Of a stretch of 37,461 nt of DNA, positions 1 to 37,461 are shown piece after piece. Numbering within the stretch: the first letter of the stretch is position 1; every line of letters begins with the position of its first letter. Position numbers and translations under genes: made by a program. Under the pieces are notes generated by a model, which made no database searches, was not told the DNA's origin, and worked only from the letters and a program-made list of their open reading frames with translations. Location of the stretch: assembly GCA_005887685.1 (NCBI GenBank), contig VBHJ01000024.1:35467-72927 (forward strand), read 5' to 3'. This DNA is from Chloroflexota bacterium (lineage in GTDB: Bacteria > Chloroflexota > Dormibacteria > Dormibacterales > Dormibacteraceae).

Positions 1-607
1 ACCAGTACTTCCCGGGGTAGTAGAGGGCCGAGAAGTTCGGGTCCGAGCTGTGAGCCGTCATCAGCTTCTGGCCCACGGTCAGCAGCCCGTCCAAGCTGTC
101 AGGAGGCGTGACGCCGGCTGCTGTGAAAAAGTCCTTGCGGTAGATGATCGCGCGGCTGCCCGCGTAGTACGGGACGCAGTAGAGCTTCTTGGTCACCGTG
201 CAGGAGTCCGTCAGGGACTGAAGCCACGTGCTGGAGTTGGCGAAGCTCGACTTCTTGCCGCTGATGTCCTCGAGCGCCCCGGCCGCGGCGTACTTGGCGA
301 CCAGCGTGTTGCCCAGCTCGACCACGTCGGGAGGGCTGCTGCCCGCGTAGGCAGTATCGAGTTTGGTGCCGATGTCACCCCACTGCTGAATCTCGACGTT
401 GACGGTGACGTTCGGATACTTGACCTTGAAGTCGGCGTTGACGCCATCGACGACGCTCTTGGGCGCACTGCCGTTCATAAGCCATACGGTGAGAGTCCCG
501 GTCTCATCGGCCGGGTTGGTGCTGCTCGGTGTGGAGCCGCCACACGCGGCAGCGACGAGCGCGACGGCGATCGGAACGACGCTAAACCATGTCTTCCTGA
601 GGTTCAT
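1..607 (-). CDS. Sugar ABC transporter substrate-binding lipoprotein (5' part only)
   Basis: Reading from an ATG at 607 to the window edge gives 202 codons with no stop, so only the N-terminal half is present. The protein starts with a short basic segment and a hydrophobic stretch ending in a lipobox (VAAAC), so it should be lipid-anchored outside the membrane. A Ser/Thr-rich linker follows, then the start of a family 1 solute-binding fold: the TLTVWLMNG strand, then a QQWGDIGTKLDTA helix, then SPPDVVELGNT. This is the binding component of a CUT1-type sugar importer; the permeases would lie beyond position 1. The start codon shares ATGA with the stop of the upstream GntR gene, so the two are translationally coupled. 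The substrate is unknown; the DasR-like operators upstream make an amino sugar a fair guess. Confidence 0.88.
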   Translation of the reverse strand, partial: MNLRKTWFSVVPIAVALVAAACGGSTPSSTNPADETGTLTVWLMNGSAPKSVVDGVNADFKVKYPNVTVNVEIQQWGDIGTKLDTAYAGSSPPDVVELGNTLVAKYAAAGALEDISGKKSSFANSSTWLQSLTDSCTVTKKLYCVPYYAGSRAIIYRKDFFTAAGVTPPDSLDGLLTVGQKLMTAHSSDPNFSALYYPGKYW

Positions 608-1467
608 CCAGGCAATTTCCCCCTGTTTCTTGAATGCGGCGCCTCAGCGCCCGGTGATTGGTCGCCTCCATTGCCCCGCACCGCAGCCGGCGAGCGGCGC
701 GGGACGCCGGCCGAGCGTCCGTTGCGGCTTCGCTGCAGCACGAGGTCGGCGACCAGGCGATAGCGGTCGCCGCGGTAGATGGAGCGGACGAACTCGACGA
801 TCCGCCCTGACTCGGTGACGGTCGTCCGCTCGAAAAGAAATGCCGGAGTGTGAAGCGGGACCCCGAGGACCTCGGACTCTTCCTCGCTGGTCACCGTGGG
901 CTCGATCGACTGAGTGCCTGAGGCGATGGTGATTCCGTACCTTTCGCGCAGCAGCTCGTAGAAGGAGTGGTCTTCGAAGTCGGCGCGCGTGAGGTTCGGA
1001 ACGAGTGCCTCGGGCACGTGGAGGACTTCCATCGCCATCGGCTGCGAGTCGGCCAGGCGGAGGCGTTTGACACGGATCAACCGCGCCTCAGGCGAAACCC
1101 CGAGGCGGTGAGCGAGGCGCGCGCCGGCCAGCGTCGTCGTGAGCTCGAGGGTCCGGCTCCCAGGCGTCATTCCGCGCCGGCGCATGTCGTCGCTGAAGGA
1201 GGTCAGCGTCAGCGGCTGGGCGATCTTGGGCTCGGTGACATACGTACCGCTGCCGTGGCGGCGGTCGAGGTAGCCGTCGCGCACGAGGTCGTCCAGCGCG
1301 GCCCGCACGGTGAGCCGGGAGACGGCGAGGTCCACCGCCAGCTGGCGCTCGGCGGGAATGGGCTGCCCCACCGCGAGCGACTCGATCAGGTCCAGGACGC
1401 GGTCGCGCGTCTCTTCTTGCTTGCTCACGTCGGCCCCATCCCCCGCCTGCGGCGGGTACTTCCCCAT
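604..1467 (-). CDS. GntR family transcriptional regulator (HutC subfamily, UTRA domain)
   Basis: Up to 287 residues. A winged helix-turn-helix occupies about residues 22-78 (PAERQLA, SRLTVRAALDDLVRDGYL, then the wing RHGSGTYV), followed by a UTRA effector domain to about 245 (MAMEVLHVPEALVPNL, ending in SIYRGDRYRLVADL). UTRA domains bind small molecules, often phosphorylated sugars. The ATG at 1467 lies inside a perfect inverted repeat (1459-1478). A GTG at 1428, preceded by a G-rich stretch, starts just before the HTH and may be the real start. The last 40 or so residues are Arg/Pro/Gly-rich and lie beyond the usual UTRA end, and the stop overlaps the binding-protein ATG. It probably represses its own sugar-uptake operon through the sites at 1539-1554 and 1484-1499. 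Confidence 0.9.
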   Translation of the reverse strand: MGKYPPQAGDGADVSKQEETRDRVLDLIESLAVGQPIPAERQLAVDLAVSRLTVRAALDDLVRDGYLDRRHGSGTYVTEPKIAQPLTLTSFSDDMRRRGMTPGSRTLELTTTLAGARLAHRLGVSPEARLIRVKRLRLADSQPMAMEVLHVPEALVPNLTRADFEDHSFYELLRERYGITIASGTQSIEPTVTSEEESEVLGVPLHTPAFLFERTTVTESGRIVEFVRSIYRGDRYRLVADLVLQRSRNGRSAGVPRRSPAAVRGNGGDQSPGAEAPHSRNRGKLPG

Positions 1468-1478
1468 GAATGGGGAAG
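1459..1478. repeat. Inverted repeat CTTCCCCAT-GA-ATGGGGAAG
   Basis: Nine-base arms pair perfectly around a two-base centre. On the minus strand the motif TTCATGGGGA followed by GT and a GC-rich tail recurs at about 13921-13957, so this looks like a member of a dispersed intergenic element rather than a site private to the GntR gene. It sits in the leader of the GntR transcript or over its upstream start codon. Confidence 0.55.
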
Positions 1479-1483
1479 ATCCA

Positions 1484-1499
1484 AGTGGTATTGCCCTCC
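1484..1499 (-). promoter_or_regulatory. Second, weaker GntR/DasR-type operator
   Basis: AGTGGTATTGCCCTCC matches 13 of 16 positions of the main site at 1539-1554 read on its minus strand. It lies downstream of the proposed transcription start of the GntR gene, where a bound repressor would block elongation. Confidence 0.5.
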
Positions 1500-1518
1500 C
1501 GGCTGGCGCATCTGCGGT

Positions 1519-1547
1519 AGTTAAGCACAGATCGGCAAAGTGGTCAA
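1519..1547 (-). promoter_or_regulatory. Candidate promoter of the GntR/sugar ABC operon
   Basis: On the minus strand, TTGACC (1547-1542) is followed after 17 bases by TTAACT (1524-1519), which carries an upstream TG (extended -10). The -35 hexamer lies inside the operator at 1539-1554, so operator occupancy would exclude RNA polymerase. Confidence 0.45.
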
Positions 1548-1554
1548 TACCACT
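1539..1554. promoter_or_regulatory. DasR/NagR-like operator AGTGGTCAATACCACT
   Basis: Perfect AGTGGT/ACCACT arms enclose CAAT. This closely resembles the published dre consensus of the amino-sugar regulators DasR/NagR (AGTGGTCTAGACCACT), which belong to the same GntR-HutC subfamily as the adjacent gene. It overlaps the candidate -35 element. Confidence 0.6.
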
Positions 1555-1652
1555 TTTCGTGGCCGCCGGACCTCAGGTAGCGAAGGCGGGGACCGGGTTA
1601 TCCAGATGGGGTCGCCTCGGCGCGAACTACAAACTCACCTGGAGGCTTGGAG

Positions 1653-1913
1653 ATGCATCTCATCGGGTTTTTGATCATGGGGGCCATCGTCGGCTGGCTG
1701 GCCGGCAAGATCATGAGCGGGCACGGCTACGGCATCATCTGGGACGTCGTCCTCGGCATCGTCGGCTCATTCGTCGGCGGCTTTGTCTTCTCGTTGCTCT
1801 TCGGCACGCAACCGACCGGCCTGGTCATCTCGTTCATCGTCGCGCTGATCGGAGCGGTCGTCCTGGTCGCGATCGTGCACATGGTCAAGCGGGAGTCGAT
1901 CCGCACGACCTGA
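1653..1913 (+). CDS. GlsB/YeaQ/YmgE family membrane protein
   Basis: An 86-residue integral membrane protein with three hydrophobic helices separated by glycine-rich turns. It carries the family pattern (IGFLIMGAIVGWLAGKIM near the N-terminus, a GYGIIWDVVLGIVGSFVGG centre and a C-terminal helix from about residue 60). The family (transglycosylase-associated or general stress proteins) is widespread and its biochemical role is unsettled. The ATG at 1653 has GGAGG at 1641-1645, seven bases upstream, and is preferred to the TTG two codons earlier. It appears monocistronic. Confidence 0.88.
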   Translation: MHLIGFLIMGAIVGWLAGKIMSGHGYGIIWDVVLGIVGSFVGGFVFSLLFGTQPTGLVISFIVALIGAVVLVAIVHMVKRESIRTT

Positions 1914-2040
1914 GGTCAGGTTCTCTTCGTCACCAAAACGTTGGGGCAACGGCCCGGGGTAACCGCGACCACTGAATTGTTTCTTTGGTAGGCGCGAGTC
2001 GAAGGATGCGCAAATCATTGCCAAGGAGGTGAGTCGTGAG

Positions 2041-2211
2041 ATGCTTGCTGCACTGATCGTCCTCGTTCTCCTGCTTCTGATCTTCGGAGGCGGGGGTCTG
2101 CTGTCGTCTGGGCTGCAAATTCTGTGGATCATTCTTCTGATCGGCCTCGTTCTCTGGGCCCTTGGATTCGTCTTCCGTGGAACCAGCGGCGGACGCTGGT
2201 ACCGCTGGTAG
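2041..2211 (+). CDS. Short hydrophobic membrane protein
   Basis: A 56-residue protein made almost entirely of two transmembrane helices (LAALIVLVLLLLIFGGGGLL and LQILWIILLIGLVLWALGFVF), ending in an RWYRW tail. Such 'hydrophobic proteins' with a C-terminal Gly-rich, RWYRW-like end are common in actinobacteria and relatives and have no assigned function. AAGGAGG at 2023-2029 serves the ATG at 2041; an in-frame GTG at 2029 overlaps that ribosome binding site and is unlikely to be the start. A strong terminator follows at 2234. Confidence 0.75.
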   Translation: MLAALIVLVLLLLIFGGGGLLSSGLQILWIILLIGLVLWALGFVFRGTSGGRWYRW

Positions 2212-2233
2212 CAGGCGACCGATAGTTCGGTGA

Positions 2234-2262
2234 CGAGCGCCGCGGCCCGCGGCGCTCGTTTT
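2234..2262 (+). terminator. Rho-independent terminator
   Basis: CGAGCGCCGCGG and CCGCGGCGCTCG form a 12-base GC-rich stem and are followed by TTTT. It closes the transcription unit of the short membrane protein at 2041-2211. Confidence 0.85.
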
Positions 2263-2369
2263 GCCGAATTCCGCACACCTGGCGTCAGCCGCGGGTTCTG
2301 GTGGCGCGCTCAAGCGCCGCGCATGAATGGCGCAGCCGGGACTTAGGCTTGTGCAACGTTAGTCGGCGT

Positions 2370-2645
2370 ATGGCCCGTCCAGTCGATGCCCGAGCGGAGA
2401 TCTCTGGCGCGTTCACCCTTGGAGGACTGGGCCTGGGCGGCCTTTACTTTCCGATCGGCGGTTTCATTCTCGGGGTCGCGGGGACGGTTCTCGCGATCCG
2501 GGCCCTGCGCCGGGACCGGGACAGCGCCGGCGCGATCTGGGCGCTGTGCCTCTGCACCACCGACATGGCGCTGAGCCTTTCCGGCTTTATCTGGAGCTTG
2601 ATGACTGGCCTCCTCGGAATCGTCACCTCCCCCGCCCCGCCCTAG
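2370..2645 (+). CDS. Small two-helix membrane protein (DUF4190-like)
   Basis: From the ATG at 2370 the product has 91 residues with two hydrophobic segments (FTLGGLGLGGLYFPIGGFILGV and a second from about residue 58), separated by a basic loop (RALRRDRD). The Gly-rich first helix, then an ALRR-type loop, then a second helix resembles DUF4190-type proteins, but the match is loose. The frame is open back to 2301. The LURP-one gene follows after 13 bases, suggesting cotranscription. Function unknown. Confidence 0.5.
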   Translation: MARPVDARAEISGAFTLGGLGLGGLYFPIGGFILGVAGTVLAIRALRRDRDSAGAIWALCLCTTDMALSLSGFIWSLMTGLLGIVTSPAPP

Positions 2646-2658
2646 ACTGACGTTCGCG

Positions 2659-3162
2659 ATGGCCACATCCGGCTGGTCGACCTACCTGCTGCGCCGGCAG
2701 CTCTTTTCGACCGGCGAAGACTTCTGGATCCATAACGCCCAGGGCGAGAACGTGTACAAGCTGGATGGCAAGGTCCTTGTCCTCACCCAGACATTCTCCC
2801 TGCAGGACGTCAATGGCAACGAGGTGGCGCGGATGCAGGCGGAGATGTTGACGCTCCGCAAGACGATGGACATCGAGCGCAGCGGGCAGGTCGTGGCCAC
2901 CGTCAAGAAGGCGTTCTTCAATGTCTTGAGCCAAAGCTTCTCCGCTGAAGTCGCCGGCGACGGCGAGCTCCAGGCGCAGGGCGACATCCTGAACCACGAG
3001 TTTCAGATCACCGCGGGTGGGCAGGTTGTGGCGACGATCTCCAAGCAGTGGTTCGCCGCTGACTTCATGTACGGGATCGCGATCGCGCCCGGCCAGGATG
3101 AGGTGCTGCTTCTATGCATCGCCATCAGCATTGACGAGATGTCGGAGAGAGACCGCCGCTAG
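2659..3162 (+). CDS. LURP-one-related (Tubby C-terminal-like) family protein
   Basis: 167 residues. The pattern is characteristic of the LOR family: an N-terminal YLLRRQLFSTGEDFWIHNAQGENVYKLDGK segment, repeated short beta strands with 'D..G..VA..Q' turns (SLQDVNGNEVARMQ), then a WFAADFMYGIAI hydrophobic C-terminal helix and a Glu/Arg tail. Members fold as a 12-stranded beta barrel around a central helix, as in Tubby and phospholipid scramblases; bacterial members have no established function. The GrpB-family gene begins three bases after the stop, so they are probably cotranscribed. Confidence 0.85.
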   Translation: MATSGWSTYLLRRQLFSTGEDFWIHNAQGENVYKLDGKVLVLTQTFSLQDVNGNEVARMQAEMLTLRKTMDIERSGQVVATVKKAFFNVLSQSFSAEVAGDGELQAQGDILNHEFQITAGGQVVATISKQWFAADFMYGIAIAPGQDEVLLLCIAISIDEMSERDRR

Positions 3163-3165
3163 AGA

Positions 3166-3897
3166 TTGGACGATGAGATTTTCGAAGCCTGGCGCGAGCG
3201 TGTGCGCTCAGGCGACGAGACCGCAACGATCATCAACCTGTACGAGCTCGAAGCGCGACCGCGCGGGTTGAGGCCGGAACAGCTCCCAAACGAGGAACGG
3301 ATCCGGCTCGCGCTCCACGCCCTGGAGACGAGGGTCCCTGGATTCGAGGTCGCTCCGGACAGCGATCGGGGCATTGAGCCAATCGTGCTCGTGCCCTACG
3401 AACCGGTGTGGCCGGTGCGGTTCGAATCATGGAAAGACCGCCTGCTTGCCGCGATCGCTCCACCGCCGCGACGAATCGACCACGTCGGTTCCACCGCGGT
3501 GCCTGGACTGACCGCAAAGCCGGTCATCGACATCCAGGTGAGCGTGGACGATATTCGGAACGAGTCGACGTACGTACCTGCAATCGAATCCCTCGGCGTT
3601 CAACTGCGGAGCCGCGACGACGATCACAGGTTCTTCCGGCCGTTTGCGGGACGACCGCGCGATGTCCACATCCATGTCTGCAATGCTGGAAGCGAGTGGG
3701 AGCGGAGGCACCCGCTGTTCGTCGCCTACCTTCGAGCGGACGCCGCCGCACGGGAGGGCTACATGGAGGCGAAACAGTCAGCACAGGCCCGCTGGGCCGA
3801 TGACCGCATCGCCTACACCGAGTCGAAGGACGAGGTGATCCGCAACCTCATGGCACGCGCCGAATCGTGGGCGCGTGTCAAAGGTTGGTCGCTCTAA
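3166..3897 (+). CDS. GrpB family protein with an N-terminal extension
   Basis: 243 residues. The region from about residue 70 matches the GrpB/UPF0157 nucleotidyltransferase-like family: VPYEPVWPVRFE, the signature HVGSTAVPGLTAKPVIDIQV, a DVHIHV strand and a C-terminal helix containing YTESKDEVI. GrpB-like proteins are usually 170-180 residues. The extra 70 residues at the N-terminus (acidic, helical, containing RPEQLPNEERIRLALHALE) are not part of that fold. The start is a TTG at 3166, three bases after the LURP-one stop, with only a weak Shine-Dalgarno sequence. Molecular function not established. Confidence 0.82.
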   Translation: MDDEIFEAWRERVRSGDETATIINLYELEARPRGLRPEQLPNEERIRLALHALETRVPGFEVAPDSDRGIEPIVLVPYEPVWPVRFESWKDRLLAAIAPPPRRIDHVGSTAVPGLTAKPVIDIQVSVDDIRNESTYVPAIESLGVQLRSRDDDHRFFRPFAGRPRDVHIHVCNAGSEWERRHPLFVAYLRADAAAREGYMEAKQSAQARWADDRIAYTESKDEVIRNLMARAESWARVKGWSL

Positions 3898-3906
3898 GCC
3901 TGTCGA

Positions 3907-5409
3907 TCAGGCGGGCCCGAGCTCCCTGCCGGGCATGCAGGTCCACTTGCCGCCCACGGTGACGGTCTGCTGCTGATCATCGGTCCAATGAAGGGTGCCG
4001 TTGACATTCCCCTCGTGAAGGCCGCTGTCCGACGTGATCACGAGCAAGGCCGCACCGACAAACGTTGGCTCGGTCGGTCCGAGCGGCGAAACCGGGGCGA
4101 GCGACGCCTTGACCGAATAGGTGCCTGGGCCGTGGTACTGCTGGACGGTCGGATCGGTCGAGAACCCCAGCCAGTACCACACCTGGTTGATCTGGAAATA
4201 GGTCGCGAATGAGAACAGCTGTCCCGATGAGCCGCTGCCCGCTCCGCACGATTGGGGGCGGCCGGTCGAGATGTGACCGCTCATCGCGTCGCCGAAGTTG
4301 AGTGACTCCACCGCTGCGGGGAAATCCAGTGGGGTCAGCGCCTGCCCCTTCCCGCCTTTGGCGCTGGGACTGCTGGCGGGTGTCGGCGGCGCTGCGAAGG
4401 ACGCGGGGCCGGACGTGTAGGTTGCGCCGCCGCCCTTGACCTGAAGCCGGTAGGTCGTCGCCCTGAAAACCCGCCCCCAGCTCATATCGACCTCGGTCGA
4501 CTTCTGGCCGCCCTTGGGCACAAGGCTGGCGCCAGCCACATTGATGGGGTTTCCGGCATCGTCGAGAAGCGCGAACGCGTTTTGATTGACGTCGATTGAC
4601 GAAGGACCATCGACCACAGCCCGCAGGTGAACGACGCTCGGAGTGAGCTCGAACTTCTCCACGGTGACCTTCCAGGAACCCACCGAAGTCAACGTGGGCG
4701 ACAGCGTCAGTGGAGTGGCCGGCTGGATCTTCAGACTGACCGAAAAGCTCCACACGCCGGAGTTGGCGGAGCCTACCGCCGGCGGGCCAGGGGGGCCCTG
4801 CACGAAGTTGGAGACTGTCACGCCGAGGTGCGCCACACCGTCGGCTCCGGCACGGGGTGGCTGCATATAAGAGACGACCAGGTCGCCGATGACTCCGTTC
4901 GCCTCACCGTAGCCCGAGTTGATCGGACCGCTGTCATCGGAGATCTGGACCATCGGGTGGCCAGCCGGCAGCGACCGCAGGATCAGGACGATTCCGGCCG
5001 TGTCGGCGTAGGCGCCAACCAGGCGGACCGCTCGGCCGGAGCTTGTTTGGAGCAGGTCGGGAGTGCTCACCGCGTCCGCTGCCTGACTCAGGTTCGCGAC
5101 GGCCAGGTCCTCCACCGGGAGCCGGCCGATCGACTGCAGCGTTCCACTTGGCGGCACGGTTGGGGCAGTAGAGGGCCGCGTCAGGGGATGCGCCGCCGGC
5201 AGGAAGCCGGTCGACGACTGCAGGCGGATGAAGACGAGGCTCCCGACGATGATGACGGCGAGCGCCGCGGCGATAAGCCCGATGAGGCGAGGATGCCCGG
5301 GAGGTGCTGGGTCGTGGAGCCGCGACTCGACCTTACTCTTCAGCGCCGACGGGTAGTGGGCCTCGCCCACCGCGTCGCGCAACCTTTCGCGAATCTCTGT
5401 CTCATTCAT
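3907..5409 (-). CDS. Membrane-anchored partner of the ECF sigma factor (putative anti-sigma)
   Basis: 500 residues: a short N-terminal domain of about 40 residues (NETEIRERLRDAV, then ALKSKVESRLHD), one transmembrane helix at about 43-63 (LIGLIAAALAVIIVGSLVFI), then a long Pro/Ser/Gly-rich extracellular part with beta-rich character. The start overlaps the sigma gene by eight bases, the standard arrangement for an ECF sigma and its membrane regulator. The zinc-binding HxxxCxxC motif of ZAS anti-sigma factors is absent, so sigma binding is inferred from position and topology only. The extracellular domain resembles nothing I can name. Confidence 0.7.
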   Translation of the reverse strand: MNETEIRERLRDAVGEAHYPSALKSKVESRLHDPAPPGHPRLIGLIAAALAVIIVGSLVFIRLQSSTGFLPAAHPLTRPSTAPTVPPSGTLQSIGRLPVEDLAVANLSQAADAVSTPDLLQTSSGRAVRLVGAYADTAGIVLILRSLPAGHPMVQISDDSGPINSGYGEANGVIGDLVVSYMQPPRAGADGVAHLGVTVSNFVQGPPGPPAVGSANSGVWSFSVSLKIQPATPLTLSPTLTSVGSWKVTVEKFELTPSVVHLRAVVDGPSSIDVNQNAFALLDDAGNPINVAGASLVPKGGQKSTEVDMSWGRVFRATTYRLQVKGGGATYTSGPASFAAPPTPASSPSAKGGKGQALTPLDFPAAVESLNFGDAMSGHISTGRPQSCGAGSGSSGQLFSFATYFQINQVWYWLGFSTDPTVQQYHGPGTYSVKASLAPVSPLGPTEPTFVGAALLVITSDSGLHEGNVNGTLHWTDDQQQTVTVGGKWTCMPGRELGPA

Positions 5410-5944
5410 CGGCCAACACCTCGGGGCTCAAGCGCAGTCTCTCCAGCGCTCGGTACGTGCGCGATTTGGCGGCTTTCGTACTGATCCTCATGACCTCGGC
5501 GACCTCGTCGAAGCTGAGGTCGAGGTAGTAGCGGAGGATGACCACCAGCCGCTGGTCATGCGGGAGGCGATGAAGCGCGCGGCGCAAGTCGGCGCGGAGG
5601 GCGTGGACTTCCGGTCGGACCCGGTCTTCGACGTCGATGGCTTCGGACGACTTGATGACCCAGAACCAGCGGCTTCTCCGCATGCGCCGGCACTCGTTCG
5701 CGACGATGGCGAGCAGCCAGGGCTTCATCGCAGCCTCCCGCCGGAACCTTCCGAAATGGCGCCACGCCTTGAGCGTCGCTTCCTGGACCGCGTCCTCCGC
5801 GTCGGTATCGGAGCGCAGCATCGCCACCGCCAGCCTGTACGCTGCCGGCAGGAGGGGCTCGACCAGGGCGACGAAAGCAGCCGCGTCGCCGCCGGTCGCC
5901 TCTTGAGTCGAGGCGGCTATCACTCCACCGGTACTATCCCGCAC
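5402..5944 (-). CDS. RNA polymerase ECF-type sigma factor
   Basis: 180 residues with sigma region 2 at about 25-90 (AYRLAVAMLRSDTDAEDAVQEATLKAW, then PWLLAIVANECRRMRR) and region 4 at about 120-172 (LPHDQRLVVILRYYLDLSFDEVAEVM, then STKAAKSRTYRALERLR). It lacks regions 1 and 3, as expected for ECF sigmas. It would direct core RNA polymerase to a small set of envelope- or stress-related promoters, under control of the overlapping membrane protein downstream. The frame opens with GTG at 5944; a second GTG at 5923 is an alternative that leaves region 2 intact. The divergent LysE gene begins 23 bases away. Confidence 0.92.
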   Translation of the reverse strand: MRDSTGGVIAASTQEATGGDAAAFVALVEPLLPAAYRLAVAMLRSDTDAEDAVQEATLKAWRHFGRFRREAAMKPWLLAIVANECRRMRRSRWFWVIKSSEAIDVEDRVRPEVHALRADLRRALHRLPHDQRLVVILRYYLDLSFDEVAEVMRISTKAAKSRTYRALERLRLSPEVLADE

Positions 5945-5967
5945 GCCCCCCGAAAGTCCCGCGGATC

Positions 5968-6603
5968 ATGATGGGCCCGATGCCTGGTGTCACGACCATC
6001 CTTCTGTTCGGGCTTGCCACCTTCATCCTGACCATCTCGCCGGGGCCGGGTGTGCTGTACGTCACGGCTCGGAGCCTCGCCCAGGGCCGCCGGGCGGGCT
6101 TCGCCTCGATGTTCGGAATCGAGGCCGGCGAGCTCATGTGGATCGCGGCCGCGGCGACGGGCGTCGCGGCCGTCCTCTCAGCCTCGGTGTCGGCGCTGAC
6201 CTTCCTGCGCTTTGCGGGTGCCGCATACCTGATCTTCCTCGGCATCCAGCGCTGGCGCGACGCCGGTGTGTCGGAACCCCCCCAGCCTGCCGGCCTCGGC
6301 CGCGTCTTCGCCCAGGGCTTCGTGACGCAGATTCTCAATCCGAAGGTCGCCGTGTTCTTCGTCGCCTTCCTGCCGCAGTTTCTCAACCCGGTCCATCCCA
6401 TCGCGCCTCAGGTCGCGGTGCTCGGCGCCGTGTACATAGGGATCGCCATCGCGGTCGATGCGTCATACGTGATGAGCGCGGCCTCGCTTTCAAGCCGATT
6501 CATCGCGAGCGCCGCCGCGAGGAGGCGGACGGGCCGCATCGCCGCCGCGAGCTACGTCGCGCTGGGCCTTGCGGCGGCCGCAACCGGGGTCAAGAAGCCT
6601 TAG
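5968..6603 (+). CDS. LysE/RhtB family amino-acid exporter
   Basis: 211 residues, about six transmembrane helices. The family signature is clear: N-terminal FILTISPGPGVLYVTARSLAQGRRAGF, the FLRFAGAAYLIFLGIQRWRD segment, and FAQGFVTQILNPKVAVFFVAFLPQFL in the second half. LysE/RhtB proteins export amino acids or derivatives such as homoserine and threonine. The substrate cannot be told from sequence. Several Met codons lie at the start (5968, 5971, 5980), and the hydrophobic core begins right after them. It is followed by a hairpin at 6603-6630. Confidence 0.92.
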   Translation: MMGPMPGVTTILLFGLATFILTISPGPGVLYVTARSLAQGRRAGFASMFGIEAGELMWIAAAATGVAAVLSASVSALTFLRFAGAAYLIFLGIQRWRDAGVSEPPQPAGLGRVFAQGFVTQILNPKVAVFFVAFLPQFLNPVHPIAPQVAVLGAVYIGIAIAVDASYVMSAASLSSRFIASAAARRRTGRIAAASYVALGLAAAATGVKKP

Positions 6604-6630
6604 CCGGAACGCGGCCGGGGCCGTTCCGGC
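6603..6630 (+). terminator. Hairpin after the LysE gene
   Basis: GCCGGAACG (6603-6611) pairs with CGTTCCGGC (6622-6630) across a 10-base GC-rich loop. There is no clear T-run, so it may be a weak terminator or a transcript-end stabiliser before the CorA gene. Confidence 0.45.
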
Positions 6631-6645
6631 ACACTTTGCCTAGCC

Positions 6646-7608
6646 TTGCGAACCCTGATCACGACCGCCGGCAAACAGGAATCGACTGCGACCGATGCGA
6701 TCGTCAAGTGTTTCAACGAGGCGCCGGACGCCGGGTTCTGGCTGGACATCGAGGCGCCAGACGATTCCGACTTCCACCTCCTCGAGAACACGTTCAAATT
6801 CCACCAGCTGACCATCGAAGACATCCGGCACCAGGACCAGAGACCGAAAGTCGACGAGTACAACGACTACAACTTCGTGGTGCTATTCGTGGCCGAGTGG
6901 CAGCAAGAAGAGATCGTCCTCCGCGAGCACCACATGTTCGTCGGCTCGCACTACCTGATCACCGTGCACAACGAGCCGTCGCAGCAGCTGAAGGACTTGC
7001 AGGAGCGGATTCACAAGAACCCCGAATTGACCCATGGCAAGCCGGCTTTCATCACCTACCTGACCATCGACGCCCTGGTCGACGCCAATTTCCCGGTCCT
7101 CGAAAAGCTCGACGACATGGTCGATCAGCTCGAGGACGACATCATCCAGAAAGCATCGCCGAAGGCACTCGGAAGCATCTACACCCTGAAGCACACCGTC
7201 ACCGAGCTCCGGATATTCCTGGGCGCTCAGCGCGACGTCTTCCAGCGGTTGATCACCCACGGCATCCATCTCCAGCAGCAGGACATGACCCTTTACTACC
7301 GCGACGTGTTCGACCACATCATGCGGCAGTACGAAACCGTCGACTCGCTCCGCGACCTGCTGTCAAGCGCGATGGACGTCTACCTGTCGACGGTGTCGAA
7401 CCGCGTCAACGAGACGACGAAAGCGCTGACCGTGATCGCGAGCCTGTTTCTTCCGTTGAGCTTCCTCACAGGTTTCTACGGCATGAACTTCGTGTATCTC
7501 ACGCAGGTTCTCGAGACGCCCTACGCCGCGTTCGCGGTCGGCGTCGGCACCATGGTCATCGCGACCGTGATCCAGCTCGTGCTGTTCAGGCGGCGCGGCT
7601 GGATCTAG
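6646..7608 (+). CDS. corA: CorA family magnesium/divalent cation channel
   Basis: 320 residues. A soluble alpha/beta N-terminal domain (about 1-150) with the FWLDIEAPDD segment leads into a long stalk helix and two C-terminal transmembrane helices at about 262-282 and 292-313. The diagnostic YGMN motif (GMN at residues 279-281) ends the first helix and forms the selectivity filter at the pore mouth. The C-terminus is basic (RRRGWI), as in CorA. Known members form homopentamers that admit Mg2+ and sometimes Co2+ or Ni2+. It starts with TTG at 6646. The methyltransferase gene begins on the base after its stop. Confidence 0.93.
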   Translation: MRTLITTAGKQESTATDAIVKCFNEAPDAGFWLDIEAPDDSDFHLLENTFKFHQLTIEDIRHQDQRPKVDEYNDYNFVVLFVAEWQQEEIVLREHHMFVGSHYLITVHNEPSQQLKDLQERIHKNPELTHGKPAFITYLTIDALVDANFPVLEKLDDMVDQLEDDIIQKASPKALGSIYTLKHTVTELRIFLGAQRDVFQRLITHGIHLQQQDMTLYYRDVFDHIMRQYETVDSLRDLLSSAMDVYLSTVSNRVNETTKALTVIASLFLPLSFLTGFYGMNFVYLTQVLETPYAAFAVGVGTMVIATVIQLVLFRRRGWI

Positions 7609-8256
7609 TTGAGTGATTGCTGCTCGCCCAAGGGCTACCGCTGGATTTTCAGCGAGCGCAGCGCCCGTGCGGATGCGAAGCGATACCGGCGCAAGGGCCT
7701 CGACTCCACGTCGCGCCGGATCGTCGACTTCCTGAAGGAGCAGGGCGTCGAAGGCAGGACCGTGCTCGAGGTCGGCGGCGGGATCGGCGCGATCCAGATC
7801 GAGCTGTTGAAGGCCGGCGCGTCACGTGCGGTCAGCGTCGAGCTGACGCCGACCTATGAGGACGTTGCGGCCGACCTCCTGCGAGAGAACGGGCTTGCAG
7901 ACCGGGTCGAGCGCACGGTGATGGATTTCGCCGAGACCGCAGGCCGGGTGAGCAGCGCCGACATCGTGATCCTGAACCGGGTCATCTGCTGCTATCCCGA
8001 CATGCCGCGCCTTACCGGCGCGGCGGCCGACCACGCTCGTCAGCTGCTTGTCATGAGCTTTCCGCGGCGGACTTGGTGGCTCAGGATGGGGCTCGGGATG
8101 GGCAACGCAATCCTTTTGCTGCTGCGGCGGGAGTTCCACATCTTTCTGCATCCGCCCACCAAGATCATCTCCACCTCACGGCAGCACGGTCTCGAGCAGG
8201 TGCTCGACGAGCAAGGCGTGATGTGGACCATCGCTGCTCTCAAGCGGGTCGCTTAG
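7609..8256 (+). CDS. Class I SAM-dependent methyltransferase
   Basis: 215 residues. The N-terminal region (SDCCSPKGYRWIF, then RRYRRKGLDSTSRRIVDFL) precedes the Rossmann-type SAM-binding motif VLEVGGGIGAIQIELL at about 50-65; motif II is AVSVELTP. A DIVILNRVICCYPDM segment is typical of a small-molecule methyltransferase subfamily found in actinobacteria and Chloroflexi, followed by PRRTWWLRMGL. The substrate is unknown. A TTG start directly abuts the corA stop with no spacer. The stop overlaps the convergent threonine synthase stop by a few bases. The functional link to CorA, if any, is not obvious. Confidence 0.85.
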   Translation: MSDCCSPKGYRWIFSERSARADAKRYRRKGLDSTSRRIVDFLKEQGVEGRTVLEVGGGIGAIQIELLKAGASRAVSVELTPTYEDVAADLLRENGLADRVERTVMDFAETAGRVSSADIVILNRVICCYPDMPRLTGAAADHARQLLVMSFPRRTWWLRMGLGMGNAILLLLRREFHIFLHPPTKIISTSRQHGLEQVLDEQGVMWTIAALKRVA

Positions 8257-9509
8257 GCGCGGAAGCCGGGCAGGACGCGTTCTCTCCAGAAGGCTTCGTC
8301 GTTCGGGATCGGCCGAGGGGCGTTGAGGGGCGGCGGCTCGGACTTGAAACCGGCTCCGGTGTCGAACAGCAAGACCGTGTCGCGTCGTCCGACCAGGCCT
8401 GATTTCACGAACGCATCGAGACCAGCCGCGGCGGCCGCCGTCTCGAGGCTCACGAAGCCAAGGCCGAGCGAACCCATCCGCCGCTGCATCTCGAACATGG
8501 CCGCCTCCGGCACGGCGACGGCCGCGCCGCCCGACTGACGGACGGCATCCAGGATCAGGAAGTCCCCTACCGCGCTCGGGACGCGCAGGCCCGAGGCAGC
8601 GGTCGATGCGTTCTCCCAGCTCGTCGCGAAACGCGAACCTTCTTCAAAAGCGCGGACGATCGGCGCGCACCCTTCGGCCTGGACGCAAAACATCCGGGGC
8701 CGGTCGGTGCCGACAAGACCCATCGATTCGAGCTCGGCGAAGGCTTTCCACATCCCGACCACGCCAGTGCCGCCTCCCGTCGGATACACGATCGCGTCCG
8801 GCAGGCGCCAATCGAGTTGCTCGGCGATCTCGAGGCCCATCGTCTTCTTGCCCTCGACCCGGTACGGCTCCTTCAGCGTGCTCAGGTCGAACGCCCCCGT
8901 CTCTTCGGCGATGAGCCGGGCCAGCTTTCCGCAGTCGGAGATCAGGCCATCGAGGAGCAAGAGGTCCGCACCTGTCACGAGCACCTCGACCTGGTTGGCG
9001 GCGGGAGAGTCCGAAGGCATGATCACCGTGGCTCGGACACCGGCCGCCGCGGCGTAGGCGGCCAGCGCCCCGCCGGCGTTGCCGGCCGAGGGGGCGACCA
9101 GGTGCTTGGAACCTAGCTCGACCGCACGGCTGACCGCGACCGCCATGCCCCTCGCCTTGAACGAGCCGGTCGGGTTGAGGCTCTCGCGCTTCACGCTGAG
9201 GTTGGAAAGACCAAGCGACGCGGCTATGCGGGGCGCGGGCTGCAGGGGAGTGTCGCCTTCTCCGAGGTAGGCGACGTGCTCCCAGCGCTGGACTGGCAGC
9301 AGCTCACGCCAGCGCCACAGGCCGCCCGACCTCCTGGCCGCGATTGCCTCGCGGCTCAGGGTCTGGGCCGCTCGATCGAGGTCGTAGCGGGCGAGCAGTG
9401 GGCGCTGGTCGGCCGGGTCCAGACCGATCAGCCGGCCAGCGTCATACCGCGCACCGGAAAGACCACCCTCGAGGTGGTCGAGCGTCGAGCCGGTGCTGCC
9501 TTCGCTCAG
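8253..9509 (-). CDS. thrC: Threonine synthase (PLP-dependent), start uncertain
   Basis: About 418 residues if read from 9509. It converts O-phosphohomoserine to threonine in the cytoplasm. Visible features are YLGEGDTPL, NPTGSFKARGM with the PLP-binding Lys, APSAGNAGGALAAYAAAAG, the phosphate-binding loop YPTGGGTGVVGMWKAF and a C-terminal LLFDTGAGFK. The N-terminal segment (GARYDAGRLIGLDPADQRPLLARYDL) corresponds to the usual start of this subfamily, but there is no ATG, GTG or TTG near it. The best candidate is CTG at 9509-9507, which overlaps the hydrolase TGA as CTGA. The frame stays open far upstream inside the hydrolase gene, where it is only a shadow. Confidence 0.88.
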   Translation of the reverse strand: MSEGSTGSTLDHLEGGLSGARYDAGRLIGLDPADQRPLLARYDLDRAAQTLSREAIAARRSGGLWRWRELLPVQRWEHVAYLGEGDTPLQPAPRIAASLGLSNLSVKRESLNPTGSFKARGMAVAVSRAVELGSKHLVAPSAGNAGGALAAYAAAAGVRATVIMPSDSPAANQVEVLVTGADLLLLDGLISDCGKLARLIAEETGAFDLSTLKEPYRVEGKKTMGLEIAEQLDWRLPDAIVYPTGGGTGVVGMWKAFAELESMGLVGTDRPRMFCVQAEGCAPIVRAFEEGSRFATSWENASTAASGLRVPSAVGDFLILDAVRQSGGAAVAVPEAAMFEMQRRMGSLGLGFVSLETAAAAAGLDAFVKSGLVGRRDTVLLFDTGAGFKSEPPPLNAPRPIPNDEAFWRERVLPGFRA

Positions 9510-10369
9510 GCGAAACGCTGGACGAAGGCGAGCGCGGTCTCCGCGACCTCTTTCCAGCCGCTGTCGATGGTGAGCGCGTGGCCACGGCCCGTGATCTTCT
9601 TGATCTCGGTCACGCCGGCGTTGCGCTTCTGACGCTTGAACGAGGCGTTGGCGATCGCCCACGGAACGGTGTTGTCCTTTTCCCCGTCGATGATCAGCAG
9701 CGGCCCTCGGTCGGGATTCGTGGTGTCGACCTTGACCTCGGTCCAGGGGTTCAGGTTCGCGGTGGCGGCCTGGAACAAGGGAGCGCCCGCCGCCGGGACG
9801 GCATATGTGTCGTACAGCTCTTTGGCCTCCTGCTCGCTGACCGCGTTGGCGAACGCGAAGCGGAACTGCTCGTACGTCAGTGGGATGGCCTTGCTTCGAT
9901 TGGCCGGGTTGTGCAGGACAGGCGACGCCGACTTCAGCGCGGAGATGGGGAGCGGAAGCACGCCTCGGAACGGCGCGGGGTCGATGGCAACCGTCACCGA
10001 CGCGAGACCGCGTCCCGCGATGATCTGCGCGAGCAGCCCACCAAACGAGTGGCCGATCACCGCCGGCTTCTTGTTCAGACGCCGCACGATCCCGTCGATG
10101 TGATCGGCGACCTGGCCCACCGTCTTGCCGGCGAACACGTCTGGATGCGCCTTGGCGTCGGCGACGGTTTCGGGGTCGTCCGGCCAGCCCGGCGACAAGG
10201 ACGTGTAGCCGGCGTCTTCGAACAGCGCCGCCCAACGGTCCCAGCTGCTCGGGAGAAGCCAGAGGCCGTGGATGAAAACCACGGGCTTGCGTCCCGATGC
10301 GTTCGCGCGGTCGACCTGCTCGGATTCGTGCTCTGTGAGACGCGTCGCGTCCGCAGTCGTCGAGTTCAT
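9506..10369 (-). CDS. Alpha/beta hydrolase
   Basis: 287 residues, no signal peptide. It has the alpha/beta hydrolase layout: oxyanion segment VVFIHGLWLLPSSWDRW at 30-46, nucleophile elbow GHSFGG with Ser108, acid LLIIDGEKDNTVP with Asp232 and GRGHALTI with His264. The full catalytic triad is present, so an active esterase/lipase-type enzyme is expected; the substrate is unknown. AAGGAG lies six bases before the ATG at 10369. It precedes the threonine synthase gene and probably shares its transcript, although a metabolic link is not evident. Confidence 0.9.
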   Translation of the reverse strand: MNSTTADATRLTEHESEQVDRANASGRKPVVFIHGLWLLPSSWDRWAALFEDAGYTSLSPGWPDDPETVADAKAHPDVFAGKTVGQVADHIDGIVRRLNKKPAVIGHSFGGLLAQIIAGRGLASVTVAIDPAPFRGVLPLPISALKSASPVLHNPANRSKAIPLTYEQFRFAFANAVSEQEAKELYDTYAVPAAGAPLFQAATANLNPWTEVKVDTTNPDRGPLLIIDGEKDNTVPWAIANASFKRQKRNAGVTEIKKITGRGHALTIDSGWKEVAETALAFVQRFA

Positions 10370-10433
10370 GGCGACTCCTTCGAGTTGACTTCCACCCCTG
10401 CCCGCGACGCCCTCGCTCGATCGGGCTGGTCGT

Positions 10434-11825
10434 ATGGTACGCGCCGGGCCGGGAGGTGCTGTTGTAGCCTCACGGGCAGTGACCGCTGATCCTGAGGTGA
10501 CCTACCGCAGGACAACTCCCGGCTCGCGTGCCCTTCACGAGAAGGCGCAGGCCGTGATGCCAGGTGGCACCACGCGCACGACGACCTATTTCGACCCCTA
10601 CCCCCTGTTCATCGAGCGCGGCGAGGGCTGCCGCGTGTGGGACGTCGATGGCGCCGAGCGAATCGACATGCTCGGCAACTACACGGCGATGATCCTCGGC
10701 CACGCCCACCCGAAGGTCGTGGAGGCGATCCGCCGTCAGGCGGCTCGGGGCACCGGCTTTGCCGCAGCGAACCCGGTCGAGGTGCAGCTGGCGACGCTGC
10801 TCTGCGAGCGCGTTCCCAGCCTCGATGCCGTTCGGTTCTGCAACTCGGGCACGGAGGCCACGATGTTCGCGATGCGGCTGGCCCGGGCTTTCACCGGCCG
10901 CAGCAAGATCGCCCGAATGGAAGGCGGTTACCACGGAACCCATGACTACGCCGAGGTCAGCACGCATCCTGTACTCTCCGACGCCGGCCCACCCGACGCG
11001 CCGATCCCGCGGCCGGACTCCAGGGGCACGCCCGAATGGGTTCTCGAAAACACGGTCGTGCTTCCGTTCAACAACGCCGACGCCGCCGAGACGATCATTC
11101 GCCGCGAAGGCAGTGACCTCGCGGCGGTCATCCTCGAGCCGATCATCGGGGCGGGTGGCGTGATCGCGGCTTCGATCGACTTCCTGGAGCGATTGCGAAC
11201 GCTGACCCGAGAGCTTGGCATCCTGCTGATCTTCGACGAGGTGATCTCGCTGCGGGTGGCGCCCGGCGGCGCGCAGCAGATGTACGGCATCACACCCGAC
11301 CTCACGACGATGGGCAAGATCATCGGCGGCGGCCTGCCGGTCGCCGCATTCGGAGGCCGCGGAGACGTCATGGAGCTGCTGGACCCGCGACGTGAAGAGA
11401 ACATCGCTCAAGGCGGCACCTACAACGGCAACCCGCTCGGAATGGCGGCGGGGCTCGCGACGATGACCGAGCTGACACCCGACGTCTACGAGGAGCTCAA
11501 CCGCAAGGGCGCGCGCGTCGCGGAGCTTCTCGCCGAGGTTTTCGCCTCACACCACGTCCCGGTGCAGGTCAATTCGGCCGGCTCCATGTTCGCGCTCCAT
11601 TTCACCGAGCGGCCCGTGGTCGACTACAGAGGTGTCGCCGGCGCGAATAAGAAGCGCACGCGTGACTTCTTTCTCGGGCTCGTGAACCACGGCGTCCTCA
11701 TGGCGCCGCGCGGGATGGGTGCGCTGTCGACGCCGATGGCCGAGCACGACATCGACCAGTTCATCGACGCCGTCGACGCGGTCCTCGCCGAGCTTCGCCC
11801 TCGCTGGGAGGCAGGCACGGCATAG
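10434..11825 (+). CDS. Class III PLP-dependent aminotransferase (HemL-like)
   Basis: 463 residues. It matches class III aminotransferases close to glutamate-1-semialdehyde aminomutase: VMPGGTTRTT, VWDVDGAERIDMLGNYTAMILGHAHPKVVEAI, FCNSGTEATMFAMRLARAFTGR, LLIFDEVISLRVAPGG and TMGKIIGGGLPVAAFGGR with PLP Lys295. Compared with true HemL it lacks a surrounding tetrapyrrole cluster, so a transaminase or mutase acting on another amino compound is more likely. The ATG at 10434 has no clear ribosome binding site; GTG at 10479 is an alternative that removes 15 residues outside the fold. Adenine deaminase follows after a 105-base gap. Confidence 0.88.
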   Translation: MVRAGPGGAVVASRAVTADPEVTYRRTTPGSRALHEKAQAVMPGGTTRTTTYFDPYPLFIERGEGCRVWDVDGAERIDMLGNYTAMILGHAHPKVVEAIRRQAARGTGFAAANPVEVQLATLLCERVPSLDAVRFCNSGTEATMFAMRLARAFTGRSKIARMEGGYHGTHDYAEVSTHPVLSDAGPPDAPIPRPDSRGTPEWVLENTVVLPFNNADAAETIIRREGSDLAAVILEPIIGAGGVIAASIDFLERLRTLTRELGILLIFDEVISLRVAPGGAQQMYGITPDLTTMGKIIGGGLPVAAFGGRGDVMELLDPRREENIAQGGTYNGNPLGMAAGLATMTELTPDVYEELNRKGARVAELLAEVFASHHVPVQVNSAGSMFALHFTERPVVDYRGVAGANKKRTRDFFLGLVNHGVLMAPRGMGALSTPMAEHDIDQFIDAVDAVLAELRPRWEAGTA

Positions 11826-11930
11826 CCTCGTGATCGTCGGGCGCCTGGGGCCCATGCCGGCCGCTGCTGGCGGCCTGCTTGCCGGCCCGCGCGCTTCTTA
11901 GCCGCCAGGCGGCGCAATACTTTGCAGTCA

Positions 11931-13616
11931 ATGATCTCGCGGCGGCTGGCGGTGGCCAGAGGTGACGAGCCCGCCGACCTGGTGCTCACGGGCGGAAGGG
12001 TCTTCTCTGTTTTCACCCGAGAATGGATCGACGCGGACGTCGCGATCGCCGACGGGTTCGTGGCGGGTCTGGGGACTTACCGCGGGCGCCAGCAGATCGA
12101 CGCCCGAGGCGCGTATGTGGTGCCGGGCTTCATCGACGCCCACGTGCACATCGAGTCCTCCAAGCTCATGGTCGACCAGTTCTCGCGTGCGGTCTTGCCG
12201 CATGGCACGACGGCTGTGGTCGCCGATCCGCACGAGATCGCCAACGTGCTTGGCACAGACGGCGTGCACTGGCTGCTCGACGCGTGCGATCGCGTGCCGC
12301 TCGACGTCTTCGTGATGGCACCTTCGACCGTTCCGGCATCGCCGCTCGAGTCACCTCGCCGGGCATTCACCGAGGGTGACCTGGCTGGACTCCTGCGGCG
12401 CCACAGGACCATCGGCGTGGCCGAGATGATGAACTTTCCCGGCGTCATCGCCGGGCAACGGAACGAGCTCGCCAAGCTGGAGACAGGACTCACCGCGCAT
12501 GTCGACGGCCACGCACCCGGGGTGCGCGGACACCAGCTCAACGCCTACGTTGCGGCCGGCATCGCCTCCGACCACGAGTGCTCCACGTACGCCGAGGCCC
12601 TGGAGAAGCGGCGGCTCGGAATGTGGATCATGCTCCGCGAGGGATCCGCGGCCCGCAACCTCGTCGACCTGCTTCCGCTCGTCCTCGAGCATGGGCCGGA
12701 GCGCTGCATGTTCTGCACCGACGACAGGGAGCCGGTGTTCCTCGTCGACGAAGGCCACATCGACCAGATGCTGCGGGTCGCCGTCGCACATGGTGTCCGA
12801 CCCGAAGACGCGCTCGTGATGGCGACGCTGCACCCGGCGCAATACCACGGCCTTGCTCACCTTGGCGCGATCGCGCCTGGCTATCAGGCCGACGTCGTGG
12901 TGCTGGAGGACCTCACCACCTTCAAGCCGCGGGTTGTGCTCAAACGCGGTGCGGAGCCGATGCATCAGCCGATCGAGATACCGGAATGGGTAAGGCAGAC
13001 AGTCAACGTCGGCGCTCTTGGGGAGACAAGTTTCGCCGTGCGCGGCCGGGCACGGCATATCCGGGTCATGCGGGTCATCCCCGGCCAGCTCGTGACCGGC
13101 AGCGAGATCGTGGAACCGACGGCCAAGGACGGAGTGCTGGTCGCGGATCCCGCTCGCGACCTCGTCAAGATCGCGGTCGTCGAGCGCCACCACGCGACCG
13201 GGCGGATCGGCATCGGATTCGCCACCAACGTCGGGTTGAAGAAAGGCGCATTCGCGTCGACGGTCGCGCACGACGCGCACAACATCGTGGTGATCGGCGT
13301 CGACGACTCGGACATGTTGCTGTGCGTCCGCCGGCTCGCCGAGCTTGGTGGCGGAGTCGTCGTGGTCGAAGGTGGCGGGGTGAAGGCCGAGCTGGCGCTG
13401 CCGGTCGCGGGCCTGATGAGCGACGCGCCGCTGGGCGCCGTGCACGAGGAGATGCTCGGCATGGAGAAGGTCTTGCGCCACAACGGGGTGACGTGGGAGG
13501 CCCCGTTCATGTGCCTGAGCTTCCTCGCCCTCTCGGTCATCCCGGAGCTGAAGATCACGGATCGCGGGCTGGTCGACGTGAACCGGTTTGAGCTGGTCCC
13601 GCTGGTCGTGGACTAG
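11931..13616 (+). CDS. ade: Adenine deaminase
   Basis: 561 residues from the ATG at 11931 (a TTG lies three codons upstream). An amidohydrolase-fold enzyme that hydrolyses adenine to hypoxanthine and ammonia for purine salvage. Metal-binding and active-site segments are visible: PGFIDAHVHIESSKL, TTAVVADPHEIANVLG, GHAPGVRGHQLNAYVAAGI, SDHE, FCTDDREP and HPAQYHGL. The C-terminal region (GFATNVGLKKGAFASTVAHDAHN, then ELALPVAGLMSD and MCLSFLALSVIPELKITDRGLVD) is specific to the adenine deaminase (Ade) family rather than other amidohydrolases. The length is normal. Its TAG shares a base with the GTG of the next gene. Confidence 0.95.
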   Translation: MISRRLAVARGDEPADLVLTGGRVFSVFTREWIDADVAIADGFVAGLGTYRGRQQIDARGAYVVPGFIDAHVHIESSKLMVDQFSRAVLPHGTTAVVADPHEIANVLGTDGVHWLLDACDRVPLDVFVMAPSTVPASPLESPRRAFTEGDLAGLLRRHRTIGVAEMMNFPGVIAGQRNELAKLETGLTAHVDGHAPGVRGHQLNAYVAAGIASDHECSTYAEALEKRRLGMWIMLREGSAARNLVDLLPLVLEHGPERCMFCTDDREPVFLVDEGHIDQMLRVAVAHGVRPEDALVMATLHPAQYHGLAHLGAIAPGYQADVVVLEDLTTFKPRVVLKRGAEPMHQPIEIPEWVRQTVNVGALGETSFAVRGRARHIRVMRVIPGQLVTGSEIVEPTAKDGVLVADPARDLVKIAVVERHHATGRIGIGFATNVGLKKGAFASTVAHDAHNIVVIGVDDSDMLLCVRRLAELGGGVVVVEGGGVKAELALPVAGLMSDAPLGAVHEEMLGMEKVLRHNGVTWEAPFMCLSFLALSVIPELKITDRGLVDVNRFELVPLVVD

Positions 13617-13909
13617 TGGCGCGATACGTGGTCAGGGTCCGGCGGGGAGGGCCCTGGGATTTCGCTCGCGACATGCGCGAGCAGGAAGGCTGGGACGGGC
13701 ACGCACGCTACATGGACGGCCTCCTTGAGGAAGGATTCGTGCTCCAGGTTGGGCCACTCGAGGGCGACCGCGAGACTTTGTGGATCGTGGAGGCGGAGTC
13801 TGAAGCCGTCATCCGCCGGCGGATGGCCGAGGATCCCTGGTCGGCCAACGGCATGCTGACCCCAGTTCGGATCGAGCGTTGGACCCTGGTCCTCGATGCC
13901 TTCAAGTAG
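13616..13909 (+). CDS. YciI family protein
   Basis: 97 residues with the ferredoxin-like dimeric alpha-beta barrel pattern of YciI proteins: N-terminal RYVVRVRRGG, W.GHARYMDGLLEEGFVLQVGPLEGD and a C-terminal VRIERWTLVLDAF strand. The His in GHARYMDGL is at the position of the family's conserved active-site residue. Function of the family is poorly known. The GTG at 13616 overlaps the adenine deaminase stop by one base (TAGTG), so the two are translationally coupled, which may indicate a role in purine breakdown. Confidence 0.85.
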   Translation: MARYVVRVRRGGPWDFARDMREQEGWDGHARYMDGLLEEGFVLQVGPLEGDRETLWIVEAESEAVIRRRMAEDPWSANGMLTPVRIERWTLVLDAFK

Positions 13910-13920
13910 CGCACCGGCCC

Positions 13921-13957
13921 CTCCGCCGGCTCGCCGACACCTCCCCATGAAGGGGGA
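13921..13957. repeat. Second copy of the CCCC-ATGAA-GGGG intergenic element
   Basis: Read on the minus strand this is CGTCCCCCTTCATGGGGAGG followed by GTGTCGGCGAGCC. It shares CCCCnTTCATGGGGAnGT and a GC-rich dyad tail with 1440-1478. It lies between two convergent genes (YciI and the GAF-LuxR gene), where its short hairpin could also terminate transcription. Confidence 0.5.
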
Positions 13958-13968
13958 CGCCAACTGCC

Positions 13969-15297
13969 CTAGAGCCAGCCCTCTCGCGTGGCGCGGCGCG
14001 CGAGCTCTGTTCGGTTGGCGGTGCCCGTCTTCTCCAGGATGCGACGGACGTGGAACTTGATGGTGTTCGCGCTGCGGTGCAACCGGTTGGAGATCTCGCC
14101 GTTGGTGAACCCCTCCACGATCAGGCGCAGCATGTCCGTCTCGAGATCGCTCAGCTCCGGTTGAGGGGTGCCCGTGATGCGGCGTCCCGCATCCCCGGGC
14201 GCAGCGAGGACGGCGTAATCGATCGCCACTCCAGCCAGGTCACCGAGCATCTCGAAGAAGTCGAGCCAGTCCTGATCCCAGTCGACGAGCGATCGGTTGT
14301 AGAGCTCGAGCACGCCCAGCAGCTTGTTGCGAGCGTGCAGGGGTACGCGAAGAACGGTCCGGAAGCCCTCCCGCGCGAACAGCGACCGGCGCGGGTTCCG
14401 GCCGGCGCGATCGAGGTCCGCGAGGTGATCCACATGCGGTCGCGAGGTGGCCTGGGCAGGCATGTCGGCGTCGACCGACAAGCGGTAGTCAGGGAGTGAA
14501 GGGGACCGAAACCCCGCGCTGGCCACGACGACCAGCTCGCTGCCAGGCTCGGTCAGCAGCAGGATGTCAGCCGCGTCGATGGCGAGCCGGGCGGTCACCT
14601 GCTCCACCATCACCCTGAGCGTGAGCCGAAGGTCCTGGCCGTACCTGTTCGCCAGCGCGATGGCCCGGATCAGGTCCATCCGTTCGACCCGGTCGTGCGT
14701 GGTCGCGACGAGCCTTGCGTGCTCGACGGACAGCGCGACGCGATCGGCAACCGCCTGCACCCAGGGCACGTCGGCCTCCACCAGGAGGGGATTGCGACGC
14801 CAGTCGAGCATTCCCAGCGTCCCGATCGTGGCGCCCCCCACGCGCATGGGAGCGATCAAGGCGCCAATCGACTCGACCTCCATCGGCGGTGGGTTGGCCC
14901 GGATGAAGGCCTGGCCCTCTGTGGAGAGCATCTTGATGAAGTCGTTCAATGGCACGCCGGGGTTCAAGACCGGGCTCCCCGACTCGATGACCTGCTGCGA
15001 AAGACCCGCCGTCGGCGTGCGGCCAGGCTCGAACAGCGCGGCCATGTATCGATCGATGTAGTCGGCCATGGCCGGGGCCCCGACATCGGCGGCCACCACC
15101 CGCGACGTGCCTGGGTCGGGGTTCATGATGACCGCGACCCACGTAGCCGGCCTGATCCGGCTCAAGGTCGAGGTCGACGTCGTAAGGATTGCGGTCACGT
15201 CAAGCGCGGTTTCACTCAGGTCCCGGCTGAGCGCAGCCAGCCGCTCGTCCCCGCCGGACGAATCAAATTCCACGCCTGCGACCCTGATCGGGTTCAT
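13969..15297 (-). CDS. GAF-domain LuxR-type transcriptional regulator
   Basis: 442 residues. Two GAF-like sensor domains are visible. The first, about 25-195, has ALIAPMRVGGATIGTLGMLDWRRNPLLVEADVPWVQAVADRVALSVEHARL. The second, about 210-360, has VLRVPLHARNKLLGVLELYNRSLVDWDQDWLDFFEMLGDLAGVAI. A C-terminal LuxR helix-turn-helix at about 378-440 follows (LSDLETDMLRLIVEGFTNGEISNRL, then ANTIKFHVRRILEKTG). No receiver or kinase domain is present, so it is a one-component sensor-regulator; the ligand is unknown. It lies 43 bases downstream of the Crp/Fnr gene on the same strand and probably shares its transcript. Confidence 0.88.
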   Translation of the reverse strand: MNPIRVAGVEFDSSGGDERLAALSRDLSETALDVTAILTTSTSTLSRIRPATWVAVIMNPDPGTSRVVAADVGAPAMADYIDRYMAALFEPGRTPTAGLSQQVIESGSPVLNPGVPLNDFIKMLSTEGQAFIRANPPPMEVESIGALIAPMRVGGATIGTLGMLDWRRNPLLVEADVPWVQAVADRVALSVEHARLVATTHDRVERMDLIRAIALANRYGQDLRLTLRVMVEQVTARLAIDAADILLLTEPGSELVVVASAGFRSPSLPDYRLSVDADMPAQATSRPHVDHLADLDRAGRNPRRSLFAREGFRTVLRVPLHARNKLLGVLELYNRSLVDWDQDWLDFFEMLGDLAGVAIDYAVLAAPGDAGRRITGTPQPELSDLETDMLRLIVEGFTNGEISNRLHRSANTIKFHVRRILEKTGTANRTELARRATREGWL

Positions 15298-15340
15298 GCC
15301 TCGTTGCAGTGACTAAGGACATGCATCGCGTCGACTTTGG

Positions 15341-16060
15341 TCACAGCCCCGCCGCCCGCCTGAGACCTTCTGGGTCCAGCACGGTCACCCCATCGCCATT
15401 TCGGGCGACGACACCTTGGCGGCGGAGCTGGCCCAACGCACGCGACACCACCTCTCGGACTGACCCCGTCGCGTCCGCCAGGGACTGCTGGGTCACATCG
15501 ATCCGCAGCCCCTCACTCATGGGTCCGCAGATATTCGCGCGCTCGATCAGATCGATCGCCACCCGGGTGCGCACGCTCAGGAAGGCGTGGGCGGCCAGCG
15601 CTCGGTAAGCCAGGCGCAGCCGGGTTATCAGCTCGTCGACCAGGGCTGTGTTGAGCTCCGGCCGGCGCGCCGCCAGCGCCGCAAAACGCTCCGCGTCCAG
15701 GTGCAGGAGGACGCTCGGTTCGAGCATCTCGATATGCGCGGTCACGTTGGCCTGCTGCATGAGCGTGGTGCCGACCAGGTCTCCCGGCGTGAGATATCGG
15801 ATCGTCAGCTGCCGGCCATCCAGGACCGAGAGGAAGTAGCGCAGAAAGCCGGACATCAGGATGGCCGGGCCGGGCTGCTCCAACGACGAGGCGATGATCG
15901 TGCCTGTCGGGTACGAGGCGGACCGCGCGGACACCAGCAACTCTTCGGCCAGGTCGGGCGCGAGCCTGGCCATGAAGCCACGGCGGACGATCTCGGAAAG
16001 CCGGCCGCCGCTCAAATCCACCTCTCGCCGTCCGCGTCGAGCGAACGCTCCTCTAGCCAT
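15341..16060 (-). CDS. Crp/Fnr family transcriptional regulator
   Basis: 239 residues: an N-terminal cyclic-nucleotide-binding-like beta barrel (about 30-150, with YPTGTIIASSLEQPGPAILMSGFLRYFLSVLDGRQLTIRYLTPGDLVGTTLM), a dimerisation helix, and a C-terminal winged HTH (about 165-230, ISVT-type segment IDVTQQSLADATGSVREVVSRALGQLRRQGVV). The barrel lacks the canonical RxS cAMP-phosphate motif and the N-terminal cysteines of FNR, so the signal is unknown. The ATG at 16060 is preceded by AAGGTGA. The gene is divergent from the HTH-MEDS gene across a 65-base region that contains a perfect palindrome. Confidence 0.9.
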   Translation of the reverse strand: MARGAFARRGRREVDLSGGRLSEIVRRGFMARLAPDLAEELLVSARSASYPTGTIIASSLEQPGPAILMSGFLRYFLSVLDGRQLTIRYLTPGDLVGTTLMQQANVTAHIEMLEPSVLLHLDAERFAALAARRPELNTALVDELITRLRLAYRALAAHAFLSVRTRVAIDLIERANICGPMSEGLRIDVTQQSLADATGSVREVVSRALGQLRRQGVVARNGDGVTVLDPEGLRRAAGL

Positions 16061-16108
16061 TTATTAACTTCACCTTACTCCCGGGCCGTCAACCAGCTAT
16101 CACTCATA

Positions 16109-16127
16109 ATATCTCTCTGAGAGATAT
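16109..16127. promoter_or_regulatory. Perfect palindrome ATATCTCTC-T-GAGAGATAT at a start codon
   Basis: Nine-base arms around a single T. The right arm overlaps the ATG (16126) of the HTH-MEDS gene, and a CATAAT hexamer (16105-16110) runs into the left arm. It lies between two divergent regulators and is the natural candidate for an autoregulatory operator. Confidence 0.6.
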
Positions 16128-16869
16128 GAGTACGACCTGGCTCAGCACGCGGCAGGCCGCGGAGCGCCTCGGAGTGAGCGAAGCCTCGGTTCGCCGCTGG
16201 AGCGATCGTGGGTTGCTGCCTGTGCAGCGGGTCGGGAAGCGCCGGGAGCGCAGGTTCAAGCCGGAGCACATCGACAGCGCTCCGCGGGAGGCTCGGGCCG
16301 AGCCGGTCGGGAAGATGTCCGAGAAGCCCCAGGTCATCCTCGGCGGCCGGTCATACGACGTGCCGATCCACCTCGCCGCGTTTTATGACTCCGATCCCGG
16401 CCGGGTCCGGTTGACGGCGCCTTTCCTGGCTGACGGCATTCGGGCCGGCCAGCCCTGCTTCCTCATCGCCCAGGGCGAAGAGCTCGCCACCTATCTCATC
16501 GCGCTGGACCAGATGCAGGGCCTCGACGTGGACGCGGCCCTCGCGACCGGACTGCTGACGGTCGTCGGCGCGCCCGGCCGCACCGTGGCCGCGGCGCTCG
16601 CGTACTGGGAGCAAGCGATGTGGTCGGCGATGGACCGACACGTGGCCGTGCTCCGCGCGGTCGGGGAGATGGTCTCGGAGCGGGAGAACTTCGAGTCCGA
16701 GCAGGAGATGCTCGCCTACGAGGTCGCCTTCAACACGATGGCGAGGCGTTTTCCGTGCGCCGTCATCTGCCAGTACGACGTGAGGAAGTTCTCGGGCCCG
16801 GCAATCCTGTCCGCACTCCGCGCCCATCCGGACATAGCCGGCGCATCGCTCAACCTGCTTTTGAAATAG
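16126..16869 (+). CDS. MerR/BldC-type HTH protein with MEDS sensory domain
   Basis: 247 residues. A helix-turn-helix of the excisionase/BldC-MerR type fills about 6-46 (STRQAAERLGVSEASVRRWSDRGLLPVQRVGKRRERRF). After a linker, residues 80-245 match the MEDS domain (HLAAFYDSD, FLADGIRAGQPCFLIAQGE, FESEQEMLAYEVAFNTMARRFPCAVICQYDVRKFSG), known from DcmR-type regulators and sensor kinases of methanogens and methylotrophs. Its ligand is unknown. There is no Shine-Dalgarno sequence. The start lies inside a palindrome close to a CATAAT -10-like element, so a nearly leaderless, self-repressed transcript is likely. Confidence 0.88.
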   Translation: MSTTWLSTRQAAERLGVSEASVRRWSDRGLLPVQRVGKRRERRFKPEHIDSAPREARAEPVGKMSEKPQVILGGRSYDVPIHLAAFYDSDPGRVRLTAPFLADGIRAGQPCFLIAQGEELATYLIALDQMQGLDVDAALATGLLTVVGAPGRTVAAALAYWEQAMWSAMDRHVAVLRAVGEMVSERENFESEQEMLAYEVAFNTMARRFPCAVICQYDVRKFSGPAILSALRAHPDIAGASLNLLLK

Positions 16870-16885
16870 GCGGCGTTGAGGGTGA

Positions 16886-16909
16886 ACCGGGCGGCTGACG
16901 CCGCCCGGT
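16886..16909. terminator. Bidirectional hairpin between convergent genes
   Basis: ACCGGGCGGC (16886-16895), loop TGAC, GCCGCCCGGT (16900-16909): a perfect 10-base stem between the HTH-MEDS gene and the end of the carbohydrate operon. It lacks a T-run. Confidence 0.65.
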
Positions 16910-16917
16910 CTCAGAAC

Positions 16918-18792
16918 TTACGGGTAGCTGACCACCGGCACAACCTTGTCGGCGTTGGCCGCGGTCGATGATGCTCCGGTCTCGTTGACCACGTGCAGGA
17001 TGCCGCCCTTGCCGTTGACCACGTCGAGGAAGATCGTGAGCAGGTCGTGCAGGCTGCCGGCGGGAAGCGAATCGGGGACCTCGAAAGCGCGCTCCGCGAA
17101 TATGTCCTTTCCCTGGTTGAAGAAGCTGTAGCTGCCCATTCCGTAACCATGGAAGCTCGTCACGCTGGATCCGACCTTGAATGCAGCGTACCCGTCGACG
17201 CCCGGCGCCTCCATCCACGCGTCCTGGTTCGGCACGTCATAGGGCATCTCGTTCTGGAAGAAAACGTCGGTCCCACCGTTGCCGTTCCAGATCACCTCGT
17301 ATTTCTGGAAGTGCTCGACGAACAGGCCGTTTGCGGTCACGTCGTCGCCGTTGACGATGACGCCTGTGTCTGACGTGTTGGTCGTCCACCCGACGCCGTT
17401 GCCGTGGTCAGCGCGCCAAGCCCAGATGTCGTCGAGGATGGCGTTGTTGCTGTTGACGATCAGCGCGGTGTCGACCTGGCCTGCCTGGGCGCCTCCGACA
17501 CGGAAGAAAACGTCATAGAGCCCTGAGGGGTCTGACGCCGTGCTCTCGCTCTTCGGCTCGTGGCCGCTCCCAACCTCCAACAGCACCTTCGAGCCGTGCG
17601 GTCCCGCGTCGAAGATGACGCCGGAGATGAGCACGCCGTTGTCGCTGTGAACGTTCATCGCGGGCGCACCGTGCTGCGGGATCAACGTGGCCATGCCCAG
17701 GCCCAGCACGATGGTGTCAGGTCGCGTCACCTCGAGCGGCTGCTCGAGGTTGTATACACCGGGCGTCAGGATCAGGTTCTGACCCCGGTGCAGCTGAGCG
17801 TTGATGGTCGCGCCTGAGTCCGCAGGCGTGGCGACGAAGAAGTGGTCGATCGAGATTGACGTGCCGGGCGTCGGGCCGGATGCCCAGCTCGGCCCGGTCG
17901 TGTTGTGCTGCAAAGCCGGCACGAAGACGTCGTAGCCGCCGGCCGCGTCGACGAAGAGATAAGGCGCTTCGCGCGTGACCGGGCTGGTCGCGAGTGTGGT
18001 GTAGGGCGGGTTGGGGAAGCCCTGCGCGGGCGCGCCCGTGTCACCCATGAAGACCTGGTTCCACACCGGGTTCGACCAGAAGCCGAGGTTGCTGTTGCGA
18101 CTGAAGAACTGCTGCTGCGTGCCGTTGATGACACCAACCGAGAACCTCGAGTCGGCGATGAAGCCACCACTTGTGTATTGCTTCGGCGCGCAGTAATCGA
18201 ACAAAAACAGCAGCCCGTCGTTGATCGCGACGCGGCGCATCGGCGCGGCCTGCGAAACCGCCCACAGCTCGTTCGAGTTGGCGCACCCGGCGGTCTCTCC
18301 GTCAACGGGCTTCGGCACGTAAACCGTGTTGCTCGACCTGGTGACATTGAGCGTCAGGTTCGACAGCGAGCGCCAGAAGTTGGTCAGCCCGATGCACCCG
18401 AAGTCCGGGCCGGTACCGGCGCATTTCGAGTTGAGCACCTCGATCTCGCCGTTGATGACGACGTCGCCGGGTGACTGGCCCAGGCCCGCGACCGTCGTGT
18501 AGTAGCCAACCTGGAAGCTGAGCGGGTTGTCCTTGGTGCCGTAAGTCCCAGGCTTGAAGAGGAGCGCGTAACGCTGCGTGCCGAACTCGTTGAAGACCTG
18601 CTGTGCGGCCACTGAGTTCACGATCGCTTGAATCTGGCTCTGCGCCATGCTCGGGTCGAACACGTAAACGTTGGAGCCGAGGCTCGGTGCGCTCGGCGTC
18701 GCCGACACAGCCGCGACCGCGGTTGTCGTCGTGGACCATGCGAGCGCGAGCACGCAGGCCAAAAACAGCGCACGAAGACTTCGCAACCTCAT
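16918..18792 (-). CDS. Secreted right-handed beta-helix protein, GH55-like (putative glucan-active)
   Basis: 624 residues. A signal peptide (RLRSLRALFLACVLALAWS, then an Ala-rich cleavage region near 30) predicts export. The mature part begins GSNVYVFDPSM and carries pectate-lyase-like repeats: ALLFKPGTYG, YYTTVAGLGQSPGDVVING, a second half NLILTPGVYNLEQPLEV, IVLGLGMATLIP, and GVIVNGDDVTANGLFVEHFQKYEVIWNGNGG. Proteins of this type are often auto-labelled adenylyl cyclase, which nothing here supports. The two-half beta-helix is like GH55 exo-beta-1,3-glucanases. It is last in the LacI operon, behind a GH3 enzyme, and has a strong GGAGGAGGT ribosome site. Activity is inferred; it could also be a lyase or non-catalytic binding protein. 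Confidence 0.75.
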   Translation of the reverse strand: MRLRSLRALFLACVLALAWSTTTTAVAAVSATPSAPSLGSNVYVFDPSMAQSQIQAIVNSVAAQQVFNEFGTQRYALLFKPGTYGTKDNPLSFQVGYYTTVAGLGQSPGDVVINGEIEVLNSKCAGTGPDFGCIGLTNFWRSLSNLTLNVTRSSNTVYVPKPVDGETAGCANSNELWAVSQAAPMRRVAINDGLLFLFDYCAPKQYTSGGFIADSRFSVGVINGTQQQFFSRNSNLGFWSNPVWNQVFMGDTGAPAQGFPNPPYTTLATSPVTREAPYLFVDAAGGYDVFVPALQHNTTGPSWASGPTPGTSISIDHFFVATPADSGATINAQLHRGQNLILTPGVYNLEQPLEVTRPDTIVLGLGMATLIPQHGAPAMNVHSDNGVLISGVIFDAGPHGSKVLLEVGSGHEPKSESTASDPSGLYDVFFRVGGAQAGQVDTALIVNSNNAILDDIWAWRADHGNGVGWTTNTSDTGVIVNGDDVTANGLFVEHFQKYEVIWNGNGGTDVFFQNEMPYDVPNQDAWMEAPGVDGYAAFKVGSSVTSFHGYGMGSYSFFNQGKDIFAERAFEVPDSLPAGSLHDLLTIFLDVVNGKGGILHVVNETGASSTAANADKVVPVVSYP

Positions 18793-18854
18793 CTGGTTGA
18801 CCTCCTCCCCAAAACTGAATCCACCGGCAGCCGAAAAACTCCCCCGCCGCTATT

Positions 18855-21323
18855 TCATTGCAACACCACCTCAGTTTGCAACTTGAGGTCTCGCGACGAC
18901 CGTCCGGCATGGATCGTGTAGGTTCCCGGCTGCGACACCCATGCACCCGCCGGTTCGTCGTAGCACGCGAAAGCGCGCGCTGTCACCGTCAGCCGTACGC
19001 GCACCGACTCGCCCGGCTCCGCCGCCACGCTCCCAAACGCCGCAAGGGTGCGGACCGGCCGCGCCGCGTCGTCGGTGGCGGGCTCGAGATACACCTGCAC
19101 CACCTCGCGACCGGCGCGTTTTCCTGAGTTGCGAAGCGTGACCTCGAGGTGGAGGTCTTCGCCGGGACGAAGTTCGCGCAGCGAGGGCACCACCGACTCG
19201 TACTCCCATTCCGTGTAGCCGAGCCCGTGTCCAAAGCAAAACAGCGGGGCGGTCCCGGTGCGGTCGTAGCCGCGGTAGCCGACCAGCAGGCCCTCGCTGT
19301 AATTGAGGGTTCCATTGTCGGGTTGGGCGCGCAAAACGGGCGAGTCGGCCTCCGCGCGAGGCATCGATACAGGCAGGCGCCCTCCCGGTTCTGCGTCGCC
19401 GGAGAGCACATCGGCCAGCGCCTCGCCGAACGCCTGTCCCGGGAGCCAGGCCTGGACGATCGCCGCGACGTCGTCCGCCCACGGCATGAGGACCGGCATT
19501 CCCGAGTTGATCACGACGACCGTGTTCGGGTTGGCGGCGGCCACTTTGCGCACGAGCTCGTCCTGGCGCCCGGGCAGGACCATGGTGTCGCGGTCATAAC
19601 CCTCGCTCTCGGTGCCGTCCGTGGACCCGACGATGACGACCGCGACATCTGCCGCGGCGGCCGCCGTGGCGGCCTGCTCGATCAGGCGGCCGTCCTCCCA
19701 GTGTGGCGCGATGCCAAGCCGCATCGTGACGAAGCGCGAATCGGGTCGGAACTCGACGCGGACGTCGACATCGCTACCCGCCCGCATCTCCACGGGTACG
19801 CGAAGCTCGGGCGGTCGCGACAGCGCCTCCACCACGTCCCGCGGCTGCAGGCTGGTCGACTCCGCGACCACGGATTCGCCGACAGCGATTCGAATCTGAC
19901 CGACGCCGGCGGCACCCACCACATGCGGCCCGTCCAGCTCGGCGTGGTAGCGCGCCCGCATGGTCACCGCGGCGCCGCGAAGGTGAACCGCCTCGGGCAG
20001 GCCGTCCCACCACGTCAGGACGCTGCCCGGATAGGGCGCGTCGTGCAGGACCTCTCCCTCCGGGCTGCGAACTTCCAGGCGCACGCCGGGTTTGCCGCTG
20101 ACCGGGTCGTGCAGCGTTCCCTCCGCGGGAAGGGCGATGGTCGCGCTGGTCACCGATCCCTGGTGGACGGTCACCTGCGCGTCGATCGCGTCGCGCAGGG
20201 CGTCGGCGATGCCGGGACGCCGCACGGCGTGGACGCGCACGCTGCCGCCCCCCTGGAGCTGCGGATCGATCGCATTGGGCCCGATGAGCGCGATCCGGTC
20301 GACACGGCCGGCGGGCATGGGCAGCAACCCGCCCTCGTTCTTCAAAAGCACGAAAGAGCGCGTGGCGACCTCGCGCAGGAGCGTGGGCTCAATCAGGGCT
20401 GAGTGCGGCGCCGCGACGTGGCCCGATCCGTTGCCCTCCACGTATCCGTTGAGCGCGCCGACGCGCCTGGCCAGGGTCAACAGGCGCGCCACCTTGTCGT
20501 CGATCGCGGCCTCGTCAACGCTGCCGGCCCGCACCGCCGCGACGAGCTTGTCGCCCCACGGACCGTGCGGGCCCGGCATCACCAGGTCGAGGCCCGCCGC
20601 CGCGCTGGGCACCGTCGAGGTCGTCGCCGACCAATCCGAGACCACGACCCCGGGAAACTCCCATTCCCCCTTGAGCAGGTCGCGGAGCAGCGGCGAGTTG
20701 GCGGTCATCGTCGCTCCGTTGACGGAGTTGTAGGCCGCCATGACCATGAAGGCGCCTGCTTCGCCGGCGCATGCTTCGAATGGCGGCAGGTACAGCTCTC
20801 GGAGAACGGTCTCCGTGATGCGCGCGTCATATGTGCGGCGCTCGGTCTCGGAATCGTTGGCGACGAAATGCTTCGCGGTCGCACCGACGCCGGCTTTCTG
20901 CACGCCGCGCACGTAAGCGACTGCGATACGCGACGTAAGGAGCGGGTCCTCCGAAAAGCACTCAAAGCCCCGGCCGCTGAGAGGCGTACGGATGATGTTC
21001 ACCGTCGGACCGAGGAGCACGTCCACACCCTTGGAGCGCGCCTCACGGCCGAGCGCCGTGGTCAGCTCCTCGATGAGCCCCACGTCCCACGTCGCCGCGA
21101 GGGCGACGGGGCACGGCAGCGATGACGAGGGATTGGCGGCGTCGAAGCGGACGCCGCGCACGCCGGCCGGTCCATCGGAGAGCACCACGGGCCGCAAACC
21201 GACTGAGCTTTCGCCGTGCAGGACCCACGCGTCGGCACCCGTCAGAAGGCGGACCTTCTGCTCCAGGCTGAGGCGCGCCACCAGGCTGGATTCATCCGAG
21301 ACACCGGCGGTGGCGCTAGTCAT
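18855..21323 (-). CDS. Glycoside hydrolase family 3 beta-glycosidase
   Basis: 822 residues, no signal peptide, so cytoplasmic. The (beta/alpha)8 domain (1-300) contains LSDGPAGVRG, GPTVNIIRTPLSGRGFECFSEDP, KHFVANDSE and nucleophile Asp230 in VVVSDWSA. The alpha/beta sandwich domain contains ALIGPNAI and VIVGSTDGTESEGYDRDTMVLPGRQDELV. Between its halves lies an insert of PA14-like type (about 430-580). A C-terminal fibronectin-III-like domain ends the protein (GREVVQVYLEP, TLAAF). Such enzymes release terminal glucose or xylose from beta-linked oligosaccharides. Its position after an oligosaccharide-type importer suggests it digests the imported sugars. GAGGAG lies eight bases before the ATG. 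Confidence 0.94.
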   Translation of the reverse strand: MTSATAGVSDESSLVARLSLEQKVRLLTGADAWVLHGESSVGLRPVVLSDGPAGVRGVRFDAANPSSSLPCPVALAATWDVGLIEELTTALGREARSKGVDVLLGPTVNIIRTPLSGRGFECFSEDPLLTSRIAVAYVRGVQKAGVGATAKHFVANDSETERRTYDARITETVLRELYLPPFEACAGEAGAFMVMAAYNSVNGATMTANSPLLRDLLKGEWEFPGVVVSDWSATTSTVPSAAAGLDLVMPGPHGPWGDKLVAAVRAGSVDEAAIDDKVARLLTLARRVGALNGYVEGNGSGHVAAPHSALIEPTLLREVATRSFVLLKNEGGLLPMPAGRVDRIALIGPNAIDPQLQGGGSVRVHAVRRPGIADALRDAIDAQVTVHQGSVTSATIALPAEGTLHDPVSGKPGVRLEVRSPEGEVLHDAPYPGSVLTWWDGLPEAVHLRGAAVTMRARYHAELDGPHVVGAAGVGQIRIAVGESVVAESTSLQPRDVVEALSRPPELRVPVEMRAGSDVDVRVEFRPDSRFVTMRLGIAPHWEDGRLIEQAATAAAAADVAVVIVGSTDGTESEGYDRDTMVLPGRQDELVRKVAAANPNTVVVINSGMPVLMPWADDVAAIVQAWLPGQAFGEALADVLSGDAEPGGRLPVSMPRAEADSPVLRAQPDNGTLNYSEGLLVGYRGYDRTGTAPLFCFGHGLGYTEWEYESVVPSLRELRPGEDLHLEVTLRNSGKRAGREVVQVYLEPATDDAARPVRTLAAFGSVAAEPGESVRVRLTVTARAFACYDEPAGAWVSQPGTYTIHAGRSSRDLKLQTEVVLQ

Positions 21324-21351
21324 CCACGATCTCCTCGGTGGCGGGGTGGTG

Positions 21352-21380
21352 AGTCCGGCCGGCAGGACGCCGGCCGGACT
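21352..21380 (-). terminator. Hairpin between the binding-protein and GH3 genes
   Basis: AGTCCGGCCGG and CCGGCCGGACT form an 11-base stem with a 7-base loop. Lying after the binding-protein gene inside an operon, it may partly terminate transcription or protect the upstream mRNA, giving more binding protein than enzyme. Confidence 0.6.
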
Positions 21381-21395
21381 GTTGATACGCGAACG

Positions 21396-23165
21396 CTAGG
21401 AAACGGGCTTGAGCTGCATGAGGATGTACGGCATCTGCGGGTCGCTCGGGGAGGGGTTCATGTAGGGATGCGATTGGTTTGGCCATCCCGTGTACTTCGC
21501 GCTGCTGTAGACGTTCCAGTCGGCGCCGTAGAGCAACGGGGCATAGGGAACGTCGGTCGACATGATCTTCTCGAGCTTCTGGACAAGCGGGTAGAGCGCT
21601 GCAGTGTCAGTCGGATCTGTGCTCGCGTAAGCAGTCAGAGCCGATTTGGCGTCGGCGTTGGAGTAGCCGACCTGCTGCGCGGCGGTGCTCGCAAACCAGT
21701 CGTTGTACTGCGTGTAGGGGATGCTGCCGCCGGCGCCCCAGTGGATCATCGTCTGCCATCCGGCGGGGTTCGAGGTAAGAGTGGTGTTCCAGTCCGAGTA
21801 GCCCTGCGCCGGCTTGGTGGTCACGGCCATGCCAAGTGGCTGCAGCTCTTGCGAGATGAGCGCCGCGTTCTCCCAGTAGTCGGAGAACGGGACTGGATCG
21901 TAGACGGAGAACTTGATTATCTTGCCGCCCTTGGTCCAACAGTTGGCGTTATTGCTGCCATCGCAGTTTCCGCCCGACTTGAAGGTGCCGCTGCTGTATG
22001 AAGACGAGGCTGGAGGGGTCCAGCCGCCGTTCTTGAGGATGTCGTAGACGTCCATACCGGCGGGCAGCTTCTGGGCCGTGGCCGTCGCTGCGTCCGGTGT
22101 GTTGCCGGCGGTCGAGAGGTCGCCGGCGAAGCTGCCGTCAGTGGGCAAGAAGGCCTTCTGGTTGGGCAGGATCAGGGCGCTCGACGAGCTCGCCGCGCGC
22201 TCGTAGCCCGACTCACCAAGCAGCGCCAGGGCGTTGCGGTCGATGCCATAGCTGACGGCTTTGCGGACGGCCGCTTCGTTGATGCCTGTCGCGCCGCCGT
22301 TGCCGGCGTTCAGGTTGAAGTAAAGCGTGACCGTCGACCCTGAGGCAAACCACGCGTGGTTCGTCAGCGGGTTGAGGTTGACGTAGTTTTCGTAGACGTT
22401 GGGGATGTCGTTGCCCGCCCAGTCCAGCTGCCCGCTGATGAGAGCGTCACTGGCGGCGGCGTTGGTCGCAATCGAAGGGGTGTCGATTTCAGACTCGGGT
22501 GGAGTCCCGCCCCAGTAGCTGGGGTTCGGCTTCCACTTGATCAACGAGCTGGTGTAACTGGCCAGCATGAATGGCCCAGTGCCGACTGGAACCTTGATCG
22601 TCATGGTCGGGTTCTGCGCGACCTGGGTCGCCACCGACGCCTTCAGGACGTAGGTGTGCCCGAGGATGGTCGAAAGGGCGGTGTACTGCGGAGAGGTGAA
22701 GTGAAGAGTGACGTTGTTACCGGAGACCGTCGCGTCGGATGCCTGGTCGGGGACGCCAAACACGTTGGCTTTTGGATTCGCGACCGTCTTGAAAGTGGCG
22801 GCGACGTCAGCCGGACCGAACGATGAGCCGTCGTTGAACTTCACGTTCTGGCGGATGGTCATCTGAAGGTCCTTGCCGCCGTTCGCAAACTGGAAGGCCG
22901 TGGCCAGCCAGGGGTGGATGCCCGCAGCGGTCGGGTCGAGCTCGTCGAACTCGACCAGCGGCTCGTTGACCAGGCTCCGCGTGCCCATGGCGGAGGTAAC
23001 CGAGTTGGAGTCGTACGGGTTGAAGTCCTCGGAGAAGGTAACCCCGGTGGTCGGCTCAGCGATCAGGGGCTTGCCTCCCGAGGTCGTCGCCGGGTTTGAC
23101 TGCTGGCAGGCGCCCAACGCCAGGGCGGCCACGCCGAGCAGACTTGCCAAAGGTCGCCAATTCAT
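21396..23165 (-). CDS. ABC transporter substrate-binding lipoprotein, family 5 (oligopeptide/oligosaccharide type)
   Basis: 589 residues from the ATG at 23165, which has GGAGGTGA upstream (an in-frame upstream start is less likely). The signal peptide ends in lipobox ALGAC. The mature protein has family 5 features: EDFNPYD, RSLVNEPLVEFD, the motif LQMTIRQNVKFNDGSSFGPADVAATFKTV, GTGPFMLASYTSSLIKWKPNPSYWGG, AVRKAVSYGIDRNAL. Family 5 proteins bind peptides, and in several soil and thermophilic bacteria beta-glucan, xylan or cellobiose oligosaccharides. The flanking GH3 and beta-helix genes favour an oligosaccharide. It is separated from the ATPase gene by 133 bases containing several small hairpins. 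Confidence 0.9.
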   Translation of the reverse strand: MNWRPLASLLGVAALALGACQQSNPATTSGGKPLIAEPTTGVTFSEDFNPYDSNSVTSAMGTRSLVNEPLVEFDELDPTAAGIHPWLATAFQFANGGKDLQMTIRQNVKFNDGSSFGPADVAATFKTVANPKANVFGVPDQASDATVSGNNVTLHFTSPQYTALSTILGHTYVLKASVATQVAQNPTMTIKVPVGTGPFMLASYTSSLIKWKPNPSYWGGTPPESEIDTPSIATNAAASDALISGQLDWAGNDIPNVYENYVNLNPLTNHAWFASGSTVTLYFNLNAGNGGATGINEAAVRKAVSYGIDRNALALLGESGYERAASSSSALILPNQKAFLPTDGSFAGDLSTAGNTPDAATATAQKLPAGMDVYDILKNGGWTPPASSSYSSGTFKSGGNCDGSNNANCWTKGGKIIKFSVYDPVPFSDYWENAALISQELQPLGMAVTTKPAQGYSDWNTTLTSNPAGWQTMIHWGAGGSIPYTQYNDWFASTAAQQVGYSNADAKSALTAYASTDPTDTAALYPLVQKLEKIMSTDVPYAPLLYGADWNVYSSAKYTGWPNQSHPYMNPSPSDPQMPYILMQLKPVS

Positions 23166-23298
23166 AGATCTGTCACCTCCGTGACGCACTGCGCGCTCGC
23201 AGTGGACTGTTGATGGGGACGCCGCGCGGATACCACACTTCCTCTACTGCTCCGCCTCCGGGCGGAGACCGAAATGCCAGACTCCAGTTCAAAGTTCC

Positions 23299-24339
23299 TC
23301 ACCTCTTTTGTGTTTCTTTCTCCACTGATGCGCTTGTCAACGAACCGTTGTCACTCGCCTGCCGCTCGGCCGGGTCGACGTGCAGCCAGCACGCCGCGAC
23401 GTGGTCCGGCGCGACCGCAACGCTTGGCGGCGCCTTGCGTTTGCAGACGTCCATCGCGAACGGACATCGCGGATGAAACCGGCAGCCGCTCGGCGGCGCG
23501 AGCAGGCTGGGAGGCGCTCCCTGCCCCGCCAGAGCGGGAGGCTGCGCCCGATCCGGATCGGGCGCAGCGGAGAGCAGTAGTTGCGTGTATGGGTGGGCGG
23601 GGTGGTCGGTCAGCTCGGCGCTCGGCGCCACCTCGACAAGCTGCCCCGCGTACATGACGACGATCGTGTCGGCCAGGTACCGGGCCGACGCGATGTCATG
23701 CGTCACATAAAGGATCGCGAGGTTTTCGCGGTCGCGCAGGTCGGCGAGCAGGTTGAGCACGCCGAGGCGGATCGACACGTCGAGCATTGACACGGGCTCA
23801 TCCGCGATCAGCACGCGAGGCTTCACCGCCAGGGCGCGAGCGATGGCGACGCGCTGGCGCTGTCCGCCGGAGAGCTCGTGTGGAAATTTGTCGGCGAACT
23901 GACGCGGAGGCTTCAGGGCGACGCGCGCGAGCAGGTCTTCGACCGTTTTCTCCGCGCTGCCGTTGACGAGGTGGTGGATCTTCAGCGGCCGTTCCAGGTT
24001 GTGGCGAACGCGATGCACCGGGTTGAGGGAGGCGAACGGGTCCTGGAATACCATCTGAACCTGCCTCGCGTACGAGCGCGGGCGGCCCGCGGGAACCGGC
24101 TTTCCATCGAGCAGCACCGTGCCGCTGTCGGGTTTGATGATCTCGGCCAGGATTCGAGCCACAGTCGTCTTGCCCGCGCCGCTCTCGCCGACGAAGGCGG
24201 TGACCTTGCGCGCGTCCAGGCTCACCGAAACGTTGTCCACCGCGTGGACCGGCGCCTTGCGGGCGAACAAACCCCGACCCTGCTTGACCCAGAAGTGTTT
24301 CGTCAGGTTGCGGCCTTCGAGGACCGGTGCCGGCGTCAT
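23299..24339 (-). CDS. Oligopeptide/oligosaccharide ABC transporter ATP-binding protein (DppF/OppF-like)
   Basis: 346 residues. Walker [10 protein letters not shown] at about 52-60, Q-loop [15 protein letters not shown], signature [12 protein letters not shown], Walker [12 protein letters not shown] and switch His in YVTHD. The C-terminal Oligo_HPY-type extension ([15 protein letters not shown], then [21 protein letters not shown]) carries the four cysteines usual in this family. It energises the importer together with the ATPase half of the upstream gene. Its ATG overlaps the upstream stop as ATGA. The Lys/Glu-rich tail runs beyond the last family motif. Confidence 0.93.
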
Positions 24340-26009
24340 GGCGTGTGCACCTGGCTCAATCGCTCGCGCAAGACATCGCCTGGCTCAGGAAGTGAGAGCT
24401 CCGGCGGTGGCGCGGCGCCGTTCCGGTGCAGCCAGCACGCGACCTCGCGGTTGGGCCCGGGGATCGACGCGAGAACCGGCACCTCCTGCTTGCACCGATC
24501 GAGCGCCCACTTGCAGCGGGGATGGAAAGCGCATCCCGAGGGGAGATCCCTGAGGTCGGGAGGTGACCCCGGGATCCCCTCCATCGGGACGCGCTTGCCA
24601 TGCATGGGCGGAAAGCAGTGCAGAAGCCCGTGCGTGTACGGCAAGCGCGGCGCTCGAAAAATGGAGTTCGCGGGCGCCCGCTCCATCAATCGACCCGCGT
24701 ACATCACCGCGATGTCATCCGCGAACTCGACGAGCAGCGAAAGGTCATGGGTGATGAAGAGCGCGGCGAACCCGAGGCGATCGCGCAGCCCCATCAGCTC
24801 TTCGAGGATTTCGCGCTGGGTTACGACATCAAGCGCCGTGGTGGGCTCGTCAAGGACCATCACTTGCGGCTCGAGCGCCAGCGCCATCGCGATCATCGCC
24901 CTCTGCCGCATGCCTCCGGACAGCTCATGCGGATAGCTGCGCAGGCGATCGCCGTTCATCCCGACCATGTCGAGCAGCTCGACGCCACGCGCGTACCGCT
25001 CGTCGCGAGACATGCTCGGCCGGTGGGCGCGGAGCAGGTCGTCAAACTGGGCGCCAATCGTGGTCACCGGGTTCAGCGCATTGAGCGAGCTCTGAAGTAC
25101 GACGGCGATCTCCGACCAGCGAATATCGCGCAGTTGGCGCGGGCCGGCTCCGAGCATGTCGATCGTTCCCTTCGGGCCATCACCCGTGAATGGCTTCGAG
25201 TGGAAGAGGACCTGACCCGTGGTGATGACGGCAGGAGCACGGAGGAGCCGGATGGCGGCGAGAGCCAGCGTCGTCTTTCCGCTTCCACTCTCTCCGGCCA
25301 GGCCGAGCACGCGGCCGCGGCGCAGGACGAGATCGCAGTCTCTGACTGCGTGGACCGCCTCTGCTCCGTATCCGTAATCGACGGACAGCCCGCGAATCTC
25401 CAACACCGCGTCTCCCGCGCTGGGCGTCGTGGTCGCGGCCGCGGGCGCTTTTCTCATCACCGGCGTCAGGCCGAGCGTCGTGCTGACGTGGACGCCAGCT
25501 TTCCTCGCCGCTCGCGCGGTCAGACCCGAGGTACGGAGGCGGGGGTTGATGAACTCGTCGATCCCGAAGTTGACGAGCGCCAGGCCGGTGCCGAGTAGCG
25601 CGACGCAAATCCCTGGCGGCGCCCACCACCACCACCAGCCGCCGCGAACCGCGTTGTTCGCGAAACCCTCGCGCAGCATCTCGCCCCAGTTCCACAAGCC
25701 GGGCGGCGAGCCCGTCGGCGAGCCGGCGAGGCCGAGGAAAGATATGGCCACGTAGGCGTAGACCGCCGTGAGCGTGGTGAAGAGAAATGAGGCGGCGACG
25801 ATCGGGACGAGGTTGGGCAGGATCTCGACCGCGATGATCCGAAGGCGGCTCTCTCCGGAGACTCGCGAAGCTTCGACGAAGTCACGAGTGCGCAAGGACA
25901 GGGTTTGCGCTCGCAGCGTGCGCGCGGTATACGCCCACGTGGTCACGGCGATGATTGCCGCCACGAGCACGAGGCTGGATCCGGCTGCCGGGACGTAATC
26001 CGCGAGCAC
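24336..26009 (-). CDS. Permease C-terminal part fused to ABC ATPase (DppC-DppD type), 5' end disrupted
   Basis: Residues 1-170 are the C-terminal half of a DppC-type permease (VLVAAIIAVTTWAYTARTLRAQTLSLRTRDFVEASRVSGESRLRIIAVEILPNL, the cytoplasmic EAA loop, and two further helices). Residues 200-557 are a complete ATPase: Walker A GESGSGKTT, signature LSGGMRQRAMIA, Walker B VMVLDEPTTALD, and a cysteine-containing Oligo_HPY tail (CAFHPRCKWALDRC). Natural permease-ATPase fusions of this type exist in actinobacteria. Here the N-terminal half of the permease is in another frame (25943-26470), and the join near 26025-26040 lacks about eleven codons. As read, the frame starts at an internal ATG. 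Confidence 0.82.
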   Translation of the reverse strand: MLADYVPAAGSSLVLVAAIIAVTTWAYTARTLRAQTLSLRTRDFVEASRVSGESRLRIIAVEILPNLVPIVAASFLFTTLTAVYAYVAISFLGLAGSPTGSPPGLWNWGEMLREGFANNAVRGGWWWWWAPPGICVALLGTGLALVNFGIDEFINPRLRTSGLTARAARKAGVHVSTTLGLTPVMRKAPAAATTTPSAGDAVLEIRGLSVDYGYGAEAVHAVRDCDLVLRRGRVLGLAGESGSGKTTLALAAIRLLRAPAVITTGQVLFHSKPFTGDGPKGTIDMLGAGPRQLRDIRWSEIAVVLQSSLNALNPVTTIGAQFDDLLRAHRPSMSRDERYARGVELLDMVGMNGDRLRSYPHELSGGMRQRAMIAMALALEPQVMVLDEPTTALDVVTQREILEELMGLRDRLGFAALFITHDLSLLVEFADDIAVMYAGRLMERAPANSIFRAPRLPYTHGLLHCFPPMHGKRVPMEGIPGSPPDLRDLPSGCAFHPRCKWALDRCKQEVPVLASIPGPNREVACWLHRNGAAPPPELSLPEPGDVLRERLSQVHTP

Positions 26010-26470
26010 GATGAGCAGGGGCAGGCCGGGAATCCCTCATCGGTCGCCCCGCCGATGTAGCCGGCCGTGACACCGAAGATGATCGAAAGCACGGTCGCGA
26101 TCGCGGCGGCGATGAGGCCCACGAACATGGTCGCCTGCGTCGAGGCGAGCAGCTGTGACCATGCGTCCTGGGCAAACACAGTCGTGCCGAGCCAGTGCGC
26201 GGCGGAAGGCCCAAACGGCAGCGGGTAGTAACTGGCCGGAAAACCCGTGTCGCCACCGGTGCCCGGAACAAGGACGTGCTGCACCCAGTTCTGCGTGTCG
26301 GTCGCGTTGGGGGAATAGGGCGTGATCCACCGCGCTATCACGGCGACCACGCCGAACACACCGAGGATGACCAGTCCGGCGATGACCTTCGGCGAGCGCG
26401 GCAGGCGGAGCACGCGCGCTCGGTTTAACGTCGCCGGCGGCTGCGTGAGCGTTGTGCTGTCGATCGTCAT
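25943..26470 (-). pseudogene. N-terminal part of the DppC-type permease, frameshifted
   Basis: The first 145 or so codons encode the DppC N-terminus: transmembrane helix VIAGLVILGVFGVVAVIA, a periplasmic loop, HWLGTTVFAQDAWSQLLASTQATMFVGLIAAAIATVLSIIFGVTAGYIGGATDEG. At this point the conserved 'tnvfLviPgLPLLI' segment should follow. Instead the frame enters a Cys/Ser-rich nonsense tail, while PGLPLLIVLADYV continues in the next frame at 26031. The sequence missing between GATDEG and PGLPLLI suggests a small deletion of about 30-35 bases not divisible by three, or an assembly error. The ATG at 26470 overlaps the upstream permease stop (ATGA). Confidence 0.75.
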
Positions 26471-27459
26471 GCCGCCTGCCTCGCCCGAGGATCAATCGCG
26501 ACATAGACGGCGTCGGCGATCAGGTTGGCGGCCAGCACGACCAGGGTGATCACCACGAACACGCCCTGCACCAGCGGGTAGTCGAGCTTGCCCAGCGCGT
26601 CGTACAGGTGGAATCCGATTCCGGGGTAGTTGAAAACGATCTCGACCAGGATCTGCCCGCCGACGATCAGGCTGATGGCGATCGTGAAGTTGGCGACCAC
26701 CGGGAGGAGCGCGTTGCGCACCGCGTACCAGACCACCGTGCGCGCGGGCAGTCCCTTGGCCTGTGCCACCAGGACGAAGTCCTCGTCCATGGTCGTGATC
26801 ACCTGGTTGCGGATCGAGAGGATGAATCCGGCCATCGACGCGAGGACCACGGTTGCCGACGGCAGGACGGCGTGGCTGACGACGCTCTGGATGTAGGGGA
26901 GGTTGAGGCCCGGGGTGGTCGCGTAGATGTCGTAGCCGAACAGGCTCGGGAACCACTTCAGCATGGTCCCGGTCTGGCCGAGGATCAGGACGAGGACGAT
27001 GCCCAGGAAGAAATAAGGCAGCGCGGCGAAGAAAGTCGCGAACGGGATGAGCCAGTCAGTCCAGGAACCGCGGCGCCAGGCGATCAGCGTTCCGACCGCG
27101 CTGCCGCCGACAAAGGCCAGCGTGGTCGAGATGCCCAGCAGGACAAGCGTCCACGGCAGGTACGAGAGGATGAGACTTCCGACCGGCGCGTTCTCCGACC
27201 AGGAGTGGCCGAGGTCCCCACGCACGAGGTTGCCGAGGTACTGGGTGTACTGGTCCCACAGGCTGGTGTGGACGTTGTAGCCGAGCTGCAGCTCGATCGC
27301 GGTGACGCACTGCGCGTTGCAGTTGCCGGATTGCGAGGCCCGGGCGACGGCACCTGCCACGGGGTTGCCTGGGACCACGCGCGGGAGCAGGAAGCTGACT
27401 GTGATCGCCACCCACGCGGCGAGCAGGTACACGAGAAGCCTGCGGAAGATGACGCCCAT
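26467..27459 (-). CDS. ABC transporter permease (DppB/OppB-like)
   Basis: 330 residues from the ATG at 27459, which lies two bases after the lacI stop. Six transmembrane helices with the DppB pattern: N-terminal RRLLVYLLAAWVAITVSFLLPRVVPGNP, GDLGHSWSENAPVGSLILSYLPWTLVLLG, and the EAA-type cytoplasmic loop DFVLVAQAKGLPARTVVWYAVRNALLPVV, then IVFNYPGIGFHLYDAL. It forms the membrane channel with the downstream DppC-type partner. The loop between helices 1 and 2 contains a C-x(3)-C pair (GNCNAQCVTAIELQLGYN), a small insertion compared with peptide permeases. The coding frame is open to 27522, but that would overlap lacI. Confidence 0.92.
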   Translation of the reverse strand: MGVIFRRLLVYLLAAWVAITVSFLLPRVVPGNPVAGAVARASQSGNCNAQCVTAIELQLGYNVHTSLWDQYTQYLGNLVRGDLGHSWSENAPVGSLILSYLPWTLVLLGISTTLAFVGGSAVGTLIAWRRGSWTDWLIPFATFFAALPYFFLGIVLVLILGQTGTMLKWFPSLFGYDIYATTPGLNLPYIQSVVSHAVLPSATVVLASMAGFILSIRNQVITTMDEDFVLVAQAKGLPARTVVWYAVRNALLPVVANFTIAISLIVGGQILVEIVFNYPGIGFHLYDALGKLDYPLVQGVFVVITLVVLAANLIADAVYVAIDPRARQAA

Positions 27460-27461
27460 GG

Positions 27462-28580
27462 TCAGTGCCCGTCCTGCGCCGATGTCGCGGCGGGCATCGT
27501 CCGGGTCGCGCGAGTTGTGCACCCGCAGCTCTCGCGGATCATGAGCTGGACCGGCAGCACCACGTCGGAATCGCCCTTGCCCGCGCTGATCTTGGAATAG
27601 AGGACGTCGAACGCAGTCGCGCCAAGCTCCAGCATGGGCTGGCGCACGGTGGTCAGCGGCGGATGCAGGTGGCGCGCCACAGGGACGTCGTCAAAGCCTG
27701 TGACCGCGACGTCCTGCGGGACCCTGATCCCACGCCTGGCGAGCGCATGCATAGCGCCGAGCGCCGTCTGGTCGTTGGCGCAGACGATCGCGCGGGGCAG
27801 CTTATCTCCAGCGTCGAGCAGTCCGTCGACGACCTTTGCGCCCCCGGCGGCGCTGTAGTTTCCCTGCCACCTGCTTCCGACCTGGACCTCAGCACCATGG
27901 GCGACGGCCTCGAGCTCGAATGCCCGGGCCCGCGCGCGGTTGTCAGGGCTGTCGGTGCGGCCCGACAGGTAGGCGAGGCTCTTGTATCGATGATCGACGA
28001 CGAGATGCCGGACCAGCGCGCGCATGCCAGCCTCGTTGTCGCACCTGACGTTCATCGCCCCACGCACGGGAGTCCCGGCCAGGGTGACGATGGGGACCGC
28101 GGCGGCCAGCCGGGTGACGCCGGCCGCGGGCAGCAGGCGGTCGTGCAGGATGAGCCCGTCCGCCTTGCCGGCGACGCCGGAGATGCGAGTGGTCGCGTTT
28201 TCGTCGTTGAACCCCACCGAGCTCATCAGCACATCGAAGCCGCGGCGCTGCGCGGCGACGTCGATGCCGCGATTGATGACGTCGATGAAGAGAAGGCTTT
28301 CGTCCTCGTCCTCGAAGTGGGTTTCGTCGCCGCGGCGAAAGACGACGCCCACGACTTCCTTCAGCCCGTTCGAGAGGGCACGCGCCGCACCGTCGGGCAC
28401 GAAGCCGAGCTCGGTCACGGCTCGCATGACGCGCTCACGGGTGCTCGCGCGGGGAGTCCCCTGGCTGTTCAGGACCCGGGAAACCGATGCGATCGAAACG
28501 CCGGCCCTGCTCGCGACGTCGTAGATCGTGAGCGGACCTTTTGGCCTTTTCGAGTCGGGCATGAATGCTGGTTGCTCCAA
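27462..28580 (-). CDS. LacI family transcriptional repressor
   Basis: 372 residues. The HTH at about 17-70 is intact (LTIYDVASRAGVSIASVSRVLNSQGTPRASTRERVMRAVTELGFVPDGAARAL, with the hinge helix at its end), followed by a periplasmic-binding-protein-like effector domain (VVGVVFRRG, GRTDSPDNRARARAFE, AIVCANDQTALGAMHALARRGIRVPQDVAVTGFDDVPVARHLHPPLTTVRQPM). It should bind the double operator at 28604-28629 and repress its own operon until a sugar inducer appears. The start is ATG at 28562 or TTG at 28580; both lie before the HTH. It is the first gene of the unit and overlaps nothing downstream. Confidence 0.93.
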   Translation of the reverse strand: MEQPAFMPDSKRPKGPLTIYDVASRAGVSIASVSRVLNSQGTPRASTRERVMRAVTELGFVPDGAARALSNGLKEVVGVVFRRGDETHFEDEDESLLFIDVINRGIDVAAQRRGFDVLMSSVGFNDENATTRISGVAGKADGLILHDRLLPAAGVTRLAAAVPIVTLAGTPVRGAMNVRCDNEAGMRALVRHLVVDHRYKSLAYLSGRTDSPDNRARARAFELEAVAHGAEVQVGSRWQGNYSAAGGAKVVDGLLDAGDKLPRAIVCANDQTALGAMHALARRGIRVPQDVAVTGFDDVPVARHLHPPLTTVRQPMLELGATAFDVLYSKISAGKGDSDVVLPVQLMIRESCGCTTRATRTMPAATSAQDGH

Positions 28581-28603
28581 CCGATGGATGGCCGGCTCTT
28601 GTT

Positions 28604-28629
28604 GTAAGCGCTTACCGGTAAGCGCTTAC
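28604..28629. promoter_or_regulatory. Tandem LacI operator, two GTAAGCGCTTAC sites
   Basis: Two identical 12-base palindromes (28604-28615 and 28618-28629) separated by CG form one 26-base perfect palindrome, centre-to-centre distance 14 bases. The central CG with flanking AAGCGCTT is the classical LacI/GalR-family pattern. The expected transcription start of the adjacent promoter falls inside the proximal site. Confidence 0.9.
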
Positions 28630-28634
28630 CGCGG

Positions 28635-28662
28635 ATTATATGGTCGTTGAGGGACTTGTCAA
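28635..28662 (-). promoter_or_regulatory. Consensus sigma-70 type promoter of the carbohydrate operon
   Basis: On the minus strand TTGACA (28662-28657), 16-base spacer, TATAAT (28640-28635). Both hexamers are perfect. The LacI double operator begins six bases downstream of the -10 element, so a bound repressor would block initiation. Confidence 0.88.
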
Positions 28663-28785
28663 GACTGAAGTTGGATCGGCTCGCCTCGGCACCGATTCCG
28701 CGCGTGTGGCGTCGGCGAGGCGTCGTCACGGCATGGATTCGGCGCGCCGGCGTCAGGCACGCGTTTCCGCGTAGCGTGAGAGGAC

Positions 28786-29559
28786 GTGCCGAGTGTTTTC
28801 AGCCGGACGTTTCCGGTCCCGGGGGCGGCGGTGGCGGGAGATCCGGGCGGGCTGATCACGCCCGGCAACCTGCAGGGGCAGACCGAGCACTTCTCGGTCT
28901 ATGTCGATCCCGGCCTCGGACCGGACGGGGTGCAGGACGCGCAGGGCGTGCTGGCGAGCTGCGAGACCGACTACGCAAAGGTCGCCGGCTACTTCGGCGG
29001 GCTGGACGCCGGCCCGTTCAACGTCATTCTTTTCGCGAACCCGGGCGGCGCGTACCACCAGACGTGCGCCGCGACCGACCTTTTTTGCGACGCCAGGACC
29101 AACCCGGCCGACGGTGACTACTCCGAGTTCCTGAACATCGCGGAGTTCGTCGAGGTGTTCGAGGCTGCGCAGGCCGCGGGTTGGGATTGCGGAATGAGCA
29201 ACGGCGAGGGGCTCTCGCGCGTCCTGGCGACCGACGCCTATCCGAACGAGCTGGATGGCTTTGCCACCGCGTCGAGCTGGCTCGATTCGAACCGGCAGAA
29301 CTTCGTCGACCGCAACGACCACAGCGACACCAATCCGCTTGCCAACGGCTGCTCGGTGCTGTTTTTGAACTGGCTGCGATTCCAGCTCAACTTCACGTGG
29401 CCGCAGATCGCCGGCGCCGCGGCGCCGACCCTTGAGCGGGCCTACAACAAGCTGACGGGAAAGAGTGACGGCTTCAGGCAGTTCTCGAGCCTCCTCGTTT
29501 CGCACTTCCCGAAGGGCGGTCCGTCCGGACTCACGACCGATAACCCGTTTCCCCTCTGA
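28786..29559 (+). CDS. Conserved hypothetical protein, possible degenerate metalloprotease-like fold
   Basis: 257 residues from a GTG at 28786; no clear signal peptide or membrane helix. I do not recognise it firmly. Visible features are a Pro/Gly-rich N-terminus (GGLITPGNLQGQTEHFSVYVDPGLG), a strand FNVILFANPGGAYHQTCAA, a helix AEFVEVFEAAQAAGWDC followed by SNGEGLSRVLATDAYP, then WLDSNRQNFVDRNDHSDTNPLANGCSVLFLNWLRFQL. The helix plus GEGLSR downstream has the spacing of a zinc-peptidase helix and third ligand, but the HExxH histidines are missing. The gene is divergent from lacI across about 120 bases with no other obvious signal, and its 3' end overlaps the iminopeptidase gene by 29 bases. 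Confidence 0.65.
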   Translation: MPSVFSRTFPVPGAAVAGDPGGLITPGNLQGQTEHFSVYVDPGLGPDGVQDAQGVLASCETDYAKVAGYFGGLDAGPFNVILFANPGGAYHQTCAATDLFCDARTNPADGDYSEFLNIAEFVEVFEAAQAAGWDCGMSNGEGLSRVLATDAYPNELDGFATASSWLDSNRQNFVDRNDHSDTNPLANGCSVLFLNWLRFQLNFTWPQIAGAAAPTLERAYNKLTGKSDGFRQFSSLLVSHFPKGGPSGLTTDNPFPL

Positions 29560-30505
29560 AACGGTCGGTAGCGCGAACGACCTCCGCACCTACTCTCGCG
29601 TCCGCGGCGTGGCCCGCCTCGTCGACGATCACGAGCTGCGATGCCGGCCACGTTTGGTGCAGCTCCCACGCGTTCGCGATCGGCGACTGGAAGTCAAAGC
29701 GGCCGTTGATCAGGACGCCGGGGATTTTCGACAGCGCATCCGCGTTGCGCAGGAGAACCTCGTCCTCTAGGAACAGGTCATGGCGGACGAAGTGCGTGAC
29801 GATTCGCGCGAAGGCCAGCGCGTGATCGGGATCGCGGAAGCGATCGTCAAGGCCCTCGTGCGGGGGCCAGTGCGGCGTCGCCGACTCGAACAGGCACCAT
29901 TCGAACGCCGCCCGCCGGCGGACTTCCAGATCTGGGCCGTTGAGCAGCGCCGCATACGACTCGACGACGTTCGCTTCGCGCCGCCCGGCCGGAAGCGCGG
30001 ACACCAGCCGGGCCCACTGCTCGGGAAAGAACCGCGCGATACCGCCGCGAAACAGCCAGTCGACCTCGATACGACGCCCACTCGTGACGCCGAAGAGAAC
30101 CATCTCCGTGACCCGGTCGGGGTGGGCCTCGGCGTACGCAAGGCCAAGCACGCTCCCCCATGAGCCGCCGACGACGAGCCATCGCTCGACGTCGAGACGC
30201 CGGCGCAGGACCTCGATGTCCTGAACCAGGTGCTGGGTGGTGTTGAACCGCAGATCGGTCGTCGCCGCAGCGGCATGCGGGCGGCTGCGCCCGCAGCCGC
30301 GCTGGTCGAAGAGAACCACGCGATAGGCGCCCGGGTCGAAAAGCCTGCGCAACCACGGCGTGCAGCCCGAGCCTGGTCCGCCGTGGAGGACGAGGGCCGG
30401 CTTGCCGGCTGGATCACCGCAGCTTTCCCAATAGATGAGGTTCCCGTCGCCCACGTCCAGCATTCCGTGGTCGTAAGGCTCGATCGCCGGATAGAGGTCG
30501 GGCAT
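29531..30505 (-). CDS. pip: Proline iminopeptidase
   Basis: 324 residues, cytoplasmic, peptidase family S33. Diagnostic stretches are VLHGGPGSG (oxyanion region, 39-47), FDQRGCGRSRPHA, nucleophile GGSWGS with Ser115 and LAYAEAHPDRV, a cap domain with WLFRGGIARFFPEQW, INGRFDFQSP with the catalytic Asp, and DEAGHAA with the catalytic His. The enzyme removes N-terminal proline from peptides. Length and motifs agree with bacterial Pip. It is convergent with the unknown gene at 28786-29559 and overlaps its end. No operon partner is evident on its strand; the metal-transport fusion gene ends 18 bases upstream of its start. Confidence 0.93.
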   Translation of the reverse strand: MPDLYPAIEPYDHGMLDVGDGNLIYWESCGDPAGKPALVLHGGPGSGCTPWLRRLFDPGAYRVVLFDQRGCGRSRPHAAAATTDLRFNTTQHLVQDIEVLRRRLDVERWLVVGGSWGSVLGLAYAEAHPDRVTEMVLFGVTSGRRIEVDWLFRGGIARFFPEQWARLVSALPAGRREANVVESYAALLNGPDLEVRRRAAFEWCLFESATPHWPPHEGLDDRFRDPDHALAFARIVTHFVRHDLFLEDEVLLRNADALSKIPGVLINGRFDFQSPIANAWELHQTWPASQLVIVDEAGHAADARVGAEVVRATDRFRGETGYRS

Positions 30506-30523
30506 TGCCGGCGGCGCCCCGCC

Positions 30524-32233
30524 CTAGCCGCCCAGGGCCTGGAGCAGGTCCTTCAGCTGCGCCGTCTGCCAGTCCTGGAAGGTCGCGCCCGCTGGTGTAA
30601 GCGTCTCGGTCATCTTCACCACCGGAATCCTCTTCGAGGTCGCCTTGTCCACGAGTCCCTGGATGTCGGGCGTCGAGTTCTGCGAGTTGAAAAGGAACAC
30701 CCGGATCGCCCTTGACGCGATCTGGCTCTCGACCTCGGCCTTGTCCGCCGCGCTCGGATCGGTGCCTTCGCTGATCGCGTTCAGGTAGCTATAGGGCGTC
30801 ACGAGGTCAAGGCCTGTCCCATCGGCCAGGTACGAAAAGATGCTTTCTGTGGCGCCGACCTTTGTGCCCGCGTGCTTCTGCCTGATGGCGCCGATGGTGT
30901 CGTGGTAGTCCTTCAGGCCGACGGTCCAGTACTGGGCCGCCTGCTGTGTGAAGACGGAAGCATTCGCGAAGTCGATCTTCCCCAGGTCGGAGGCGATTCG
31001 GTCGATCACCTGGTCGACGTAGGCCGGCGAGTACCAGAGGTGCGGGTTGTCGCCCTCTTTCTTGCCGAAGAGATCGGCCACGGTCAACACGGTGCGACCT
31101 GCGACGGGGTTGGCTCCGATCAGCTTGGGCGCCCACGCGTCGTAGCCGGCGCCGTTGAGGATCACATACTGCGCCTGCGCGATCAGGCGCGCATCGCCGG
31201 GCGTGGCCTCATACGAATGGGGATCGGTGTCTGGGTTGACGATGATGCTAGTCACCTGCACGCGCGAACCGCCGACCTGGGCGGTGATGCTGCCCCAGAA
31301 GTTCTCAGCCGCCACGACCCGCACCTTTCCGGACTCGGCGTTGCCGGTCGGTGACTGGCTCAGGCCGCACGCCGAAAGCAGCAGAGCCGCGGCCACCGCG
31401 ACGCTCTTGATCGGGAGGCGGAGGACGATGCGGCGCCCGAGCTGGGAGATCAGGTACCCGGCAAACGCCAGCGCGGTGATGAAGAAGCTCGAGGGATACG
31501 AGACATAGAAGGAAAGGACAAGGCCGAGCCAGACCACGGCCACGGCGATCAGGGCCGACAGCCCCATCCCCAACCACGGGCGCGCCGTGAGGTTCTGGGC
31601 GATCGCGGCCGGCGTGACCATCAGTCCGAAGATCAAAAGCGCCCCCACCGCCTGGACAGACTCGGCCACGGTGACCGCGACCAGGACCATGAACAGCGCG
31701 GTGAGCGCGCGGGTGGGCACGCCTCGCGCGGTGGCGACGTCCGGATCGATGGTCACGAACAGGAGCGGGCGCGCCACCAACAGCGTGACGGCCGCGGTGG
31801 CAAGGCCGGTGATCGACCCGACGACGACCTGGACCTGCTGCAAGCCGAGGATCGATCCGAAGAGCACGCTGATCCCGACCGAACCCGTGGCGCCACTTCG
31901 CGCGGAGGTGTAAAGGCTCAAGAAGAGGACGCCCACCCCGAGCACCCACGCAAAGATCGTGCCGATGGCCACGTCGCGGCCTCTCCCCCGGCCGCCGAAC
32001 GTGCCGATCGCCAGCGCCACCGCGATGCAGCTGCCGAAAACGCCGACAAGCAGATTGAGCCCGGCGAGCAAACCGCCGAGGCTTCCCGTGAAAGCAACAT
32101 GACCGAGGGCGTCGGACGTGAAGACCTCGTTGCGCAAGACGACGAAGTACCCGACCAGCCCTGCCGCCAGCGCGATGCAACCGCCGGTGACGAAGGCGTT
32201 GCGCATGAAGTCGAGCGCGAGCATCTGCCCCAT
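30524..32233 (-). CDS. Metal ABC transporter permease fused to its metal-binding lipoprotein
   Basis: 569 residues from the ATG at 32233 (TGAGGT upstream, five bases after the preceding stop). Residues 1-265 are a ZnuB/SitD-type permease of about eight helices (GYFVVLRNEVFTSDALGHVAFTG, FVTIDPDVATARGV, GALLIFGLMVTPAAIAQNLTARP). Without any stop or good start it continues as LRLPIKSVAVAAALLLSACG, a lipoprotein signal with Cys289. Residues 300-569 are a cluster A-I metal-binding protein: DPHSYEATPGDARLI (His339), NPHLWYSPAYVDQV (His398), VGATESIFSYL (Glu463). Signal peptidase II cleavage at Cys289 could separate the halves; otherwise the binding domain is tethered. No His-rich Zn loop is present, so the metal (Zn, Mn or Fe) is open. 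Confidence 0.88.
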   Translation of the reverse strand: MGQMLALDFMRNAFVTGGCIALAAGLVGYFVVLRNEVFTSDALGHVAFTGSLGGLLAGLNLLVGVFGSCIAVALAIGTFGGRGRGRDVAIGTIFAWVLGVGVLFLSLYTSARSGATGSVGISVLFGSILGLQQVQVVVGSITGLATAAVTLLVARPLLFVTIDPDVATARGVPTRALTALFMVLVAVTVAESVQAVGALLIFGLMVTPAAIAQNLTARPWLGMGLSALIAVAVVWLGLVLSFYVSYPSSFFITALAFAGYLISQLGRRIVLRLPIKSVAVAAALLLSACGLSQSPTGNAESGKVRVVAAENFWGSITAQVGGSRVQVTSIIVNPDTDPHSYEATPGDARLIAQAQYVILNGAGYDAWAPKLIGANPVAGRTVLTVADLFGKKEGDNPHLWYSPAYVDQVIDRIASDLGKIDFANASVFTQQAAQYWTVGLKDYHDTIGAIRQKHAGTKVGATESIFSYLADGTGLDLVTPYSYLNAISEGTDPSAADKAEVESQIASRAIRVFLFNSQNSTPDIQGLVDKATSKRIPVVKMTETLTPAGATFQDWQTAQLKDLLQALGG

Positions 32234-32238
32234 CGACC

Positions 32239-33141
32239 TCAGGCCTTCGCCGCCGACCACGCGCGGCGAATGTGCTGCTTCCCTGTGCGTAGAGCCAAAG
32301 CTCCTTTCACGGCTCGAATCGCCACGTACACGGCGAAAGCGAGGCTTGTGATGAAAAATCCGACCGGGAGGTTGCTGAAGTACGCGAGGGCGAGGCCCAA
32401 CCACGTGAATGCCAACGAGAGCACGATGCTCAGGGCCAGGGCGCGAGCCGGCCTCGCTGTGAGCTGAAGTGCGGACGCCGCGGGCGCGACGAGCAGGGCG
32501 AATATGAGCAGCGTGCCCACGATCTGCACCGTGATCGCGACCGCCAGGGCGAGGACGACGAGGAATGCGATCGAGATGCGGCGCACACGCACTCCGCGCG
32601 CCTCGGCCACATCAGGGTCGACGGTGGCGAAGACAAGCTGCCGGCCGAAGATGGCGAGCGCCGCGACGCCGAGCAACGCCACGACGAAGGTGAGCTGGAC
32701 ATCTCGATCGGAGATCCCGAGGATGGTCCCGAACAGGAAGCTGTAGATGCCTGCCGCGCTGCCCGCGTAGAGACGGAAGAAAAGCAGGCCGAGCCCCAGC
32801 GAAAACGCCAGGATCGAGGCGACGGCGGCCGACTCGGCGCGATGGCCGGCATCGACCGTACGGCCAACCCAGCCGATGCCAAGCGCCGCGACGACGCAAA
32901 AGACGATCAGGCCGAAAACCGGCGCGACGTGGACGAGCACCGCACCCGCCGCGCCCGGAAAGCCGACCTGCGAGAGCATGTGCGCCGCAAAGCTCTGACC
33001 CCGCAGCACCACGAAGTACCCAGCCGCCCCGGCAAGCAGGGCGACCAACGTGGCGGCGCCGAACGCGTTGTGCATGAAGTGGAACTGAAGCAGCAGCTGC
33101 ACGTCAGCCACGAGATCCCACGACGGTCCTGGCTGAGACAT
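32239..33141 (-). CDS. Metal ABC transporter permease (ZnuB/SitC-like)
   Basis: 300 residues from the ATG at 33141, which shares one base with the ATPase stop (TGATG). Eight or so helices in the ABC-3 permease pattern: FMHNAFGAATLVALLAGAAGYFVVLRGQSFAAHMLSQVGFPGAAGA, FATVDPDVAEARGV, TLLIFALLVAPAASALQLTARP, LPVGFFITSLAF. Together with the permease half of the next gene it probably forms a heterodimeric channel, as in two-permease systems of the Sit/Yfe/Tro kind. The basic C-terminal tail (GALALRTGKQHIRRAWSAAKA) is longer than usual. Confidence 0.9.
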   Translation of the reverse strand: MSQPGPSWDLVADVQLLLQFHFMHNAFGAATLVALLAGAAGYFVVLRGQSFAAHMLSQVGFPGAAGAVLVHVAPVFGLIVFCVVAALGIGWVGRTVDAGHRAESAAVASILAFSLGLGLLFFRLYAGSAAGIYSFLFGTILGISDRDVQLTFVVALLGVAALAIFGRQLVFATVDPDVAEARGVRVRRISIAFLVVLALAVAITVQIVGTLLIFALLVAPAASALQLTARPARALALSIVLSLAFTWLGLALAYFSNLPVGFFITSLAFAVYVAIRAVKGALALRTGKQHIRRAWSAAKA

Positions 33142-33941
33142 CAGTGATCGACCGGGTGGTAGCTGACCGGCTCGTGCTGCCCGACCACGATGAGCCGGCC
33201 GTCGCTGGTCTTCAGCACCTCGACAGGGGCGCCGTAGAGCCGGGTCAGGGTTTCGGTCCGGATCACCTCTTCCGGTTTGCCGCACAAGACGTGACCGCCG
33301 GCGACATACACGACCCGATCGACGAAGGGGAGGATCGGGTTGACGTCGTGCGCGACCAGGAGAACGGTCACGCCTTGCCTCTCGCAGATCGTGCGAATCA
33401 GGTCCGATATCGCCTGCTGGTTGTTGAGGTCGAGGCTCTCGAGGGGCTCATCCAGCATCAGCATTCGGGCCCCGGTGACCAGCGCCTGGGCGATCAGGAT
33501 GCGCTGCTGCTCGCCGCCAGACAGCTCGCCGATCGGCCGTTCGGCGTAGGCGGAGGCGCCCACCAGCTCGATCATCCGCCGGACCCTGTCTTCCTTGGTC
33601 CGCGAGGGGAGCGGCACCCCAAGCCGATCGCCGTCGAGTCCCAGGCGCACCAGGTCGAGGGCGCGAATGCGCAGGTCGGGGTCGAACCTGCGGCGCTGGG
33701 GCAGGTAACCGACCTCGTCGTTGCCGCGGCGGACCGGGCGTCCGAAGACGCGCACCGTGCCGGCGCTGAGCGGGACGACGCCCAACAGCGCCTTGAGCAG
33801 GGTGGATTTCCCCGCGCCGTTGGGTCCGAGGACCGCCACGAACTCGCCGGCCGCCACCTCGAGGTCGGCATCGCGCCACACGAGGTGGCCTCCGAGCGAA
33901 ACGCTTGCCCCCTCCAGCGCGACCGCGCTCGAATTGCCCAC
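33141..33941 (-). CDS. Metal ABC transporter ATP-binding protein (ZnuC/MntB-like)
   Basis: 266 residues from a GTG at 33941 (an open frame continues to 34007 but runs through the repeat array). Walker A GPNGAGKST, Q-loop VGYLPQRRRFDPDLRI typical of the Zn/Mn/Fe ATPases, signature LSGGEQQRILIAQAL, Walker B LMLDEPLESLD, switch VAHDVNPILPFVDRVVYVAGG. The 'QRRRFD' after the Q-loop is usual in this branch. It energises the two permeases downstream; overlapping stops and starts make one operon. A G-rich stretch precedes the GTG. Control is expected from the divergent Fur-family gene. Confidence 0.92.
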   Translation of the reverse strand: MGNSSAVALEGASVSLGGHLVWRDADLEVAAGEFVAVLGPNGAGKSTLLKALLGVVPLSAGTVRVFGRPVRRGNDEVGYLPQRRRFDPDLRIRALDLVRLGLDGDRLGVPLPSRTKEDRVRRMIELVGASAYAERPIGELSGGEQQRILIAQALVTGARMLMLDEPLESLDLNNQQAISDLIRTICERQGVTVLLVAHDVNPILPFVDRVVYVAGGHVLCGKPEEVIRTETLTRLYGAPVEVLKTSDGRLIVVGQHEPVSYHPVDH

Positions 33942-33960
33942 CGCAACGCTCCCCCACAAG

Positions 33961-34012
33961 ATGCGCAAGATTATTGCACAAGCCGTATGCGCAAGCCGAA
34001 TGCGCAACCCGC
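33961..34012. repeat. Four tandem 13-bp repeats, consensus ATGCGCAAGCCGA
   Basis: Units start at 33961, 33974, 33987 and 34000: ATGCGCAAGATTA, TTGCACAAGCCGT, ATGCGCAAGCCGA, ATGCGCAACCCGC. Three share ATGCGCAA exactly and the second differs at two bases of it. The array fills the space between the divergent metal-transport and Fur-family genes and lies just upstream of the -10 element at 34014, so it is a candidate cooperative metal-regulator binding site. Confidence 0.75.
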
Positions 34013-34013
34013 C

Positions 34014-34019
34014 TATACT
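34014..34019 (+). promoter_or_regulatory. -10 element TATACT of the Fur-family gene
   Basis: TATACT matches the -10 consensus in five of six bases and ends nine bases before the ATG at 34028. The transcript would start at or next to the start codon, consistent with the lack of a Shine-Dalgarno sequence. No good -35 hexamer is seen; the region is occupied by the 13-bp repeats. Confidence 0.5.
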
Positions 34020-34027
34020 TGGCGCAG

Positions 34028-34414
34028 ATGCCCCGACCGAGCCCGGTGACCGACGAGGTGCGCCGCCTTTTCGAGATCCGGGAACGCCACGCGTGGTCGA
34101 TCGAGGAGCTGCACGACACGGTCCGAACCTCGCTCGGATCCGCGGACTACTCGTCAGTCTTCAGGGCGGTCAGCCTGCTCGAGAGGCAGGGTCTCATCGA
34201 CCGCATCGACCTCGGCGAACGCCACGCGCGCTTCGAGCTCCGCGACGACCACCACGAGCACATCCGCTGCGAGAGCTGCGGGCGCGTGGCGGAGGTCCCG
34301 GTCTGCGTCCTGGACGACGCGGCGGCTCAGGTGCAGAGCCTCACGGGCTATCGGGTTCTCAGCCACCAGGTGGTGTTCGGCGGCCTTTGCCGGGAGTGCG
34401 CGGCCAGCGCCTGA
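34028..34414 (+). CDS. Fur family metal-responsive regulator (Zur-like)
   Basis: 128 residues. A winged HTH (about 8-62, with WSIEELHDTVRTSLGSADYSSVFRAVSLLERQGLIDRIDLG) is followed by the Fur dimerisation domain: HARFELRDDHHEHIRCESCGRVAEVPVC, with HH at 75-76, structural-zinc Cys81 and Cys84, and the partner pair Cys121 and Cys124 (GLCREC). The size and divergence from a metal importer point to a Zur- or Mur-like repressor; sequence alone does not fix the metal. In-frame codons upstream to 33905 cross the repeats and are rejected in favour of the ATG at 34028. The stop abuts the convergent alcohol dehydrogenase stop. Confidence 0.9.
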   Translation: MPRPSPVTDEVRRLFEIRERHAWSIEELHDTVRTSLGSADYSSVFRAVSLLERQGLIDRIDLGERHARFELRDDHHEHIRCESCGRVAEVPVCVLDDAAAQVQSLTGYRVLSHQVVFGGLCRECAASA

Positions 34415-35416
34415 CTACGCTTGTGGCGACACCTGTACTTTGAGGCCCGACCCGGCCAGGAACGCATCGATCGCCCTGGGGTACTGGTCGAGCGGGAATC
34501 GATCGGTGATCATCGCGTCGGAGTCGATCACGCCCCTGGCGAACAGCGCCAGCGCGCGCTCGAAGCTGTGCAGGACGGCCATAGAGCCCACGATCTTGAT
34601 CTCGTCGTTGTAGACCCGGAAGGGCGAGAACCGCGCGCTCGCGTCGGTCTTGGCCACGCCGAACATCAGGAACGTCCCTCCGCGCGCCACTCTTGTCAGC
34701 CCGTCCTCGATGGCCGGCACGACGCCGGTCGCATCGATGACGACGTCCCAGCCCTGCGGCATATCCAGCTCGTCCGCGGACCTGGCGATGCGGTCCGCGG
34801 CCAGCCGGCGGGCGAGCTCGTGGCGCCTGGGGTTCGTTTCGACCATGTCGAGACGGCTCGCGCCGCTGTCTTTCGCGAGCTGGGCGAGCAGCAGTCCCAT
34901 GGTCCCCGCGCCGTAGATCAGGTAGTCGCCCGCGACTTTTGCGTCCACCATGTCGAGCCCATGCACCGCGCAGGAGAGCGGCTCGACCAGGGTGCCCCAG
35001 TTGCGCGGCAGGTCGGGCGGCAGGCGAAACGCGTTGGTGGCCGGGACTGCGACGAACTCGGCGCACGCCCCGTCGGTCCTCCCCACGCCGATCCCGTTCC
35101 AGTTCTCGCAGAGGTTGAAATGGCCGGCGCGGCACTGCCGGCACGTGCCGTCGTACAGCGAAGGATCGACGGCCACGAAATCGCCGACCTTGAGATTGCG
35201 CACGCCGTCGCCGATCGCGACGACCTCGCCGCAGAACTCGTGGCCGGGGATGATCGGGTAGCGGGTCGGCGCGAACTCGCCTCGGATCACGTGGATGTCC
35301 GTGCCGCAGATGCCGCAGGCCTCGACCTTGACCACCGCCTCGCCGGCGCTGGGCGTCGGGTCCGCGACCTGCTTGACGACGACCTCGTTCGGCTCCTCGA
35401 TGACGACCGCTTTCAT
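34415..35416 (-). CDS. Zinc-dependent medium-chain alcohol/polyol dehydrogenase
   Basis: 333 residues. GroES-like domain with catalytic-zinc ligands Cys37 (CGICGTD) and His59-Glu60 (GHEFCGEV), then a structural-zinc loop DGTCRQCRAGHFNLC in which Cys92, Cys95 and Cys103 are kept but the first cysteine is replaced by Asp89. The Rossmann domain has YGAGTMGLLLAQLAK with an acidic residue (VETNPRR) after strand 2, pointing to NAD rather than NADP. It is threonine/sorbitol-dehydrogenase-like and probably oxidises the sugar or polyol imported by the coupled transporter. ATGA overlap with the upstream permease. Confidence 0.9.
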   Translation of the reverse strand: MKAVVIEEPNEVVVKQVADPTPSAGEAVVKVEACGICGTDIHVIRGEFAPTRYPIIPGHEFCGEVVAIGDGVRNLKVGDFVAVDPSLYDGTCRQCRAGHFNLCENWNGIGVGRTDGACAEFVAVPATNAFRLPPDLPRNWGTLVEPLSCAVHGLDMVDAKVAGDYLIYGAGTMGLLLAQLAKDSGASRLDMVETNPRRHELARRLAADRIARSADELDMPQGWDVVIDATGVVPAIEDGLTRVARGGTFLMFGVAKTDASARFSPFRVYNDEIKIVGSMAVLHSFERALALFARGVIDSDAMITDRFPLDQYPRAIDAFLAGSGLKVQVSPQA

Positions 35417-36240
35417 TTCACCGCGCCCATGGTCAGGCCGCGGATCAGCTGCTTTTGCGCGATCCAGCCGGCCAGCAGGACCGGCAGGCTCGACACGGTG
35501 GCGGCGGCGGCAAGCTTCGCGTAGAACAGGCCGCGGCCGCTGATGAAGCCGACCAGGAAGATCGGGGTCGTGGCGGCGACCGAAGAGGTGAAGTTGACCG
35601 CGTAGAAGAACTCGTTCCAGCTGAAGATCAGGCAGATCAGCGATGTCGCCGCAATACCGGGCGCGATCAAGGGCACCACGATCCGCAGTATCTCGTGCCG
35701 GAACGCGGCACCGTCGACCCGGGCCGCCTCGAACAGGTCGTTGGGGATCTCGAGGAGAAACGAGCGCAGGAGCCATACGCCGAGCGGGAGGTTGATCGTC
35801 GTGTAGATAAGGGTCAGCGCAAAGATGTTGTCCAGCAGCTGCAGGTCGCGAGCCAGCAGGTAGAGGGGGACGAGGCTGGCGGCAAACGGCAGGAAGCGGG
35901 TCGAGATGAAGAAGAAAAGCGCGTCTTGAGTCCTCTTGATCGGCCTGATGGCCAGCGCATACGCGGCGGGCAGGCCCAGCACCAGGACGAGGATCGTGGA
36001 CCCGATGCTTGCGATGGCGGAGTTGATGAAGAACGGCGGGAAGTCGCCGGAGAGCACTTCCTGAAACGAGGCCAGGGTCGGCATGAAAAAGATCGTCGGC
36101 GGCGAGCTCGCGGCCTGAGTCTCCGTCTTGAGCGCTTCCATCCACATCCACAGGACGGGGAAAAAGAAGATGAACACGACCAGCCAACCGACCACGGAGA
36201 GCAGGATCTTGGAGCGCAGGCTGGTTTGCGCCGAGATCAT
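35413..36240 (-). CDS. Carbohydrate ABC transporter permease (MalG type)
   Basis: 275 residues, six transmembrane helices. N-terminal WLVVFIFFFPVLWMWMEALKTE, central TRFLPFAASLVPLYLLARDLQLLDNIFALTLIYTTINLPLGVWLL, the EAA loop LFEAARVDGAAFRHEILRIVVPLIAPGI and C-terminal FSWNEFFYAVNF, then LIRGLTMGAVK. These are standard CUT1 permease features. It pairs with the upstream MalF-type permease, with which it overlaps (ATGA), and is followed by the dehydrogenase, also by ATGA overlap. The sugar is unknown; the gene set resembles polyol (sorbitol/mannitol) uptake operons. Confidence 0.92.
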   Translation of the reverse strand: MISAQTSLRSKILLSVVGWLVVFIFFFPVLWMWMEALKTETQAASSPPTIFFMPTLASFQEVLSGDFPPFFINSAIASIGSTILVLVLGLPAAYALAIRPIKRTQDALFFFISTRFLPFAASLVPLYLLARDLQLLDNIFALTLIYTTINLPLGVWLLRSFLLEIPNDLFEAARVDGAAFRHEILRIVVPLIAPGIAATSLICLIFSWNEFFYAVNFTSSVAATTPIFLVGFISGRGLFYAKLAAAATVSSLPVLLAGWIAQKQLIRGLTMGAVK

Positions 36241-37187
36241 CGCCTGGCCTCCACCTGGAAGATCGAGAACAGGGTGCGCAGCGCAAAGGTGGCGACGATG
36301 ATCGTGATGATCACCGCCACTACACCGATCGCCGACGCCTGTCCGATGCTGTAACCCTGAAATGCCACGAGGTAGAGCAGGAACGGGATGTTGGTCGTAT
36401 CCTCGCCCGGGCCACCGTAGGTCAGCATGTAGATCGAGTCGTAGGTCTGGACGACGAAGAGCGACCCCAGCAAAGCGCCCAACTCGATGAACGGCCGCAC
36501 CAGCGGGAGCGTGATCCGGCGAAAGGCCTGCAGGGCGTTTGCGCCATCGACCTTTGCCGCCTCCAGGACCTCAGGGTTCTGCGACTGAAGGCCGGCCAGG
36601 ATGATCAACATCATGAACGGCGTCCAGCGCCAGACCTCGACGGTCACGACGGTGACCATGGGGGCCTGACCCACCCAGTCGACCCGGCCGAGACCGATCG
36701 GCTTCAACAGATATGGGATCAGGCCGTAGAGCGGGTTGAGGAGCGTGTGCTTCCAGATCAGAGCACCCGCCGTCGGCATGATCAGGAAGGGCGCGATCAT
36801 GAGCGTCCGCATCAGGCCCTTGCCGAAAACGTCCGAGTTCAGAATCATGGCCACGGCCGTGCCGAGGATCACAGAGATCGCGATCACCGAGACCGTGAGG
36901 ACGACCGTGTTCCAGACGGCGGTCCTGATGCTCTCGTCGGTTATGAGCCTCGCGTAGTTGTCGAGCCCTGAGAACTTGAAGCTCCCTGGCTTCAGCAGGT
37001 TCCAGTTGAAGAAGCTGTAGTAGATCGTCAGCACGAACGGGATCTGGGTCATCAGAAAGACGTAGATGAAGGCGGCCAGCAGAGGCAGGCGCCGGGCCCA
37101 AGCGTCCCGGCCGGAAATGGAGGCGGCGGAATCCCGCGCGCCTCCACGCCCGACGACCGAACGGAGGATCGAGCTACCCGTTTTCAC
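36237..37187 (-). CDS. Carbohydrate ABC transporter permease (MalF type)
   Basis: 316 residues from a GTG at 37187 (GAGGAGAG stands further upstream than usual). Six helices after a 30-residue Gly/Arg/Ser-rich N-terminal segment. Typical CUT1 stretches are PFVLTIYYSFFNWNLLKPGSFKFSGLDNYARL, WRWTPFMMLIILAGLQSQNPEVLEAAKVDGANALQAFRRITLPLVRP (EAA loop) and YMLTYGGPGEDTTNIPFLLYLVAFQGYSIGQASAIGVV. It follows the binding-protein gene after a 29-base gap. Confidence 0.93.
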   Translation of the reverse strand: MKTGSSILRSVVGRGGARDSAASISGRDAWARRLPLLAAFIYVFLMTQIPFVLTIYYSFFNWNLLKPGSFKFSGLDNYARLITDESIRTAVWNTVVLTVSVIAISVILGTAVAMILNSDVFGKGLMRTLMIAPFLIMPTAGALIWKHTLLNPLYGLIPYLLKPIGLGRVDWVGQAPMVTVVTVEVWRWTPFMMLIILAGLQSQNPEVLEAAKVDGANALQAFRRITLPLVRPFIELGALLGSLFVVQTYDSIYMLTYGGPGEDTTNIPFLLYLVAFQGYSIGQASAIGVVAVIITIIVATFALRTLFSIFQVEARR

Positions 37188-37216
37188 TTGTCGCGATCTC
37201 TCCTCGAGATCAAGGG

Positions 37217-37461
37217 CTAATGCTGGTAGTTCTTGCCGGCGGTTTGGGCGAGCGCCTGTGCTTTTTGCAGGGCCGCGTCAACAGTTTCGGTGCCGGCGAT
37301 CACCTTCGCAAACTCCTGCGAAACCTGATCTCCCAGCTGCTGGAATTCGGTGATGTCGACGTACTGGATCCCGACGTACGGGACCGGGTCAACTGTGGGG
37401 TGTGTCACGTCGGCGTGCGCAATCGAGTCAAGCGTGACCTGGGCGAAACCCGCGGACGCCT
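37217..37461 (-). CDS. Sugar-binding protein of the MalF/MalG operon (3' part only)
   Basis: Open from the window edge to a TAG at 37217, giving the last 80 or so codons (ASAGFAQVTLDSIAHAD, VDPVPYVGIQYVDITEFQQLGDQVSQEFAKVIAGTETVDAALQKAQALAQTAGKNYQH). The pattern 'F...L...VSQEFAKVIAGTETVDAALQKAQALAQ' is the C-terminal helix of family 1 solute-binding proteins. It is first in transcription order here, before the two permeases. It is not the partner of the partial binding protein at 1-607, which belongs to another operon running off the other end. Confidence 0.85.
   Translation of the reverse strand, partial: ASAGFAQVTLDSIAHADVTHPTVDPVPYVGIQYVDITEFQQLGDQVSQEFAKVIAGTETVDAALQKAQALAQTAGKNYQH

Follow-up and report, generated by a model that had tools for sequence, protein, structure and literature searches.

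Can the permease of a putative metal importer and its own binding lipoprotein be encoded as a single chain and, if so, how did this chain arise and what becomes of it after translation? This question is raised by a stretch of 37,461 nucleotides (the window, by which we mean the whole stretch analysed) from a Chloroflexota bacterium, in which the initial annotation had described a permease running in frame into a lipoprotein signal and a complete metal-binding protein. The features needed for the argument are the following:

30524..32233, minus strand: fused ORF (P0001, 569 aa), permease 2 joined to a metal-binding lipoprotein (ORF, Pfam and relatives)
31445..32215, minus strand: ABC-3 permease domain PF00950, residues 7-263 (Pfam)
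31409..31411, minus strand: ATC codon (Ile275), where the separate lipoprotein gene of G007 and G008 has its start ATG (junction alignment)
31373..31408, minus strand: predicted signal helix, residues 276-287, after the positive permease tail (AlphaFold2 model and charge count)
31367..31378, minus strand: lipobox Leu-Ser-Ala-Cys (LSAC), residues 286-289 (sequence and fusion alignment)
30539..31318, minus strand: metal-binding protein domain PF01297, residues 306-565 (Pfam)
32239..33141, minus strand: permease 1 (PF00950), a separate gene (Pfam)
33141..34007, minus strand: ABC ATPase, listed ORF whose true start is uncertain (Pfam)
33961..33994, no strand given: putative operator, ATGYGCAAGAKTATTGCACAA then TGCGCAA (conserved repeat block)
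34028..34414, plus strand: Fur-family regulator (PF01475), divergent (Pfam)

The in-frame fusion is confirmed: one ORF holds both Pfam domains in full, free of stops between them, and the lipobox initially read from the sequence is intact, LSAC ending at Cys289. On the minus strand, the ORF opens with the ATG at 32233 and its stop ends at 30524; taken mechanically, the frame can be extended upstream as far as a GTG at 32404, but relatives begin to align at about residue 1-3 counted from 32233, which is thus the likely start. The first domain scores 151.8 bits against PF00950 (cut-off 20.1; residues 7-263), identifying an ABC-3 permease, and the second 163.7 bits against PF01297 (cut-off 29; profile positions 1-262 of 263), identifying a ZnuA-type binding protein. 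Among the five fusions described below, Asp41, His45 and Asp87 of the permease domain are invariant and can be likened, by eye rather than by computed alignment, to the Asp47-His51-Asp94 triad of MntBC. Likewise, His339, His398 and Glu463 of the binding domain are invariant in all five, Glu463 facing a His of AztC in an alignment to AztC read by eye. Judged from what we take to be the ligand residues of known binding proteins, these three are the candidates here, with no fourth picked out. The sequence points to an ABC-3/cluster A-I metal ABC importer, whose transport of metal is putative; none of the 12 NCBIfam families listed for named systems (AztB, AztC, ZnuB, MntC, SloB and others) reaches its curated cut-off, the best scores being 132.4 bits versus 280 for AztB and 79 versus 350 for AztC. 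The window's genome (3.05 Mb in 264 contigs) has one PF01297 match. The named records of the nearest relatives (L048-L054) are metagenome-assembled Chloroflexi genomes, for which a soil origin is suggested only by depth labels in the record titles.

The order of the operon is ATPase, permease 1, then permease 2 fused to the binding protein, with the Fur-family regulator adjoining. Permease 1 is likely the heterodimer partner of the fused permease. The cognate ATPase scores 105.4 bits against PF00005, and an ATPase match is present in the fetched stretch of 12/12 relatives. Between regulator and ATPase, ATGYGCAAGAKTATTGCACAA followed by TGCGCAA is strongly conserved in all ten genus members with the operon, and a search of the window for ATGYGCAAGAKTATTGCACAA with at most two mismatches returned one match (0/100 shuffles matched); the conserved block at 33961-33994 is likely an operator. 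An alpha/beta hydrolase gene (PF00561; 29531-30505, minus strand) starts 18 bases past the stop of the fusion, on the same strand, and may be the operon's last gene, and an ORF of 257 aa at 28786-29559 on the plus strand has no Pfam match at 0.001. In the outgroup G023 (L167), the binding-protein gene comes first, ahead of ATPase, permease 1 and permease 2 in that order, while it stands behind permease 2 in the ten genus members that have the operon (genus loci L158-L166 were compared). This adjacency appears particular to the genus group, and a move of the binding-protein gene to after permease 2 would have made a fusion possible.

The initial annotation rightly held that binding proteins are normally separate. 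It had also called for a search for the same fusion elsewhere, and four more genus genomes turned out to contain it. Protein searches (61 genomes, 46 with a match; 17 genus genomes, 16 with a match) divide the genus as follows:

— Five genomes are fused, namely the window's own (G000) and G003, G006, G009 and G015, the fusions of the latter four being full-length, in one frame and 70-78% identical to that of the window.

— Five genomes (G007, G008, G011, G012 and G014) have separate neighbouring genes in the same order, the stop of the permease and the start of the lipoprotein overlapping as ATGA; in these close relatives the two genes are probably translationally coupled.

— Six genomes (G001, G002, G004, G010, G013 and G016) have distant homologues only (about 40-51% identity), and the protein search of the genus gave no match in G005.

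Accordingly, it is not the case that relatives always have separate genes, as the initial annotation had allowed for, since fused and separate states are equally frequent in the genus (5/17 each).

The DNA of the junctions differs between the fusions. Compared with G007 and G008, the window has a 2-base gap about 10 bases upstream of ATC275 (near 31421-31423), just ahead of the former overlap, and ATGA is replaced by ATCA, the start of the lipoprotein thereby reading Ile275; further in-frame 3-base gaps lie within the signal. In G003, G006, G009 and G015, the comparison with G011 reveals instead a gap of 29-32 bases, which has eliminated the tail and stop of the permease as well as the start of the lipoprotein and the beginning of its signal. 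The permease tail is altered in all five fusions, and only 7/40 columns of the junction are invariant among them, versus 175/258 in the permease and 146/263 in the binding protein.

The operon tree (ATPase, permease 1, permease 2 and binding protein; 12 rows and 1106 columns, G004 having been fetched and compared and left out) places the window's genome with the separate-gene G007 and G008 (100/100) and keeps it away from the other four fusions, which group together at 86/95 (not starred) next to G011 (82/84). A single origin, with all fusions in one clade, was rejected on this tree (p-AU 1.7e-9). The rpoB trees covered 14/17 genomes, four of the five fused ones included (no rpoB match was obtained in G006, G012 and G016). 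From rpoB DNA, G000, G007 and G008 were joined (100/99), most other branches being weak, and one clade of the four included fused genomes was again rejected (p-AU 9e-61); the three other included fused genomes were not recovered as a clade, on weak branches. In the rpoB protein tree, the grouping of G000 with G007 and G008 reached only 92/95 (not starred). Because the window's genome is placed among species with separate genes and away from the four remaining fusions, we regard as sound the conclusion, drawn from sequence comparison, that the fusion arose at least twice. The origins could exceed two, as rpoB leaves the other fusions ungrouped and the protein tree gives 92/95. That the fusion originated independently at least twice, through different junctions, had not been foreseen in the initial annotation.

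The fused chain displays no signal peptide at its N-terminus, the signal lying about 275 residues in. Leu286 and Cys289 of the lipobox are invariant in 5/5 fusions, and the -2 residue is Cys in G006 and Asn in G015, both unusual with respect to what we take to be the usual residues. In the AlphaFold2 model of the fusion (61 rows, mean pLDDT 87.1, pTM 0.73), the last permease helix occupies 248-269 and, after a break, residues 276-287 form a further helix (block means of about 50), followed by a stretch at 288-299 with pLDDT below 50 and by a well-predicted binding domain; with 12 residues, the predicted signal helix is short for crossing the whole membrane. Between the last permease helix and the lipobox, Lys and Arg number 4 in G000, 3 in G003 and G009, and 2 in G015 and in G006 (where the count ended at a Cys two residues ahead of the aligned lipobox Cys), and Asp and Glu number 0 in all five. 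In PMC8487065, the last helix of Bacillus anthracis MntBC is modelled as running into the cytoplasm, with a charge of +5. The cytoplasmic permease C-terminus postulated in the initial annotation is thus probable, given this model and the positive tail in the window (Lys+Arg 4, Asp+Glu 0 in its Tyr-to-Cys segment). Lgt is present in 17/17 and LspA in 16/17 genus genomes, and both are present in all five fused ones. A second, weaker LspA-like match occurs only in G000 (C203:10171-10497, 27.3 bits), G007 (C78:2293-2637, 32.1 bits) and G008 (C32:4567-4941, 52.2 bits) among the 17, the three genomes that group on trees.

From these data we infer the topology, cleavage, stoichiometry and metal transport of the fusion in the following way. 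The second permease gene has merged in frame with the lipoprotein gene that comes next (in close relatives the two share an ATGA overlap), and one polypeptide would be translated. The permease would insert with its C-terminus in the cytoplasm, and the old lipoprotein signal would run outward, forming a hairpin with the last permease helix and carrying the binding domain across the membrane. Lgt would then lipidate Cys289 and LspA (signal peptidase II) would cut before it, giving in a 1:1 ratio a permease extended by a short C-terminal helix and a binding protein anchored by its lipid like any ordinary lipoprotein. We attribute a probability of roughly 70% to this reading, i.e. one translation product cut by LspA into permease and ordinary lipoprotein. 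Cutting is favoured over a lasting tether, two outcomes between which the initial annotation had not chosen, because the Leu and Cys of the lipobox are invariant, the signal helix has 12 residues, and Lgt and LspA are present. Several points count against it: the youth of the fusions may account in part for the retention of the lipobox, the -2 residues of two fusions (Cys in G006, Asn in G015) are presumably unusual, and truncation of the cytoplasmic C-terminal helix of MntBC abolishes transport, according to PMC8487065, yet the permease tail has changed in every fusion.

The main rival, which we consider unlikely, is that the chain stays whole, the binding domain being tethered by the signal helix and a short linker in the manner of OpuA. 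Indeed, an anchored and covalently linked binding domain works in OpuA, where it is held by a membrane anchor helix and an 11-residue linker (PMC11065425), and the predicted helix 276-287, with a low-confidence stretch ahead of the binding domain, would suit such an arrangement. However, a tether needs no Cys, yet Leu and Cys of the lipobox stand invariant in 5/5 fusions within a variable junction, the predicted helix is short for a transmembrane anchor, and both Lgt and LspA are at hand. Alternatively, the fused frame could be open and the binding protein nonetheless made separately, from an internal start codon. The window offers GTG280, nine residues before Cys289 (ATC275 occupying the former ATG site), and G009 offers ATG244, TTG251, GTG269, GTG272 and GTG277. 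Yet GTG280 would yield no charged n-region, and the codons of G003 (GTG271, TTG277), G006 (ATG273) and G015 (GTG244 only) provide no charged signal peptide of normal length. In the window, G003 and G006, no ATG, GTG or TTG between residue 241 and the lipobox Cys would start a signal peptide that is both charged and full-length, and the internal start codons of G009 and G015 are located either at or before the last permease helix, or near the Cys without positive charge. As no clear ribosome-binding site was seen by eye in the 18 bases before the candidate codons either, separate initiation seems highly improbable.

A sequencing or assembly error hiding a stop and a start in the window's genome would agree with the fact that the window's own junction comes from one assembly (264 contigs), and that in G007 and G008, its closest kin, the genes are separate. 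Such an error would nevertheless have to combine the loss of 2 bases with that of the ATG, an indel error alone being insufficient because the former start was also changed to ATC, and four other species, apart on the operon tree, are fused through a different junction. The comparison with relatives, aimed at the missed frameshift of which the initial annotation had warned, thus leaves an error scarcely credible for the window, four other species having the full-length fusion in one frame and the former ATG being now ATC, and on the same grounds error is ruled out as a general cause. Finally, the fusion could be ancestral to the ten genus members with the operon and have been split again several times, given that change counts on the tree cannot separate gain from loss. 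This is quite unlikely, as three re-splits would be needed (G012 with G014, G007 with G008, and G011), each restoring the ATGA overlap in the same relative frame, and the fusions present two unlike junctions.

Beyond the genus, the genome-wide searches covered the Chloroflexota only. In the class (110 genomes, 74 with a match at 1e-30), no match to both domains outside the genus was found among the matches listed, the match in G019 (residues 211-567) having an open frame of only 394 aa. The phylum search (400 genomes from the larger group, 84 matched at 1e-60, including three of the five known fusions) likewise gave none outside the genus among the matches listed. Among 72,556 plasmid records, 27 cover at least 80% of the query, of which 23 list at least two separate features and four (H2, H4, H26 and H27) list no features. 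In the best 80 of 304 confirmed named loci, a permease is followed by a binding protein on one strand and within 400 bases in seven (L048-L054), and the only fused ones are L048 and L054 (corresponding to G006 and G009). In open-licence papers, we found no specific binding-protein-to-permease fusion among ABC-3 metal importers, via an internal lipobox or otherwise, nothing on polytopic proteins with an internal lipobox, and no paper on FbcH.

Fused and separate states coexist in closely related species of one genus. If the cut-chain reading is true, LspA may act as a polyprotein protease, and permease-lipoprotein pairs may fuse repeatedly at almost no cost, the metal importers of this genus being a live case; on this generalization we are evenly divided. 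Fusion would be nearly costless because LspA, in this reading, can cut a lipobox behind a polytopic protein with a cytoplasmic end. The natural pairs of fused and separate genes allow one to test whether cells process an internal lipobox that follows a polytopic membrane protein, to ask whether uptake can be sustained by a binding protein produced 1:1 with its channel, and to study how an operon overlap becomes a gene fusion.

Known systems resemble the fusion in part. ZnuABC, AztABC and PsaBCA share both domains, the ATPase and a nearby Fur-family regulator with it, but their permease and binding protein are separate chains, and the window's operon has two different permeases. The nearest solved relatives are PsaB (7kyo/7kyp), ZnuB (9oko), AztC (5kzj/5w57) and 8svc; by Foldseek, the permease matches PsaB and the binding domain matches AztC, ZnuA and kin, and no solved chain covers both domains among the 45 listed by sequence or the best 50 by fold (Foldseek). 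The cytochrome b/c1 polyprotein FbcH of Bradyrhizobium joins a polytopic membrane protein to an exported one and is cleaved by a signal peptidase, but it differs in that signal peptidase I and redox proteins are involved. OpuA (glycine betaine) and GlnPQ (amino acids) belong to other transporter families than the fusion's, and to our knowledge their joint is without a lipobox; YtgC of Chlamydia is a permease that we take to belong to ABC-3. Two zinc-transport papers mention, in general terms, the possibility of a binding protein being fused to its permease (PMC7731109, PMC9820375). Like the fusion, OpuA and GlnPQ of Lactococcus have their binding domain covalently linked to the permease (PMC11065425, PMC8025302), and chlamydial YtgCR is a metal permease fused at its C-terminus to a partner and later cut; that partner is a DtxR-like repressor and not a secreted lipoprotein, and a lipobox cut is not described in the available text of PMC7755916. 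Binding-protein-to-permease fusions in other ABC families (OpuA, GlnPQ) and a cut metal-permease fusion (YtgCR) are therefore known, whereas what appears new in the ABC-3 family, with respect to the literature and sequence searches above, is a metal-importer permease joined to its binding protein through an internal lipobox.
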